Source of the DNA: Rubrivirga marina
GTDB taxonomy: Bacteria > Bacteroidota > Rhodothermia > Rhodothermales > Rubricoccaceae
Reading direction: 5' to 3'
DNA length: 64,000 bases
NCBI RefSeq assembly: GCF_002283365.1
Contig: NZ_MQWD01000001.1
Span: 253,948-317,947 of the forward strand
The notes below the pieces were generated by a model. It had not been told where the DNA came from and made no database searches. It worked only from the letters and a program-made list of their open reading frames with translations. Numbering within the stretch: position 1 is the stretch's first letter; each line of letters begins with the position of its first letter. Both the position numbers and the translations under genes were made by a program. Shown here piece by piece: positions 1 to 64,000 of this stretch.

Positions 1-560
1 CCCGCACGGCCGAGGTGGCGTGGGAGGGCGGGGTCCCGCTCGACGGTCTGTTCGTCGCCTGGGCCCAGTCGGCGCGGGCCGACACGCTCGACACGTTCCT
101 CGCCAGCGGCCAAGCGGATCGTGCGGCGTGGGCCCTCAGCCGCCGGCTCCGCACCGACGACGTCTTCCGCGACGCGACCGAGGCGGACCTCGCCGCGCAC
201 GGCCTCGGGCTCTCGCTCGACGCCCAGCGCCGGGCCGCAGCTGCGACGTTCCCCCGGCTCCGAGCCACCATCCTCACCCGCGAGGTGGCCGACCTGGCCC
301 GCGGCGACTCGGCCGCGCTCGCGATCCTGACTGAGCCCGCCACCGACTCGCTGCACGCGCGCGGCGGTGCGCGCCTCGGCGTGTTCGGCGGCGGCTTCCC
401 CGGTCTCCAGTCGACGGCCGGCGTCCTCACGCGAGCGGACGGCCGCGGCCGCGTCGTGGTCCTCCTGCTCGACGGCCTCCCGCACGCCGTCTTTTATCAC
501 CTCGCGCAGACCGGGCTCGATGTCGGCCTCGTGCTCGACCAGCTCGGCCTCGACGAGTAG
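1..560 (+). CDS. C-terminal part of an unidentified protein, possibly a serine hydrolase
   Basis: The frame is open from base 3 to a TAG at 558-560, so the gene begins before the window; a GTG at 15 is the first possible start inside it, but the preceding codons are also coding-like. The visible part is mostly helical and Ala/Leu rich. It ends with a Gly-rich stretch, a run of valines and leucines and an LDGLPHAVFY segment. That ending resembles the last strands and terminal helix of class A beta-lactamase-like serine hydrolases, but the SxxK region would lie outside the window, so this is a weak guess. A GC-rich hairpin follows the stop. Confidence 0.5.
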   Translation, partial: RTAEVAWEGGVPLDGLFVAWAQSARADTLDTFLASGQADRAAWALSRRLRTDDVFRDATEADLAAHGLGLSLDAQRRAAAATFPRLRATILTREVADLARGDSAALAILTEPATDSLHARGGARLGVFGGGFPGLQSTAGVLTRADGRGRVVVLLLDGLPHAVFYHLAQTGLDVGLVLDQLGLDE

Positions 561-562
561 GC

Positions 563-596
563 CCGCCTCGGTCCGCCCGCGGAGGCCCCGAGGCGG
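563..596. terminator. GC-rich inverted repeat after the first gene
   Basis: The arms CCGCCTCGG (563-571) and CCGAGGCGG (588-596) are perfect inverted copies 16 bases apart, starting two bases after the stop at 560. The element belongs to the dispersed palindrome family found at many gene ends here. There is no T-run, so its role as a terminator is inferred. Confidence 0.45.
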
Positions 597-684
597 AGGG
601 CGTCGGAATCCTCCGTGCAGGAAGCGCTTTTGCGCTCCGGGCCCGGGAAGGACCCGAGGGCGAGAGCCGTTCGGCACACAAACG

Positions 685-1920
685 ATGACGCTCCTGATGT
701 CCGACGCCCTCCGCCGCCAGTCGCTCACGCTCACCGCGTTCCTGGCCGGCCTCTCCGCCCTCGCCTCGCTCTCCATCGACATGGGGCTGCCGGGGATCCC
801 GGCGCTCGAAGCCGCGCTGCCGTCCGCCGCCGGGCAGGGCGCGCTGACGCTCAGCCTGTTCATGGTCGGGTTCGCGATCTCGCCGCTCGTGGCCGGGCCC
901 TTCTCCGACCGCTTCGGGCGCCGGCAGTCGCTGCTCATCGGCCTCGTCGCGTTCACCGGGTCGGCCCTCGTCTGCGCCGCCGCGCCGACGTTCGAGACGC
1001 TCCTCGCGGCGCGGCTCGTGCAGGGCGCCGTGGCCGGGCTGTGCGTCACGCAGCCGCTCGCGATCGTCCGCGACCTGCTCGACGGACCGGACGCCCGGAA
1101 GCAGATCGCGCAGGTCGCCGTCGTCCTCGGCCTTTCCCCGCTGGCGGCCCCCGTGCTCGGCGGGGTCGTCCTCGCCTGGGGCGACTGGCGGACCATCTAC
1201 TTCGTGCAGGCCGCCATCAGCGCGGCGCTGTTCGTGTGGACGCTCGTCGCCTTCCCGGAGTCGCTCCCGCTGCGCCGCCGCCAGCGGCTCGATGTCCGGC
1301 AGGTGTCTCGGAGCTACCGCGCCGTGTTCGGCAACCGGACGTTCCTGGGCTACGCGCTCGTCTACGCCGTCGGGTTCGGGGCCCTCTTCACCTACGTCGC
1401 CGGCTCGCCCGACGTGTTCATCGGCGAGTTCGGGCTGAGCGAGGGCGCCTACTCCGGCGCGTTCGCGCTGACGGCGTTCGGGCTCGTCCTCGGCTCGTTC
1501 CTCAACTCGCGGCTGACGACGACCCCGGGGCGACGCGTGCTCCAGGTCGGGCTGGCGGTCGGCCTCGCGTGCTCCGTGGTCGCGCTCGGGTTGGCCGCCA
1601 CCGGCCACCTCTCGGCGGGCCTCCTCGTCGGGCTCGTGTTCGCCCTCATGATCGCGTTCGGGGCGATCTCGCCGACGGCCAACCACGAGGCCATCCAGCC
1701 GCTCCCGCACGTGGCCGGGGCCGCCTCGGGCTCCATCCGGAGCGTGCAGATGGTCATGGGCGCGAGCGCCAGCGCCGCGTTCACCGTGCTCGCTGGCGGC
1801 CTGTTTCCGGACCCTGTACTCGCGATGACCGTCCAGATGACGGTCCTTATGCTGGCGACGGTTGGCGTCTACGCCCTCCTCGTCCGCGGCACGCCCGAGG
1901 CGGACGGGGCTACGACGTGA
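685..1920 (+). CDS. MFS multidrug efflux transporter, Bcr/CflA type
   Basis: This is a 411-residue inner-membrane protein with about twelve hydrophobic helices. It probably exports drugs or metabolites by proton antiport. The MFS signature loop between helices 2 and 3 is visible at residues 71-80 (GPFSDRFGRR). An acidic residue in helix 1 (D32, before MGLPGIPAL) matches the Bcr/CflA branch. The ATG at 685 is preferred; a second in-frame ATG at 697 is possible, and upstream codons lack membrane character. Its stop lies inside the 3' end of the convergent M48 protease gene, an 11-base overlap. The substrate cannot be read from sequence. Confidence 0.85.
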   Translation: MTLLMSDALRRQSLTLTAFLAGLSALASLSIDMGLPGIPALEAALPSAAGQGALTLSLFMVGFAISPLVAGPFSDRFGRRQSLLIGLVAFTGSALVCAAAPTFETLLAARLVQGAVAGLCVTQPLAIVRDLLDGPDARKQIAQVAVVLGLSPLAAPVLGGVVLAWGDWRTIYFVQAAISAALFVWTLVAFPESLPLRRRQRLDVRQVSRSYRAVFGNRTFLGYALVYAVGFGALFTYVAGSPDVFIGEFGLSEGAYSGAFALTAFGLVLGSFLNSRLTTTPGRRVLQVGLAVGLACSVVALGLAATGHLSAGLLVGLVFALMIAFGAISPTANHEAIQPLPHVAGAASGSIRSVQMVMGASASAAFTVLAGGLFPDPVLAMTVQMTVLMLATVGVYALLVRGTPEADGATT

Positions 1921-2722
1921 CCGCGGCCGGCACCTCGGCCCGGACCCGCTGACGGATCCCGTCGAACGCCTTTGGGTCCGTGGCCGGCGGGCCCGACGCC
2001 TCGACGCCCTCGGCGGCCTGGCGGGCGGCCTCGATCCGGTCCTCCTCGAGGGGGTGCGTCGCGAACCACCGCTCCAGCGGTCCGGGCGCGCGCTGGCGGA
2101 GCGCCGTGAGCGTCTCGAACATGGCCGCCATGCCGCCGGGGTCGTAGCCGGCCGCGGCGAGGTACTCGAGCCCGAGCCCGTCGGCCTCCTCCTCGTCGGA
2201 CCGGGAGAACCGCGCGAGCGCGCTCTGCCCGACGAGTTCGGCCACGATCTGCCGGACCACGCCGGGGTCGTCGCCGAGGACGAGCCCGGCGACGAGCGAC
2301 AGGCCGTAGGCCTTGACCATCCGCTCGGTCCCGTGGCGGGCCGCCCCGTGGGCGACTTCGTGGGCCACGACGCTCGCCAGCTCGTCCTGCGTCTCGGCCG
2401 CCGCGATGGTTCCGGCGTTGACGTAGACGTGGCCACCCGGGAGGGCGAACGCGTTGACGGCCGCGTCGTCGAGGACCGTGAACGTCCACTCGCGGTCGGC
2501 CAGCTCGGTCTGGGCGGCGAGGGCACCGCCGAGACGGTCGAGGTAGGCCTGCGCCGCCGCGTCCGGGAGCGGATCCGTCTGCGCCTCCACCTCGGCCGCC
2601 AGCTCGTCGCCGAGCGCCCACTCGTCGTCGAGCGAGACGAGGTTGACGTCGCCGCGGTTGACGCCCGAACAGGTGCAGCCCGGGACGACGGCGAAGGCGA
2701 GGACGAAGAGGAGGGCGCGCAT
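1910..2722 (-). CDS. M48-family metallopeptidase, lipoprotein
   Basis: A 270-residue predicted lipoprotein: the signal peptide ends in a lipobox with Cys16 (VVPGC). The zinc site HEVAH is at residues 121-125 and a downstream EEEAD segment supplies the likely third ligand, the M48 arrangement. Proteins of this BepA/YfgC/LoiP-like type trim or degrade misassembled outer-membrane proteins in the periplasm. The length is that of a bare protease domain, without the TPR tail of BepA. It is convergent with the efflux gene and follows the SDR gene on the same strand, separated by a hairpin, so it is probably transcribed separately. The substrate is unknown. Confidence 0.85.
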   Translation of the reverse strand: MRALLFVLAFAVVPGCTCSGVNRGDVNLVSLDDEWALGDELAAEVEAQTDPLPDAAAQAYLDRLGGALAAQTELADREWTFTVLDDAAVNAFALPGGHVYVNAGTIAAAETQDELASVVAHEVAHGAARHGTERMVKAYGLSLVAGLVLGDDPGVVRQIVAELVGQSALARFSRSDEEEADGLGLEYLAAAGYDPGGMAAMFETLTALRQRAPGPLERWFATHPLEEDRIEAARQAAEGVEASGPPATDPKAFDGIRQRVRAEVPAAVTS

Positions 2723-2780
2723 GGGGTGACGGATGGGCCTCGCCTCTACGCGCTCGCGTTGCCAAGGCTTCCGCGGACCT

Positions 2781-2810
2781 GCCCGCCTCGGCGGCGTCCC
2801 CGAGGCGGGC
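2781..2810. terminator. Perfect 11-bp GC-rich hairpin downstream of the SDR gene
   Basis: GCCCGCCTCGG (2781-2791) pairs perfectly with CCGAGGCGGGC (2800-2810) around an 8-base loop. It lies ten bases beyond the SDR stop on the minus strand and before the M48 start, so it could separate the two transcripts. No T-run follows. It is a member of the dispersed palindrome family. Confidence 0.5.
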
Positions 2811-2819
2811 GAAACCGGA

Positions 2820-3824
2820 TCAGTTCCGGCGAGCCCAGGCGATCGCGACGCCGGCCGCGAGGGCCGCGCCGAGCGACGCCATCGGCCGCTGCTGGATCTG
2901 CGTCCACGCGCTCGACTTGAACACGTGGCCGTCGGCGTTGCCGCTCACGCGGACGGCCCCCGTCGGCGGCTCGTGGAGCGCGCCCTCGGTCGGGCCGGCG
3001 ATGGGCTCGCCCTTCTGAAGGCCGAAGAACGCGCCTTCCATCAGCTTGTCGGTGAGGCGCGGGGCGACGCCGCCGAGGACCGCGACGACGCCGTCCTTCG
3101 CGCCGACCGTCACGTTCCGCTGCGGGTGCTCGGCCGCGTGGAGGATGGCCCGGGCCACGACCTCCGGCGCGTACGTCGGCGGCGGGAGCTTGGCCTCGCG
3201 GTCCATGTGGTTCGCCGCGTGCTCGGCGTACGGCGTGTTGATCGCGCTCGGCTTGACGAGCGTGACGCTCACCGGCACGCCCTCCTTCTCGAGCTCCATC
3301 CGGAGCGCGTCGGTGAACCCCTTGACGGCGTGCTTCGAGGCCGAGTAGTGGCCCTGAAGCGGGATCGCCCGGTCGCTCAGCACCGACCCCACGTTGATGA
3401 GCGCGCCCGACGAGCCTTTCTCACGGAAGTGCTTCGCCGCCGTCAGGCTCCCGTGGACGACGCCCCAGTAGTTCGTCTCGAACAGCTGGCGGGCGTCCTC
3501 CTCGGGGATGTCCTTGAGCTCTCCGTACACCGAGACGCCGGCGTTGTTGACCCACGTGTCGAACCCACCGAACGCCTCGTGGGCCGTGTCGTGGATGAGT
3601 TGGTGGACGGCCGCGTCGGCGACGTCGGCGGCGACGGTCTCGACGGTCGCGCCCTTGGCGCGGCACTGCGCGGCGGCCTCGTCGAGGTCGTCGGCGGAGC
3701 GGGCGGCGAGGACGAGGGTCGCGCCGCGCTCGGCGGCCAGGAGCGCCGTCGCGAGGCCGATCCCGGACGTGGCGCCGGTGATCACGATCGTCTGTTGGTC
3801 GAGGGGCTTGAGAGAGACGGACAT
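2820..3824 (-). CDS. Short-chain dehydrogenase/reductase
   Basis: A 334-residue NAD(P)-dependent oxidoreductase of the SDR superfamily. The nucleotide-binding TGATSGIG motif is near residues 16-23, followed by NNAG and the catalytic YSASK motif, all in the classical order. The core is followed by an extra C-terminal region of about 80 residues ending in a short hydrophobic stretch ([14 protein letters not shown]) and basic residues, which could attach it to the membrane. The ATG at 3824 sits just before the typical SDR N-terminus; upstream codons look non-coding. It is divergent from typA. The substrate is not predictable. Confidence 0.85.
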
Positions 3825-4026
3825 GGGAGGGGTCGGTGGGAGGGGTGTCCGTTCGACGGTTCCGGCGGCGGGTCGTTCGTCGCCCACCGGCATCTCAGGG
3901 GACGCCCCGTGCCCGCAGAGCGCCTCTCGCGCGTCTTCGCCCCGAATCCCCCCGGCCTCGGCGGTGGCGTCACCGAGGCCGGCGGAGCTTGGCGGCTTGA
4001 CTCCCTCGGCCCCTCGGCCCGACCGC

Positions 4027-5874
4027 ATGCCTCAGATCCGCAACGTCGCCATCGTCGCCCACGTCGACCACGGCAAGACCACCCTCGTCGACAGCCTCCT
4101 CTGGCAGTCCGGCACCTTCCGCGACAACCAGGACATCGCCGAGCGGGTCATGGACTCGATGGACCTCGAGCGCGAGAAGGGGATCACCATCATGGCCAAG
4201 AACACGGCCGTGCGGTACACCCCCGACGCCGGCGCCCTCGCGGGCGAGGAGGTCAAGATCAACATCGTCGACACGCCGGGCCACGCGGACTTCGGCGGCG
4301 AGGTCGAGCGGACGCTCCGGATGGTCGACGGCATCATGCTGCTCGTCGACGCCGCCGAGGGCCCGCTCCCGCAGACGCGGTTCGTGCTGTCGAAGGCTCT
4401 CGCGCTTGGGCTCGAGCCGATCGTCGTCATCAACAAGATCGACCGGCAGGACGCCCGCCCCGAGGAGGTGCTCAACGAGGTCTACGACCTCTTTATCGAC
4501 CTCGACGCGGACGAGCACCAGATCGAGTTCCCAGTCATCTACGCCGTCGCCCGTGACGGCCAGTGCACGACGGAGTTGGGCGGGGAGATGACCGACCTCC
4601 GGCCCATCTTCGACGCCATCGTCGACACGATCCCGGCGCCGAAGGGCGACCCCGACGCGCCGCTCCAGGTCCTCGTCACCGACGTGAAGCCGGACAACTT
4701 CCTCGGGCCGATCGCCATCGGCCGCGTCGTCAACGGGACGCTGAAGGTCAAGCAGCGCGTGCTCCTCTGCGGGCGCGAGGGCGCGCGGAAGCCGGCGCAG
4801 GTGACGCAGCTGTTCGTGAGCGAAGGGCTCGCCCGCGTCGAGGCCGAGAGCGCGCCCGCCGGCGAGATCATCTTGGCCGCCGGGCTCCAGGGCATCGGCC
4901 TCGGCGAGTCCGTGGCCGACGCCGACGACCCGAAGCCGCTCGCCGCCCTCTCCATCGACGAGCCGACGCTGTCCATGGAGTTCCGGATCAACGACAGCCC
5001 GTTCGTCGGGCGCGACGGGAAGTACGTGACGAGCCGCAACCTCCGCGACCGGCTCATGAAGGAGGGCGAGGCCAACCTCGCGCTCCGGATCGAGGAGACC
5101 GACTCGGCCGAGAAGTTCCTAGTCTTCGGCCGCGGCGAGCTCCAGATGGCCATCCTCATCGAGCAGATGCGGCGCGAGGGCTACGAGTTCGCGGTCGGCA
5201 TGCCGCAGGTGATCACGAAGGAGGTCAACGGGAAGCTCCACGAGCCCTACGAGCGCGCGACGATCGACGTGGCCGAGGAGTTCATGGGCGTCGTGATCGA
5301 GACGCTCGGGACGCGGAAGGGCATGATGGTCGAGATGAAGAACAACGGCGGCGGGCGCGTCCGCCTCACGTTCGAGATCCCGGCGCGCGGGCTCATCGGC
5401 TACCGGACCGAGTTCCTCACGGACACCAAGGGCACCGGCCTCCTCACGCACATCTTCGACGGGTACCGCCCCTGGGCCGGCCCCATCACGCACCGCGCGA
5501 CCGGCGCCATCGTGGCCGACCGCCAGGGCAAGGTGACGCCGTACACCGTCGTCAACCTCCAGGAGCGCGGCCAGCTGTTCGTGGGCCCGCAGGACGAAGT
5601 CTACAACGGGATGGTCGTCGGCGAGAACGCGCGCGACGAGGACATGGAGGTGAACGCGACGAAGGAGAAGAAGCTGACCAACATGCGGGCCTCGGGCTCG
5701 GACAACTTCGAGAAGCTCAACCCGCCCAAGCGGATGTCGCTCGAGGAGGCGATCGAGTTTATCCGCGAGGACGAGCTCATCGAGATCACGCCGAACGCGA
5801 TGCGGATCCGGAAGCGCCACCTCGACCCGCACGAGCGGAAGCGCGCGGCGATGGCCCGCAAGCAGGAGGCGTAG
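4027..5874 (+). CDS. typA: Ribosome-associated translational GTPase TypA/BipA
   Basis: A 615-residue protein, the normal TypA length. It carries the G1 motif AHVDHGKTT at residues 10-18, the switch [16 protein letters not shown] and the G4 NKID, followed by EF-G-like domains II, III and V and the TypA-specific C-terminal domain. TypA acts on the 70S ribosome and large-subunit assembly, chiefly under cold or other stress. The chosen ATG gives the standard [19 protein letters not shown] start. It is divergent from the SDR gene and followed by a strong hairpin. Confidence 0.96.
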
Positions 5875-5880
5875 CCCCCT

Positions 5881-5914
5881 CCGCCCGCCTCGGCGACGTC
5901 ACCGAGGCGGGCGG
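5881..5914 (+). terminator. typA terminator-like hairpin
   Basis: CCGCCCGCCTCGG (5881-5893) pairs perfectly with CCGAGGCGGGCGG (5902-5914), a 13-bp stem with an 8-base loop, starting six bases after the typA stop. There is no T-run. It is the longest perfect example of the CCGCCTCGG palindrome family in the window. Confidence 0.55.
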
Positions 5915-5966
5915 GGACGCAACTCCGACGGCGCCGCGCCGTGCACGGGCACCCGCCGCGTCGCCC

Positions 5967-7139
5967 GTGCCCCCTCCCGTCTCCGATCTTCGCGGCGCCG
6001 CCCGGCTCGCCGCCCGCACCGTCGTCGGCGTGACCGACATCGTCGAGGCGGCGCACGCGACGATCACGCGACCCGTCGGCCGGCCGAGGCGGACGCGCGG
6101 GATCACGGGACTCGTCTACCGGATCGTGCGGGCCATGACGCGCGGGGTGGCGCGGCTGCTCGACCGCGGGCTCGCGACCGTCGAACCGTTCGTCGTCCCC
6201 GCCGACGCGCCGCCAGCGGCGCGCGAGGCGCTCGTGGCTGCGCTCAACGGCGCCTTCGGCGACGCACTCGACGCCGACGCCAACCCGCTCGCGACGACGA
6301 CCCACCTCCGCCACGACGGCCGCCCGCTCGACCTCGGTGCCCTCCCTCCGTCGGTGGCGGTGCCGTCCGACGTGCTGCTCGTCCAGGTTCACGGCATCTG
6401 CATGCACGACGGGCAGTGGGGCACGGCCGCGCACGACCCCGGCGCCGTGCTGGCCGACGCGCTCGGCGCGACGCGGCTGGCGGTCCGCTACAACAGCGGG
6501 CGGCACGTCTCCGAGAACGGACGCGACGTCGCCGACCTCCTCGACCGGGCCGTGACGGCGTGGCCGGTGCCGGTCCGCCGCCTCGTGATCGTCGGGCACA
6601 GCATGGGCGGGCTCGTGGCCCGAAGCGCCTTCGAGGCCGCCCGCGCCGCCGGCCACGACTGGCCGACGCGCGACGTGGCGCTCGTCACCCTCGGGACGCC
6701 GCACCACGGGGCGCCGCTGGAGCGGATCGGCAACGCCGTCGACGCGCTCCTCGGCGCGACGCGGTGGGGCGCGCCCTACGCCCGCCTCGGGCAGGCGCGC
6801 AGCGCGGGCGTCACCGACCTCCGCTTCGGCAGCGTCCACCCCGACGACTGGGCCGAGCGGGACCGGTTCGAGCGCGCCCCCGACGCCCGCCGGCACGTCC
6901 CGCTCCCCGACAACGTGACGTGCTACTTCGTGGCCGCGACGACGGGCGACGGGCGCGGCGGCGTCCGCGACCAGACGCTCGGTGACGGCCTCGTCCCGCT
7001 CGACAGCGCGCTCGGCCGGCACGCGGACCCGGCTCGCACGCTCACGCCACACGATCGGTGGACGGCCCCTGGCCTCACGCACTTCGACCTTCTCCACCGC
7101 CCCGAGGTCACCGCGCGGCTCGTCGGCTGGCTGGCCTGA
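5967..7139 (+). CDS. Alpha/beta hydrolase, lipase/esterase-like (PGAP1-like)
   Basis: A 390-residue protein with an alpha/beta hydrolase core. An oxyanion-hole segment VHGICMHDGQW is followed by the nucleophile elbow GHSMGG with Ser212, then TLGTPHHGAP, as in lipases and PGAP1-like esterases. A C-terminal DGLVPLDSA segment and a final LTHFDLLHRPEV offer the acid and His residues. About 110 N-terminal residues precede the fold and are rich in Arg and Ala. The start is taken as GTG 5967 because no ATG fits; it is uncertain. Substrate unknown. Confidence 0.75.
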   Translation: MPPPVSDLRGAARLAARTVVGVTDIVEAAHATITRPVGRPRRTRGITGLVYRIVRAMTRGVARLLDRGLATVEPFVVPADAPPAAREALVAALNGAFGDALDADANPLATTTHLRHDGRPLDLGALPPSVAVPSDVLLVQVHGICMHDGQWGTAAHDPGAVLADALGATRLAVRYNSGRHVSENGRDVADLLDRAVTAWPVPVRRLVIVGHSMGGLVARSAFEAARAAGHDWPTRDVALVTLGTPHHGAPLERIGNAVDALLGATRWGAPYARLGQARSAGVTDLRFGSVHPDDWAERDRFERAPDARRHVPLPDNVTCYFVAATTGDGRGGVRDQTLGDGLVPLDSALGRHADPARTLTPHDRWTAPGLTHFDLLHRPEVTARLVGWLA

Positions 7140-7145
7140 CCGTCC

Positions 7146-7165
7146 CCGCCTCGGCGCCGAGGCGG
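7146..7165. terminator. 20-base perfect palindrome between convergent genes
   Basis: CCGCCTCGGCGCCGAGGCGG is fully self-complementary and sits between the convergent hydrolase (stop 7139) and lipoprotein (stop 7172) genes. This is an ideal place for a bidirectional terminator. It belongs to the dispersed palindrome family. Confidence 0.5.
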
Positions 7166-7171
7166 CCGGGG

Positions 7172-7531
7172 TCAGCGGTGCGCGCGGAGCAGAACGTCGT
7201 CGCCGGACAGCGTCAGCAGGACGAGCGGGATGGCAGTGGCGGGTAAGAAAGCGACGTCGGCGGCGAGCGTGTCGGTGAGGAGGGCCTCACACAGGTCGCC
7301 GTTCGCGTCGTGGACGAACCAGACCTCCCAGCGCTCGCCGTCCGTCTGGCTCTGCCGCTCGAACGTGTGAGTCGCGCACCCACCGCCGTACTGGACGACC
7401 GCGCGGAGCGTGTCGCCGTCGAGCGTTGCCGACTCGACGCGGTACGGGTCGCCGAGGTCCGGCCGGTCGAGCCCGCCGACGTTGTCACAGGCGGCGAGAA
7501 GCAGAGCGGCGACGAGGACGAGGCGGGACAT
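7172..7531 (-). CDS. Hypothetical lipoprotein
   Basis: A 119-residue predicted lipoprotein with signal peptide and lipobox (LLAAC, Cys15). The mature part contains two further cysteines (GGCATHTF and GDLCEALL), which may form a disulfide, and is predicted beta-rich. It matches no family I recognise; similar short lipoproteins with an ACDNVGG start are common in this group. It is downstream of the alpha/beta hydrolase lipoprotein on the same strand with 45 bases between, so the two may be cotranscribed. Confidence 0.7.
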   Translation of the reverse strand: MSRLVLVAALLLAACDNVGGLDRPDLGDPYRVESATLDGDTLRAVVQYGGGCATHTFERQSQTDGERWEVWFVHDANGDLCEALLTDTLAADVAFLPATAIPLVLLTLSGDDVLLRAHR

Positions 7532-7576
7532 GGCGCAGAGGCGGATCGGCTCAAGCTATCCGCTCGCCCGGCATCC

Positions 7577-8467
7577 TCAAGGCGATTCGGCGCGCACCGC
7601 CTCCGCGCGGACGAGGGCGAGAAACGAGCGGTAGACGCGGGGGAAGTCGGCGTCGAACGGGACGCGGTTGTGGTCGGCGAAGGCGAACACGACGAGCCGC
7701 TTTCGGCCGGGCGGCAGCGGCGAGGCCGCGTACAGCTCCTCGCTCATCCACGCAGGAATCCGTCCGTCGAGTGCGCCCGCCAGTAGGAGCAACGGCGCCT
7801 CAATCTCGCGGACCGGCGCGAGGCTGCCCTCGCCCCGCAGCGCCTCGTCCACCCGGAGCCGGACGAACGGGCGGAGGACCGGGAACGCGTGGAGCCGCGC
7901 CCGCGCGTACGCCTCCGTCGTCGTCGCCGAGTTCTCGAGGACGACCCCGCCCGCCTTGCGGTGCGCGCCGACGTGGCTCGCCAGAAAGCTCCCCAGCGAG
8001 TGCCCGTGGACGACGACGCGCTCGGCCCCGACCTCGGCCGCGACGGCGTCGAACCACGCGAGCGCGTCGGCCTTGAGTGCCTCGACCGAGGCCTCGCCCC
8101 CGCTCCGCCCGTAGCCGCGGTGGTCGACCAGGACCACGTCGGCGCCGAGGCGGAGGATCGGGACCAGCTTCTTCATGCCGAGCCACGACATCCGGAAGCT
8201 GTTGCCGCCGAAGTAGAGGACGGTCGGCCGGGCGTCGTCGGGGGCCGCGTGGCGCGCGCGCAGGCCGGCGAGCGTCACGCCATCGGACGCTACGAGGGGG
8301 AACGTCTCGAGCGTCGTACCCGGGACGGCGTCGGCGACGGCCCCCGCGTCGAGCGCGAGGCCGCCCGCCTCGGCGTCGCGGCGGGGGTGGAGGACGTGGC
8401 TCGGCCCGACGTCGAGCGTGACGCAGCCGGAGACGAGGCCGCCGAGGACGAGGAGGAGGAGGCGCAT
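7577..8467 (-). CDS. Alpha/beta hydrolase lipoprotein
   Basis: A 296-residue serine hydrolase of the abhydrolase type (BEM46/ABHD13-like). The signal peptide ends in lipobox LVSGC (Cys15), so it is probably anchored in the envelope. Visible motifs are FGGNSF (oxyanion region), VLVDHRGYGRSGG and the nucleophile elbow GHSLGSF. A late D in ALDGRIP and H in FADHNRVPF complete a plausible triad. It is divergent from the antiporter gene. The substrate, likely a small ester or lipid, is unknown. Confidence 0.82.
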   Translation of the reverse strand: MRLLLLVLGGLVSGCVTLDVGPSHVLHPRRDAEAGGLALDAGAVADAVPGTTLETFPLVASDGVTLAGLRARHAAPDDARPTVLYFGGNSFRMSWLGMKKLVPILRLGADVVLVDHRGYGRSGGEASVEALKADALAWFDAVAAEVGAERVVVHGHSLGSFLASHVGAHRKAGGVVLENSATTTEAYARARLHAFPVLRPFVRLRVDEALRGEGSLAPVREIEAPLLLLAGALDGRIPAWMSEELYAASPLPPGRKRLVVFAFADHNRVPFDADFPRVYRSFLALVRAEAVRAESP

Positions 8468-8575
8468 GGGCCCACCCTAACGGGGCCGGCGCAGGCATCG
8501 CCTGATGCGGACGCACTACGCGGCGGCACCCGGCACGTGCTGGGTAGGTTCAGGCCGCCCCTCTCCCACCTGCCT

Positions 8576-11131
8576 GTGGACTTCCTGCCCGTCCCCGACC
8601 TCCCGGTCACCGACCCCGTCCTCATCGTGGCGATCACGATGGGGATCCTCCTCGTCGGGCCGCTGCTGTTCGAGCGGTTCCGGATCCCGGGGCTCGTCGG
8701 GCTCATCGCCCTCGGCGCCGTCGCCGGGCCGAGCGTGACCGGCCTGCTGGAACGCGACGCGACGTTCGTGCTGCTGGGCACGTTCGGCCTGCTGTACCTC
8801 ATGTTCATGGCGGGCGTGACGCTCGACCTCGCCGAGTTCGCCCGCCAGCGGACGCGGGCGCTCGCCTTCGGCGCCCTCTCGTTCGCCATGCCGATGGCCC
8901 TCGCGCTGACGCTGGCGCCGTCGCTGCTCGGCTACGGGCTCCCGGCCGCGGCCCTCCTCGGCAGCATCGTCGGGAGCCACACGCTCCTGGCGCTGCCCCT
9001 CGCCGGCCGGCTCGGCGTGGCGAAGAACAGCGCGATCGTGGTCGCGACCGGGGCCACGCTCGTCACCGACCTCCTCTCGCTCCTGGTGCTGGCCGTCGTG
9101 CAGGGCATCGTCGGCGGCGACGCCGGACCGTCGTTCTGGCTGACGTTCGCGGGGAAGGCGGCCGTGTGGGCCGCGGCCGTGCTGTGGCTCCTGCCGAAAG
9201 CGGCGCGCGCGTTCTTCCGGCGCGTCCGCCGAGAGGACGACGCGGCGTTCGCGTTCCTGCTCGCCTCGGTGTTCCTCTCGGCGTGGGCGGCGTCGCTCGC
9301 CGGGCTGGCGCCGATCATCGGCGCGTTCCTCGCCGGCATCGCGCTCAACCGGCTGATCCCGAAGCAGAGCCCGCTCATGACGCGGCTCCGGTTCGTCGGC
9401 GACGCCATCCTCGTCCCGTTCTTCCTCGTGTCAGTCGGGCTTCTGGTGGACGTCCGCGTGCTGGGGTCGCTGCAAGTGTGGACCTACGCCCTCCTGTTCA
9501 CGACGCTGGTCCTCGTCGGCAAGGGCGGGGCGGCGGTCTTGGGGGTCCCGTTCTTCGGGTTCTCCCGAGACGAGGCCGGGACGGTAGCCGGCCTCACGTT
9601 CCCCCAGGCCGCGGCGACGCTGGCCGTCACGCTCATCGGGTTCGACATCGGGCTGTTCTCGCAGACGGTCGTCAACGCCGTCGTCCTCGTCATCGTCCTG
9701 ACGTGCCTCATCGGGCCGAGCCTCGTGCAGGCGTTCGGGCGGAAGGTCGCGCTCGCCGAGGCCGAGCAGCCGTACGAGCCGGCGGAGGCGCCGGAACGGA
9801 TCCTCGTGCCGCTCGCCAACCCCGAGACGGCAGAGGACCTGATGGAGCTCGCGCTCCTCCTCCGGAGCCCGCAGAGCGAGGAGCCCGTCTACCCCATCGC
9901 CGTCGCTCGCGGCGGCCCCGACGAGGCGTCGAACGTGGCCGAGGCCGAACGACTCATGGAGAAGGCCGTGCTCCACGCGACGGCCGCCAGCGTGCCCGTC
10001 TCGCCGACCGTCCGGATCGACGACAACCCGGTCCGGGGGATCGTCCGCGGCGCGCGCGAGCTCAGGGCGTCGGAGATCGTGGCCGGGTGGAACGGCCAGC
10101 GGACGCCCGGCGCGCTCGTGTTCGGCCAGGTCATCGACGGGGTCCTCGAGGAGAGCCGGGCGATGGCGATCGTGGCCCGGCTCTCGGCGCCGCTCGCGGC
10201 GGCCCGACGGCTCGTCGTCGTCGTCCCGCCCCAGGTCTACCGCGAGTCCGGGTTCGGGCGGGCCGTCCGCGTGATGAAGGTCCTGGCGGCGCAGAAGGGG
10301 CTCCGGCTCCTCGTGATCACGACCGAAGCCGACGCCGACGAGGTCGAGGCCCGCTTCGCCGCGACGGGCCCGGAGGCGACGATCGAGGTGGAGCCCGTCG
10401 ACGGGTGGTCGGTCCGCGTGCTCGACGAGGTCGTGCAGACGGGCGACGTGCTGGCGCTCGTGGGCGTCCGCCGCGGGACGGTCGCGTGGCGGCCGGCGCT
10501 CCAGCGGCTCCCGCGCGTGCTCGCCCGGCGCTACCCCGAGGTCGACCTCCTCTCGATCACGCTCTCCGAGGCCGACGTCGTGCCGATGCTGGCGGAGGCC
10601 GTCGATGGCGACGGCGTGGCCGACCTCAGCCTCCCGCCGTCCCACATCGCGCTCGACCTCACGCCCGACGCGCCCGAGCCGCTCCTCCGTCGGATCCTCC
10701 TCGGCGGCTTCCCCCACGAGCCGCGCACGGCCGCGGCCCTCGCCGCCCGCCTCGTGTCCGACGACTCCGACGACGCGCCGGAGATCATGCCGGGCGTCGT
10801 GTTCTACCACGCGCACGTCGCCGAGGTCGAGGTGCCGCAGACGTTCGTCGGCGTGTGTCCGAAGGGCGCCCGGGTCCCGCACGCCGGGCAGCCGGCCCGT
10901 GTCCTCGTGGTCTTGCTGGCGCCGGCGGCGATGGCGCCCGAGGCGTACCTCGGCCAGCTCGCCGTGACGGCCCAGCTCGTCCGCTCCGACGCGACGGTCG
11001 AGGCGCTCGTCGAGGCCGAGACGCCGGAGGCCGCCCGCGCGCTCCTCTTCGACACGCTCCGCGGCGACCTCGACCCGGGCGAGCCCGAGTCTCCCGAGAC
11101 CGAGGTCCGCACCTCGGTCTCGGCCCACTGA
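8576..11131 (+). CDS. Cation:proton antiporter with Usp-like and PTS EIIA-like C-terminal domains
   Basis: An 851-residue membrane protein. Residues 1 to about 400 form a CPA2/KefB-type Na+ or K+/H+ antiporter with about 12 helices. Residues ~408-680 look like two universal-stress-protein-like units (RILVPLANPET and RRLVVVVPPQVY starts). Residues ~690-845 resemble a PTS EIIA type-2 domain, with LGGFPHEPRTAAALAARL and a YHAH segment (H745/H747) where these domains carry the phospho-accepting His. The last assignment is by eye. The GTG at 8576 is used because no upstream ATG fits. Likely role: ion and pH homeostasis in the inner membrane, controlled by nucleotide or phosphotransfer signals. Confidence 0.85.
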   Translation: MDFLPVPDLPVTDPVLIVAITMGILLVGPLLFERFRIPGLVGLIALGAVAGPSVTGLLERDATFVLLGTFGLLYLMFMAGVTLDLAEFARQRTRALAFGALSFAMPMALALTLAPSLLGYGLPAAALLGSIVGSHTLLALPLAGRLGVAKNSAIVVATGATLVTDLLSLLVLAVVQGIVGGDAGPSFWLTFAGKAAVWAAAVLWLLPKAARAFFRRVRREDDAAFAFLLASVFLSAWAASLAGLAPIIGAFLAGIALNRLIPKQSPLMTRLRFVGDAILVPFFLVSVGLLVDVRVLGSLQVWTYALLFTTLVLVGKGGAAVLGVPFFGFSRDEAGTVAGLTFPQAAATLAVTLIGFDIGLFSQTVVNAVVLVIVLTCLIGPSLVQAFGRKVALAEAEQPYEPAEAPERILVPLANPETAEDLMELALLLRSPQSEEPVYPIAVARGGPDEASNVAEAERLMEKAVLHATAASVPVSPTVRIDDNPVRGIVRGARELRASEIVAGWNGQRTPGALVFGQVIDGVLEESRAMAIVARLSAPLAAARRLVVVVPPQVYRESGFGRAVRVMKVLAAQKGLRLLVITTEADADEVEARFAATGPEATIEVEPVDGWSVRVLDEVVQTGDVLALVGVRRGTVAWRPALQRLPRVLARRYPEVDLLSITLSEADVVPMLAEAVDGDGVADLSLPPSHIALDLTPDAPEPLLRRILLGGFPHEPRTAAALAARLVSDDSDDAPEIMPGVVFYHAHVAEVEVPQTFVGVCPKGARVPHAGQPARVLVVLLAPAAMAPEAYLGQLAVTAQLVRSDATVEALVEAETPEAARALLFDTLRGDLDPGEPESPETEVRTSVSAH

Positions 11132-11325
11132 GGCGCCGACCCGCGTCGGACGCGACCGGCCTCGGGCGTCGGACGCGACCCCGCTGGGGTCGGAATCTGC
11201 GAACGCGCGGCCGAGGGGCCGCCAAGACTCTGTGGAGCCGGTCAAGTTTGGGCCGCTGGTCCCGATACCTGACGTAACTCTTGTCACCCGAGTGGCGTCT
11301 CTTACCACGACTGCCGCCTAGACCG

Positions 11326-11472
11326 ATGCCCCCACCCGCCGAAGCCCCCTACGAGATCGTCCCCGCCGGCCCGCAACTGCGGTCGGTCGCGTGGCCGCAG
11401 GTCGGCTTCCTGGCATTCGTGGTGCTCGCGGCGCTGTTCCCGCTCGGGCTGGCCCTCGTGCTGGCGGTCTAG
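11326..11472 (+). CDS. Small single-helix membrane protein
   Basis: A 48-residue open frame starting at ATG 11326. It has a Pro-rich N-terminus and one hydrophobic helix (GFLAFVVLAALFPLGLALVL) reaching almost to the end. An in-frame TTG at 11281 would add 15 residues but is less likely. No family is recognised. It is supported by the well-placed ATG and the clear transmembrane segment, not by homology. Confidence 0.45.
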   Translation: MPPPAEAPYEIVPAGPQLRSVAWPQVGFLAFVVLAALFPLGLALVLAV

Positions 11473-11566
11473 CGAGGGGCTCGGGGTCGAGGGATCCCCG
11501 AGCGACGAGGAGGTTCGGAACCGTGGGGCCCGTGCGCTCATCCCGTAGGCCCCCTCCCCCCTCCTC

Positions 11567-12049
11567 ATGCCCGCCCGCCTCGGCCACCTCCGCCTCGACG
11601 TCGCCGACCTCGACCGCCAGACGGAGTTCTACACGCGAGCCCTCGGCCTGACCGTCCGCGAGCGGGCGACCGACGAGCAGAGTCACTACGCGTTTCTCAC
11701 CGACGCCCAGCCGATCCCCGGCGGTGACGACGACGGGATGCACCACCGGCTGGTGCTCCGGCAGGCCCGGGACGGATCACCGCCCGGCCCGACCGGCCGG
11801 TTCGACCACTTCGCCTGGGAGGTCGACGATGAGGCCGAACTGCTGGCGGTTGTCGAGCGGCTCCGCGAGATGGGGGTCGAGACGGACCTCCAGGACGCGC
11901 AGATCGCGTGGCAGTGCTATGTCGAGGACCCCGAGGGCACGCGGCTCGAGGTCTACTGCGACCGGCGGACGCGCCCCGACGGCGCCCCGCTCTGGCAGGG
12001 CCAGCAGGAGGATCTGGACGAGGCCCGGCTCCGAGAGGTGGCGGGCTGA
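11567..12049 (+). CDS. VOC-family (glyoxalase/extradiol dioxygenase-like) protein
   Basis: A 160-residue protein of the vicinal-oxygen-chelate superfamily. It opens with LGHLRLDVADLDRQTEFYTRALGL, shows FDHFAWEVDD at the start of the second beta-alpha repeat and ends with YVEDPEGTRLEVYCD. The residues at H7, H83 and E-VYC give a 2-His-1-Glu metal site of the kind found in glyoxalase I, fosfomycin-resistance proteins and ring-cleaving dioxygenases. Which reaction it performs cannot be read. It converges on the glycosyltransferase gene, with a palindrome between. Confidence 0.82.
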   Translation: MPARLGHLRLDVADLDRQTEFYTRALGLTVRERATDEQSHYAFLTDAQPIPGGDDDGMHHRLVLRQARDGSPPGPTGRFDHFAWEVDDEAELLAVVERLREMGVETDLQDAQIAWQCYVEDPEGTRLEVYCDRRTRPDGAPLWQGQQEDLDEARLREVAG

Positions 12050-12056
12050 CCCCGGC

Positions 12057-12074
12057 CGCCTCGACGTCGAGGCG
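12057..12074. terminator. Perfect 18-base palindrome between convergent genes
   Basis: CGCCTCGACGTCGAGGCG is self-complementary and lies between the VOC stop (12049) and the glycosyltransferase stop (12082). It is a variant of the window-wide CCGCCTCG palindromes and a likely bidirectional terminator. Confidence 0.45.
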
Positions 12075-12081
12075 AGGCCAC

Positions 12082-12813
12082 TCAGCCGCCCCGGTCCTCC
12101 GCCTCCTCGTCGTTCCAGTACCCCCAGCTCGACTCGCGGACGCGGTCGTCGCCGAGGCCGGTGAACAGCATGAGCGGGCGGATCCAGCCGTGGACCGTCT
12201 TGCGGAATCGGCCCTGTTCGAGCCGACGGTGATCCCGCTCGTACACCTTCAGGCCCTTCGCGTAGATCACGCGCCAGCCGGCCTTCCGCACGCTCCACAG
12301 CGCGTAGATGTCCTCGTTGGCCGTCAGCGCCGGGTCGAAGCCGCCGGCGTCGAGGAGCGCGCGGCGACGGTGGATCATGTTCGAGCCCGAGCCGGCCGGG
12401 ATTGTCAGCCACGCCATCGCGCGGATGCCGAACGAGAACAGCTTGTAGTAGGTCTTGTAGTCGTCGTCGGCGGAGAGCTTGGCGCCCTGGACCGCGCCGA
12501 CCTGCTGGCTCACCTTCAGCGCCTCCCACTCCCGCCAGTAGTCGTCACCGAACGACATGTCGGCGTCGGTGAAGAGCACCCACTCCGTCTCGGCCCGCTC
12601 CAGGCCGATCTGCCGCGCCTCGGGGATCGTGCCGGCGTCCTCGATGATCGTCGTCCGCTCGGGGCGGCGCCGGCGGATGATCTCGCGCGTGTCGTCCGTG
12701 CTCGCGTCGACGACGACGAGCGCGACGCGGTCATCGAGGCTGTCGAGGAACGGGCCGATGTTGCCGGCCTCGTCCTTCGTGGGAACGACGACGGTGAGGT
12801 CTTCGAGGCGCAT
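12082..12813 (-). CDS. Glycosyltransferase family 2
   Basis: A 243-residue GT-A fold enzyme. The N-terminus LTVVVPTKDEAGNIGPFL is the nucleotide-sugar binding start of GT2 enzymes, VVVDASTDDT follows, and the metal-binding DxD equivalent is TDADMSF. A later ANEDIYALWSVRKAGWRVIY segment gives the ED pair with the likely catalytic base. A hydrophobic patch around FGIRAMAWLTIP suggests membrane association rather than a spanning helix. It should transfer a sugar to a lipid or polysaccharide; donor and acceptor are unknown. No other surface-polysaccharide genes are nearby. Confidence 0.87.
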   Translation of the reverse strand: MRLEDLTVVVPTKDEAGNIGPFLDSLDDRVALVVVDASTDDTREIIRRRRPERTTIIEDAGTIPEARQIGLERAETEWVLFTDADMSFGDDYWREWEALKVSQQVGAVQGAKLSADDDYKTYYKLFSFGIRAMAWLTIPAGSGSNMIHRRRALLDAGGFDPALTANEDIYALWSVRKAGWRVIYAKGLKVYERDHRRLEQGRFRKTVHGWIRPLMLFTGLGDDRVRESSWGYWNDEEAEDRGG

Positions 12814-12839
12814 GAGGATCGGTTCTGCCGCGTCCCCGC

Positions 12840-12942
12840 GTCACCCTGAAGCGGGAGCGCCGAAGGGTCTCGTGTCAGCGGACGCGGCGCTCGCGAACGA
12901 GCGGAACGGTCGAGTCCACCGAGATCCTTCGCTTAGGATGAC
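12840..12942. repeat. Inverted pair of GTCAYCCT...GATCTC-type dispersed repeats
   Basis: The left copy reads GTCACCCTGAAGCG, then CGAAGGGTCTCG, at 12840-12872. The right copy at 12921-12942 reads GAGATCCTTCGCTTAGGAT plus GAC, the same element inverted. The pair encloses a smaller CGCTCG/CGAGCG hairpin. Short repeats of this GTCATCCTGAGCGAAG-like kind are scattered between genes in many bacterial genomes. It lies between the glycosyltransferase start and the M49-like gene stop. Confidence 0.5.
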
Positions 12943-12987
12943 AAGGGAGGAGGCCCCGGCGGCGACGGCCGCCCGCGGGGCCGGACG

Positions 12988-14712
12988 CTAGCGGGGGGAG
13001 CGGGATGCACCACCCGGGGCGGCGGGCTCGAGGCCGAGGACGTCCTCCCCCTGCTCGAACACGACGTCGACGGGGATGCCCGCCTCGGCGACGCGGTCGA
13101 GCGAGGCCGTGAGCGCCGGCGTCGTCCGGCCGTACTCGCGGACGAACGTGTCGACGGCGTCGTAGTCGCCGTCGCCCTGGAGCGTGAGGATCCGGCCGGC
13201 GAGGGCCTCGACGGCCTCCGACATCTGCTCCGGCACGACGCGCCAGACGGTCCCCTCCGGCGTCGACTCCGGCACGATGGCGCCCCTCTCCTCGAAGAAG
13301 TTGAGACGGACCAAGTTGGCCCGCCCGTGCGCCGAGGCGGCTCCGAACCGGATCGAGCGGAAGATCGAGGCCACGAACGTCACGTAGTGCTCCTCCAGCG
13401 AGGCCTCGTCCCACTCGCCGCGCTCGATCAACTGCTGGACCATGTAGAGCCCGAGCACGTCGGCCTTGCCCTCCTCCAGCGCCGAGTACCGGTCCTGCAG
13501 CGCTTCCCGGACCGTGCCCGCGCCGTCGATCGTGTTCTTGATGCCGAGCCCGTGGGCCACCTCGTGGAACATCGTGTTGCCGAAGAAGGCCTCGAACGTC
13601 ACGAGGTCTCGCTGGTCCTCGGGGATCAGCACCTCGGCCATCGGCACGAGGATCCGGTCGAACTTGGCCCGCATCACGTTCTTGAGCTGGAGCCGGCGCG
13701 AGCCCTTCGCGAGCTGGACGGCCTCGTCGTTGGGCAGGTTGATCGCGATCGTCTTGGAGCCCGCGTTGGCCTCGCCGGCCACGAACGCGACGTCGTAGGC
13801 CCCGAGGTCGGCGTCGGTCCCGGGCGACTCGGTCTTGTATTCGTCCGGGACGGGCAGGCCGCGCTGGAGGGCTGGGAGGAGTCGGGCGTAGCCCGCCAGC
13901 CGCTCGCTCCACGCCATGTCCTTCACGAGGACGTAGGCCTCGGCGCCCGCCTTGTAGCCGGCGAGCCCGTCCTCGTACGTCTCGATCGGCCCGATGATGA
14001 CGTCGAGCGGGTTCGTCCGCATGTCCATCCAGGCGAGATCGCTCGGCTGGTAGTCGTCGGTGAGGAGCGCGTCGGCGCGGAGGCGGAGGTAGCGGGCGAG
14101 GCTCGAGTCCTGGGCGAGGTCGGCGGCGGCACGGAGGTGGGCGGCGGCCCTCCCAAACTCGTCGGCGAACGCCTCGTGGTACGGCACGCCGACGAGCTGG
14201 CCGTTCTCGCGGCGGACGAGCGTGTACAGGCCGGTCAGATCGCGCTCCGGGTAGAGGTCGGCCGCCGCCATCAGCTCGTCCTTCGTGAGGTCGGGCGGGT
14301 AGAGGTTCGACCCCAGCGGCTTGGCGTCGACGCCCGGCAGGAACGGGGCGTTGCCGTCGAGCCGGTCCCACGGCCCGACGTTGATCGTGACGTAGCGCTG
14401 GGCGGCCTCGGAGAGCCCACTCATCAGCGAGTCGCGATCGCCGTACGCCTGCGTCCAGAACACGTCGTCCATGGCGCGGGCCGCGGCGATGAGGTGCGGG
14501 AGCATGGCCCGCGTCGAGTCGCTGAGGCCCGAGAGGTCGGCGTCGAGGCGGACCGTCGTGTACTGGCCAAGGAGGTCGCGGAGCGTCGAGTCCTCGGGCG
14601 AGGCGGCCTCGATCCCGTCCGTCGTCGCCGTCGGCGACGGGCCATCGACCTGGGCGCTCAACTCACACCCGGCGATGAGGATGGCGGCGAGCAGGCAGAG
14701 AAAGGGTTTCAT
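12988..14712 (-). CDS. M49-like (dipeptidyl-peptidase III family) metallopeptidase, lipoprotein
   Basis: A 574-residue predicted lipoprotein: Cys16 follows the lipobox ILIAGC. Zinc ligands are visible as HEVAH at residues 383-387 and EEGKAD at 413-418, the spacing and downstream EExxAD/E pattern of bacterial relatives of dipeptidyl-peptidase III. Classical DPP III has HELLGH instead, so this is the five-residue HExxH variant. The ATG at 14712 is fixed by the signal peptide. It probably releases dipeptides from oligopeptides at the cell envelope. It stands alone, with repeats downstream and tRNA-Pro upstream. Confidence 0.82.
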   Translation of the reverse strand: MKPFLCLLAAILIAGCELSAQVDGPSPTATTDGIEAASPEDSTLRDLLGQYTTVRLDADLSGLSDSTRAMLPHLIAAARAMDDVFWTQAYGDRDSLMSGLSEAAQRYVTINVGPWDRLDGNAPFLPGVDAKPLGSNLYPPDLTKDELMAAADLYPERDLTGLYTLVRRENGQLVGVPYHEAFADEFGRAAAHLRAAADLAQDSSLARYLRLRADALLTDDYQPSDLAWMDMRTNPLDVIIGPIETYEDGLAGYKAGAEAYVLVKDMAWSERLAGYARLLPALQRGLPVPDEYKTESPGTDADLGAYDVAFVAGEANAGSKTIAINLPNDEAVQLAKGSRRLQLKNVMRAKFDRILVPMAEVLIPEDQRDLVTFEAFFGNTMFHEVAHGLGIKNTIDGAGTVREALQDRYSALEEGKADVLGLYMVQQLIERGEWDEASLEEHYVTFVASIFRSIRFGAASAHGRANLVRLNFFEERGAIVPESTPEGTVWRVVPEQMSEAVEALAGRILTLQGDGDYDAVDTFVREYGRTTPALTASLDRVAEAGIPVDVVFEQGEDVLGLEPAAPGGASRSPR

Positions 14713-14822
14713 GGGAGTCGGTTCGAGACCGCCCAAGATAGGGGGCGCCCCCACGCCCCTCCCCCACCGACGTCCCAGGCTGCCCCACCGGGCGCCGGGT
14801 TCGTCGGGCTCTTCACCGTGTG

Positions 14823-14897
14823 TCGGGGTGGCGGGATTCGAACCCGCGACCTCCTGCTCCCAAAGCAGGCACGCTAACCGGACTGCGCCACACCCCG
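14823..14897 (-). tRNA. tRNA-Pro (anticodon TGG)
   Basis: The minus strand folds as a 75-nt cloverleaf. The acceptor CGGGGTG pairs with CACCCCG, with A73. The anticodon stem CCTGC/GCAGG encloses loop TTTGGGA with anticodon TGG, and the T arm carries GGTTCGAATCC. The CCA end is not encoded. Confidence 0.97.
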
Positions 14898-14965
14898 AGG
14901 ACCGCCGTGCGGCCGGACCGGAAGATACGCTCCGCCCTACCTTCTGGCGCCCCACGCCCCCACCC

Positions 14966-15412
14966 ATGACCGACGCCCCCCCGTTCGCCCGTACGATCCG
15001 GATCCTCTGGCTCGGCATCTGCGGCGGCGCGTTCGCCATCATGGCCGTCATGGGCTGGCTGGCCGCGACGTCTGGCACCGCCCCGCTGGCCGACTCGCGC
15101 GACCTCGTGTTCTACGGCGTCGCGCTCGTCGCCGTCGCGGCCACGGCCGGCGCGTTCGCGCTCTTCCGCATGATGGAGGGCCGGCTGCTCCAGGCCGGCT
15201 CCGACGCAGAGGCCGCCGCGCTCATCCGCTCGTTCGGGATCCCGGCGCTGGCGACGGCCGAGCTGCCCGCCATCCTCGGCGCCGTCGGGGCGTTCCTCAC
15301 GGGCGAGCTCCTCACGCTCGCCTTCGGCGCGACGCTGTTCGCCTTCGCCTGGCTCACGTGGCCCAGCGACGACCGCGTGGGCTACTGGCTGTCGCTGCGC
15401 CACCGCGGCTGA
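14966..15412 (+). CDS. Hypothetical four-helix membrane protein
   Basis: A 148-residue integral membrane protein with about four transmembrane helices in two pairs (around residues 12-35, 47-66, 88-108 and 110-130). A cytoplasmic-looking loop with RMMEGRLLQAG lies between the pairs. No catalytic motif and no recognised family. The ATG at 14966 gives a short polar N-terminus before helix 1. It lies between tRNA-Pro and the convergent L28-L33 operon. Confidence 0.7.
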   Translation: MTDAPPFARTIRILWLGICGGAFAIMAVMGWLAATSGTAPLADSRDLVFYGVALVAVAATAGAFALFRMMEGRLLQAGSDAEAAALIRSFGIPALATAELPAILGAVGAFLTGELLTLAFGATLFAFAWLTWPSDDRVGYWLSLRHRG

Positions 15413-15453
15413 CCCCGCCTCGGGCGACGCGCCACCGAGGCCGGCGGGAGCCC

Positions 15454-15491
15454 ACAAAAAACGGAGCGGCCTCATGACGAGACCGCTCCGT
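15454..15491 (-). terminator. Intrinsic terminator of the L28-L33-DUF4295 operon
   Basis: Read on the minus strand, a stem of ACGGAGCGGTCTC with its near-perfect partner (15461-15491) is followed directly by a run of T residues (the A-run at 15455-15461). It begins about 22 bases after the DUF4295 stop. This is the clearest classical rho-independent terminator in the window. Confidence 0.85.
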
Positions 15492-15513
15492 AACGCTGTC
15501 GGCCGGGGCCGAG

Positions 15514-15690
15514 CTAGGCGGCCTGGGCCGACTTGAGCTCGTCCTGCACGTTGCCGGCCTCGACCATCTTGGACCGGAACTCGAACTGGCCGTTCTGCTT
15601 CTTCGAGGCCACGATGATCTTCGCCATCTGCTTGGCCTCGACGCCGGCACCGCGGTTCGTCCGCTGGTTCTTGGAAACCTTCTTCGCCAT
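15514..15690 (-). CDS. DUF4295 small basic protein
   Basis: A 58-residue lysine-rich protein beginning MAKKVSKNQR and containing IIVASKKQNGQFEF and FRSKMV. This matches the short DUF4295 proteins typically encoded directly after L28 and L33 in Bacteroidota and relatives. It is probably ribosome-associated, but no function is established. It is the last gene of the operon, before a T-run terminator, and a useful marker for the phylum-level placement. Confidence 0.82.
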   Translation of the reverse strand: MAKKVSKNQRTNRGAGVEAKQMAKIIVASKKQNGQFEFRSKMVEAGNVQDELKSAQAA

Positions 15691-15752
15691 GGGTCTGGGG
15701 GTCTGGGAGGGGTCGGTCCTCTAACGGATCGGGCGCGGCGCTCGTGCCGTCG

Positions 15753-15923
15753 CTACTTGATCTCGCGGTGGAGCGTGTGCTTCCGGAGGACCGGGTTGTA
15801 CTTCTTGAGCTCGAGCCGCGACGTCGTGTTGCGGCGGTTCTTCATCGTCGAGTAGCGCGAGGTGCCGGGCGCCTCGGTGCACTCGATCGTGATCTGGTGG
15901 CGGACGTCTTTGCCCTTGGCCAT
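15753..15923 (-). CDS. rpmG: 50S ribosomal protein L33
   Basis: A 56-residue protein starting [18 protein letters not shown] and ending with [15 protein letters not shown], the bacterial L33 pattern of 50-56 residues. The zinc-binding Cys pairs of the Zn+ form are absent (only one Cys), so this is the Zn-independent form. It lies between rpmB and the DUF4295 gene in a three-gene operon. Confidence 0.95.
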
Positions 15924-15972
15924 CGTCTCGGGGGTCTGTGCGCCCTACGGAGAGCGCGGATGCGGAAGAGGG

Positions 15973-16212
15973 TTAGACGAGGGACGTGCCCTTGGCGCGG
16001 GCCTCCTTCAGGACGGCCGAGATCCCCTTCTTGTTGATCGTCTTGAGCGTCTGGGTCGACACGCGGAGCGTGATCCAGCGATCCTCCTCGGGCACGTAGA
16101 ACCGCTTCTTCTGCAGGTTCACGTTGAACCGACGCCGCACCTTGTTGTTCGAGTGCGAGACGTGGTTGCCGAACATCGGCTTCTTGCCGGTGAGCTGATC
16201 TTTGCGGGCCAT
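15973..16212 (-). CDS. rpmB: 50S ribosomal protein L28
   Basis: A 79-residue L28 protein: [29 protein letters not shown]-type N-terminus, then [11 protein letters not shown] and [18 protein letters not shown], at the normal length. The ATG at 16212 is chosen over an in-frame upstream ATG at 16227 because L28 proteins start directly at the MA(R/K) segment. It is the first gene of the operon; its promoter should lie in the 250 bases upstream, where I see no clear motif. Confidence 0.95.
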
Positions 16213-16463
16213 CGGTCGGCGCGGCACTCCGCGCGGGAATCTCGGGGGAGGGTCCGACCGCGGCGCGAGGAGCGCACGGCGGCGGAGCCCATGAACCTAC
16301 GGAGGGGGCGCCCGGGGGACCAACTGCCGAGGGGCCCGAACGTGTGAGTCTGGGGCGAAGAAGGGGAATGGGAGCGGGGAGACAGGAAACGGCGGAGCGC
16401 CCGAGCCCCCGCGACGACGGCCCGGACGCTCGGTCCGATCCCCATCTCCCCTTCCCCTCCTCC

Positions 16464-17705
16464 TTAGAACAGACCGAAACGGACCTGGACGACGTGGTTC
16501 CGGCGGCGGAGCTGGCCGAGCAGGCGGCCGTCCTCGACGCCATACGTCGCGTACTCCAGCCGCGCCACGCGCGTCACGAGCGCCGCGCCGGCCGACGGCA
16601 TCCCCTGGCTCACGCCCCCGCGGAGCTCGAGAAACCGCCCGAGGCGGACGTGGGCGCCGGCCCGGAGCCCGGCCTGCATCGACTGGTCGAAGTCGGAGGT
16701 CGCGGCCGACGTGTAGTCGACGGCGAGGCCGCCGGCGGTGAGGCCCGGGACCTCCGGCAGCCGGTACGCCACGCCGACGCGGACGACCGGCGCCGTCTCG
16801 CGCCCGTCGAACCGGGCCTCGAGCGCGGCCACCTCGGTCATGTCGTCGGCCATCTCGTCCGTGCCCGACACCGCGATCGAGCGGTCAAACGCGTAGTCGA
16901 TGCCACTCCCGACGTTCGAGACCTCGGCCCCGACGTCGAGGCCGCGGACGGCCACGTCGGTGGCGAAGAGGCCCGCCGCGAGGCGGACGGCGTCGCCGCG
17001 GAAGACGTAGAGCTTCTCGTCGTCGGGGTCGAGCGCGTCGACGGTCGCGGCCTTGGCCGTCACGCGGCGCTGGAGGACCGTGGCCGAGGCGCCCGCGCGG
17101 AGCCCGAACGGGAGCGCGGCGCCGAGCGGCGTCTTCGCCAGGTCCACGCCCGCCACGAGCGGCACGGCGAGGTCGGCCTGGCTGTAGAGGTCGACGTACG
17201 GGATGCCGGCGCCGCCGTCGCGGATCCGCCCGCGCGTGACCGACTGGCCGTACACGCCGACGCCGAACGCGGCCGGCCCGAACGACGCTCGCACCGACGG
17301 CGCGAGCACGCCGAGGTCGGCCGTCTTGGGCTGCGAGCCCACGCGAAGCGCCTCGTCATAGAGCGCCTCCAGCCGGTCGGGGTCCTCCTCCCGGATCGTC
17401 TCGATGCCCTCCTCGATGGCCGGGCTGAGCTCGTCGGTGTAGAAGTTGAGCGCCTCCGACACGTTGCCACCCGCGCCGGCCGTCACGCCGAGCACGTTGA
17501 GCGAGAACCCGCCCGTGGCGATGTGCGCCGGGTTCGAGAGGAACGGCGAGTCGAGCGTCGGCATCGCCGCGACGGCCCCGCCGGCGGCGAGGCTCGCGAG
17601 ATCGGTCCCACCCGCGGGCGCCTCCCGCTTGGTCGTGACGTGGGGCTGAGCGAAGACGGGCGCGGCCAGCGCCAACGTGAGCGCGGCGAGGAGCAGACGG
17701 GTCAT
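16464..17705 (-). CDS. Predicted outer-membrane beta-barrel protein
   Basis: A 413-residue protein with a Sec signal peptide (MTRLLLAALTLALAAPVFAQ). The mature part is made of alternating beta strands and ends in a strand finishing RFGLF, the C-terminal Phe expected by the BAM machinery. The mature start, SLAAGGAVAAMPTLDSPFLSNPAHIA, resembles the FadL/PorV/TraF-like barrels where an early Asn-Pro-Ala segment is common. Exact function unknown: transport channel or assembly factor are both open. No type IX secretion genes are nearby, so a PorV call is not supported. Confidence 0.65.
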   Translation of the reverse strand: MTRLLLAALTLALAAPVFAQPHVTTKREAPAGGTDLASLAAGGAVAAMPTLDSPFLSNPAHIATGGFSLNVLGVTAGAGGNVSEALNFYTDELSPAIEEGIETIREEDPDRLEALYDEALRVGSQPKTADLGVLAPSVRASFGPAAFGVGVYGQSVTRGRIRDGGAGIPYVDLYSQADLAVPLVAGVDLAKTPLGAALPFGLRAGASATVLQRRVTAKAATVDALDPDDEKLYVFRGDAVRLAAGLFATDVAVRGLDVGAEVSNVGSGIDYAFDRSIAVSGTDEMADDMTEVAALEARFDGRETAPVVRVGVAYRLPEVPGLTAGGLAVDYTSAATSDFDQSMQAGLRAGAHVRLGRFLELRGGVSQGMPSAGAALVTRVARLEYATYGVEDGRLLGQLRRRNHVVQVRFGLF

Positions 17706-17851
17706 GGGTCCGGGGGGAGAGACCAGGGTGGTGGGCACGGGGCGGCGCACGCCGCCCGGTCCAGGGCCCGAAGGCCGACGTCGTGTGGACCGGGCGGCCG
17801 AGCGGCCGGCCCCGGGGGGTGCGTGGGACCCGGAGGCCCCACGCGGAGCCG

Positions 17852-18745
17852 TTAGAGCTCGCAGTACGTGGTGATGTCCTGCTCGAGCTCGGAGTAGACC
17901 TCAAGGGCCGTGTTGACGATCTCGGCGGCGACCGTCGCGCTGGCGCCGAGGATCGCGGCGCGCGTGTCGAGCGAGAGGATGGCCTCGCCGATGTCCTGGA
18001 TGGCACTCTCGGACTTCGTGCGAGCCGCCTCCTCGTCGTCGGCGCAGATGCCGATCGAGCCGTCGGCGAGGCGATACCACGAGGTCTCGTCGGCGAGCTC
18101 CTCGGTGACCGTCACGTAGGCGTCGATGAACCGGGCGAGGGCACCGACTGCGAGGGCCTGCGCGGCCTGCTCGTCCGTGAGGCCCTGAGCCTTCAGGTCG
18201 AGGATCGCGCCGGCCTGGTCGTACACCAGCTCGCCGTCGACGACGGAGCCGCAGAGCGCGAAGTCCTCGACGGCGGCCGGGAGGACGCCCTCGAGCGTCG
18301 ACGTCACCTCCTCGAGCACGTCAATGCTCACGACGAGCTCGTCGAAGCCCTCATACTCGGTCGGGTCGAACTGGACGGCCGTCGGGTCCTCGGCGTAGGC
18401 GCAGGTCCCCGCACCGCGGGCGGCGGCCGGCTGGGCCACGCGCTCCGAACCGGCGGTCGAGAGGTACTGGGCGATCCGGTCGATGTCGAACAGGTCGATC
18501 CCCTCGCGCTGGAGGAGCGTCGTCGAGAGCTCGACGCGGACGACGGCGTTCGTGGGCTCGGCCTCGAGGGCCTGGGTGAGGAGCGACACGGCCGAATCGT
18601 AGTCGCCCTGCTCACGGGCGAGGATCGCGTCGTCGATGGCGACGTCGACGCCCTCGTCGATCGAGAGCATCGGGCCGGTCTCGTCGCAGCCGGAGAGCGG
18701 GAGCAGAAGGACCGCCGCGAGGAGCGGCAAGAAGGAACGGGTCAT
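17852..18745 (-). CDS. Lipoprotein with a TPR-like N-terminal segment
   Basis: A 297-residue predicted lipoprotein with lipobox LSGC (Cys20). Residues ~35-75 (AILAREQGDYDSAVSLLTQALEAEPTNAVVRVEL) form one clear tetratricopeptide-like hairpin. The rest is helical, acidic and contains several cysteines (CAY, ALC, GIC, YC) that may form disulfides in the periplasm. No family recognised. It could be a scaffold for envelope complexes. It stands alone between the barrel gene and the envelope operon. Confidence 0.7.
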   Translation of the reverse strand: MTRSFLPLLAAVLLLPLSGCDETGPMLSIDEGVDVAIDDAILAREQGDYDSAVSLLTQALEAEPTNAVVRVELSTTLLQREGIDLFDIDRIAQYLSTAGSERVAQPAAARGAGTCAYAEDPTAVQFDPTEYEGFDELVVSIDVLEEVTSTLEGVLPAAVEDFALCGSVVDGELVYDQAGAILDLKAQGLTDEQAAQALAVGALARFIDAYVTVTEELADETSWYRLADGSIGICADDEEAARTKSESAIQDIGEAILSLDTRAAILGASATVAAEIVNTALEVYSELEQDITTYCEL

Positions 18746-18847
18746 GGCGGGAAGCGGGGGCGAGTCAGATTCTGTTGGGTCTATCGGCCACCCCCGGCCT
18801 GTCCGAAACCCTCTAACTGTCTCTTCTTGATACTCCCCGGCGGGATT

Positions 18848-18863
18848 GGAACCTCTAGGTTCC
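18848..18863 (-). terminator. Small hairpin at the end of the envelope block
   Basis: GGAACC pairs with GGTTCC around a four-base loop, 22 bases beyond the LolC/E-like stop on the minus strand. The stem is only 6 bp and no T-run follows, so a terminator role is tentative. Confidence 0.3.
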
Positions 18864-18884
18864 CCACACGACGGTCGAGCCCGA

Positions 18885-20189
18885 TCAGGCGCCGGATTGG
18901 ACCGCCCGCGCCGGATCGACCTGCGACGCCCGAACGGCGGGATACACGGCCGCCAGCGCGCACAGCCCCACAGCGATCACGACGACCAGCCCGACGTCGA
19001 ACGGCCGGATCGCCACGGGGTACGCGTCGATCACGAACGAGCCGGCCTCGGCCAGCTTCACGACGCCGAACGCCTTTTGCACGAGCGACACCGTCAGCCC
19101 GACCGCGAGCCCGATCCCGGCCCCGACGCCGCCCACCAAGAGCCCCTCGATCAGAAAGATCCGGCGGACGTCGCGACGGCTGGCGCCCATCGCTTGGAGC
19201 GCGCCGAGGTCCCGCTGCTTCTCGATCACGATCATCGTCAGCGCCCCCACGATGTTGAAGGCGGCGACGACGATGATGAGCGCGAGGATGGCGCTGGCCG
19301 CCCACTTCTCGAGCTTCATCACGCTGTACAGCGAGCCCTGGAGGTCGTACCACGTGCTCACGGCGTACCGGCCGGGCGCGTCGGCGTCGAGGCGGTCTTG
19401 GAGGCGGGCGGCCACGGCGCCGGCGTCGTCGAGATCGGCGAGGCGGAGGTCGAGGCCGGAGGCGCGACCGGGCATCTGGAACAGCCGCTGGGCCTCCTGG
19501 AGCCCGACGAACACGTGGCTCTCGTCGTAGGTCGGCTCGAGCGAGAACGTCCCGCGCACCTCGAACGACCGCTGGTCGGGCAGGCCGAACGGGTACAGGC
19601 CGATGGCTCGCTCCAGCGCCGCGGCCGACAGGAGCGACACGCGGCTCCCACCGACGGCACCGGCCGAAGGCCCGCCCTCGAGGGCCACGCCGGGGTCCGC
19701 CGGCCGGACGCCCGTGCGCCCCGCCAGCGCCGCGCCCATCACGATCCCGACGCTCCCGTCGCGGCGGCCCAGGCTGAACGTGCCCTCGCGGATCGACCGC
19801 TCGACCTCGGCGTCGAGCGCGCTCGGCTCGACGCCGCGGACCGTCACGACCTGATTGAGGGTCCCGCCGTCCTCGGTCGTCAGGAGCGCCTTGCCCTCGA
19901 CGTAGGGCGTCGCCGAGACGACGCCGGGCTCCAGCCGCGCGGTCTCGGCGAGGCCGTCGGCGTCGGCCAGCCCCTCCCCGCCCACGGCCTCGACACGGAC
20001 GTGCGGGTCGTAGCTCACGAGGAGGTCGCGGACGACGTCGTAGAACCCGTTGAGCACGCTCAGCACCACGACGAGCGCGGCCACGCCGACGGCGACGCCG
20101 GCCACAGAGATGCCCGAGATCACCGAGATCAGCGTGAGCCGCCGCCGGCTGGCGAGGTACCGGCGTGCGATGAGGAAGCGGTAGTCCAC
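18885..20189 (-). CDS. LolC/LolE-type lipoprotein-releasing ABC permease
   Basis: A 434-residue FtsX-family permease. One N-terminal helix after RFLIARRYLASRRR, the LolC/E start, is followed by a large periplasmic domain (about residues 50-270) and three C-terminal helices. It would pull lipoproteins out of the inner membrane for delivery to the outer membrane together with a LolD ATPase, which is not encoded here. A single homodimer-type subunit (LolF-like) is plausible since only one copy is seen. It follows mlaD after a small hairpin and closes the envelope block. Confidence 0.9.
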   Translation of the reverse strand: MDYRFLIARRYLASRRRLTLISVISGISVAGVAVGVAALVVVLSVLNGFYDVVRDLLVSYDPHVRVEAVGGEGLADADGLAETARLEPGVVSATPYVEGKALLTTEDGGTLNQVVTVRGVEPSALDAEVERSIREGTFSLGRRDGSVGIVMGAALAGRTGVRPADPGVALEGGPSAGAVGGSRVSLLSAAALERAIGLYPFGLPDQRSFEVRGTFSLEPTYDESHVFVGLQEAQRLFQMPGRASGLDLRLADLDDAGAVAARLQDRLDADAPGRYAVSTWYDLQGSLYSVMKLEKWAASAILALIIVVAAFNIVGALTMIVIEKQRDLGALQAMGASRRDVRRIFLIEGLLVGGVGAGIGLAVGLTVSLVQKAFGVVKLAEAGSFVIDAYPVAIRPFDVGLVVVIAVGLCALAAVYPAVRASQVDPARAVQSGA

Positions 20190-20219
20190 GGGGTCGTCGT
20201 GCGTGCGGCGCGGGGACGC

Positions 20220-20239
20220 CCGCCTCGATGCCGAGGCGG
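20220..20239 (-). terminator. Hairpin between mlaD and the LolC/E gene
   Basis: CCGCCTCG and CGAGGCGG form a perfect 8-bp stem with a 4-base loop, two bases after the mlaD stop. It is a dispersed-palindrome copy and may partly uncouple the permease gene from the mla genes. Confidence 0.4.
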
Positions 20240-20241
20240 AG

Positions 20242-21399
20242 CTACTCGCCGCCGGCCGCGGCCCCGACGGTCACGCCAGCAGGCGGGGTCGGACGGGCCG
20301 CGTTCGAGGCCTCGATCTCGCCGCGGATCCGCTCGATCTCGCGGAGCGCCTCCTGCACCTCGCGCTCCTGCTGCGACAGCCGCCGCTCGCGCTCCTGGAG
20401 GTCCTCCAGGATCTCGGCGATGGCTGCCTCGCGGACTTCGAACGGCGCCATCTCGTAGTAGCCGCGGTCCTCGAAGTAGCCCCGGAAGAGGAAGTTGTGC
20501 TTGAGGGCCTCCATGTTCTCCGAGAACCGGAACGCCCCGACGGCGCCCCACCCGGCCGCCTGATTCAACCGGTCCGTGATGGCGCGGATGTCGGACGAGA
20601 CGGTCTGGAGTTGGGCCGCGCCCTCCTGGAGCTGCGCCGCCGTCGCGAGGAACGTCTCGTAGACCGCCGGCTCGTTGAGGAACCGCGCGACCGTCCCCTC
20701 GCCCTGGTACACCCGCCGCAGGATCTCGTTGACGCCGGCCGACGCCGTCTCCGCCGTCCCCACGAGCTGGTCGGCGCGGGCGGTGAGCGCGCGGAGCGTG
20801 TTCTGCGACTCGAGGACCGTCCCCTGGAAGGCGTCGGCCGTGGCCACGGTGCTCTCGTAGAGCCGCTCGTCGTAGAGGAACCGGCCCAGCGTGCCCTCGC
20901 CCGTGCGGACGTCGGCGAGCGTCTGGCTCAGGCCGACCGTGACGGAGTCGAACCGGGCGATCGAGGTGAACAGCCGGTCCGACACCTCGCTGAGGGCGAA
21001 CGGGTCGACGCCCTGGATCTGGCCGTTGTCGGCGACCTGAGGCCGGCCCGGCGAGCCGTCCGTCAGCGACACGATCACGTTGCCCACGAGCCCGTCGGTC
21101 TGGATCAGCGCGCGGCTGTCCTCGCGGATGAGCGGTCGGGCCTCCTCGTTGACGGCCATCCGGACCGTGATCGGCGCGCCGGGCTCGTTCGGCAGGCGGA
21201 CCGCCGTCACGCGCCCGACCTGGATGCCGTTGTAGAACACCGAGGCCCCGGTCTGGAGCCCGGCCACCTGGTTGAAGTTGGCCCGGACCGAGAAGGTGTC
21301 GGCGAACAGGCTGTTCTGGCTCCCGATCACGAACATGATCCCCACGGCCGAGAGGAGGCCGAGGAGGACGACGAGACCGAGGCGCGCTTGACGGGTCAT
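20242..21399 (-). CDS. mlaD: MlaD-family (MCE domain) phospholipid transport protein
   Basis: A 385-residue protein with one N-terminal membrane helix (residues ~6-27) and an MCE domain at ~35-115 (FSVRANFNQVAGLQTGASVFYNGIQVGRV). A long helical region follows and a coiled coil near 335-365 (LQERERRLSQQEREVQEAL). MCE proteins form hexameric rings or tubes that carry phospholipids across the periplasm on an MlaFE ABC transporter. It is longer than E. coli MlaD (about 180 residues), as is usual in this phylum. It sits directly downstream of mlaF and mlaE. Confidence 0.92.
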   Translation of the reverse strand: MTRQARLGLVVLLGLLSAVGIMFVIGSQNSLFADTFSVRANFNQVAGLQTGASVFYNGIQVGRVTAVRLPNEPGAPITVRMAVNEEARPLIREDSRALIQTDGLVGNVIVSLTDGSPGRPQVADNGQIQGVDPFALSEVSDRLFTSIARFDSVTVGLSQTLADVRTGEGTLGRFLYDERLYESTVATADAFQGTVLESQNTLRALTARADQLVGTAETASAGVNEILRRVYQGEGTVARFLNEPAVYETFLATAAQLQEGAAQLQTVSSDIRAITDRLNQAAGWGAVGAFRFSENMEALKHNFLFRGYFEDRGYYEMAPFEVREAAIAEILEDLQERERRLSQQEREVQEALREIERIRGEIEASNAARPTPPAGVTVGAAAGGE

Positions 21400-21463
21400 G
21401 TGCGGAAGCTAAGGGGGGCCCGAACGTCGGACAGAGTACGGCAGTGCCCGAGGCCGAGATCGG

Positions 21464-22435
21464 CTAGGCCTGGCCGTACGCCTCGGTCCCCTGGAAGAAC
21501 TCCTGGAGGACCGGGTGGTCGGAGCGGCGGACCTCGTCGAGCGTACCCGACGCGGCGATCACGCCGTCGTGGAGGAAGTGGGCCTTGTCGGTGATGATCT
21601 CGGCCGCGAGGAGGTCGTGCGTGATGGCGATCGACGAGATCCCGCGCGTGTCGCGGAGCTGGACGATGAGCTCCGACACGACGCGGACGCTCACCGGGTC
21701 GAGCCCGGTCGTCGGCTCGTCGTAGAGGATGATGTCGGGCCGGAGGATGAGGGTCCGCGCGAGGCCGATCCGCTTTTTCTGGCCGCCCGAGAGCTCGGCC
21801 GGGTACTGGTCGCGCGTCTGGGGGAGGTTCACGTCCTCCAGGCTCTCCATGATGAGGTCGTCCTTCTCGTCGCGGCGGAGCGTCGTGAGCCGGTCGAGGA
21901 AGAACCGCATGTTCTCGTAGACCGTCATCGAGTCGAAGAGGGCGCCGCCCTGGAAGAGGTAGCCCAGGCGGGTCCGCTTCCGGTCGCGCTGCTCGGGGGT
22001 CATGAGGTCCAGCCGCTCGCCCAGCACCCAGACCTCGCCCTTGTCCGGCTGGAGGAGCCCGACGACGTGCTTCGTGAGCACGCTCTTGCCCGTGCCGGAG
22101 CCGCCGAGGACGACGGCACTCGTCCCGCGCTCGACGGCGAGGTTCACGCCCTTCAAGATCGTCTTCGGCCCGAACCCCTTGTGCACGTCGCGGAGGTCGA
22201 CGACGACGTTCTCCGGCGGCGGCGGCGAGTTGCCGGTGACCGGCCCGTCCTCGCCCACGATGTGGTCCGCCTCGGCGCCGAGGCCGTCCGGGTCGGCGGG
22301 GACGCCGGCCTCGGGCTTGCCGGGGGGCTCGTCGGCGGGCCCCGCCAGCCCGTCGTCGTCGAGCGGGTGCGGCCCCTCGGCGTCGGAGGCGTCCCGGTGA
22401 CGGCGGGCGTCGGCGCGTTTGGAGAAGCGGGACAT
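21464..22435 (-). CDS. mlaF: MlaF-type ABC transporter ATP-binding protein
   Basis: A 323-residue ATPase. The Walker A motif GGSGTGKS is at residues 111-118, the signature LSGGQKKR follows, and the Walker B ILYDEP and an H-loop in ITHDLLAAE are present. An N-terminal extension of about 75 residues, rich in Asp, Pro and Gly, precedes the ABC fold. It is absent from typical MlaF of about 270 residues and likely disordered. It energises MlaE for phospholipid transfer between inner and outer membranes. Order mlaE-mlaF-mlaD matches one transcript. Confidence 0.92.
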   Translation of the reverse strand: MSRFSKRADARRHRDASDAEGPHPLDDDGLAGPADEPPGKPEAGVPADPDGLGAEADHIVGEDGPVTGNSPPPPENVVVDLRDVHKGFGPKTILKGVNLAVERGTSAVVLGGSGTGKSVLTKHVVGLLQPDKGEVWVLGERLDLMTPEQRDRKRTRLGYLFQGGALFDSMTVYENMRFFLDRLTTLRRDEKDDLIMESLEDVNLPQTRDQYPAELSGGQKKRIGLARTLILRPDIILYDEPTTGLDPVSVRVVSELIVQLRDTRGISSIAITHDLLAAEIITDKAHFLHDGVIAASGTLDEVRRSDHPVLQEFFQGTEAYGQA

Positions 22436-22449
22436 GGCGGATTGATTCA

Positions 22450-22496
22450 GGGTTCAGAGTTCGGAGTAGGAGCGGTGACCTCCGAACTCCCGACGC
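22450..22496. repeat. Hairpin repeat in the mlaE-mlaF gap
   Basis: AGTTCGGAG (22458-22466) pairs perfectly with CTCCGAACT (22480-22488) over a 13-base loop. GTTCAG and CGAACTC half-copies flank it. A related TTCGGAG-containing hairpin lies between nuoD and nuoE (60848-60905), so this looks like a dispersed intergenic repeat. Confidence 0.5.
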
Positions 22497-22504
22497 CGAA
22501 CTCG

Positions 22505-23416
22505 TTACGCGGAGCCGGAGATGTCGCCGAAAAGGATGATCGAGGCGCGGACGACGACGACGTCGGCGAGGAGGATGAGGAGGCTGGAGATGACGACGGC
22601 CTGCATGGCGGCCCGGCCCACCTCGCGCGTCCCGCCGCGCACGTTGTAGCCGAGGTAGCAGCTCACGATGCCCACGATGAACCCGAACACGGACGTCTTC
22701 ATCGTGTCGACGGCGACGTCGACGAAGCGGAGCGTGTCGAAGGCCGTCGCGATAAAGACGCGGACGTCCATGCCGTCGCTCAGCCACGCCTCGAGGTAGC
22801 CCCCCGTCAGGGCCAGCATGTCCGTCAGGATCGTCATGATGGGGAACATGATGACGCAGGCGAGCACGCGCGTGACCACGAGGTAGTCGAACGGCTTGAG
22901 CGCCGCGACCTCGAGCGCGTCGATCTGCTCGGTCACCTTCATCGACCCGAGCTCCGCGCCCATGCCCGCCCCGAGGCGGCCGGCCAGGACGAGGCTCGTG
23001 AGGACCGGCCCGATCTCCTTGATCACGGACAGCGAGAGCATCGACGGGAGGAAGCTCTCGGCGCCGAACCGGGCCAGCGTCCCGCGGCTCTGCATCGCGA
23101 GCACGATCCCGATCGAGAAGCCCACGACGCCCGTCAGCGTGAGGCTCTTCGTCCCCACCTCGTCCATCTGCGTGAGGAGCTCCTTGAACTCGAATGGGCG
23201 CCGCCAGAACCGCGAGAAGAACCGGCCGATGAACGCGAACAGACCGCCGGCCTCGGCGAAGAAGGACTCGCCGAAGACCGTCTTCTCGCGCGCCGCCTCC
23301 TTCTGCTCCTCGACCTTCCGCTCGACGGCCTTCTCCTGGAGGATCTTCTCGCTCTGCCGCGAGCGGCGCGAGGCGCGGAGGCGCTGGGTGAGCGAGTCGG
23401 TGGGCAGGGGCTCCAT
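22505..23416 (-). CDS. mlaE: MlaE-type ABC transporter permease
   Basis: A 303-residue integral membrane permease of the MlaE/YrbE family. Five to six helices and the family segment IKEIGPVLTSLVLAGRLGAGMGAELGSMKVTEQIDAL are clear. The N-terminal ~50 residues are charged and form a probable coiled coil (EKILQEKAVERKVEEQKEA), an addition not found in the E. coli protein. It is the membrane core for MlaF (ATPase) and MlaD (MCE ring). It follows the tamB gene after 79 bases on the same strand. Confidence 0.93.
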   Translation of the reverse strand: MEPLPTDSLTQRLRASRRSRQSEKILQEKAVERKVEEQKEAAREKTVFGESFFAEAGGLFAFIGRFFSRFWRRPFEFKELLTQMDEVGTKSLTLTGVVGFSIGIVLAMQSRGTLARFGAESFLPSMLSLSVIKEIGPVLTSLVLAGRLGAGMGAELGSMKVTEQIDALEVAALKPFDYLVVTRVLACVIMFPIMTILTDMLALTGGYLEAWLSDGMDVRVFIATAFDTLRFVDVAVDTMKTSVFGFIVGIVSCYLGYNVRGGTREVGRAAMQAVVISSLLILLADVVVVRASIILFGDISGSA

Positions 23417-23495
23417 GCGGGGAAGCTAGCGTCCGAGAGGGCGCGGGGTCACGTGGGGCGGTGTCGCGAGCCGCACGCGCCGTCCGCCGCGCGCG

Positions 23496-26400
23496 CTACC
23501 ACGACGTCTCGTAGTTGAGCCCCGCGCCGACGCCGCGCTGGCCGCTGTACTCGGTCTGCGCCGAGAGCCAGCGGAGGAGCTCGTAGTCGAGCGAGAACAG
23601 GATGGGGAGGCGGTTCTCGCTCTGCGAGTTGTCGCCGAGCGGGACGATGAACCCGCCCGTCCAGAACAGCCGGCTCGAGAGGTAGTCGCCGAACTTGATG
23701 ACGATGTCGCCGCCCTCGTAGTCGATCTGGGCCATCTCGAGCCCGAGCGTCCGGCTGGCGAGGCCCTCGGCGAAGCCCGAGACGGTCCCGAGCGCGAGGC
23801 CCGTGCCGGCGCCCGCGAGCGCGCCCGTCCCCACGAACTCGTCGGCGAGCCGGCCCGTCGCGATGAGCGAGACGATGTCGGCGGCCTCCATGGTCGGCGT
23901 CGAGCTCAGGCGGATCGATGGGTTCTCGTCGAGCTGGCCCTGCGCCGAGAGCGTGATGACGGCCGACGACTGGCCCGAGATCGAGCCCGGCAACCGGATG
24001 TCGAGCGTGGCCGCGAGGTCGACGATGGCCGCGAGCGGGTCGCCGTTGAACGTGATCGACCCGTTCTCGAGATCGAACTGGCGGTTGAGCGTCTGGACCG
24101 AGCCGCGCACGAGGTCGATCCGGCCGAAGAGCTGGCTCGACTCGGCGTACGACCGCTTCCGGGCGTCGACGTCGCCCCGGAACTCGATGTCGAACGGGAG
24201 GCCGGCCTCGCTCCGCAGCCACACGTTCTGCTCGATCTCGACCGTGAGCGCGTAGTCGAGCGCGTCGACGAACCGGCTCTGGGCCGTGTCGCGGGCCGTG
24301 ACGACGCGGCCGAACCGGGACTCGACCTCGCGGATCTGGGCGTCGGTGAGCGTGACCGACTCGAGCTCGGGCGGGACGAGCTCGTCGGTGAGGTAGATGT
24401 CGCCCTGGGCGAGGACGACGGAGCCCCGGAGGACGGGCCGGTCGAGCGTGCCCGTCAGTCGGAGCGGCGTCGACCCGCGGTCGATCACGAGGCCGTCGTA
24501 CGTCCGCGTGTCCATCGCGAGGAAGTCGCGCGGCGTGATGGTCAGGTCGAACTCGCCGACGGACAGCTCGCGGAAGCGGACGTTGCCGGTGACGTCGAGG
24601 GCCGTCCGGCCGCTCTCGTCGAGGATCCGGACGTCCTCCAGCACGATCCGGTCGTTCTGGAACGTGAGGTCGGCCGTGATCGGTTCGTAGACGCGGCCCG
24701 TGGCGACGACGCCGAGGCGACCGCCCTGGAGCGTGGCGACGCCGTCGAGCTGCGGGTTGGCCTGCGTCCCGACGATCGTGAGGTCGAGCCGGAGCGTCCC
24801 GCCGAGCGCGTTGTAGGCCCGGTCGTCGAGGAACGGCCGCGCCCAGTCGATGGGGAAGGCGCGGGCGCGGGCGCGGAGGTCGACGCGCTCGTCGGCGTCG
24901 CCGCCCTCGCTCTGCGGCCCGTCGGCCAGCGAGAACGCGAACGGGACCGTCCCGTCGACGGTCAGCGTCTCGCCGCCCTCGTGCGTGAGCACGGCGTCGA
25001 GGCCGAGGCGGCCGTCGGCGTAGGCCACGTCGGCGGCGAGGGCGCCGACGGGCTCGCCGTTCGAGGTCAGGTCGGCGAGGGAGACGCGGCCGTCGATGCG
25101 GGGCGCCGTCGCCGGGCCCGTGAGGTCGAGCGTGGCCGTGAGGTCGCCGCCGAGCGCGCCGAGGTTGACGAACTCGGTCAGGGCGTCGATCGGGACGTCC
25201 TCGACGGTCACGACGAAGTTCTGCTCGCCGTTGAAGTCGATGGTCCCGTCGGCCGCGATCTGCTGGCCCCCGGACTCCGAGGCGAGGATGAGCCCGCGGA
25301 CGTCGATGAGGCCCTCGGCGACGGCGATCTCGGTCGGCTGGAGAAGCTGCCAGGTCTTGTCGTCGAGCCGGAACCGCCCGCGCTCGATGAGCACGCCGTC
25401 GGACTGCGGGTCGATCCGCGCGAACACGTCGAGGTCACGGCGCTCGTCGACCGTCACCGTAGCGTCGACAGTGAACGTCCCGTCGTCGGCGGCGACGGTG
25501 GCGCGGCCCTCCTCGACGCGGTACGTCGGGCCGGAGAGGACGTCGAACGTGGTGCGGACCTCGCCGTCGAGGGCGCCGAGGCCGAGCGAGTCGGCGAGCG
25601 CCCGGTTCCACGACATGTCGACCGAGGCGTCGAAGCCGGTCACGGCGATCTCGTCGACGACGACCTGGCGCGCCTCGGCGGAGCCGAGGAGCCGGAGCGG
25701 CTCGCCGGGCTGGGCCGACGCGTTGAGCACGAACGACCCGCGCTCGAGCCCGAGCGTCCGGTCCGTCTGGGCCGCCAGCGGGGCGAGGCTCTCGACGGTC
25801 CCCTCGAGCCGGAAGTCGGACGCCGCGCGGTCGTTGAAGAGGGCCAGCGTGCCGCCGCCGGTCGCCTGCGCGAGGTCGCTCTCGAACCGGAGCGTGTCGA
25901 CGCTCACGACGCCGTCGGCGAGGGCGAACCGCGTGGTGAGCGACTCGAGCATGACCGGCCCGAGTGTCGACTCACGGCCGGTGAGCGAGCCCCGGAGCGT
26001 CATCGTCTCGGGGTCGGTCCCGCGACCCTCCAGGTCGAACCCGAGCGTGAGGCGGAGCGGCTGGTCGGGCGGGAGGTCGAGGAGCGTGCCGGCGTCGAGC
26101 GCCTCGGTCCGCCCGCGGAGCGCGTACGTCGGCGTCTCGTCGAAGGGCCGGCCCTCGAAGGAGGCCACGATCCGCCCGCCCTCGGCCACGCCCTCGTCGC
26201 GCGGCGGCGTGAGGAGCGTGACGTCCAGCGACCCCCGGAGGGCGCCGTCGGCCAGCGTGAACTCGACGCGGCCGTCCTCGAGCTCGGCGTCGTTGATGCG
26301 CGACGGACGGAGCGTGACGACCCCCGACCCGTTCGCGGTCGGGAGGTCGGCGATGCCACGGATTTCGCCGGTGAAGCAGCCCGTGAGGTCGGTCCGAGGG

Positions 26401-28811
26401 TTCGAGGCCGAGAGGTCCGACAGGTCGAGGTCGCGGAAGCACGTCCCGTCGAAGGCGTAGCTGGGGTTCGCGTCGAACGGCCGGCCCGAGAGCGCGAGGT
26501 CGAACGCGCCTTCCGGCGTCGTGATCGGCCCGTTGACCGTCAGGAACCCGTCGTCGAGCGTGACCGCGAGGTCGGCCGAGTCGACGAGCCGCTCGCCGTA
26601 CGACGACGGCGCGGTGATGGCGACCTGGGCGTCGAGCGAGAGCGTGGCCGGGTCGAGGCCGGCGCCGCTCGCGACGTAGGTGCCCGTGAGGTCGCTGTAG
26701 CGCTCGGGGATGCCCTGGACCTCGGCGAGGTCGAGGTTCTGGAACGTGCCGCTGAGCTCGTAGGCGAGCGGCTGGGCGAACGGTCGCGCGGTGCCGGTCG
26801 CCGTCGCCTGCCCGCCCGGGCCGAAGTCGAGCGCCGCGTCGAGCGTGGCGACGCCGCCGCGGAGCTGGACATCGAGGTCGGCCGCGGCGAGCTCGAACTC
26901 GCCGTAGCGCGAGCTCTGGAGCTGGGCCGTGAGGTCGATGGGCGCGCTCGTCACGTCGACGCCCTCGCCGGAGAGCGTGAACGAGCCCGTGAGGTCGCTC
27001 TCCTGGCTCGGGTTGCCGGTGAGCGCGGCGAGGTTGAGCCCGGTGGCCTGCCCGTCGACGATGTCGTAGGCGAGCGGGTCGCCGAGGCGGAGGGTGCCGA
27101 GCGCGGCGATCCGCCCCTCGTCGCCGGCGAGCGTCGCGTCGGCGTCGAAATCGGCCACGCCGCGATCCACGTCGGCGTCGAGCTGGAGGTTCGAGAACTG
27201 GAGGCGGCGGTCCGTCAGGCCGATGTCGGCGCGGGTGAGGTCGAGCGCGAGCGTGCCCGAGAACGCGTCGAGCGAGGCCCCGCGTCCGATGAGCGCGAAC
27301 TCGCCGGCGAACTCGTCGGTCCGTCCGGAGCCCGGGAGGAGCACGCCGAGGTCGACGTTCTGGGCGGTTCCGGCGACCTGGTAGGTCGGGACCTCGTCGA
27401 ACGGACGCGCGCGGCCCTCGGCCGCCAGCGACGCGCCGGGGAGCGCGCCCTCGAGGTCGAACGAGACGCGGCCCGCGGCGAACGACCCGTCGAGGCGGAG
27501 CCGGTCGATCGTCCGGTCGCCGACGCGGCTCTCGCGGAGCGACACGGCGAACGGCCCGCTGAGCGTCTCGAGCGTCGTGCCCTGGAGGTTCAGCCGAAGG
27601 TCGCCGGTGACCTCGGCCGACGGGACGCGGTCGCCGAGGAGCGCCGAGGGGTCGAACCGCTGCAGCGTGCCCTCAGCGCGGTACCGGACCGGCCCGCTGT
27701 TCGGCTCGCGCGAGAACTCGCCGTCGACGTTGATGGTGGCGTCGTCGAGGGCGCCCGAGAGCGACGCCGTGAGGACGTCGCCGTCGGAGTCGGCGCGGAG
27801 CCGGAGGCGGGGGGCCCCGTAGACCTCGACGCCTGCGAACGCGCGGACGTCCTCAAGGTCCAGCGGCGACGCCTCGACGAGGGCGTCGAACACGGGAAGC
27901 GTCCCGTCGCCCGCGAACTGGAGCCGCGCCTCGCCGACGACGCTCGTGCCGGCCTCGCTGCGGATCATGAGCTCGTCGAGGGCGAGGTCGCGCTTCGAGA
28001 ACCGACCCGACGCCGAAAGGTCGGCCTCGGCCCGGTCGAACGGGGCGATGGCATGGAGCGAGAGGGCGTCGATGGCGCCCGAAAGGCTGTCGCCGCGCTG
28101 GCGGAAATTCTCGACGACGGCCCGGAGCTCGCGGACGGAGTGGACCGAGTCGCGGCCGTCTTCGCGGTACCAGATCACGTCGGCCGCACCGCGACGGACG
28201 GCCAACTCGTCGAGCCGGATGGCGATGCCCGCCCGCTGCTCCTCCTCGTCGGCCGGCTTGAACAGGCCGGTCACGTTGAACGAGCTGTCGGCCCGTTGGC
28301 GGACGTAGAGGTGCGGCCCGCCGATGTAGAGCCGGCTGGCCGAGAACGTCCGCCGGAGGAGCGTCGTCAGGTTGTAGTCGACCATGACGGTGTCGACCGT
28401 GACCACGGTCTCCCCGCCTCGGCGGACCTCCAGGCCGGTCAGACGAGCGCCCGTCAGGAAGTTGCCGGCGAGGCCCTCGGCCGAGACCTCGGCGTCGTCG
28501 GCGAACACGTTGGCGATCTGGCCCACGACGAGCCCACGCGCGAACTCCCGCCCGGGGCCCGTCTGGAGAAAGATGAGGACGCCGACGAGCACGACCGCCA
28601 CGAACGCGATCGCGCTCGCCAGCCCGACGCTCACGCGCTTCGCCGCGCGCCGCTTCCGTCCGCGGACGGGGCCCGGTGCGGGCCCCTCGCTCCCAGACCC
28701 GCCGTCGCCCGACGGCACGGCGTCGGGCCCGCGCACGCCCTCCCCCGTCGCTTCGCCCCGGGGGGCGGCGCCGTCGCCGAGGTGGTCGGTGCGGGTGGGG
28801 TCGGTGGACAC
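23496..28811 (-). CDS. tamB: TamB-domain (AsmA-like) intermembrane transport protein
   Basis: A 1771-residue protein. A cytoplasmic basic tail and one signal-anchor helix (about residues 60-83) are followed by a very long repetitive beta region of the AsmA/TamB bridge type. The C-terminal TamB domain is seen in LEMAQIDYEGGDIVIKFGDYLSS-type strands and ends in a YETSW strand. TamB-like proteins span the periplasm as a hydrophobic groove and carry phospholipids or help outer-membrane protein insertion. It lies immediately downstream of its Omp85 partner, the usual tamA-tamB arrangement. The start is a GTG at 28811. Confidence 0.93.
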   Translation of the reverse strand: MSTDPTRTDHLGDGAAPRGEATGEGVRGPDAVPSGDGGSGSEGPAPGPVRGRKRRAAKRVSVGLASAIAFVAVVLVGVLIFLQTGPGREFARGLVVGQIANVFADDAEVSAEGLAGNFLTGARLTGLEVRRGGETVVTVDTVMVDYNLTTLLRRTFSASRLYIGGPHLYVRQRADSSFNVTGLFKPADEEEQRAGIAIRLDELAVRRGAADVIWYREDGRDSVHSVRELRAVVENFRQRGDSLSGAIDALSLHAIAPFDRAEADLSASGRFSKRDLALDELMIRSEAGTSVVGEARLQFAGDGTLPVFDALVEASPLDLEDVRAFAGVEVYGAPRLRLRADSDGDVLTASLSGALDDATINVDGEFSREPNSGPVRYRAEGTLQRFDPSALLGDRVPSAEVTGDLRLNLQGTTLETLSGPFAVSLRESRVGDRTIDRLRLDGSFAAGRVSFDLEGALPGASLAAEGRARPFDEVPTYQVAGTAQNVDLGVLLPGSGRTDEFAGEFALIGRGASLDAFSGTLALDLTRADIGLTDRRLQFSNLQLDADVDRGVADFDADATLAGDEGRIAALGTLRLGDPLAYDIVDGQATGLNLAALTGNPSQESDLTGSFTLSGEGVDVTSAPIDLTAQLQSSRYGEFELAAADLDVQLRGGVATLDAALDFGPGGQATATGTARPFAQPLAYELSGTFQNLDLAEVQGIPERYSDLTGTYVASGAGLDPATLSLDAQVAITAPSSYGERLVDSADLAVTLDDGFLTVNGPITTPEGAFDLALSGRPFDANPSYAFDGTCFRDLDLSDLSASNPRTDLTGCFTGEIRGIADLPTANGSGVVTLRPSRINDAELEDGRVEFTLADGALRGSLDVTLLTPPRDEGVAEGGRIVASFEGRPFDETPTYALRGRTEALDAGTLLDLPPDQPLRLTLGFDLEGRGTDPETMTLRGSLTGRESTLGPVMLESLTTRFALADGVVSVDTLRFESDLAQATGGGTLALFNDRAASDFRLEGTVESLAPLAAQTDRTLGLERGSFVLNASAQPGEPLRLLGSAEARQVVVDEIAVTGFDASVDMSWNRALADSLGLGALDGEVRTTFDVLSGPTYRVEEGRATVAADDGTFTVDATVTVDERRDLDVFARIDPQSDGVLIERGRFRLDDKTWQLLQPTEIAVAEGLIDVRGLILASESGGQQIAADGTIDFNGEQNFVVTVEDVPIDALTEFVNLGALGGDLTATLDLTGPATAPRIDGRVSLADLTSNGEPVGALAADVAYADGRLGLDAVLTHEGGETLTVDGTVPFAFSLADGPQSEGGDADERVDLRARARAFPIDWARPFLDDRAYNALGGTLRLDLTIVGTQANPQLDGVATLQGGRLGVVATGRVYEPITADLTFQNDRIVLEDVRILDESGRTALDVTGNVRFRELSVGEFDLTITPRDFLAMDTRTYDGLVIDRGSTPLRLTGTLDRPVLRGSVVLAQGDIYLTDELVPPELESVTLTDAQIREVESRFGRVVTARDTAQSRFVDALDYALTVEIEQNVWLRSEAGLPFDIEFRGDVDARKRSYAESSQLFGRIDLVRGSVQTLNRQFDLENGSITFNGDPLAAIVDLAATLDIRLPGSISGQSSAVITLSAQGQLDENPSIRLSSTPTMEAADIVSLIATGRLADEFVGTGALAGAGTGLALGTVSGFAEGLASRTLGLEMAQIDYEGGDIVIKFGDYLSSRLFWTGGFIVPLGDNSQSENRLPILFSLDYELLRWLSAQTEYSGQRGVGAGLNYETSW

Positions 28812-28900
28812 GAGGGGGCGTGAACGCGAGAGCGGGATGGAAGGTCTGCGGGCCGAGCGAACCTCAGGAGAACGTCAGGGTCCGGCCTACTCCTCGGCCT

Positions 28901-31192
28901 CTAGAACGTCTGTCCGATGGAGATGTAGAGCTGGGCCCGCCCGAGGATCTGGCGGGCGGAGATGGCCTCGGGGTCGAAGTCGGTCCCGTTGAGCCGCGCG
29001 TCGATGTAGCCGCGTGCGTCCCCGCTGCTCGGGTCGTCGATCTCGGCGCCGCCGAAACAGACGGGGTCGCTGGCGTAGATCGAGTCGCCGCAGTAGACGC
29101 GGGCCGGCTGGCGGAGGTCGAGGTACGACGGGTTGACCTTCACCCCGATCCCGATCGAGACGAACCCGACCGGGGTGAGGTACTGGATCCCGGCGCCGAC
29201 GCCGACGCGGAGGCCGCCCTCGTTCTCGAGGATCTCGGCGAGCGTCGTGTCGGCCGGGGCGCCGCCGGCGCGGAGGAGGTCCTCGGCCGGGGCCGAGCTC
29301 GGCGCGCCGACGTAGCCCGCGTCCGTGAACACGTTGACGCCCCACTGCGGGCCGAGCGCGCTGAGGGGCAGGTTGAGTTGGACGCTCCCCGCCATCTTGT
29401 ACCGCCCGCCCACGCCGACGTAGTTCACGTCGCGCGAACTCGTGATGAGCGACGGGTCCGGCGTCACGCCCGGCGTCTCCACGGGCGGCGTGATGGAGAA
29501 CGTCTTGGGCCCGAGCCGGGCCGCCGCCCACCCGCGCACGTCGGACGTCCCTCCGGAGTAGAAGAGCTGGTCGCGGAAGAGGACGTAGTCGCCCACGTCA
29601 TCCGGCGTGGTCCCGCCGAGCGGGAGGAGCCCGCCGAAGATGCCGCGCAGCACGACGCCCGAGCGCCGGCCGCGCAGCGGGATCGTGGCCGTCGCCGCGA
29701 GCCGGGCGCGGCCGTAGGCCACGTCGCCTCCGGCGGCCGAGAGCGACGGCCGGAGGACGTAGCCGCGCGTCGGCTGGAGCGGGTCGTCGAGCGTGCCGTA
29801 GACGAGGTCGAGGCCGAGCACGCCGGTCGTGGCCTCGAGCGTGTCGGGGAGGAACGGGCCCGGCGGGAGCGCGAACTGCCCCGCGTCGAGGAGCCGGATG
29901 CCGAGCCCGCGTGAGAGGTCGCGGCGGCGGCCCGTGACCGAGAGCGCCGCCGTCTTGAGCGGGGCGAGGGTCAGGAGCAGCGTGTTGGCGACCTCGGCCG
30001 TCGCACTCGACTCGATCTCGTCGTCGCGGACGCGGTACGACGGCTGGAGCGTGTACGAGAGTCGCCGGTCGAAGACGTACGGCTGGCGGAACGGGACCGA
30101 CACGCGGAGGTCGCGGATGGGACCGCCCGAGACCGACGTCGCGCCCGTCCCGCCGAGCCCGGAGAGGATCCCCGTCCGCCACTCGATGTCGACGCCGAGT
30201 TGGCGGGCGCCCTCGAACGCGTTCCGGTGCGTGGCCGAGGCCCGGAGCGTGACGCCGCCGTCGGTGAAGTAGCCCGTGAACGCCGAGAGGACCCGGCTCG
30301 GCCCGCGCCGCACGCGGACGACGACCGGCACCGTCGTGTCGCCCCGGACCGCCTCGGGCGCGATGTCGACGAGGGCGAGCTCGAACAGGCCGAGGCCGAA
30401 CACCTCGCGCTGGCCCTCGGCGAGCGCGCTCGCGTCGAACAGGTCGCCCGTCTCGAACGGGAGCTCACGCGTGACGACGTTGCGGGCCAGCGACTCGTTG
30501 CCCTCGACCTGGATCTCGCCCACCCGCGCCCGCGGCCCCACGTTGACCTTCACGCGGACGTCGGCCCGGAGGCCGGTCGTGTCGGGGAACTGCTCGGCGC
30601 CGGCGTCCGCCCAGGCGTAGCCGCGGTTGCGGAGCCACGAGATCGTCTGGCTCTGGAGCTCGACGAGGGCGAAGTTGTCGAGCCGGTCGCCCGTCCGGAC
30701 GGCTGGGTTCCGCTGGAAGGTCGCCCAGTCCTCCCGGATCTCGAGCGCCAGCACCGAGGCCACGTCGCTCTGGCCCGGCCCCGCGAACGAGACCTCGCCC
30801 ACGAGGAGCGGCGGCCCCTCGTCGATCACGAACGTCACCCCGACCGTGTTGTCCGTCGTGTCGAGCGCGACCTCGTAGTCGACCTCGGCGAGGGGGAACC
30901 CGCTGCTCTCGTAGTACCGAGTGAGGCGGACGACGTCCTTCGCCGTCTCGATCGGGTCGAACGGGTACGGGACGTCGCTCCCGCGCGGGATGAGGCCGAA
31001 GATCGGCCCCGGCGGCGCCGTCGTCGCGACCTGGAGCTTGAGGTTCTCGATGAGCAGCGTCTGCCCGTCGACGAACTCGAAGCCCAGCGAGCCCACCGTC
31101 GTCTCGTCGTCGACGAGCGTGAGGGGGACCTGGGCACGCGCGCCGGCGAGGGCACCGAGGACGAGGAGAAGGGCGAGGAGACGGGCGGTCAC
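28901..31192 (-). CDS. Omp85-family outer-membrane assembly protein (TamA/BamA-like)
   Basis: A 763-residue protein with a signal peptide of about 20 residues starting at GTG 31192. Three or so POTRA repeats follow (residues ~30-275, for example VGEIQVEGNESLARNVVTRELPFETGDLFD). A surface-antigen barrel then extends from about residue 330 to the C-terminal Phe (YISIGQTF), and contains a VRGW segment (Omp85 VRGF/Y-like). Because tamB is directly downstream, the TamA role is favoured over BamA. A Cys pair near the C-terminus (YCGDSIYASDPVC) probably forms an extracellular or loop disulfide. Confidence 0.9.
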   Translation of the reverse strand: MTARLLALLLVLGALAGARAQVPLTLVDDETTVGSLGFEFVDGQTLLIENLKLQVATTAPPGPIFGLIPRGSDVPYPFDPIETAKDVVRLTRYYESSGFPLAEVDYEVALDTTDNTVGVTFVIDEGPPLLVGEVSFAGPGQSDVASVLALEIREDWATFQRNPAVRTGDRLDNFALVELQSQTISWLRNRGYAWADAGAEQFPDTTGLRADVRVKVNVGPRARVGEIQVEGNESLARNVVTRELPFETGDLFDASALAEGQREVFGLGLFELALVDIAPEAVRGDTTVPVVVRVRRGPSRVLSAFTGYFTDGGVTLRASATHRNAFEGARQLGVDIEWRTGILSGLGGTGATSVSGGPIRDLRVSVPFRQPYVFDRRLSYTLQPSYRVRDDEIESSATAEVANTLLLTLAPLKTAALSVTGRRRDLSRGLGIRLLDAGQFALPPGPFLPDTLEATTGVLGLDLVYGTLDDPLQPTRGYVLRPSLSAAGGDVAYGRARLAATATIPLRGRRSGVVLRGIFGGLLPLGGTTPDDVGDYVLFRDQLFYSGGTSDVRGWAAARLGPKTFSITPPVETPGVTPDPSLITSSRDVNYVGVGGRYKMAGSVQLNLPLSALGPQWGVNVFTDAGYVGAPSSAPAEDLLRAGGAPADTTLAEILENEGGLRVGVGAGIQYLTPVGFVSIGIGVKVNPSYLDLRQPARVYCGDSIYASDPVCFGGAEIDDPSSGDARGYIDARLNGTDFDPEAISARQILGRAQLYISIGQTF

Positions 31193-31239
31193 GCGGGGGC
31201 GGAGGGGAAGCGGACAAGCTACCGACCGCCAGGATCGGC

Positions 31240-32394
31240 TCACGAGGACGCGGGCACCGGGCCACCGTCGCGAACCGCCCCTTCGGGCAGCGCGTCGCCG
31301 CCGGGCGCGGCCCCGGACACCTCCGCCGCGGCCGACGGTTCCGCCCGGGCCACGTTCCCCACCGACTCGTGGACCGACTCGTGGACGGCCTCGGCCGCCT
31401 CGGCCTCGACGCGCTCGCGGTGCTTCCGGAACTCGCCGGGCTTCCGCGACCACATCTTCCGCAGCCGCGACTTCCGCGGCCGCACGCGGCGCTCGTGGAG
31501 CGCGGCCACGACGGCGCCGGCCACGAGGATCAGCCCCGAGAGGTACACCCAGAACACGAACGCCAGGATCAGCCCGAACGCCCCCCCGAGGCCGCCGAGC
31601 CCCTCGCCCGACTGGGCGTACCGGTCGAAGTCGGCGACGTACGTCGCGTAGTAGGCGAACCCGTTCTTGGCCAGCTCGAACAGGATCGCCGCGACGGCCG
31701 CCCCCGCCAGCGCGCTCCGCTTCGGCGGCTTGGGCCGCGGTACGAAGTAGTACAGCTGGGCCAGCATCCCGACCGTGAGGACGTATGGGACGAGGAACGT
31801 GACGGCCTGGAGCAGCCCGCCCGTGGCGGTCCCCACGAAGCCCGGGTCGAGGCCGGCGCGGGCCGCCAGGTCGCCGCTCCGCGCGCTCAGGAACCGGGCG
31901 GCCGTCGTGATCCCGAACGAGAGGAGGAACAGGCTCCCGACCTGGGCCACCATCCGGAGGTCGAAGGCGTAGCCGCCGAGGATCGAGCGCATCTGGTGCC
32001 GGCTCTCCCCCATCGCCGCGCCGACCACGTAGCGCAGCGTCGCGAACATGGTGATGACCGTCGCGATGAAGAAGATCGCACCGAACGTCGTGATGGCCCC
32101 CGAGGCCTCCTGGAGCTGGAGCACGAGCTCGACGAGCCCGTCGCTCTGGGTCGGCGGGAGGAACCCTCGGAGGAACTGGGCCACGGTCGTGAACGCGTCC
32201 TCCTGCCGGAGCACCCGGCCGAAGATGCCGACCGCGAGGAGGATCAGCGGGAGGAGCGTGACGAGCGTCTTGAACGCGATGGCCTGCGCCCACAGGAACA
32301 CGGGGTCCGTGGTGAACACCTTGAGCAGGCCCCGCCCGTAGTACTGGGGGACCGTCAGGGCCTGTTTGGCGTGGTAGGCTGCCGCGCGGAGCAT
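31240..32394 (-). CDS. YihY/BrkB-family membrane protein
   Basis: A 384-residue inner-membrane protein with about six helices. It has the family's N-terminal DPVFLWAQAIAFKTLVTLLPLILL and the C-terminal FAYYATYVADFDRYAQSGEGLGGLGGAFGLILAFVFWVYLSG pattern. YihY proteins are implicated in envelope lipid or lipopolysaccharide transport in other bacteria. The last 60 residues are charged and disordered-looking. It is immediately upstream of the Omp85 gene (48 bases) and probably begins the envelope transcript. Confidence 0.88.
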   Translation of the reverse strand: MLRAAAYHAKQALTVPQYYGRGLLKVFTTDPVFLWAQAIAFKTLVTLLPLILLAVGIFGRVLRQEDAFTTVAQFLRGFLPPTQSDGLVELVLQLQEASGAITTFGAIFFIATVITMFATLRYVVGAAMGESRHQMRSILGGYAFDLRMVAQVGSLFLLSFGITTAARFLSARSGDLAARAGLDPGFVGTATGGLLQAVTFLVPYVLTVGMLAQLYYFVPRPKPPKRSALAGAAVAAILFELAKNGFAYYATYVADFDRYAQSGEGLGGLGGAFGLILAFVFWVYLSGLILVAGAVVAALHERRVRPRKSRLRKMWSRKPGEFRKHRERVEAEAAEAVHESVHESVGNVARAEPSAAAEVSGAAPGGDALPEGAVRDGGPVPASS

Positions 32395-32488
32395 CGGAGG
32401 CAGAGTACGATGGGCCGTCCCCGGAGGTCCACAGGGAGCGCCCCACGCCCCGTTCAGGAGGCGTCCTCCTACGATCCGTGCTTGGCCG

Positions 32489-32502
32489 CCTCGACGTCGA
32501 GG
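32489..32502. repeat. CCTCGACGTCGAGG palindrome
   Basis: A 14-base perfect palindrome with GGCCG/CCGG flanks, located between the NTF2-like gene stop (32516) and the YihY gene start. It has the same type and position as the palindromes at other gene ends. Confidence 0.4.
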
Positions 32503-32515
32503 CCGGGACGGTCGC

Positions 32516-32875
32516 CTACTCCGTCGGGAGCGGGAGACCCTGCTGGCGGAGGAACGACAGCCTGTCGAAGTACCCGCGCTGGAACGCGATCCGCCCGCCG
32601 ACGACGTGGAAGAAGCCACAGCCGCGGAGGCCGAGCGGGTCGCGCCACTCCAGGATCGCCCACTCGCCGTCCTCGAACAGGTGCTCCACGAGGCACGTCA
32701 TGTCGGCCTCGGCGAACTCGCGGACGAACATCGCGCGGATCGCCTCACGCCCCTCGACCGGGTCCGCCACGACCTGGTGGTTCACGGCGTCGGGCGCGTA
32801 GAGCGCCGCGATGGCGTCGACGTCGGCGGCGTTGAACGCCTCGACCCACCGCTCGATGACCGCGCGGGGGCTCAC
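32516..32875 (-). CDS. SnoaL/NTF2-like protein
   Basis: A 119-residue protein with the cone-shaped NTF2 fold signature. RAVIERWVEAFNAADVDAIAALYAPDAVNHQV is the typical first helix and strand, and GREAIRAMFVREF the second helix. Such proteins include polyketide cyclases, isomerases and binding proteins; no catalytic residue set identifies a reaction here. The start is a GTG at 32875, eighteen bases from the clpX stop, so it may be cotranscribed with clpX. Confidence 0.78.
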   Translation of the reverse strand: MSPRAVIERWVEAFNAADVDAIAALYAPDAVNHQVVADPVEGREAIRAMFVREFAEADMTCLVEHLFEDGEWAILEWRDPLGLRGCGFFHVVGGRIAFQRGYFDRLSFLRQQGLPLPTE

Positions 32876-32893
32876 GCCGACGCCGTCTGTTGG

Positions 32894-34171
<1,278 letters not shown>

Positions 34172-34328
34172 GCGCGTGCGGGTGAGAACGGGACGCGGCA
34201 ATCTAGGGCCACCGGCGAGGACGCTCGGCCCTCCCGGCCGTTTGTCCGAGATGCCCTGACGCGCGGGACGGCCGACGGGCTCCCCGAGGTGGGCAGAGCG
34301 GGGCGCCGGCGGGCTAGTTTGCGAGCAC

Positions 34329-34402
34329 GCCCCGGTAGCTTAATTGGATAAAGCGACGGCCTTCTAAGCCGTTGAGTCCAGGTTCGAGTCCTGGCCGGGG
34401 TG
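34329..34402 (+). tRNA. tRNA-Arg (anticodon TCT)
   Basis: A 74-nt cloverleaf: acceptor GCCCCGG with CCGGGGT (a G1-U72 wobble), anticodon stem ACGGC/GCCGT with loop CTTCTAA (anticodon TCT), and T arm CCAGG TTCGAGT CCTGG. Discriminator is G and CCA is not encoded. Confidence 0.96.
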
Positions 34403-34423
34403 CTCGTCTCCCCCGGCCCCTTG

Positions 34424-34759
34424 ATGGACTCGCCGCCCTTCGCGGACGCCTCCGCCCTTCCCTGGCAGCCCGTCGCCCCCGGCGTGGAGCGGCAGGTCCT
34501 CGCCCATGACGACGGGCTCATGTTGGTCCGCGTGCGGTTCGAGGCCGGCGCCGTCGGCACGGTCCACCCGCATCCCCACCGGCAGGTGAGCTACGTCGAG
34601 ACGGGCGTCTTCGAGGTCGAGGTTGGAGACGAGCGCCGGGTGCTCCGGGCCGGCGACGGCTTCGTCGTGGCGCCCGACGTCCTGCACGGCGTCGTCGCGC
34701 ACGAGGCCGGCGTGTTGCTCGACGTCTTCAGTCCGGCGCGTGAGGAGTTTTTGGACTAG
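34424..34759 (+). CDS. Cupin-domain protein
   Basis: A 111-residue single-domain cupin. Motif 1 is HPHPHRQVSYVETGVFEVEVG, with two or three His and a Glu-like position, and motif 2 is GDGFVVAPDVLHGV. This can hold a metal ion; functions range from isomerases to sensors. An upstream in-frame GTG at 34400 overlaps the tRNA-Arg gene and is rejected in favour of ATG 34424. It is similar in size to the cupin at 39064-39402 but not closely related. Confidence 0.8.
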   Translation: MDSPPFADASALPWQPVAPGVERQVLAHDDGLMLVRVRFEAGAVGTVHPHPHRQVSYVETGVFEVEVGDERRVLRAGDGFVVAPDVLHGVVAHEAGVLLDVFSPAREEFLD

Positions 34760-34831
34760 AGACCGCCCGCCTCGGTGAGTGGGTCGGCGACCCGGCGATC
34801 CGACTGGCGCCCGGACGGGCGTTCCCAGCCA

Positions 34832-34948
34832 CTACCGACGGGACCGGAGAAGGAGAACGAAGGCGACGAGCCCGATGAGGAGGAGACCGAGGGCGAGGTC
34901 GAGCACGAGCGGGGTGGTCCGAGAGCCAAGCGACGTGCGCCCAGCCAT
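34832..34948 (-). CDS. Possible small single-helix membrane protein
   Basis: A 38-residue open frame starting MAGRTSLGSR, with one hydrophobic helix (LVLDLALGLLLIGLVAFVLLL) and a basic RSRR tail, positive-inside for an N-out protein. No homology is recognised; support is only the ATG and a convincing helix. Confidence 0.4.
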   Translation of the reverse strand: MAGRTSLGSRTTPLVLDLALGLLLIGLVAFVLLLRSRR

Positions 34949-35132
34949 CGACGGGGGCGAGCGACGGGCCGCATGTGCCTTTAGGGTAGGGAAGCCGCCT
35001 CCCCTCCGGCATGGGAGGCACGCACTACAGGAAGCGGGCGTGGTGGCTGGGCTCGGGCTTCCCCCCAGTTCGACTTTGCGGCGCAACGTCTAGGTTGGTC
35101 AGGAGTTACGCCAATCCCTGGCCTCCGTATCC

Positions 35133-35234
35133 ATGCGAACCCACACGGACGAGACCGTGACGATGACGCCCGGCCGCGTGGCGCTCGTCGTCGCCCTCAT
35201 TCTTCTCGCCCTCGCGTTCGGCCTCCTTGGTTGA
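35133..35234 (+). CDS. Possible very small single-helix membrane protein
   Basis: A 33-residue open frame (MRTHTDETVTM start, TGA at 35232-35234) with one hydrophobic helix (RVALVVALILLALAFGLLG). No homology seen. It is in an otherwise gene-poor stretch from 34949 to 35406 that holds nothing else I can identify apart from the start of the tRNA-Cys gene. Confidence 0.35.
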   Translation: MRTHTDETVTMTPGRVALVVALILLALAFGLLG

Positions 35235-35406
35235 CGGCGTCTCGTCGGGCTCGGCCGTCCGGCGAGGCGGCGTTGGCGTAGACTCCGCGTCTTCCTTGGC
35301 GTCTGGACTTGGCCGTCGCCACTCTTGATCGCCGTGTCGACTCTGGCCGGGCCTGCGCACGGATCTCATCGACACGTGGGGCGGGCCTCCGTAGATTGGG
35401 CGTCGC

Positions 35407-35477
35407 GGTGCCGTGGCCGAGGGGTTAGGCACAGGTCTGCAAAACCTGGTACACCGGTTCAAATCCGGTCGGCACCT
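35407..35477 (+). tRNA. tRNA-Cys (anticodon GCA)
   Basis: A 71-nt cloverleaf: acceptor GGTGCCG with CGGCACC, U73 discriminator as expected for tRNA-Cys, anticodon stem CAGGT/ACCTG with loop CTGCAAA (anticodon GCA), and T arm CCGG TTCAAAT CCGG. CCA is not encoded. Confidence 0.97.
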
Positions 35478-35526
35478 CCCGCGACGCGCCCCGCCGACCT
35501 CCGTCGGCGGGGCGCTCGTGTCTCGG

Positions 35527-35548
35527 CCCGCCTCGGCGCCGAGGCGGG
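35527..35548. terminator. 22-base perfect palindrome
   Basis: A fully self-complementary 22-mer (CCCGCCTCGGC then its mirror) between tRNA-Cys and the stop of the convergent gene at 35570. It is a likely bidirectional terminator and a member of the CCGCCTCGG family. Confidence 0.5.
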
Positions 35549-35569
35549 GGTGGCCGCCTCGGCCCGGCC

Positions 35570-35869
35570 TCAGCCCGCGAGCTCCTCCAGCCCGTCCTTG
35601 ATGGCCGACGTGGACCCCACGACCTCGGCCTTCCCCCGGACCGCCCCGGCCAGGAACCGCACCACGTACCACGGGATCGCGCCGACGCCGAACACGGAGA
35701 TCCGCCCGCCGCCCGTCTTCGCATTCGAGCCGCTCCTCGCGGAGCCCACCGTCTCGGCACATTGCCGGGCGACGGCGTAGAGCCGCGATTGCTCGCTGAG
35801 GTCGAAGTGACCGACCGTGCGGAGCTCGCGGGCGAAGTCGGATTGGGAGACGATGCGGGTGCCGGCCAT
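35570..35869 (-). CDS. Hypothetical protein
   Basis: A 99-residue protein with an ATG at 35869 (MAGTRIVSQSDFARELRTVGHF). The N-terminal third is helical and charged, followed by a Gly/Ser-rich turn and two probable helices. No signal peptide, no catalytic motif and no family recognised. Its placement beside tRNA-Cys and before an M16 gene gives no functional clue. Confidence 0.55.
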   Translation of the reverse strand: MAGTRIVSQSDFARELRTVGHFDLSEQSRLYAVARQCAETVGSARSGSNAKTGGGRISVFGVGAIPWYVVRFLAGAVRGKAEVVGSTSAIKDGLEELAG

Positions 35870-36025
35870 GGGGGCACAGGGGAGTGAGGCTGGTCACAGG
35901 GTAAACCGCAGGGCGGATATTCCACAAGTCCCGCCCCGATGCCGAGGCGGGCAGGGCCAAGTGACGGACCCCGGGCGCGAGTGCGGCATTGGACTCCGTT
36001 CCTGCAGCTCTCCCCGACCCTCCGC

Positions 36026-37474
36026 ATGCGCTTCGCTCCGCTGGCGGCCTTCGCCGCCCTCCTGTTCGCCGCCGGCTGCTCGAGCGGCACCGAGTTCCTC
36101 CAAACCCCCCAGGCCCCGGCCTCAACCGAGCCCGAGTTCGACCCGCTCACCGAGGCCGAGCTGGCCGAGACCGAGGCCAACGAGTTCTCCGTCCCGGTCG
36201 TCTACGACACGCTCGCCAACGGGCTCAAGGTCGTCATCTCCGAGGACCCCTCGGCACCCACGGCCGTCGTCGCCGTCTACTACAACATCGGATTCCGGAT
36301 CGAGCCCCGCGACCGGACCGGGTTCGCCCACCTCTTCGAGCACATGATGTTCCAGGGCTCGGAGCACCTCGGCAAGAACGAGTTCATCGGGCTCGTCCAG
36401 CGCAACGGCGGCGTCCTCAACGGCTCGACGCGGTTCGACTTCACGAACTACTTCGAGATCGTCCCGGCCAACACGCTCGAGACGATGCTCTGGGCCGAGG
36501 CCGACCGGATGCGCGGGCTCCAGGTGACGCAGGAGAACCTGACCAACCAGCAGGGCGTGGTCTCCAACGAGGTCCGCGTCAACGTCATCAACCAGCCGTA
36601 TGGCGGGTTCCCGTGGCTCGACCTCCCGCAGGAGGCCAACGAGAACTGGTACAACGCCCACAACTTCTACGGCGAGCTCAGCGACCTCGAGGCGGCCACG
36701 CTCGACGACGTCCAGGACTTTTTCGACACGTACTACGCACCGAACAACGCCGTCGTGGTCGTCGTCGGCGACGTCGACCCGGACCAGACGATGGGCTGGA
36801 TCGAGCAGTACTTCGGCGGGATCGAGCGGGCCGACGTGCCGCCCATCCCGGATCTCCGCGAGCCGCCGCAGACCGAAGAGAAGCGGGCCTCCAAGGTCGA
36901 CTCGCTCGCCACGCGGCCGGCCCTCGCCTTCGCCTACCATATGCCGCCGCGCAACTCGGAGGCGTACTACGCGATGGGGCTGATCCAGCAGATCCTCCTC
37001 GAGGGCGACGACTCCCGTCTCCACCAGTCGCTGGTCACCGAGAACGGCGTGACGTCGGACGTGAGCGGCGGGATCAACTGGCCGCTCGGCAACATGTACA
37101 ACTACAACGGGCCGATGCTGTGGTCGGCCTGGCTCGTCCACGACCCGGAGACGGCGCCCGACTCGATCCTCGCGCTCATCGACGCGGAGGTCGAGCAACT
37201 CCGTGAGGAGGCCGTCGCCCCAGACGTCCTGGAGCGCGCGAAGGTCAAGCTCCGGAGCGACCTCTACGACACGATCGGCGGGACGTACGGCTTCGGCCGG
37301 GCCGACCTCCTGGCGTCGTTCGCGCTCTTCGACGACGACCCGGCCCGGATCAACACGCTCGTGGACCGCTTCGAGCGCGTGACGCCGGGTCTGATCCGCC
37401 GGACCGCCCGCGAGTGGCTCCGCCCCGAGAACCGGACCGTCATCACGCTCGAGGCCGCCGGCGGCGGCTTGTAG
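36026..37474 (+). CDS. M16-family zinc peptidase, catalytic subunit, lipoprotein
   Basis: A 482-residue predicted lipoprotein (lipobox AAGC, Cys18). The inverted zinc motif HLFEH is at residues 102-106 and the distal Glu lies in the following ~75 residues, as in the N-domain of pitrilysin/MPP enzymes. Two M16 domains are present. The next gene encodes a partner without the zinc motif, so the two likely form a heterodimer that degrades peptides in the periplasm or at the outer membrane. The ATG at 36026 is set by the signal peptide. Confidence 0.92.
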   Translation: MRFAPLAAFAALLFAAGCSSGTEFLQTPQAPASTEPEFDPLTEAELAETEANEFSVPVVYDTLANGLKVVISEDPSAPTAVVAVYYNIGFRIEPRDRTGFAHLFEHMMFQGSEHLGKNEFIGLVQRNGGVLNGSTRFDFTNYFEIVPANTLETMLWAEADRMRGLQVTQENLTNQQGVVSNEVRVNVINQPYGGFPWLDLPQEANENWYNAHNFYGELSDLEAATLDDVQDFFDTYYAPNNAVVVVVGDVDPDQTMGWIEQYFGGIERADVPPIPDLREPPQTEEKRASKVDSLATRPALAFAYHMPPRNSEAYYAMGLIQQILLEGDDSRLHQSLVTENGVTSDVSGGINWPLGNMYNYNGPMLWSAWLVHDPETAPDSILALIDAEVEQLREEAVAPDVLERAKVKLRSDLYDTIGGTYGFGRADLLASFALFDDDPARINTLVDRFERVTPGLIRRTAREWLRPENRTVITLEAAGGGL

Positions 37475-37486
37475 GCGCGGCCCCGT

Positions 37487-37520
37487 CCGCCTCGGCGTCC
37501 CCGCGGACTCCCCGAGGCGG
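37487..37520 (+). terminator. Inverted repeat between the two M16 genes
   Basis: CCGCCTCGG (37487-37495) and CCGAGGCGG (37512-37520) form a 9-bp stem with a 16-base loop, 13 bases after the first M16 stop. It is weaker than a true terminator, so the pair may still be cotranscribed. Confidence 0.35.
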
Positions 37521-37561
37521 GCCGCCGTGTCCCCACTCCCGCCCCGCCGCCCCTGACTCCC

Positions 37562-38962
37562 ATGCTTCGCACTCTCCTCTTCTCCGCTCTCCTGGCCCTC
37601 GCCGGCCCCGCCCTCGCCCAGGGCTTTCCCTCGACGCCGCCCGAGCCCGGGCCGCCACTCCCGTTCGAGATCCCCGAGGGCACGACGTTCGCGCTCGACA
37701 ACGGCGTCGACGTCACGCTCGTCCCCTACGGCAGCCTCCCGAAGGCCGACGTCTACGCCGTCGTCCGCGTGGGGAACGTGGACGAGGCGCCCGACGAGAC
37801 CGGCCGCGCCGACCTCCTGACGTCGCTCCTCACCGAGGGCACCACGAGCCGCTCGGCCGAGCAGATCGCGCGCGAGGCCGCCGAGATGGGCGGCTCCGTC
37901 TCGGCCGGCGCCGGGCTCGACCAGACGTTCGTGACCGGCCGCGTGCTGAGCGAGTTCACGCCCGACCTCGTCCGCCTCGTCGGCGACGTCCTCCGCAACC
38001 CGGCCTTCCCTGAGGACGCGTTCGAGCGCGTCCAGCGCGACGCGCTCCGCGGGGCCGCCGTGGCCCGCTCGCAGCCGGGCACGCTCGCGCAGGCCGCCTT
38101 CTACGAGACGCTCTATGGCGACCACCCGTACGCCCAGGTCATCCTCCCCGACACCGAGGACATCGAGGCGGCCACGGTCGACGGCGTCCGCCAGTTCTAC
38201 GAGGCGAACGTCGGTCCGCAGCGGACGCGGCTCTACGTCGTCGGCCAGTTCGACGAGGACGCCGTCGAGGCGGCCGTGCGCGAGGCGTTCGGCGACTGGT
38301 CGGGTGGCCCGGGCATGAGCCAGCCGACGCCGCCCGAGGCCCAGTCCGGCCGTCGCGTCGTGCTCGTCGACCAGCCCGGCGCCGCGCAGTCGAACGTCTA
38401 CGTCGGCCTCCCGACGATCGACCCTTCGGCCGAGGACTACGTCGCGCTCCAGGTCACGAACGCGCTCCTCGGCGGCTCCTTCGGCTCGCGCATCACGCGC
38501 AACATCCGCGAGGACAAGGGCTACACCTACAGCCCGGGCTCGTCGGTCTCGGCCCGCTACCGCGACGCGTTCTGGGCCGAGCAGGCGGCCGTCGTGACGC
38601 CCCAGACCGGGCCGGCCATCTCGGAGATCCTCTACGAGATCGACAGCCTCGCGACGACGGCGCCCTCCGCCGACGAGCTCGAAGGCATCCAGAACTACCT
38701 CGCCGGGACGTTCGTCCTCCAGAACTCGTCGGCCGGCGGGATCGCGTCGTACCTCGCGTTCCTCGACCTCCACGGGCTCGACCGCGACTACCTCGAGGAC
38801 TACGTCGAGCGCGTCTACGCCGTGACGCCCGAGGACGTCCGCCGCGTGACGGAGGAGTACCTCGGCGCCGACGACACGGCCATCGTGGTCGTCGGCGACC
38901 GGAGCGTGGTCGAGGAGCAGCTGGCGCCGTTCGGCGGCGTCCAGATCACGACGGTCCAGTAG
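37562..38962 (+). CDS. M16-family peptidase, non-catalytic partner subunit
   Basis: A 466-residue secreted protein with a Sec signal peptide ending ALAQ. The position of HxxEH is replaced by GRADLLTSLLTEGT, so zinc binding is lost. The C-domain keeps the Arg/Tyr segment (GGSFGSRITRNIREDKGYTYS) that completes the active site of the partner in M16B heterodimers. This matches known catalytic/non-catalytic M16 gene pairs. It lies 87 bases after the catalytic gene. Confidence 0.9.
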   Translation: MLRTLLFSALLALAGPALAQGFPSTPPEPGPPLPFEIPEGTTFALDNGVDVTLVPYGSLPKADVYAVVRVGNVDEAPDETGRADLLTSLLTEGTTSRSAEQIAREAAEMGGSVSAGAGLDQTFVTGRVLSEFTPDLVRLVGDVLRNPAFPEDAFERVQRDALRGAAVARSQPGTLAQAAFYETLYGDHPYAQVILPDTEDIEAATVDGVRQFYEANVGPQRTRLYVVGQFDEDAVEAAVREAFGDWSGGPGMSQPTPPEAQSGRRVVLVDQPGAAQSNVYVGLPTIDPSAEDYVALQVTNALLGGSFGSRITRNIREDKGYTYSPGSSVSARYRDAFWAEQAAVVTPQTGPAISEILYEIDSLATTAPSADELEGIQNYLAGTFVLQNSSAGGIASYLAFLDLHGLDRDYLEDYVERVYAVTPEDVRRVTEEYLGADDTAIVVVGDRSVVEEQLAPFGGVQITTVQ

Positions 38963-38972
38963 CCGGGTCCGC

Positions 38973-38992
38973 CCGCCTCGGCGCCGAGGCGG
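38973..38992. repeat. 20-base perfect palindrome after the M16 pair
   Basis: CCGCCTCGGCGCCGAGGCGG, identical to the copy at 7146-7165, lies eleven bases after the M16 partner stop and just before the stronger hairpin at 39000-39050. Confidence 0.5.
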
Positions 38993-38999
38993 AGGGTGT

Positions 39000-39050
39000 G
39001 AACGAAGGGAGCCCCGCCGCCAGTCGTTGGCGGCGGGGCTCCCTTCGTTC
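39000..39050. terminator. Perfect 22-bp stem between convergent genes
   Basis: The arms at 39000-39021 and 39029-39050 are perfect inverted copies (starting GAACGAAGGGAGCCCC) around a 7-base loop. It lies between the M16 partner gene and the convergent cupin gene and should terminate in both directions. It is the longest perfect stem found here. Confidence 0.75.
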
Positions 39051-39063
39051 GGATCGGCAGGCG

Positions 39064-39402
39064 CTACCCGTCGTCGCGGTCGTCGACGCGGGCGGGCGGC
39101 GACGTGGCCTCGACGGCGACGAGGTCGTCGAGGACCTTGTAATGGCGGACGGCGCCCTCGGGCACGAGGTAGCTGTCGCCGGCCCCGCACGTGACCACGT
39201 CGTCGCCGACGTGGACCTCGACGCGGCCTTCGACGACGTAGCCGACGGTCTCGTAGGGGCGGGTATGGGGCTCGCCGGCCTCGCCCGCGCTCTCGTTCCA
39301 GAGGCGCATGGCGACGGACGTGCCGGAGACGAGGTAGGTCTGGCCGAGGTCGCCCTCGGGCGCGGCGGCGGAGTCGATTTTCTTGACGGAGTGGTCGGTC
39401 AT
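39064..39402 (-). CDS. Cupin-domain protein
   Basis: A 112-residue single cupin with motif 1 around PHTRPYETVGYVVEGRVEVHVG and motif 2 GDSYLVPEGAVRHYKVLDD. One or two His and a Glu could bind a metal. The ATG at 39402 gives MTDHSVKKID; upstream codons are not coding-like. It is divergent from the FAD monooxygenase gene (62 bases), suggesting possible shared regulation. Substrate unknown. Confidence 0.78.
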   Translation of the reverse strand: MTDHSVKKIDSAAAPEGDLGQTYLVSGTSVAMRLWNESAGEAGEPHTRPYETVGYVVEGRVEVHVGDDVVTCGAGDSYLVPEGAVRHYKVLDDLVAVEATSPPARVDDRDDG

Positions 39403-39464
39403 GGAGGGGTGGGGAGAGAAGGGACGGGTTGAATCCGGGCGCGCCCGGCGGAGTTTCTGGGGCG

Positions 39465-40613
39465 ATGCCGCCTTCTCCTCCGTACGATGTCGCGATCGTC
39501 GGCCTCGGGCCGGTCGGCGCGACGCTGGCGGCGCTCCTCGGAGGGCGCGGTCTCCGCGTGCTGGCGCTGGAGAAGGACGCGGCCCCGCACTCGCTCCCCC
39601 GCGCGGCGCACCTCGACGGCCACGCCCTCCGCGTCCTCGCCGAGGCGGGCATCGAGGCGGAGGGCCGGCCCCTCGACGGGTTCGACCTCGTGGACCGCCG
39701 CGGGCGCCTTTTGCTTCGGGGACGTCCGCGAGAGGGCCCTCCCACCGGTTCCCCCCCCGGCGTGTTGATCCACCAGCCAACCGTCGAGCAGGCGCTCCGC
39801 CGCCAGGTGGCGGCGCTGCCCACCGTGGAGGTCCGCCTCGGGCACGAGGTGGAGCGGGTCGAGGAGAGGGGCGACGGCGTCACCATCGCGGGCCTCGCGT
39901 CGGACGGACCGTTCGACGCCCGCGCACGGCTCGTCGTCGGCTGCGACGGGGCGCGGAGCCGCGTCCGCGAGGCCGCCGGCGCGGAGCTGGTGGGCGGCGG
40001 GTTCGACCAGGCGTGGCTCGTGGTCGACGTCCTCCTTCGCCACGCCGAGGCGGGCAAGGACCTCCCCGACCGGCTTCTCCAGATCGCAGACCCTTCCGGC
40101 CCTGCGACCTACGTCCCGTTTGCCGACCCGCGCCGTCGGTGGGAGTTCAGGCTGTCACCCGGCACCGCCGCCGAGACAGCCTGCCAGCCGGAGGCCGTCC
40201 GCGCCCGCCTGGCACCGCACGTCGATCCGGACGCCGTCGAGGTCGAGCGGGCGGCGGTCTACACCTTCCACGACCTCGTCGCGAGCCGCTGGCGCCGCGG
40301 CCGGCTCGTGCTCGCCGGCGACGCGGCGCACCAGATGCCGCCGTTCCTAGGGCAGGGGCTGGGCGCCGGCCTCCGCGACGTCCGCGCGCTGGCGCCGCTC
40401 TTGGCCGACATCCTCCGGGGCGCCTCGCTCGACCGGCTCGACGCCTACGAGGCCGAGCGCCGACCCCACGTCGAGGCCACGATCCGGCAGGCCGTCCGCC
40501 TCGGGCGGCTCGTGACGCTCCCCGAGCCGTGGGCGACGCTCCGCGACCGGGCGCTCCGCTCGGCCCATCGCCTCCCCCCACTCCGCCGTCGACTGCTGGA
40601 CGTCCGCGGGTGA
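39465..40613 (+). CDS. FAD-dependent aromatic-ring monooxygenase-like protein
   Basis: A 382-residue flavoprotein. The FAD-binding GxGxxG stretch VAIVGLGPVGATLAALLGGRGLRVLALEKD is at about residues 9-38. VVGCDGARSRVR supplies the DG motif and LVLAGDAAHQMPPFLGQGLGAGLRDV the second FAD motif. It resembles the MhpA/PHBH hydroxylases but stops shortly after the flavin domain, about 150-170 residues shorter than MhpA, lacking its thioredoxin-like C-domain. It probably hydroxylates a phenolic or related ring using NAD(P)H. ATG 39465 is chosen. Confidence 0.87.
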   Translation: MPPSPPYDVAIVGLGPVGATLAALLGGRGLRVLALEKDAAPHSLPRAAHLDGHALRVLAEAGIEAEGRPLDGFDLVDRRGRLLLRGRPREGPPTGSPPGVLIHQPTVEQALRRQVAALPTVEVRLGHEVERVEERGDGVTIAGLASDGPFDARARLVVGCDGARSRVREAAGAELVGGGFDQAWLVVDVLLRHAEAGKDLPDRLLQIADPSGPATYVPFADPRRRWEFRLSPGTAAETACQPEAVRARLAPHVDPDAVEVERAAVYTFHDLVASRWRRGRLVLAGDAAHQMPPFLGQGLGAGLRDVRALAPLLADILRGASLDRLDAYEAERRPHVEATIRQAVRLGRLVTLPEPWATLRDRALRSAHRLPPLRRRLLDVRG

Positions 40614-40670
40614 GACGAGAACCCGGCCCACGGGCGTCGGTATCCTCCGCGTCCCTCTCCCCGACCGATC

Positions 40671-41051
40671 ATGGACGTCCTCTCCGCTCCTGGCGCGCCC
40701 GCCGCCGTCGGCCCGTACAGCCACGCCGTACGCGTGGGCGGGCTCCTGTTCTGCTCCGGCCAGGTCGCCCTCGACCCCGAGGCGGGCACGCTCGTCGGCG
40801 ACGAGGTGGCGGCGCAGACGGAGCAGGTGTTCAAAAACATCCGCGCCGTGCTGGCGGCGGCCGGCGCCGACCTCCGGGACGTGGTCAAGACGACGGTCTT
40901 CCTCGACACGATGGACGACTTCCAGGCCATGAACGGCGTCTACGCCGAGGCCTTCGGCGACCACCGACCGGCCCGCTCGACGGTCGCCGTCGATCGGCTC
41001 CCGGTGGGCGCGCTCGTCGAGATCGAGGTCATCGCCGAGATCGCATCGTGA
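40671..41051 (+). CDS. ridA: RidA-family enamine/imine deaminase
   Basis: A 126-residue YjgF/YER057c/UK114 protein at the normal length. It shows GPYSHAVRVGGLLFCSGQVALDP at the start and PARSTVAVDRLPVGALVEIEVIAE at the end, with the catalytic Arg in the PARST segment. RidA hydrolyses reactive 2-aminoacrylate and related enamines made by PLP enzymes. Its stop overlaps the next start (GTGA), so the two genes are translationally coupled. Confidence 0.92.
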   Translation: MDVLSAPGAPAAVGPYSHAVRVGGLLFCSGQVALDPEAGTLVGDEVAAQTEQVFKNIRAVLAAAGADLRDVVKTTVFLDTMDDFQAMNGVYAEAFGDHRPARSTVAVDRLPVGALVEIEVIAEIAS

Positions 41052-41443
41052 AGCCCGGCGACGACGGGCTCCGGGCGTTCTTCGTGGACTACGGCCGGGC
41101 ATTCGAAGCCTACGACGACGCGGGCATCGCGGCGTGCTATGTCACGCCGTGCTTGTTCGTCCGCGACGGGAAGACCGTGGCCGCCCCCTCGCCCGAGGCC
41201 GTGATCGAGAGCGTCCGCCGGCTGCTCGACCTCCACCGGGCGTGGGACGTCCAGAAGGCGAAGGTATCGAAGGTCACGGTCCTCGAGCAGGAACCGGAGC
41301 ACACGCTCGCCCGCGTCGACTGGCGGCTCGGCCGCCCGAAGAGCCGGATGTCGTGGCGGTACGCGACGACCTACACGCTCGTCCCCGACCCCGAGCACGG
41401 CTGGCGGATCGCGGTCGCCATCACCCATGACGCGCCGTTCTGA
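41048..41443 (+). CDS. NTF2-like protein coupled to ridA
   Basis: A 131-residue protein starting at GTG 41048, overlapping the ridA stop by four bases. The sequence (FFVDYGRAFEAYDDAGIAACYVTPCLFVRDGKTVAAPSPEAVIESV) is a helix-strand start like SnoaL/DUF4440-type NTF2 domains. It may bind or process a small metabolite related to the ridA pathway; no catalytic residues are recognised. Confidence 0.75.
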   Translation: MKPGDDGLRAFFVDYGRAFEAYDDAGIAACYVTPCLFVRDGKTVAAPSPEAVIESVRRLLDLHRAWDVQKAKVSKVTVLEQEPEHTLARVDWRLGRPKSRMSWRYATTYTLVPDPEHGWRIAVAITHDAPF

Positions 41444-41519
41444 TGGCGTCGCCGCCCGTCGTGCGTAGTCCGGGAGCGGCGCTTCGCCCCTTCGCCCTAC
41501 GATCCATCCCCCACGTGCC

Positions 41520-42122
41520 ATGACCACCGTCGGCCTCACCGGGGGCATCGGGAGTGGGAAGTCAGCCGTGGCGGCGCGGCTGGAGACGTTCGACGGCGTC
41601 CGCGTGGTCCGTGCGGACGACCTCGCCAAGCGGCTGATGGCCGAGGACCCGGGCGTCCGCCGCCAGCTCGTGGAGCGGTTCGGGGCCGAGACGTTCGGCC
41701 TCGACGGCGCGCTGGACCGGGCCGGGCTGGCACGTCGGGTGTTCGGCGACGAGGCCGAGCTGGCGGCGCTCAACGCCATCGTCCACCCGGCCGTGCGGCG
41801 GGCGTTGGAGGAGACCAAAGCGGACGCCCGCGCCGACGGCGTCCGCGTGCTGGTCTACGAGGCCGCGCTCCTGTTCGAGACCGGGGGCGACCGCGTGGTC
41901 GACCAGGTCGTGGTGGTCGACGCGCCGGTCGACGTCCGCGTGGCCCGGGCCGCGGCGCGCGACGGGGTGCCTGAGGCCGCCGTCCGCGAGCGGATGCGCC
42001 ACCAGATCGACCCGGCCGCGGCCCGCGCCCGCGCCGACCGCGTGATCGACAACGCCGGCGACCTCGACGCGCTCCACGCCGAGGCGGACGCCCTCGCTCG
42101 CGCCCTCGGGCTCGGAGACTGA
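41520..42122 (+). CDS. coaE: Dephospho-CoA kinase
   Basis: A 200-residue P-loop kinase, normal CoaE length. The Walker A GGIGSGKS is at residues 8-15, followed by the CoaE features RADDLAKRLM, LNAIVHPAVRR and EAALLFETG, with the lid region RVARAAARDG and RMRHQIDP. It catalyses the last step of coenzyme A synthesis, phosphorylating dephospho-CoA, in the cytoplasm. The ATG at 41520 puts the P-loop at the expected position. Confidence 0.95.
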   Translation: MTTVGLTGGIGSGKSAVAARLETFDGVRVVRADDLAKRLMAEDPGVRRQLVERFGAETFGLDGALDRAGLARRVFGDEAELAALNAIVHPAVRRALEETKADARADGVRVLVYEAALLFETGGDRVVDQVVVVDAPVDVRVARAAARDGVPEAAVRERMRHQIDPAAARARADRVIDNAGDLDALHAEADALARALGLGD

Positions 42123-42128
42123 CGGGGC

Positions 42129-42145
42129 CTCCCCTATTCGGGGAG
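42129..42145 (+). terminator. Short hairpin after coaE
   Basis: CTCCCC and GGGGAG pair around a TATTC loop, seven bases after the coaE stop. No T-run; weak terminator candidate. Confidence 0.35.
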
Positions 42146-42197
42146 ACGCGGAGAGTGCTGTGTTCCCTATGGTTGGGGCACTTCAGCCCTGGCCCCC

Positions 42198-42632
42198 ATG
42201 CGCCCCGCACTCGGACTTCTCGCCGCCACCCTCCTCGTCGCCCTCGCCCAGTCGGCGACGGCACAGACCTACTCCAACCAGGTCCGCGCCCAGCTCGACG
42301 CCGCCGAGCAGACGCTCCGCGGCCAGGGCTTCCGCCCGACCCACGACTACGAGATCGGCAGCCTCGACGACGGCGCGGAGGAGTCGTTCACGCTCCGGCT
42401 CAGCGCCGAGCGCGAGTACGCCCTCGTCGGCGCCTGCGACGCGGACTGCGACGACATGGACTTCTGGCTCTACGATGAGAACGACAACCTCATCGACTCC
42501 GACACGAGCACCGACGACGTGCCGATCGTCCGCGTGACGCCCCGGTGGTCGGGCGCCTTCCGGATCCGCGTGCGGATGTACGAGTGCTCCGTCGAGCCCT
42601 GCTACTACGGGATCGGCGTGTTCGGGGGCTGA
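42198..42632 (+). CDS. Secreted protein with a four-cysteine beta domain
   Basis: A 144-residue protein with a Sec signal peptide (MRPALGLLAATLLVALAQSATAQ). The mature domain is beta-rich and has four cysteines at C80, C84, C130 and C135, and resembles bacterial pre-peptidase C-terminal-like sandwiches. The same CxxxC and CxxxxC pattern, with alignable strands, occurs in the C-terminal domain of the CHAT protease at 51916-53802, residues ~545-628. It is therefore likely the stand-alone relative of that sensor-like domain. Its 3' end overlaps the convergent next gene by 28 bases. Confidence 0.7.
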   Translation: MRPALGLLAATLLVALAQSATAQTYSNQVRAQLDAAEQTLRGQGFRPTHDYEIGSLDDGAEESFTLRLSAEREYALVGACDADCDDMDFWLYDENDNLIDSDTSTDDVPIVRVTPRWSGAFRIRVRMYECSVEPCYYGIGVFGG

Positions 42633-42976
42633 GCCGGGACCCGGCCGCCCCCGACGCTGTCCTCTCGAAGCGGGACCGTGCGCGTGTCGAAGACGCCGTT
42701 CTGCGTGCCGTTCGGGCCGAGGGCGATCGTGTCCGTCGCGCGCTGCTGGGCCCGGCGGATCGAGTCGGCGCGGGCGGCGGCCTCGGCCTCGATCTCGGAG
42801 CGGAGGCGCGGAGCGGGCGGTGGGGGCGGGGCCGCCCGTTGCCGAGGCACGGCCTCGGCGGGCGCGTCGACCTGGATCCGCGCGACCTCGTCGGCGGATG
42901 GTCGGGCGGCCTGCGTCGTCCCGTACAGGATGATGGCGGCGAGGCCGAGAATGGGGAGCAGGATCGTGCGGGACAC
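42605..42976 (-). CDS. Hypothetical exported or membrane-anchored protein
   Basis: A 123-residue protein with a single N-terminal hydrophobic helix (TILLPILGLAAIILYGTT) and then a Pro/Ala/Arg-rich, probably disordered region (APPPPPAPRLRSEIEAEAAARADSIRRAQQR). No family recognised. It may anchor or link envelope components. It overlaps the secreted four-Cys protein gene by 28 bases at the 3' end. Confidence 0.55.
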   Translation of the reverse strand: MSRTILLPILGLAAIILYGTTQAARPSADEVARIQVDAPAEAVPRQRAAPPPPPAPRLRSEIEAEAAARADSIRRAQQRATDTIALGPNGTQNGVFDTRTVPLREDSVGGGRVPAQPPNTPIP

Positions 42977-43057
42977 GGCGCGTGCGACGACTCACGTCCG
43001 GGTATCGGCAGAAGCGGCGCCGACCTAAACCTCGGCTGAACAAGACGCGATGGGCGG

Positions 43058-43720
43058 CTACAGCCCCGTCCCGTCGTCGGCCCAGCGGAGGCGGTCGAGC
43101 ACGAGCCCGACCCGCGGGGCGAACCCGTCGGCCATCTCGGCCGGGTACCGCACGACGACGTAGAACGTCGTCCCGGCGTGCTCCCCGACGCGGACGCTCC
43201 CGCCCAGGGCCGGGTCGCCGAACCGGTAGCCCGCGCGGACCCACGGCGCGGCGCCCTCGAGCGGCTCGGCCCCGCCGTTGCTCTCCGCGACGGCGCGCGC
43301 CAGGGCGTCAGCGCCCCCCTGGTTCGGCTCGGACGGGACGAACAGGTGGACGCTGCCCTCGAGCGGCGGCGTGCCCATCACGAACCGCGCGGCGTCGCCC
43401 TCGCCGGAGCTCAGGACGTCGGCGGCCCAGTCGGCCGGGACGTAGGTCGAGAATGGAAGCCGCGTGTCCTCGACCGTCACGAGGCGGAGGTCGATGGGCT
43501 CCTCCATGCCCTCGATGGAGATCGTCGCCGTGGCCGTCTCGGGCCGCGAGCCCGGCGCGATGGGGCGGTCGGGGGCCTCCCCCGCTCCCTCCGCCTCGGT
43601 GCCGAGGCCGACGGTGTCGGGCGCGGCGTCGACCGACGGGGCCGGCGTGACGTCGGCAGCCGGCCGGCCGTCGCCGCAGGCGGCGAGGAGAAGGGGGAGG
43701 GCGAGAACGAGCGCGCGCAT
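43058..43720 (-). CDS. Hypothetical lipoprotein
   Basis: A 220-residue predicted lipoprotein (lipobox LLAAC, Cys15). A linker of about 50 residues rich in Ala, Pro and Glu is followed by a folded domain. That domain begins at LRLVTVEDTRLPFSTYVPADWAADV, a start seen in small envelope proteins that bind or sense membrane stress, but no family is firmly recognised. It lies upstream of the hypothetical gene at 42605 and after ribBA on the same strand. Confidence 0.65.
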   Translation of the reverse strand: MRALVLALPLLLAACGDGRPAADVTPAPSVDAAPDTVGLGTEAEGAGEAPDRPIAPGSRPETATATISIEGMEEPIDLRLVTVEDTRLPFSTYVPADWAADVLSSGEGDAARFVMGTPPLEGSVHLFVPSEPNQGGADALARAVAESNGGAEPLEGAAPWVRAGYRFGDPALGGSVRVGEHAGTTFYVVVRYPAEMADGFAPRVGLVLDRLRWADDGTGL

Positions 43721-43774
43721 GACGGGCGGAGCGGGGGGACTCCGGCCGAACGGAGCGCGCCTCCGCCCGTTCCG

Positions 43775-45061
<1,287 letters not shown>

Positions 45062-45075
45062 GGGCGCCCCGCCGT

Positions 45076-45390
45076 CTAGGCGGGCTCGGTGGACGAGAGC
45101 GTGTACCCCACCTTCCCCTTATCGATCCGGAGCTTCGTGCCGCCGTCGACCTCGACGAGGATTGTCTTCTCGTCGACCTGGCGGATCGTGCCGTGGATGC
45201 CGCCGACGGTCACGATCCGGTCGCCCTTCGAGAGGCCCTCGACGAGTTCGCGGTGGGCCTTGGCCTGCTTGGTCTGCGGGCGGATCATCGTGAACCACAT
45301 CACGAGGAAGAGCAGCCCCAGCAGGAGGAGGGGGTTGCCGAAGAGGCCGCCGCTCGGGGCGGCCTGCGCGAGGGGGAGCAGCGTCAGCAT
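45076..45390 (-). CDS. yajC: Sec translocon accessory protein YajC
   Basis: A 104-residue inner-membrane protein: a hydrophobic N-terminus ([30 protein letters not shown]) with the invariant RPQ segment, then the cytoplasmic domain with [14 protein letters not shown]. It associates with SecDF in the Sec translocase. ATG 45390 is used. The SRP RNA gene is 37 bases upstream on the same strand and ribBA is directly downstream. Confidence 0.93.
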
Positions 45391-45427
45391 CGCGGGGGCG
45401 AATCCTGGGGTACGGCCTGGATTACGA

Positions 45428-45540
45428 CAGAGTGAGGGCACGCGATCCGTATCGCGCCGCTACGACCTCCTACCGTTGCTGCCGTCAGGCCCTGGCGGAG
45501 TTCAGAGGGAGCTGGCCGTACGGGACGTGCCCTCACTCTG
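45428..45540 (-). ncRNA. ffs: Bacterial signal recognition particle (SRP/4.5S) RNA
   Basis: A 113-nt minus-strand element. The outer stem is a perfect 15-bp pairing of 45428-45442 with 45526-45540. The apical part reads CCAGGGCCTGACGGCAGCAAC on the minus strand, with a conserved CAGG on the 5' side and AGCA on the 3' side of the Ffh-binding internal loop. The loop is TGAC, a URRC tetraloop instead of the more common GGAA. Ends are approximate. It lies just upstream of yajC, placing two protein-export components together. Confidence 0.9.
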
Positions 45541-45710
45541 CCGGCGGGCCGCGAAACACGTCGGGGCGGCCGGCAGATCGAAGGTACCCCGCGCCCGATC
45601 GAATGTTGCGAAGGGCGCGGGAATCCCTCTCCCCCGCCCGGCCCGCCTCGGCGCGGCCGCGGCACCTCGCGCGACGTCGACTCGTATCCCCCGGAAACCC
45701 GACCGACCGA

Positions 45711-46757
45711 ATGCGCCGCGCCTTCCTGCTCGTCCTCCTGGCCGCGTCGACGGCGACCGCCCAGCCGATCCCGCTCGACTCGCTGGCCCGCGCCGCCGCC
45801 GAGGCGGACGGGCTCCCGTCGCTCGTCGTCGGCATCGTCGCGGGTGGCCAGCGGCACGTCGCGGCCGTCGGGACGGTCGACGGCGCGGCGCCCGACGCGC
45901 ACACCGTCTACGAGATCGGCTCCGTGTCGAAGGTCCTCACGTCGCTCGCGCTGGCGGACGCCGTCACCAACGGCGAGCTCGAGTTGACGACGCCGGTCGC
46001 GACGCTCCTCCCCGACACGCTCGACGTCGCCGCGTTCGCCTCCGGGCCGTACCGCCTCGTCGACCTCGCCACCCACACGTCGGGCCTCCCGCGCCTGCCG
46101 GTCGACCTCGCCATGGTGCGCGGGTTCGACCTCGCGGACCCGTACGCGCTCTACGGCCCCGACCGGCTGATGGCGTTCCTCGAACGGGCCGAGATCGAGA
46201 CGGCGCCGGGCGAGACGTACGGGTACTCGAACCTCGGCGCGGGCCTGCTCGGCTACGCCCTGGCCCGCCACGACGGCACGACCTACGCCGAGGCCGTCCG
46301 CCGCCGCGTGCTCGCCCCCCTCGGCCTCGACGAGACGACGCTCGGCGACGCTCGACTCGCGCCCGCTCACGGCGCCGACGGCGCGCCCGTCCCTCACTGG
46401 ACGTGGACCGACGCGACGGCCGGCGCCGGCGGCTGGCGCTCGACGGTGAGCGACCTCCTGACGCTCGCCGAGGCCGCCCTGACCCCGTCCGCCTCGGCCC
46501 TCCCCGCGTCCCTGGCGCTGTCGCTCGAGCCCCAGGTCGCCGCCCGCGACGACGTGGCGGTCGGGCTCGCGTGGCACCTCTCGCCCCTCGACCTCCAGAC
46601 GATGGCCTGGCACAACGGGATGGTCGGCGGCTCGGCCGCGTTCGTCGGCGTCGTGCCCGAGGCGGGCGTGGCCGTGGTCGCGCTGACGAATCGCCAAGCC
46701 AGCGTCGACGGGCTCGGGGTCGAGATTCTCCGCCGGCTCATCGCGCGGGAGGAATAG
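45711..46757 (+). CDS. Serine hydrolase, class C beta-lactamase/DD-peptidase family
   Basis: A 348-residue secreted protein with a Sec signal peptide (ending ATAQ). The active-site motifs of the family are present: SVSK with Ser71/Lys74, YSN with Tyr172, and a C-terminal HNG in place of KTG. Such proteins act as esterases, D-amino-acid peptidases or beta-lactamases; the HNG form is usual in the esterase/peptidase relatives, so antibiotic hydrolysis is not implied. The ATG at 45711 gives the signal peptide. It is divergent from the SRP RNA. Confidence 0.88.
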   Translation: MRRAFLLVLLAASTATAQPIPLDSLARAAAEADGLPSLVVGIVAGGQRHVAAVGTVDGAAPDAHTVYEIGSVSKVLTSLALADAVTNGELELTTPVATLLPDTLDVAAFASGPYRLVDLATHTSGLPRLPVDLAMVRGFDLADPYALYGPDRLMAFLERAEIETAPGETYGYSNLGAGLLGYALARHDGTTYAEAVRRRVLAPLGLDETTLGDARLAPAHGADGAPVPHWTWTDATAGAGGWRSTVSDLLTLAEAALTPSASALPASLALSLEPQVAARDDVAVGLAWHLSPLDLQTMAWHNGMVGGSAAFVGVVPEAGVAVVALTNRQASVDGLGVEILRRLIAREE

Positions 46758-46833
46758 AGGCGAAGAGGCGAGAGGACCAGGGCGCACACCGCGAGCACCC
46801 CGTTTCTTCCGTCTCCCCTCCGCCCCGCCCGCC

Positions 46834-48132
46834 ATGATCGACCGCTACACCCGCCCCGAGATGGGGGCGATCTGGACCGAAGAAGCGCAGTACCAAGCCT
46901 GGCTCGACGTCGAGCTCGCCGCCTGCTGGGCATGGGCCGAGGCCACCGGCCAGATCCCGCACGAGGACGTCGAGACGCTCTATGAGAACGCCTCTTTCAG
47001 CGTGAGCCGGATCCACGAGATCGAGGCCGAGACGCGGCACGACGTGGTCGCCTTCACGCGGGCCGTGAGCGAGACGCTCGGCCAAGAGCGGAAGTGGGTC
47101 CACTACGGCCTCACGTCGTCCGACGTCGTCGACACGGCGCAGTCGCTCCGACTGCTGCGCGCGAACAAGATTCTGCGCGAGGGCCTCGTCCGCCTCGGCG
47201 AGGTGCTGGGGGCCCGCGCCCGCGAGCACAAGCACACGGTCTGCGTGGGACGGACGCACGGCGTCCACGCCGAGCCGACGACGTTCGGCCTCAAGCTGGC
47301 CCGGTTCTACGACCAGGTCCAGCGCGACGTCGAGCGGTTCGACGCGGCGGCCGAGGCGGTCCGGGTCGGCAAGCTGTCGGGCGCCGTCGGCACGTTCGCC
47401 AACATCCCGCCGGAGGTCGAGCGCCTGACGTGCGAGCGACTGGGGCTCAAGGCCGCGCCGATCTCGACGCAGGTCCTGCCCCGCGACCTCCACGCCCAGT
47501 ACCTCGCCGCGCTCGCGCTCATCGGAACCACGATCGAGACGATCGCCGTCGAGATCCGGCACCTCCAGCGGAGCGAAGTGCTCGAGGCCGAGGAGGCGTT
47601 CGGGAAGGGGCAGAAGGGCTCGTCGGCGATGCCGCACAAGCGGAACCCGGTCGGCTCGGAGAACCTGACGGGCATGGCCCGCCTCATGCGCGGCTACATG
47701 GTCGCGGCCTACGAGAACGTGGCGCTCTGGCACGAGCGCGACATCAGCCACTCGTCCGTCGAGCGCGTGATCCTCCCGGACGCGACCATCGCGCTCGACT
47801 ACGCCCTCGCCCGGCTCTCCCGGATCGTCGAGAACCTGACGGTCTACCCGGACCGGATGGCCGAGAACCTCGACCGGACGTACGGGCTCGTCTACAGCCA
47901 GCGGCTCCTGCTGATGCTCATCGAGACGGGTCTCAGCCGCGAGGACGCCTACGACACGGTCCAGCCGCTCGCGATGCAGGCGTGGCGCGAGCGCCGGAGC
48001 TTCCGCGAGATCGTCGAGGGCGCGCCCGGCATCACCGCGTACCTCTCGGACGACCAGATCGCCGGTGCCTTCGACCCGGCCTATCACCAGGCGCAGGTGG
48101 GCACCCTCTTCGAGCGCGTCGGGCTGGCGTAA
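46834..48132 (+). CDS. purB: Adenylosuccinate lyase
   Basis: A 432-residue fumarase/aspartase-superfamily enzyme. The signature loop SSAMPHKRNPVGSENL is intact, and HYGLTSSDVVDTAQSL and GRTHGVHAEPTTFGLK supply the active-site His residues. It performs two steps of purine synthesis (SAICAR to AICAR, adenylosuccinate to AMP). The length and the MIDRYTRPEMG start match the family. It ends 300 bases before the caspase gene, with a strong hairpin between. Confidence 0.96.
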   Translation: MIDRYTRPEMGAIWTEEAQYQAWLDVELAACWAWAEATGQIPHEDVETLYENASFSVSRIHEIEAETRHDVVAFTRAVSETLGQERKWVHYGLTSSDVVDTAQSLRLLRANKILREGLVRLGEVLGARAREHKHTVCVGRTHGVHAEPTTFGLKLARFYDQVQRDVERFDAAAEAVRVGKLSGAVGTFANIPPEVERLTCERLGLKAAPISTQVLPRDLHAQYLAALALIGTTIETIAVEIRHLQRSEVLEAEEAFGKGQKGSSAMPHKRNPVGSENLTGMARLMRGYMVAAYENVALWHERDISHSSVERVILPDATIALDYALARLSRIVENLTVYPDRMAENLDRTYGLVYSQRLLLMLIETGLSREDAYDTVQPLAMQAWRERRSFREIVEGAPGITAYLSDDQIAGAFDPAYHQAQVGTLFERVGLA

Positions 48133-48288
48133 CTGGCGGACAGCGCCGCCCCCCCGCGCTCCGTCCGCCGTTCGGGGCTGGACGGCGATCGTAGCAAACT
48201 GGGTCGGCGGCGAGCACGACCGAGACCGTCGCCGAACGGACGGGGTGCGGCGTCGAGAAGCACGACCGGCTGGCGAGGCCTCGCCGAC

Positions 48289-48318
48289 CCGGCCCCTCCG
48301 CAACGGAGCCGGGGCCGG
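48289..48318. terminator. Strong hairpin between purB and the caspase gene
   Basis: CCGGCCCC with TCCG pairs with CGGA and GGGGCCGG, with a small bulge and a three-base loop, about 156 bases after the purB stop. The rest of the 300-base gap holds an AGGCCC/GGGCCT hairpin at 48343-48367 and a relatively AT-rich stretch before the caspase start that may be its promoter. Confidence 0.5.
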
Positions 48319-48432
48319 ACCTCGAGCGTCGACGGGACAGAAGGCCCGGCATAAAACACTGGGCCTCAGGAGGATGGGAAGGGATTATCGCAACCCGACC
48401 TGTATTCTCTGGCCACCTTCCTCCGTCCGGCC

Positions 48433-51400
48433 ATGGCTCCCTCGCCTCCTCGCAAGCGGGCGCTGCTCATCGGGATCGACGAGTACCCGAACCTCAGCGC
48501 GTTCCACCAGCTCGAGGGGTGCGTCAACGACGTCACCGCGATGGCGGGGCTGCTGCGCGACCGCTTCGGCTTCGCCGACGAGGACGTCACGGTCCTGACC
48601 AACGCGGCCGCGACGCGCGCCGGCATCCTCGCTGCGCTCGACCGGCTGGCGGACGCGGTGGAGGCGGACGACGTCGTGGTGGTCCACTACGCCGGGCACG
48701 GTTCACAGATCACCGACCTCGACGGCGACGAGCCCGACGGCCTCGACGAGACGATCGTCCCGCACGACGGCGTCCGCCAGTCGGGCCCCAACACGGACAT
48801 CACCGACGACGAGATCCACGCCTGGATCCAGCGCGTCACGGCCACGACGCCGTTCCTCACGCTCCTCTTCGACTGCTGCCACTCGGGGACGGTCACGCGC
48901 GACGCGTTCGGCGCCCGTGCCCGCTCGCTCGCGCCCGACACGCGCCGCGCCGACCAGATCGGCCGCCGCCCCGGGGGCGTCCCCACGCGGAGCGTCACGG
49001 CGCCCGAGGGGCCGAGCGGCTGGCTTCCGCTCCACGACCGCTACGTCCTGATCGCGGGCTGCCGCGACGACGAGAGCGCCTACGAGTACCGCCCCTCGGA
49101 AGCCGACACGCCCCACGGCGCCCTCACCTACTTCCTCGTCCGCGCCCTGCGCGAGGCCACGCCCGGCACGACCTACCGCGACGTCTACGACCGCATCCGC
49201 CCGTCGGTCACGGCCCACTCGTCGAAGCAGCACCCCCAGATGGAAGGCGCCCTCGACCGGGCCGTCTTCGGCGTCCGCGACCTCGTGCCGATGCCGTTCG
49301 TCGCCGTCGCGGCGCGGGACGGGCAGACGGTGACGCTCGGCGGCGGAGCCGCGCACGGCCTGACCGTCGGCTCAGAGTGGGACGTCTACCCGGCCGGCAC
49401 CAAGACCGTCGCGGCGGCCTCTGCCCTCGGCCGGCTCCGCGTGACCGGCGTCGAGGCCGCCGAGTCGCGGGCGGAGGTCGTGGAGGAGCCGAGGGGCGGG
49501 TCGATCGGCCTCGGCGCGCGGGCCGTCGAGGTACACCGCGGGGCGTCGAGCCCGGCGCTCCGCGTGGACCTGGGCGTGCCCGACGCCGAGGCCCGCCAGC
49601 GCGTCGCGGCCGAGATCGACCGGTCGCCCGTGCTCCAGGCCGTGCCGGAGGGGGCGCCCGCCGACCTCCGGCTGGTCCGGCTGGCGCCGCGCGGCGCCGT
49701 GGCCGAGGGCGACGCCGTCCCCCAACTCGGCCCCCTCCCCGAGGCGACGTGGGCCGCCGTCGGCGCGGACGGGCGGCTGGTGTGCCCGCCCCACCCGGCG
49801 TCGAGGCCCGGCGTCGAGACGCTGATGCGGGAGAACCTCGAGACGGTCGCCCGCTACCGGATCGCCCTCGCCCTCGACAACCCAGTGCCCGGCCCGCTCC
49901 GCGGCTCCATCGACCTCCGGGTCCAACGGCTCGCCAACGGCACGTGGCAGGACGCCGAGCCCGAGGCGGGCGGCGAGGTCGTGTTCGAGGAAGGCGAGCG
50001 GCTGGCCTTCACCGTGACCAACCACCACACGGGGGACGTCTACGTCAACGTCCTCGACTTCGGCCTGGCCGGCGCCGTGTCGCCGCTGACGGTGCCGGGC
50101 TCGAACGAGGCGCTGGCGCCGGGCAACACCCTGCGGGTGGGCTACCCCAAGGGGATCCCGCTCGGCTTCCCCGCGACGTTCCCGTTCGTGCGGGAGCCCG
50201 GCGACGCCGAGGCGGTCGAGGGGACGGAGACGCTCAAGGCGTTCGTCACCACCCGCCCCACCGACTTCTCCGCGCTGAAGCAGGGCGGCGTCCGCTCGGC
50301 CGACCCCAGCAGCGGGTCGAGCCTCTCGGCGCTCCTGCGCCGGACGTTCCAGGGGGCCCCGACCCGCGACCTGTTCATCGACGAGGCGGAGCCCGGTGAC
50401 GACTGGACGACGGTCATGCGCACGTTCGTCCTCCGCCGCACCAGCCAGGGCGCCCCGCTCGGCGAGCGCGGCCTCGACCTGGGCGAGATCACGATCCGGG
50501 CGAGCGGGCTGGAGGGGCAGGTCCGCGTGCTCCCCCCGCCGCGGTTCAGCGCCCGCACCCGGAGCGCCGCGCCGACGACGGGCGCGCTCGACGCCGTGCT
50601 GGCGGGCGAGCACGTCGAGACGCTCCAGACGGTCGAGATCCAGCAGGCCCGGGTGCCCGCCACGCGCAGCCTGGGCGCCGAGCCCGAGATCCGGGTCGAC
50701 GTGCCGGCCGTCGAGGGCCACGGCCAGCTCCTGCTGGCGACCGACGAGAGCGGCGTCACGACGTGGCACGTCGCGGAGTCGCAGGCGGCCACGCGCAGCC
50801 TGGGCGCCACGCAGACGTTCGTGATCCGCGACGCCCGGCCCGCTCCGACGGCGACGGTCGCCACGCGTGGGCTCGTGGGCGCGGTCGGGACGAAGCTTAT
50901 CAAGCGGCTCGTCTTCCCCCTCATCGACCCGGTCCTCGGCGCCGTCGGGGCCCACTTCGCCGAGCGTTGGGAGGAGAAACGGCGGCCCTACGCCCTCCGC
51001 CCGTTCACGCCCGCCGACTTCCGGGCGCCCGCCGCCCCGCTCGGCGCCGACGACTGGCGGCGGCTCGGGGAGGGCCGGTCGCTCCTGTTCGTCCACGGCA
51101 CCTTCAGTCGGGCCCACTCGGCCTTCGGCGGGCTCGACGCCGAGACGCTGGCCGCGCTCGGCGACCGCTACGGCGGGCGCGTGTTCGCCTTCGACCACTT
51201 TACGCTCTCGCACGACCCCGAGGCCAACGTCCGCTGGCTGGTCGAGCACCTCCCGGACGACGCCGCGCTCGACCTCGACGTGGTGTGCCACTCGCGCGGG
51301 GGGCTCGTCAGCCGGGTCCTCGCCGAGCAGCAGAGCGCGCTGTCGCTGGGCGCGCGATCACTGCGCGTCGGGACGGTCGTGTTCGTGGCGTCGCCGAACG

Positions 51401-51900
51401 CCGGCACCTCCCTCGCCGACCCCGACCACATGGGGACGCTGGTGGACGCCTACACCAACCTCCTCAACTTCATCCCCGGCTCCCCCGTGACCGACGTCCT
51501 GGAGGGCGTGGTGACCGTCGTGAAGCAGCTCGCCGTGGGCGCCCTCGGGGGGCTCGACGGGCTCCAGGCGATGCGGCCGGGCGGGCCCTTCCTCCGCGAC
51601 CTCAACGCCCTCAACGGGCGCGGCGACACCCGCTACCTCGCCCTCGGCGCCGACTACCGGGCCACGCAGCCGGGGCTGGCGGCGTGGGTCAAGAACCGGC
51701 TGATGGGCCGCATCTTCGGATCCGCGAACGACCTCGTCGTCCCCACCGCGAGCGTCTACGCCGACACCGACGGCGACGGGGTGGACCTGGTCGCCGAGGC
51801 GGACCGCCACGTCTTCGCCGCCGACGCGGCGATCTCGCACACCGGGTTCTTCCAGCATCCCGACGCGCAGGCCCGCCTGCTCACGTGGCTCCAGGCCTGA
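48433..51900 (+). CDS. Metacaspase-like protease fused to a DUF4384-like region and an alpha/beta hydrolase
   Basis: A 1155-residue cytoplasmic multidomain protein without signal peptide. Residues 6-283 form a caspase-fold protease, with catalytic His89 in HYAGHGSQ and Cys149 in DCCHSGT. The acidic loop DEPDGLDETIVPHDG is typical of type I metacaspases, which cut after Arg/Lys. Residues ~475-600 resemble DUF4384. A linker holds ATR(S/G)L repeats at R745, R788 and R812. Residues ~880-1155 are an alpha/beta hydrolase with HGTF (H888), the nucleophile elbow CHSRGG (Ser954), Asp1100 and His1136. It is 15 bases upstream of the CHAT gene, so surely one transcript. A regulated killing or signalling enzyme is inferred. 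Confidence 0.88.
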   Translation: MAPSPPRKRALLIGIDEYPNLSAFHQLEGCVNDVTAMAGLLRDRFGFADEDVTVLTNAAATRAGILAALDRLADAVEADDVVVVHYAGHGSQITDLDGDEPDGLDETIVPHDGVRQSGPNTDITDDEIHAWIQRVTATTPFLTLLFDCCHSGTVTRDAFGARARSLAPDTRRADQIGRRPGGVPTRSVTAPEGPSGWLPLHDRYVLIAGCRDDESAYEYRPSEADTPHGALTYFLVRALREATPGTTYRDVYDRIRPSVTAHSSKQHPQMEGALDRAVFGVRDLVPMPFVAVAARDGQTVTLGGGAAHGLTVGSEWDVYPAGTKTVAAASALGRLRVTGVEAAESRAEVVEEPRGGSIGLGARAVEVHRGASSPALRVDLGVPDAEARQRVAAEIDRSPVLQAVPEGAPADLRLVRLAPRGAVAEGDAVPQLGPLPEATWAAVGADGRLVCPPHPASRPGVETLMRENLETVARYRIALALDNPVPGPLRGSIDLRVQRLANGTWQDAEPEAGGEVVFEEGERLAFTVTNHHTGDVYVNVLDFGLAGAVSPLTVPGSNEALAPGNTLRVGYPKGIPLGFPATFPFVREPGDAEAVEGTETLKAFVTTRPTDFSALKQGGVRSADPSSGSSLSALLRRTFQGAPTRDLFIDEAEPGDDWTTVMRTFVLRRTSQGAPLGERGLDLGEITIRASGLEGQVRVLPPPRFSARTRSAAPTTGALDAVLAGEHVETLQTVEIQQARVPATRSLGAEPEIRVDVPAVEGHGQLLLATDESGVTTWHVAESQAATRSLGATQTFVIRDARPAPTATVATRGLVGAVGTKLIKRLVFPLIDPVLGAVGAHFAERWEEKRRPYALRPFTPADFRAPAAPLGADDWRRLGEGRSLLFVHGTFSRAHSAFGGLDAETLAALGDRYGGRVFAFDHFTLSHDPEANVRWLVEHLPDDAALDLDVVCHSRGGLVSRVLAEQQSALSLGARSLRVGTVVFVASPNAGTSLADPDHMGTLVDAYTNLLNFIPGSPVTDVLEGVVTVVKQLAVGALGGLDGLQAMRPGGPFLRDLNALNGRGDTRYLALGADYRATQPGLAAWVKNRLMGRIFGSANDLVVPTASVYADTDGDGVDLVAEADRHVFAADAAISHTGFFQHPDAQARLLTWLQA

Positions 51901-51915
51901 CCCCGCCCCAAACCG

Positions 51916-53802
51916 ATGACCGAGTACCGCAACTTCTGGATCCGCATCGAGAACCGGGCCGACGGGCTCTACGTCTCCTCAAACTCGAGGGCGAGCGGGG
52001 CCGTGTCCGCGCCGCTCGTGCTCCCGGGGGACCTCGACGCGTACCGGCTCGAGGCTCTCCTGAAGGCGTCGAGCGCGACCCGGGGCGCCTCGGCCGGCCC
52101 CCGCCGCGACCTGATCCTCGAAGGCGCCGAGGCGCCCGCCGGCGTCTCCGAGCGCGAGGTGGGGAGCGAGCTGTTCCGCGCCCTCCTGCCCGGCCCGGTC
52201 CGCGACGCGTTCATGCGCAGCGCGGGGAGCGGCAAGGAGAACGGCGTCCGGATCCGCCTCCAGATCGACCCCAACGACCCGGAGCTCGCGAAGCTGGCCA
52301 GCCTCCCGTGGGAGCTGATCTACAACGACGTGACGCGCAAGGCGCTGGGCCGGTCCATGTACACCCCAGTGATCCGGTCGCTCGACGTGGCGCAGCCCTA
52401 CACGATGCGCCCGTTCGCGCCGCCACTCCGCGTGCTCCTGGTCCTGGCCAACCCCTCCGACACCCACCCGCTCGACCTCGACGGGGAGAAGCGGCGCGTC
52501 GTCGAGATCCTGGAGGGCCTCGACGGTGTGGAGGTCACCGTCATCGAGCATGCCACGGAGCGGAGGATCTACGACGCCCTCGACACCGGGCAGTACCACG
52601 CCCTCCACTACATGGGCCACGGCGGGTTCAGCGACTCGCGCGGCGGCGTCCTGCTTCTGGAGGACGAGCACGGGCGGTCCGCCCCGCTCTCCGCCGCCGA
52701 GCTCGGCGACGACCTCGCCGAGCGGCGCGCGATGCGCCTCGTGTTCCTCAACGCCTGCGACACCGGCCGGGCCAGCCACCGGGCCGGCGCCGACCCGTTC
52801 ACGGGCGTGGCCTCGGCACTCGTCGCGGCCGGCATCCCGGCCGTCGTCGCCATGCAGGTGCCCGTCACGGACACCGCCGCGCTCGCCTTCTCCGACAAGT
52901 TCTACACGATGATCGCCCACGGCGAGCCGGTCGACGCGGCCGTGGCCGTCGGGCGGCGGGCCATCTGGCGGGTCGACGAGAGCTCTCTCGAGTGGGCCAC
53001 CCCCGTGCTGTTCATGCGGGCCTCGGACGGCTTCCTGTTCGGGAAGCCGCCCTCCGGCGGAGAGGCCCGGCCCTCCGCCGTCGCCCCCGCGCCAGCGACG
53101 CCGGCCGAGCGGCCGCAGGCGGGACGACCGCGAGCAGAACGGCCGCCCGCCGAGCGGCCGCCAGCGGCGGCCACGCCTACAACGAGCATCGGTCAGAAGG
53201 TGAAGACGTGGGGCATCGGCGTCCTGGCGGGCCTCGGCGGGCTCGTGGTCCTCGCGGTCGCCATCGGCGAGTGCAGCGGCGACGTCGAGGACCCCTCCAT
53301 GGCCGCCGACAACAGCGTGGAGGAGGCCGAGATGTCCGATGAGGCCGAGACGCCCGACGAGGCTGAGACGTCCGACGAGGCGAGAGCCCTCGTCTCCAAC
53401 AGTGGAATCGCCGAGTACGCAGCCGATCCCGTTCAGCTGAGCGTGGCCCAGAACCTCGTCGACATGCGGCCGGACGGGATCGCGGGTGAGATGGAGACCA
53501 TCCTGTTCCTGTTCGAGAACGAGCCGGAGCTCATTCCTCTGCCCGTGGAGCCGGACCGCCAGTACGAGGTGATCGGGGTCTGCGACGACGACTGCACCGG
53601 CCTCTACCTGGAGCTCCTCCAGGCCGACGGCGTCACCCCCCTCGAGACGCAGGGCGATGTGACTGTGGACGACGGCAGCGAACCCCGCCTCCGCGTGACC
53701 CCCACGTCGGCAGACACCTACACCCTCGCCGTCACCCTCACCGACTGCTCCACGGTGCAGTGCTACGTCGGCGTCAGCGTCTACGAGTACGCGCTGGAGT
53801 AG
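51916..53802 (+). CDS. Membrane-anchored CHAT protease with extracytoplasmic four-Cys domain
   Basis: A 628-residue protein. The N-terminal ~380 residues form a CHAT (caspase HetF associated with TPR) protease. It has the LPWELIYN lead-in, catalytic His235 in HYMGHGG and Cys281 in FLNACDTG. A Pro/Ala/Arg-rich linker (376-428) leads to one transmembrane helix (about 432-452), then an acidic spacer with EAE(M/T)SDEAE repeats (469-489). A beta-rich domain (~505-628) follows with C556, C560, C611 and C616. Positive residues before the helix and likely disulfides after it put CHAT in the cytoplasm and the C-domain outside the inner membrane. Partner of the upstream caspase gene. Confidence 0.88.
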   Translation: MTEYRNFWIRIENRADGLYVSSNSRASGAVSAPLVLPGDLDAYRLEALLKASSATRGASAGPRRDLILEGAEAPAGVSEREVGSELFRALLPGPVRDAFMRSAGSGKENGVRIRLQIDPNDPELAKLASLPWELIYNDVTRKALGRSMYTPVIRSLDVAQPYTMRPFAPPLRVLLVLANPSDTHPLDLDGEKRRVVEILEGLDGVEVTVIEHATERRIYDALDTGQYHALHYMGHGGFSDSRGGVLLLEDEHGRSAPLSAAELGDDLAERRAMRLVFLNACDTGRASHRAGADPFTGVASALVAAGIPAVVAMQVPVTDTAALAFSDKFYTMIAHGEPVDAAVAVGRRAIWRVDESSLEWATPVLFMRASDGFLFGKPPSGGEARPSAVAPAPATPAERPQAGRPRAERPPAERPPAAATPTTSIGQKVKTWGIGVLAGLGGLVVLAVAIGECSGDVEDPSMAADNSVEEAEMSDEAETPDEAETSDEARALVSNSGIAEYAADPVQLSVAQNLVDMRPDGIAGEMETILFLFENEPELIPLPVEPDRQYEVIGVCDDDCTGLYLELLQADGVTPLETQGDVTVDDGSEPRLRVTPTSADTYTLAVTLTDCSTVQCYVGVSVYEYALE

Positions 53803-54001
53803 TCAGGGAGGCCACGCGCTCGATCGACGAATCTCTGCGCGAATCACACAACGCCTAGATGCCTGTTTCTTGAAGCTAATTTACTGCAAGTTATGGTGGC
53901 ATAATAAGAGGACGGCGCTCGACCATCACTTATCAAGACGACCTGCCTGAGCGCCCTTCCGCAACACCCGAGCGGTTCACGACCACCGAGAGGGTGGGCC
54001 G
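53803..54001. other. AT-rich spacer between convergent genes
   Basis: This 199-base gap is far richer in A and T than the rest of the window, especially 53840-53940 (for example GCTAATTTACTG and GGCATAATAAG). It holds no gene. A GGCGCTC/GAGCGCC pairing (53914-53920 with 53949-53955) is the only inverted repeat seen. It separates the caspase/CHAT pair from the small Gly-tailed protein gene. Confidence 0.5.
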
Positions 54002-54307
54002 CTAGACCCCGCCGCCGCCGCCGCCGCCGGTGTACTGCTTGTCTCGGCCGCCCTTGCACGGCGCGCTCAGGTCCCCGACGAGCGTCATGAACTCGAACGA
54101 CCCTCTGGCGTCCGGCTGCACCGTGAGGGCCTCGACCTGCCCCATCGGGATCTCGTACCGCGCACCTCCGAAGAACGACTTCGGGTCGATGCACAGGACG
54201 ACGTCGGCCCCGTCGGCGTGGAACGACACGGTGTCGCCGGGGCCGGCGGGGATGTCGGAGGGCGAGGGGGTGCCGTCGCTGGCGATCGTGACCTTGACGT
54301 CGGGCAT
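54002..54307 (-). CDS. Small beta-rich protein with a seven-glycine C-terminus
   Basis: A 101-residue protein without signal peptide (MPDVKVTIASDGTPSPSDIP). The body looks like a beta sandwich, with GDTVSFHADGADVVLCIDP reminiscent of a cupredoxin-like start but without the usual copper ligands. The C-terminus is CKGGRDKQYT followed by seven Gly and Val. I do not recognise the family. It is followed upstream on the same strand by the Ser/Thr kinase gene (33 bases), so the two are probably cotranscribed, and it converges on the CHAT gene. Confidence 0.6.
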   Translation of the reverse strand: MPDVKVTIASDGTPSPSDIPAGPGDTVSFHADGADVVLCIDPKSFFGGARYEIPMGQVEALTVQPDARGSFEFMTLVGDLSAPCKGGRDKQYTGGGGGGGV

Positions 54308-54340
54308 GGGAGCGTGGAGAGTGGGGACCGCGCCACGCGA

Positions 54341-57265
54341 TCACCCGGGTGGAGAGGAAGGAGCCGTGAGCAAGCGGGCGTAGCCCGGGTCGGCCCGGAG
54401 CGCGCCGAGCCACGGGTCGCGCTCGACAGCGTCCGGGTCGAGCCCCTGCTCGAATCCGTCGCGGAGTGAATCTAAGGCGCGCGTCCGATCCCCCAGTTTT
54501 TCGTAGACCTGAGCGATGGTGGCGTAGGTCCCCGGCCGCTTCTGCGGAAGCGCGACGAGACGCCTGAGAGCCTCGCGGGCGAGCTCGGACCGGCCGGTGT
54601 AGGCGTAGCCGTAGGCCAGCCCGATCAGGCCGTCCTCGTCGTTCGGGTTCACCTCCACGACGCGCGTGTCGAGGGCGAGCATCCGTCGCCACGCCCGGTC
54701 GGCCCGGACGGAGTCACCTTCGAGCGCGTAGGCGTTGCCGAGGAAGAACCAGCGGTCCGAGTTCAGGCTGTCGAGGACGACCGCGCGCCGGTACCACTGG
54801 GCCGCCTCGGCGTAGGCCCCTCGGTCGTACTCGAGCCTCCCGAGGTTGATGTACGCGTCGGCCGTCGGGCCGGTCGCCGCGGGGTTGGCCTGGGCGCCCT
54901 TCCGGTACCACACGGCAGCGGAGTCGAGCTGGCCGAGCTGCTCGAAGGCCCCACCGAGGTTGGTGTAGCCCCACGGGTTCGTCGGGTTCAGCGCGACCAC
55001 CCTGCGGAACAGCGGGATCGCGTCCTCCGGCCGGCCGACGTAGTTGTAGACGTTCCCGAGGTTGTTGTAGAACCCCCAGTAGCCCGGCTTGAGCGCGATG
55101 GCCCGGCGGTACGCGACCTCCGCCTCGTCCACCCGGCCGAGGAAGTAGAGCGTGGCGCCGAGCTGCTGGTAGGCCAGCGCGTTCGTCTCGTCGAGCGCGA
55201 GCGCGCGGCGGAATTCGGCCTCGGCCTCGGCGTAGCGGCCGGTCCCCTTGTAGATCATCCCGAGCGTCACGCGGACCGCCGCGAGGTCCTCGTCGAGCGC
55301 GACGGCCCGCTCGCCGGCCTCGGACGCGCGCTCGACCCACTGGGGGTCGCTGGTCGCCTCGTACTTCCGCCAGTAGGCCTCGCCGAGCCCGGCCCACGCG
55401 ATGGCGTAGCGGTCGTCGAGGGCGAGGGCCTGCTCGAACAGCACGATGGCCCGATCGATGGCCGCCTCCGTCCCGTAGTCCAGGAGGGTGCCGCGGGCCT
55501 GCGTGTAGAGGTCGAAGGCCTGCGGGCTGTCGGTGCCGCCCGCGGCGAGGGCGAGGCGGGCGGCCTCGTCGAGCTCCACGTCGAGCAGGCTCGCCAGCGC
55601 GAGCGCGACGCTGTCCTGGAAGGCCAGCAGATCGGTCGTGGTCTTGTCGAGGACCCGGCTGCCCAGGCGCTGGTCGCTCGCCGCGTCGTAGACCTCCATC
55701 GTCAGGCGGACCCGGTCGTCGGCCCGCTGGACGCTCCCGCTCACCACGAGGTCGGCCCCGAGCGCCTCGGCGGCCTCTCGGGGCGCCCGGGCCTCCAGAG
55801 CCCGGGCGTCGTCGGTGGGCAGGACCGAGAGGCGGTCCGAGAACTGCTCCATCTCGGTCAGCGACGCGCCGATGGTGTAGACGAGCCCGTCGATGAACGC
55901 CTGGTTCTCCGCCCCGCCGCCGACGTTGGCGAATGGGAGCACGGCGACCTGACGGAGCCCGGGGGCCACCGCGACGCTCCGCTCGGCCCCGCCGCCCCCC
56001 ACACTGGGCCCGACCACGGCGACGCCGAGGCCGGCCAGTCCGAGGAGCGCCGCGAGGACCCCCACCTCGATTCCGCTCACGCGCGAGCGGCCCTGCTCGC
56101 CGTGGTACCACGCGACGACGAGCGCACAGACGAACCCGACGGCGAGGACGATCGGCACCGCGCGGAGGAGCCACTGGGGCCACGCGTAGACCCCTCCGAG
56201 GGCGACCACCACCTGGAGGACGAGCCACGCCCCGGCGAGATAGGCCAGCCCCCACTGGACGAGCTTGCGGTCCTTGACCCTGTCGAGCGGGGGGAGGCCG
56301 ACCCCGACGGGCGCGCCTCCGCGGCCCCGCCGCCCCGTCCGGTCAGACGCCCCCTCGTCACCGGATGGCAGGGCCGCGGCCGGGGCTGTCGTGCCCTGCC
56401 GGACCGCGTCGAGGGCGTCCGCGAGCGCCGACGCGTCGGGGTAGCGGTCGGCCGGGTCCTTCTCGAGGCACCGCCCGACGATGGCCGCCAGCGGGGCGGG
56501 GACGCCAGACAGGGGCCGGGGCTCCTCGTGCAAGATGGAATAGATGACGGCCTGGTCGTAGGCGCCCTGGAAGGGCCGCTCGCCGGCGAGCATCTCGTAC
56601 AGCACGACGCCCAGCGCCCACTGGTCCGCCCGCGCATCGACGGGCTCCCCGCGCGTCTGCTCCGGGCTCATGTAGGCCATCGTCCCGAGCGTGGTGCCGG
56701 CCTTCGTGAGCAGCGCGTCGGTCGCCTTGGCGATCCCGAAGTCGACCAGCTTGGCCCGCCCGTCGGGCGTGACCATGATGTTGGCCGGCTTGACGTCGCG
56801 GTGGATGACGCCGGCCGCGTGCGCACACGCCAGGCCGTGCGCGACCTGGGCGGCGAGGGCCGCCGCGTCGTCGGGCGCCATCGGCCCCTCGTCCAGCCGC
56901 GACCGGAGCGAGGTCCCGGGGACGTAGGCCATCGCGATGAATGGGCTGCCGTCGTCGGCTCTCCCAATCTCGTGGACGGTGCAGATGTGGGGGTGGTCCA
57001 GCGCGGAGGCGGCCCGGGCCTCGGCCACGAACCGCTCGTTGGCCCCGGCATCGGAGCTGAGCGCGGGCGGGAGGAACTTGAGCGCGACGTCCCGCCGCAG
57101 TCGCGTGTCGCGGGCGCGGTACACGATGCCCATCCCGCCCCCGCCGATCACGCCCTCGACGGCGTAGTGCGCGACCGTGGTGCCCTGGAGCCCGTAGGGG
57201 TCGGCGTGGGCCGGCCCCTCCCCCGAGACTCCGTCCGTGCCGGATGTGCCCCCGTGGCTCCCCAT
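54341..57265 (-). CDS. Membrane Ser/Thr protein kinase with TolB-like and TPR domains
   Basis: A 974-residue signalling protein. The Hanks-type kinase domain has the Gly-rich loop GGGGMGIVYRARD (41-53), Lys63, HRDVKP (Asp157) and DFG (175-177), then GTMAYMSPEQ. Three helices follow (about residues 330-440, as in KLVQWGLAYLAGAWLVLQVV). A TolB/FlgO-like domain comes next (VAVLPFANVGG) and about eight TPR units fill the C-terminal half. The C-part probably faces the periplasm or binds partners. ATG 57265 is chosen; an ATG at 57301 would add 12 residues. It is cotranscribed with the Gly-tail gene and may monitor the caspase/CHAT locus. Confidence 0.9.
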   Translation of the reverse strand: MGSHGGTSGTDGVSGEGPAHADPYGLQGTTVAHYAVEGVIGGGGMGIVYRARDTRLRRDVALKFLPPALSSDAGANERFVAEARAASALDHPHICTVHEIGRADDGSPFIAMAYVPGTSLRSRLDEGPMAPDDAAALAAQVAHGLACAHAAGVIHRDVKPANIMVTPDGRAKLVDFGIAKATDALLTKAGTTLGTMAYMSPEQTRGEPVDARADQWALGVVLYEMLAGERPFQGAYDQAVIYSILHEEPRPLSGVPAPLAAIVGRCLEKDPADRYPDASALADALDAVRQGTTAPAAALPSGDEGASDRTGRRGRGGAPVGVGLPPLDRVKDRKLVQWGLAYLAGAWLVLQVVVALGGVYAWPQWLLRAVPIVLAVGFVCALVVAWYHGEQGRSRVSGIEVGVLAALLGLAGLGVAVVGPSVGGGGAERSVAVAPGLRQVAVLPFANVGGGAENQAFIDGLVYTIGASLTEMEQFSDRLSVLPTDDARALEARAPREAAEALGADLVVSGSVQRADDRVRLTMEVYDAASDQRLGSRVLDKTTTDLLAFQDSVALALASLLDVELDEAARLALAAGGTDSPQAFDLYTQARGTLLDYGTEAAIDRAIVLFEQALALDDRYAIAWAGLGEAYWRKYEATSDPQWVERASEAGERAVALDEDLAAVRVTLGMIYKGTGRYAEAEAEFRRALALDETNALAYQQLGATLYFLGRVDEAEVAYRRAIALKPGYWGFYNNLGNVYNYVGRPEDAIPLFRRVVALNPTNPWGYTNLGGAFEQLGQLDSAAVWYRKGAQANPAATGPTADAYINLGRLEYDRGAYAEAAQWYRRAVVLDSLNSDRWFFLGNAYALEGDSVRADRAWRRMLALDTRVVEVNPNDEDGLIGLAYGYAYTGRSELAREALRRLVALPQKRPGTYATIAQVYEKLGDRTRALDSLRDGFEQGLDPDAVERDPWLGALRADPGYARLLTAPSSPPG

Positions 57266-57599
57266 CGATTTCCAGGATGATGCCGGTCGAACATACCGCA
57301 CCCCGGGCGGACCCGATCCTGGGCGTCCGGCGGCCGGCCGCCAACGGGACCGGCGACGAGCCGCGGGCGCCCCCCACTCCCGCAGCCTTCGGACCTCGAC
57401 GGGCGCCTTCTACCGCCTCCAGCCCAACGCCCGGGCGCATCCGGCCCTGCCGGCCTCGGTCGCCCTGCGGACCCACCGAGGCGGGCGGAGGGGCGCCTCG
57501 GCTTCCCGGGATGTCCACGTCCGTGGGGCAGGCCCGGACCCGCGCGGGGCACGGGGCGTCGTAGCTTTCGAGGCCCCTCCTCTGCCCGCGGCGCCCTCG
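57266..57599. promoter_or_regulatory. Divergent intergenic region of kinase and nuo operon
   Basis: This 334-base gap holds the promoters of the kinase gene (minus) and the nuo operon (plus). I see no confident promoter motif. A CCGAGGCG/CGCCTCGG hairpin (57476-57483 with 57494-57501) belongs to the dispersed palindromes. Confidence 0.35.
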
Positions 57600-57977
57600 A
57601 TGATCACCGAGTTCCTGCCCCTCTTCCTGATGGTCCTGCTCGCGCTGGGCCTCGCGCTGAGCCTGCTCAAGATCGCCGAGTACTTCGGGCCGCACCAGCC
57701 GAGCGCGATCAAGCAGAGCCCGTACGAGTCGGGCCAGGACCCCGTCGGCTCGGCCCGCGACCGGTACTCGGTCAAGTTCTACCTCGTCGCGATGATCTTC
57801 ATCGTGTTCGACGTCGAGCTCGTGTTCCTCTACCCGTGGGCCGTCTCCTACCGGACGTTCCTCGAGGCCGGTGGCGGGGCCGCGCTCGCCTCGCTCGGCG
57901 TGATCGGCACGTTCATCGTGATCCTCGTCGTCGGGCTGCTCTACGACGTCAAGAAGGGCGGGCTCGACTGGGACTAA
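57600..57977 (+). CDS. nuoA: NADH-quinone oxidoreductase subunit A
   Basis: A 125-residue inner-membrane protein with three helices and the NuoA core KQSPYESGQDP, RYSVKFYLVAMIFIVFDVELVFLYPWA. It belongs to the proton-pumping arm of complex I. It is the first gene of the nuo operon; the ATG at 57600 is the expected start. Confidence 0.95.
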   Translation: MITEFLPLFLMVLLALGLALSLLKIAEYFGPHQPSAIKQSPYESGQDPVGSARDRYSVKFYLVAMIFIVFDVELVFLYPWAVSYRTFLEAGGGAALASLGVIGTFIVILVVGLLYDVKKGGLDWD

Positions 57978-58064
57978 CGCACTTTCAGTCTCGTTTGAAA
58001 ACGGGACCCCGACCGAACCGGGTGCGCCCGCCTCGGTACAGTCCCCACACGACCACGCAACGCC

Positions 58065-58610
58065 ATGTTTAGCGAAGAAGGCGGCTTCCTCACCACGACG
58101 GTCGACTCCGTCGTCAACTGGGCCCGCTCGAACTCCCTCATGCCCATGCCCATGGGCCTCGCGTGCTGCGCGATCGAGATGATGGGGTTCGCCGGCCCGA
58201 AGTACGACGTGGCCCGGTTCGGGTCGGAGGCCATGCGGTTCAGCCCGCGCCAGGCCGACCTCATGATCGTCGCCGGGTGGTGCTCCTACAAGATGGCCCA
58301 CACGGTCCGCCGGATCTGGGACCAGATGGCTGAGCCGAAGTGGTGCATCGCCCAGGGCGCCTGCGCCTCGACGGGCGGGATGCACCGGTGCTACGGCGTC
58401 GTCCAGGGGATCGACAACTTCGTCCCGGTCGACGTCTACATCCCCGGCTGCCCGCCGCGCCCGGAGGCCATCATCCACGCGCTGATGGACATCCAGGAGA
58501 AGATCCGCGCGACCGAGTCCGTCGCGAAGGACGTCCGCTTTACGGAGGCGCCGAACCGGCTCGTCGAGGGCCGGATCGTCACGCCCGAGGGCCAGCCCGT
58601 CACTGCGTAG
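58065..58610 (+). CDS. nuoB: NADH-quinone oxidoreductase subunit B
   Basis: A 181-residue protein. Cys34, Cys35, Cys100 and Cys129 provide the ligands of the terminal [4Fe-4S] cluster N2 ([25 protein letters not shown]). It lies in the hydrophilic arm next to the quinone site with NuoC and NuoD. The order nuoA-B-C-D is intact, with nuoB ending four bases before nuoC. Confidence 0.96.
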
Positions 58611-58614
58611 TCCC

Positions 58615-59391
58615 ATGGCCGACACCGACCGCCCCACCCCCGAGGAGACGCCGCAGCCGTCGGCCGCCCTCGCGCCCCTCGCCGACGCCCTCGTCGGCGG
58701 CCCGGACGACGCGCCGTTCGTCGACCCGGCCCAGCAGACGCAGACGCTGAAGTTCCACTTCACGCCGCGCACCGCGCTCGCCGGCGAGATGGAGCGGCTC
58801 CAGACGGAGAACCCGCACGCCAAGGCGACCTGGATCGTCCCGAACGTCCTCAAAGCGCTCCAGGACACGTTCGGCGGCGCGATCCACGACGTCGTCGGGT
58901 ACGCCGGCGAGACGACGGTCTTCGTCGACAAGGCCCGGATCGAGGACGTCTGCCGGTTCCTCCACGACGAGGTCGGCTTCGACTACCTCACCGACATCGG
59001 GACGATCGACCGGTTCACCGAGGACGACCGGTTCGAGGTGTTCTACAACCTCTGCGCGCTCGAGGCCCGCAAGCGGATCCGCCTCAAGGTCCGCGTCGAC
59101 GAGGAGGACCCCGTCGTGCCGACGGTGACGCACGTCTACCCCGGCGCCAACTGGCACGAGCGCGAGGCGTGGGACATGATGGGGATCCGGTTCGAGGGCC
59201 ACAAGGATCACCGCCGGATCTACATGCCGGAGGACTTCGAGTACCACCCGGCCCGGAAGGAATTCCCGACGCTGGGCATCCCCGGCAGCCTCCCGCTCCC
59301 GGCCAACACGCCCGACGGCGAGCTCCAGCCGGACCCGTTCCCGCGCGCCCACGGCCAGATCCCGCACGACCTCGATTCCGACCTCGGCTGA
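58615..59391 (+). CDS. nuoC: NADH-quinone oxidoreductase subunit C
   Basis: A 258-residue peripheral-arm subunit with the NuoC signature NWHEREAWDMMGIRFEGHKDHRRIYMPEDFE near the C-terminus. The first ~60 residues are a variable extension rich in Pro and Ala. Stop to nuoD start is four bases, so translation is likely coupled. It is a separate protein, not the nuoCD fusion of E. coli. Confidence 0.95.
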   Translation: MADTDRPTPEETPQPSAALAPLADALVGGPDDAPFVDPAQQTQTLKFHFTPRTALAGEMERLQTENPHAKATWIVPNVLKALQDTFGGAIHDVVGYAGETTVFVDKARIEDVCRFLHDEVGFDYLTDIGTIDRFTEDDRFEVFYNLCALEARKRIRLKVRVDEEDPVVPTVTHVYPGANWHEREAWDMMGIRFEGHKDHRRIYMPEDFEYHPARKEFPTLGIPGSLPLPANTPDGELQPDPFPRAHGQIPHDLDSDLG

Positions 59392-59395
59392 CCCC

Positions 59396-60847
59396 ATGGC
59401 AACGACTGACGCCAACGCCCCGAACGCCCACGCCGCCGCGCCCGGATCGAGCGAGGACCTCTTCACGTTCTGGCCGCGCCACAACGCGGCGATCTACCAG
59501 GCCCTCGCCGACCGGCACACGCACGTCGAGATCCCGGGCGCCACGAAGCGCGCGCCCTCCAGCGTCCGCCCCGACGAGACCGCCGGCGACGGCACCGAGG
59601 CGGTCGGCCTCGACGTCTCGGGCGACGGGGCCAGCGGCGCCGCCGTCCCCATGGTGACCCCGAAGGGCGAGGACCCGCTGGAGAGCCGGATGATCCTCAA
59701 CCTCGGGCCCCAGCACCCGGCCACGCACGGCGCCCTCCGCTGCGTGATCCAGCTCGACGGCGAGTCGATCGAGAAGTGCCTCGTCGACATCGGGTACCTC
59801 CACCGCGGCATCGAGAAGCTCGCCGAGGTGAAGACGTACCAGGAGTTCATGCCCTACACGGACCGCATGGACTACATGTCGCCCTACTCGAACAACGTGG
59901 CGTGGTGCCTCGCGGTCGAGAAGCTGGCCGGCATCGAGGCCCCCGAGCGGGCCCAGTGGCTCCGGACGATCGGGTGCGAGCTGGCGCGGATCTCGAGCCA
60001 CCTCCTCTGGGCGGGGACGATGGTGATGGACGCCGGCGCGCTTTCGGTCTTCCTCTGGACGTTCAAGTACCGCGAGGAGATCTACTCCATCTTCGACGAG
60101 ATCGCCGGCGCCCGCTTCACCGTCTCGCACTCCCGCATCGGCGGGCTCGCCTTCGACTTCTCGCCGGCGGCGCTCTCCATGATCGCCAGCTTCTGCGACG
60201 AGTTCGAGCAGCAGATCGCCGACTGGAAGAAGCTCCTCAACCGGAACCGGATCTGGATCGACCGGAACGAGGGCGTCGGCGTCCTCTCGCGCGAGGAGGT
60301 CATCGAGCAGGGCTACACCGGCCCGACCCTCCGCGCCTCGGGCGTCCCCCACGACCTCCGCATCTTCGAGCCGTACCTCGTCTACGACCAGGTCGACTTC
60401 GACATCCCGATGCGGACCGAGGGCGACTCGCTCGCCCGCTACTTCGTCCGGATCGAGGAGATGGAGCAGTCGGTCAAGATCATCCGGCAGTGCCTCCAGA
60501 AGCTGCCCGCCGGCCCGATCCGCGTCGACAACGCGAAGGCGGCTTACGCCTCCAAGGACGAGGTCTATTACTCGATGGAGGGCATGATCCACGACTTCAT
60601 GATGACGGACACGGGCGTCGCGCCGCCGAAGGGCGCCGAGGCCTACCACGCCATCGAGAGCCCGAAGGGCGAGCTCGGCTTCCACCTCGTCTCCGACGGG
60701 ACCGGCAGCCCGTGGCGCGTCAAGATCGTGACCGGCTCCTTCAAGAACCTCCAGGGCCTCGAGACCATGATGGAGGGCGCCCAGGTGGCCGACACCGTCG
60801 TCCTCATCGGCTCCATCGACCCCGTCATCGGCGACTCCGACAAGTGA
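59396..60847 (+). CDS. nuoD: NADH-quinone oxidoreductase subunit D
   Basis: A 483-residue 49-kDa-type subunit lining the quinone pocket with NuoB. The conserved region begins at about residue 96 (MILNLGPQHPATHGALRCVIQLDGE). The N-terminal ~95 residues, rich in Ala, Asp and Gly, are an unusual extension, making it longer than the usual ~400. The start at 59396 is the only ATG that keeps the four-base spacing from nuoC, but ATG codons further in (for example near residue 85) cannot be excluded. Confidence 0.94.
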   Translation: MATTDANAPNAHAAAPGSSEDLFTFWPRHNAAIYQALADRHTHVEIPGATKRAPSSVRPDETAGDGTEAVGLDVSGDGASGAAVPMVTPKGEDPLESRMILNLGPQHPATHGALRCVIQLDGESIEKCLVDIGYLHRGIEKLAEVKTYQEFMPYTDRMDYMSPYSNNVAWCLAVEKLAGIEAPERAQWLRTIGCELARISSHLLWAGTMVMDAGALSVFLWTFKYREEIYSIFDEIAGARFTVSHSRIGGLAFDFSPAALSMIASFCDEFEQQIADWKKLLNRNRIWIDRNEGVGVLSREEVIEQGYTGPTLRASGVPHDLRIFEPYLVYDQVDFDIPMRTEGDSLARYFVRIEEMEQSVKIIRQCLQKLPAGPIRVDNAKAAYASKDEVYYSMEGMIHDFMMTDTGVAPPKGAEAYHAIESPKGELGFHLVSDGTGSPWRVKIVTGSFKNLQGLETMMEGAQVADTVVLIGSIDPVIGDSDK

Positions 60848-60905
60848 GTTCAGCGTTCGGAGTTCAGAGGTGGACTCCTCGGACTCCGACCCCTGAACCC
60901 CGACC
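60848..60905. repeat. Hairpin repeat in the nuoD-nuoE gap
   Basis: TCGGAGT and GTTCA on the left pair with ACTCCGA and TGAAC on the right, enclosing about 19 bases. The same TTCGGAG/CTCCGAA stem is found in the mlaE-mlaF gap (22450-22496). It lies inside an operon, so it is unlikely to be a terminator. Confidence 0.45.
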
Positions 60906-60938
60906 CGCAGGACGGCGCAAGCCAACTCCGAACCCAGC

Positions 60939-61628
60939 ATGACCCCCGACACCCCCGGCCCGTTCGTCTCGCCCACGCCGCAGTACGTGCCCGGCGAGGC
61001 GCCCGAGCGCACGTTCTCCGACGACGAGCTCGTCTGGACCGACGAGGAGCAGGCCCAGCTCGACACGTTCCGCAAGCAGTACCCGACGGCCGACGCGGCC
61101 GTGATGAAGGGGCTCTGGCTCGCGCAGCGCAAGTTCGGCTGGCTCCCGCCCGAGGTCATGCAGCTCGTGGCCGGCTCGCTCGGGATCCCGTACGCGAAGG
61201 TCTACGGCGTCGCCACGTTCTACACGCAGTACTTCAAGGAGGACAAGGGCGCCTTCGTCCTCGACGTCTGCACGTGCTTCTCGTGCCAGGTCTGCGGCGG
61301 GTACGACATGCTCCACTACCTCGAGGAGAAGCTCGGCGTGCCGAAAGGCGTAACGACCGAGGACGGCCTGTTCACGATCCAGGAGGCCGAGTGCCTCGGG
61401 GCCTGCGGCTCCGCGCCGATGCTCCAGGTCACCAACGGCGCCTACGTCCACAACCTGACGAAGGAGAAGATCGACCAGCTCGTCGACGCGCTCCGCGAGG
61501 GCAAGGACCTCCCGTTCGAGAGCGTGACGCTCCCGCAGGACGAGGCCGAGCTCGGCGGCAACCGCCGGACCGACGCCGAGGCCGTGACCGCCTACCAGAC
61601 CCCGCCCGTCTCCGACTCCGTCCACTAG
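60939..61628 (+). CDS. nuoE: NADH-quinone oxidoreductase subunit E
   Basis: A 229-residue thioredoxin-like [2Fe-2S] protein of the NADH-dehydrogenase module. Cluster ligands are Cys111 and Cys116 (with extra Cys113, Cys119) and Cys152 and Cys156 (ECLGACGSAP). It is some 55 residues longer than typical, at both ends. Its stop overlaps the GTG start of the next gene by one base. Confidence 0.94.
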   Translation: MTPDTPGPFVSPTPQYVPGEAPERTFSDDELVWTDEEQAQLDTFRKQYPTADAAVMKGLWLAQRKFGWLPPEVMQLVAGSLGIPYAKVYGVATFYTQYFKEDKGAFVLDVCTCFSCQVCGGYDMLHYLEEKLGVPKGVTTEDGLFTIQEAECLGACGSAPMLQVTNGAYVHNLTKEKIDQLVDALREGKDLPFESVTLPQDEAELGGNRRTDAEAVTAYQTPPVSDSVH

Positions 61629-62428
61629 TGGCCGTCTCACGTCTCGCCGACCGACGCATCCGAGAGGAGGCCGCCCGCGCGGCCCTCCGGCTCGACGTGC
61701 GCGGTCCGGTCTCCGAGGCGCTGGGCAAGACCGGGATCGTGGTCCCGCCCGCCTCGGCGGAGCCCTCGACCGAGGCGGCCCCAGCCAGCACGCCGCTGCC
61801 CGAGGCCCCGGCGCTCCGAGGCGTCCGCCCGGCCGAGCGCGTCGTGAAGCCGTTCGAGAAGGCCGCGTGGCCGACGCGCCGCGCGCGACGCGCCGGCGCC
61901 GACCCGTTGTCGGGCCTCACGGCTGACGAGCGCCGCGTCCACCGCATCCTCCTGAGCCAGCTCGACCTCGCGAACGCGCAGAGCCAGAGCGGCATCGGCA
62001 GCCTGACGTACGTCGAGACGAAACGCTTGGAGAGCCTCGACCTCGCGTTCATCAACGCCGAGCTGGCGAAGATGACCGAGCGTCGGGTCCAGACCGCCGA
62101 GGTCGGCCGGGTCGGGCTGCTCACCGCGGTGGTCCTCGCCCCGCTCGCGCTGGGCGTCGCGCTCGTCGCCGGGGCCGGCATCGAGGCGGTCCTGATCGCG
62201 CTGGCCGTCCTCATGGCGGTGAGCAGCGCGCTCCTCGCGCAGTCCGCGGCGGCCGGCCCCTCGACCCCGCGGCGCCAGATCTACGAGGCCCTCCGCGAGC
62301 TCGCCCTCCTCCTCGACGGGGACGCCACCTCCGAGGCCGTCCTCCAGGCCGACCTCCTCATCGACCAGCTGGCGGACGCCGACACGTCCGTCCACACCCC
62401 GACCGCGCGCCGCCGCGTCCGCAGCTAA
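61628..62428 (+). CDS. Unrecognised two-helix membrane protein inserted between nuoE and nuoF
   Basis: A 266-residue protein starting at GTG 61628, overlapping nuoE by one base and ending twelve bases before nuoF, so certainly in the operon. The N-terminal ~85 residues are polar and Pro/Ala/Arg rich. A helical segment (LTADERRVHRILLSQLDLANAQ to AELAKMTERR) leads to two adjacent helices (about 160-205). The tail is helical and acidic. I know no nuo subunit or assembly factor of this kind. A membrane tether for the NADH module is one guess. Confidence 0.7.
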   Translation: MAVSRLADRRIREEAARAALRLDVRGPVSEALGKTGIVVPPASAEPSTEAAPASTPLPEAPALRGVRPAERVVKPFEKAAWPTRRARRAGADPLSGLTADERRVHRILLSQLDLANAQSQSGIGSLTYVETKRLESLDLAFINAELAKMTERRVQTAEVGRVGLLTAVVLAPLALGVALVAGAGIEAVLIALAVLMAVSSALLAQSAAAGPSTPRRQIYEALRELALLLDGDATSEAVLQADLLIDQLADADTSVHTPTARRRVRS

Positions 62429-62440
62429 CCCCACCTCACC

Positions 62441-63829
<1,389 letters not shown>

Positions 63830-63861
63830 CCCGCTGCGCCGACCGCCGGCGCCCCGTCCCC

Positions 63862-64000
63862 ATGACGCGCTCCCTCCTCCTGATCGCCCTCCTCGGCCTC
63901 GGCGCCTGCGCCGACCCGGCGGAGGCGCCCGCCGACGACGCCACCGAGGCGGGCGTGGCCGAGCCCTCGGACGTCGCCTTTGGCGAGACCGTGCCCGACG
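63862..64000 (+). CDS. Start of a lipoprotein gene, cut by the window end
   Basis: The ATG at 63862 opens a frame that runs off the end. The first residues MTRSLLLIALLGLGACAD are a signal peptide with lipobox GLGAC (Cys16). The rest seen is Ala/Glu/Asp-rich. It is 32 bases after nuoF and may be in the same operon. Function not visible. Confidence 0.7.
   Translation, partial: MTRSLLLIALLGLGACADPAEAPADDATEAGVAEPSDVAFGETVPD

What the first reader, a model, noticed from the sequence alone, without database searches (positions are those of the whole stretch)
48433..53802. Two clan-CD proteases, a metacaspase-hydrolase fusion and a membrane CHAT protein, encoded as a tight pair
Genes 15 bases apart encode a protein with a full caspase dyad (His89/Cys149) fused to an alpha/beta hydrolase triad (Ser954, Asp1100, His1136), and a CHAT protease (His235/Cys281) anchored in the membrane. 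Bacterial caspase and CHAT proteases are known in regulated-death and conflict systems, for example the CRISPR-linked CHAT protease and caspase-gasdermin pairs. Pairing both, with a lipase-like effector in place of gasdermin, is unusual. I infer a two-step cascade in which the CHAT protein senses the envelope and activates the caspase, releasing the hydrolase to attack lipids or another ester.
Basis: partly seen in the sequence, partly recalled or inferred. Interest (0 to 1): 0.82.

Follow-up and report, generated by a model that had tools for sequence, protein, structure and literature searches.

The report
Kinase–metacaspase–hydrolase–CHAT module
A bacterium carries a removable four-gene block in which a caspase-like protease is welded to a probable ester- or lipid-cutting enzyme and sits next to a second, membrane-anchored caspase relative and a sensor kinase; conserved arginine sites between the parts suggest that the protease cuts itself and frees the enzyme, much as animal cell-death proteases unleash their effectors.

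Summary
Window 48433-51900 encodes a metacaspase (AF2 model vs AtMC4, Z 27) fused to a DUF7379 alpha/beta hydrolase; 51916-53802 encodes a membrane CHAT protease (AF2 model vs SAVED-CHAT, Z 18.8). All named catalytic residues are present and invariant in the relatives aligned. The pairing is real: all four full-length members in the class have CHAT in the same cluster, a distant relative has the fusion overlapping a TPR-CHAT gene, and elsewhere DUF7379 and CHAT are fused in one protein. First, the unit is larger: a TPR receptor kinase and a small cupredoxin-like protein belong to it, and the four genes form one 9.3-kb block absent between purB and nuoA in three same-genus genomes. Second, P1 carries five TR(S/G) motifs, one in the p20-p10 loop and four in linkers before the hydrolase, kept in all four orthologues although two linkers are only about 25% identical, and all in low-confidence (probably disordered) segments. 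I infer Arg-specific self-processing that frees the hydrolase. The proposed direction (CHAT activates caspase) is untested; lipid target and cell death are inference. Caspase/hydrolase coupling and CHAT-to-caspase cascades have precedents: a new variant of a known kind.

The parts
48433..51900 (+). P1, 1155 aa: metacaspase (7-280) - beta-rich middle with weak DUF4384 (about 290-700) - beta modules in disordered linkers (702-812) - hydrophobic helix (814-850) - DUF7379 alpha/beta hydrolase (872-1155)
48697..48699 (+). H89 of the caspase dyad (GHG)
48877..48879 (+). C149 of the caspase dyad (DCCHSG)
48985..48993 (+). TRS motif, R186, in the p20-p10 loop; predicted self-activation cut
50557..50565 (+). 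TRS motif, R710, disordered linker
50662..50670 (+). TRS motif, R745, disordered linker
50791..50799 (+). TRS motif, R788, disordered linker
50863..50871 (+). TRG motif, R812, just before the hydrophobic helix and hydrolase; predicted release cut
51292..51294 (+). S954, hydrolase nucleophile (CHSRGG)
51730..51732 (+). D1100, candidate triad acid of the hydrolase
51838..51840 (+). H1136, candidate triad histidine of the hydrolase
51916..53802 (+). P2, 628 aa: N-terminal beta region, CHAT protease (81-364), Pro-rich linker, TM 431-453, variable extracytoplasmic C-terminus with paired cysteines
54002..54307 (-). small 101-aa beta protein, two invariant Cys, Gly-rich tail, weakly cupredoxin-like without conserved His ligands
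54341..57265 (-). Ser/Thr kinase - about three TM helices (by eye) - TolB_N-like/TPR region; receptor-like sensor kinase
48134..57452 (.). 9.3-kb block holding all four genes, absent at the purB-nuoA junction of the closest same-genus genome

Best explanation
The four genes form one transferable, envelope-linked proteolytic effector module. The TPR receptor kinase and the extracytoplasmic part of the CHAT protein sense a stress or invader signal. The metacaspase part of P1 is then activated, cuts itself after Arg at the TR(S/G) site in its p20-p10 loop, and cuts the four TR(S/G) linker sites, of which R812 frees the alpha/beta hydrolase. The freed hydrolase starts with a conserved hydrophobic helix (GLVGAVGTKLIKRLVFPL...) that could dock it on the membrane, where it would hydrolyse acyl esters, probably lipids, and arrest or kill the cell. 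CHAT is a partner protease in the same pathway; whether it acts before or after the caspase is open. Shown by sequence: domains, catalytic residues, block-wise gain/loss, conserved co-localisation, conserved Arg motifs in low-confidence linkers. Inferred: cleavage, activation order, membrane docking, lipid substrate, death.
For: Domains and residues. Gene association: full-length P1 in 4 of 196 class genomes, CHAT in the same cluster in all four; in a genome of another class of the phylum the caspase-DUF7379 fusion overlaps a TPR-CHAT gene; DUF7379 and CHAT occur in one polypeptide in four further proteins. Of eight informative caspase-DUF7379 fusions five have CHAT nearby; at an assumed 3% chance per locus P is about 1e-6. 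Small protein in 8 of 196 genomes, the TPR kinase homologue adjacent in each (one across a contig break), and all six genomes with a P2-type CHAT are among the eight (Fisher 4e-10, ignoring relatedness). Block: in G165 (purB 97% identical) homology stops at 48133 and resumes at 57453; G128 and G111 also lack the genes. Motifs: 5 TR(S/G) in P1 against 1.0 expected (p 0.003), 7, 5 and 6 in orthologues, 0.4 per 1000 aa in other window proteins; five equivalent alignment positions in 4/4 orthologues although two linkers are 25-27% identical; 5/5 in pLDDT<50 segments against 0/6 of other TR dipeptides. Metacaspase GCVND and D-x-C positions are kept, which by established metacaspase knowledge form an Arg/Lys-specific pocket. 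Helix after R812: top 0.1% of windows for hydrophobicity plus moment in the window protein. Precedents: caspase-activated nuclease canu and protease-gated nucleases (PMC12799240).
Against: No cleavage, activity or toxicity was measured. TR(S/G) linker motifs are clear only in the four close orthologues; the Actinobacterial and Gemmatimonad relatives have fewer and the shorter Chloroflexi caspases almost none. The locus lies among housekeeping genes (purB, nuo), not in a recognisable defence island. Caspase-hydrolase fusions without a nearby CHAT exist (L053, L054, L158). AF2 confidence for P2 is low (52) and for parts of the hydrolase is below 50. The motif was chosen after looking at the sequence; a scan of all tripeptides put TRS second only to CHS of the catalytic motifs.
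Confidence: 0.5

Rival explanations
1. One reading: CHAT senses the envelope and cuts P1, activating caspase and hydrolase in sequence.
For: CHAT is membrane-anchored with an extracytoplasmic tail; P2's CHAT model is closest to SAVED-CHAT, whose system is a proteolytic cascade in type III-B CRISPR (Steens 2024, cited in PMC11417357).
Against: Nothing in the sequence fixes CHAT's cleavage specificity or the direction. G010 and G157 have kinase, small protein and caspase with no P2-type CHAT, so CHAT is not always needed upstream.
Confidence: 0.25
2. The module is a non-lethal envelope-stress signalling pathway in which regulated proteolysis changes a regulator, and the hydrolase remodels or signals rather than kills.
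For: The CHAT-like fold also occurs in the transmembrane anti-sigma factor DdvA (Z 15.2); the kinase is receptor-like; the neighbourhood is housekeeping.
Against: Patchy presence, block-wise gain/loss and swapping of sensor modules (STK-TPR, TIR-TPR, NACHT-caspase, TPR-S caspase) look more like a conflict system.
Confidence: 0.25
3. The TR(S/G) motifs are structural linker elements or a repeated cassette, not cleavage sites; P1 acts as an uncleaved scaffold.
For: Two copies share ATRSLGA exactly, as a repeated cassette would; motifs fade outside the close clade.
Against: One copy lies in the p20-p10 loop, the usual metacaspase self-cut region, and motif positions outlast flanking divergence.
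Confidence: 0.2

Closest known systems
Caspase and alpha/beta-hydrolase pairings of VMAP (vWA-MoxR) ternary conflict systems (Kaur et al. 2020, PMC7159879)
   Same: A caspase-superfamily peptidase accompanied by an alpha/beta hydrolase as a functional pair.
   Different: There the hydrolase is a neighbouring gene and the core is MoxR-vWA-VMAP; here the two are one polypeptide with CHAT, a TPR kinase and a small protein, and no MoxR/vWA gene was noticed in the neighbourhoods examined.
SAVED-CHAT/caspase cascade of type III-B CRISPR (Steens et al. 2024, doi 10.1126/science.adk0378; known here by citation and own knowledge)
   Same: CHAT protease and caspase-like protease in one pathway; P2's CHAT is structurally closest to 8tl0.
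   Different: No SAVED domain in P2 by Pfam; P2 is membrane-anchored; the effector here is a fused hydrolase; no CRISPR genes were noticed next to the block.
canu caspase-nuclease antiphage loci (PMC12799240)
   Same: Caspase thought to activate a co-encoded enzyme effector by proteolysis.
   Different: Effector is an MBL nuclease in a separate gene; the caspase is paracaspase-like with Ig folds, here metacaspase-like.
EACC1-associated caspases (PMC7159879; NCBIfam NF047832)
   Same: Caspase with a variable C-terminal effector, thought to be released by self-proteolysis; membrane partner.
   Different: P1 scores 68.8 against a cut-off of 140 bits; the partner is CHAT rather than EACC1.

Membership tests
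Metacaspase/orthocaspase (C14) | Caspase fold with His-Cys dyad | tested here: met
   Pfam C14 E 1.9e-31; AtMC4 Z 27.3; H89/C149 invariant
Metacaspase/orthocaspase (C14) | Arg/Lys specificity | not testable with these tools
   GCVND and D-x-C positions align with metacaspase-4/-1; specificity itself needs an assay
CHAT protease (clan CD) | CHAT domain with His-Cys dyad | tested here: met
   Pfam E 2.4e-35; H235/C281 invariant; 8tl0 Z 18.8
DUF7379 alpha/beta hydrolase | Profile match over the cut-off and conserved Ser nucleophile | tested here: met
   205 bits against 33; CHSRGG S954 invariant
Lipase/phospholipase | Hydrolysis of lipid esters | not testable with these tools
   Only weak PGAP1/palmitoyl-thioesterase matches of a related protein
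EACC1-associated caspase systems | NCBIfam caspase_w_EACC1 over its cut-off | tested here: not met
   68.8 bits, cut-off 140
EACC1-associated caspase systems | EACC1 gene next to the caspase | not tested
   No EACC1 model was searched for in particular
VMAP ternary system | MoxR and vWA genes beside the caspase/hydrolase | tested here: inconclusive
   Not noticed among neighbours in window and relatives, but no dedicated search
Type III-B SAVED-CHAT cascade | SAVED domain on the CHAT protein | tested here: not met
   Pfam finds only CHAT and a weak C25 match in P2
Cupredoxin (small protein) | Cupredoxin profile match and complete copper ligand set | tested here: inconclusive
   Weak Cupredoxin_1 (best 3e-4, window 0.014) and plastocyanin (0.049); two Cys invariant, no conserved His

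The most novel reading that the evidence does not exclude
A bacterial pathway that combines a receptor kinase, a membrane CHAT protease and a metacaspase zymogen whose own C-terminus is a caged lipid hydrolase, released by cuts at an array of near-identical Arg sites so that a new N-terminal hydrophobic helix carries it to the membrane: a single-chain analogue of caspase plus gasdermin that damages the membrane enzymatically.
Probability: 0.25. Interest if true: 0.82.

Novelty: new variant of a known kind. Interest (0 to 1): 0.6.

Why it matters
It would add an enzymatic membrane-attack arm to the bacterial caspase repertoire, give DUF7379 (named in no paper of the searched library) a role, and tie two clan-CD proteases and a receptor kinase into one transferable unit. 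The TR(S/G) array makes it unusually easy to test: specific bands and single-residue mutants are predicted from the sequence.

Tried and rejected
Defence-library hits (PADLOC caspase, SAVED_CHAT, BovA, PD-T4-6) were treated as domain-level only; the PD-T4-6 matches reflect the kinase domain. The P1 structure search gave only caspase-like rows, so it neither supports nor excludes the hydrolase fold. The plasmid collection holds no full-length P1 (best place covers 53%, most are the caspase part only); the phage collection holds one 8.7-kb unverified record with a P2-like CHAT. The paper of Steens 2024 is not held, so it is cited through PMC11417357. A copper-protein role for the small protein was considered and not adopted because His ligands are not conserved. 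A TR(S/G) cut in P2 as a general feature was not adopted: the exact motif is in only some CHAT relatives.
Full report
What is there. P1 (48433-51900, 1155 aa) and P2 (51916-53802, 628 aa) are real genes, 15 nt apart, in a 4.98-Mb genome of 11 contigs. A same-family genome (G137; its contig C87 and the record of L058 have the same length, 36905) is labelled Rubricoccaceae, so the host is most likely of that family. P1 reads metacaspase, beta-rich middle with weak DUF4384, linkers, DUF7379 hydrolase; P2 reads CHAT, Pro-rich linker, one TM segment, C-terminal region. The genome has only two CHAT genes and three C14 genes. AF2 models match metacaspases (Z 27.3) and the SAVED-CHAT and Craspase CHAT proteases (Z 18.8 and below); P2's model is weak outside the CHAT core.

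The unit is larger than a pair. Next to P2, on the other strand, lie a 101-aa protein and a Ser/Thr kinase with TM helices and TPRs. Relatives of the small protein occur in 8 of 196 genomes of the class. A homologue of the kinase is adjacent in every case; in G187 the two lie at the ends of two contigs and adjacency there is inferred. CHAT or caspase genes are close in seven of the eight. Arrangements: G141 has caspase-hydrolase, PKD/OmpA protein, CHAT, secreted protein, second CHAT, then small and kinase convergent; G137 and G187 have caspase-hydrolase, caspase-NACHT-WD40, CHAT, again convergent with kinase-small; G010 and G157 have kinase, small, caspase without hydrolase, second caspase; G093 has CHAT and kinase-small; G095 has kinase-small apart from its CHATs. 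In the closest same-genus genome, G165, window homology stops at 48133 just after purB and resumes at 57453 before nuoA, leaving a 9.3-kb block that contains exactly the four genes; G128 and G111 have other short content there. The block is therefore gained or lost together, and the purB-nuoA slot is variable.

Association of caspase, hydrolase and CHAT elsewhere. In another class of the phylum a caspase-DUF7379 protein overlaps by 4 nt a TPR-CHAT gene (L162). Single proteins with N-terminal DUF7379 and C-terminal CHAT occur in L036, L037 (with a ternary-complex-associated domain TCAD7), L044 and L159. In Chloroflexi, Pseudomonadaceae and Thermomicrobiales shorter caspases of this type, without hydrolase, sit beside CHAT genes. 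Fusions without nearby CHAT exist in Solirubrobacter, a Gemmatimonad and a third genome. The pairing is thus recurrent, not obligatory.

P1 holds five TR(S/G) motifs: R186 in the p20-p10 loop and R710, R745, R788, R812 in the linkers before the hydrolase. Shuffling gives 1.0 (p 0.003); the three orthologues have 7, 5 and 6; other window proteins have 0.4 per 1000 residues. They occupy five equivalent places in all four orthologues, although two of the linkers are only 25-27% identical. All five lie in AF2 segments below pLDDT 50, and none of the six other TR dipeptides does. Among all tripeptides in the four proteins TRS ranks second, after the CHS of the catalytic motifs. P1 keeps the GCVND and D-x-C positions that line the Arg/Lys pocket in metacaspases (alignment; pocket role from established knowledge). 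After R812 comes a hydrophobic helix conserved to Solirubrobacter; in the window protein it is in the top 0.1% of windows for hydrophobicity and moment together. This makes self-processing with release of the hydrolase the most economical reading, but no cleavage has been shown, and the motif was chosen after inspection.

Mechanism and rivals. I favour: kinase and CHAT sense at the envelope, the metacaspase matures by cutting at R186, cuts at R812 free the hydrolase, and the hydrolase attacks an acyl ester, probably lipid. The order of CHAT and caspase is open; P2 has its own TRG motif at residue 56 in a low-confidence loop, and several relatives have TR near that place, which would fit caspase cutting CHAT as well as the reverse. 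A non-lethal stress pathway remains possible, as the CHAT-like fold also serves in the anti-sigma factor DdvA.

Known relatives. Kaur et al. 2020 (PMC7159879) state that caspase domains of VMAP systems always have a neighbouring alpha/beta hydrolase gene, and describe EACC1 caspases with variable effectors. Canu (PMC12799240) is a caspase-activated nuclease. The type III-B CRISPR cascade joins CHAT and caspase (cited in PMC11417357; content from own knowledge). I found no description of the fusion with CHAT, TPR kinase and cupredoxin-like protein, but eight searches of an open-access library are not proof of absence. Verdict: real, conserved, a new variant of a known kind, with a sharply testable prediction.

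Noticed in passing
window 42198-42632 (+): A 144-aa secreted-looking protein resembles the extracytoplasmic C-terminus of P2 (35% over 43 residues, shared Cys pattern).
   Followed up: partly
window 54002-54307 (-): Small protein family with two invariant Cys and a Gly-rich tail; weakly cupredoxin-like but without conserved His ligands; one relative (L039) carries a lipoprotein-like signal.
   Followed up: partly
purB-nuoA junction, window 48134-57452; L123-L126: The junction holds different genes in each related genome, so it may be a hot spot for gene insertion.
   Followed up: partly
L036 7185-10994, L037 6368-10348, L044 1487-7093, L159 3827-9232: Large single proteins with DUF7379 near the N-terminus and CHAT near the C-terminus, some with LCAT-like or TPR-S parts.
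   Followed up: partly
L034 2802-7697 and L035 4654-8775: Caspase-NACHT/AAA-WD40 proteins between the caspase-hydrolase and CHAT genes.
   Followed up: no
L164 977-2062 (MT836801.1): An 8.7-kb unverified phage-labelled record from human faeces encodes a CHAT protein 37% identical to P2's CHAT part; it may be bacterial DNA.
   Followed up: no
P1 orthologues in L033, L034, L035: The window P1 is closer to G141 of another family (61%) than to same-family G187 and G137 (54 and 50%), which hints at horizontal transfer or two subtypes.
   Followed up: no
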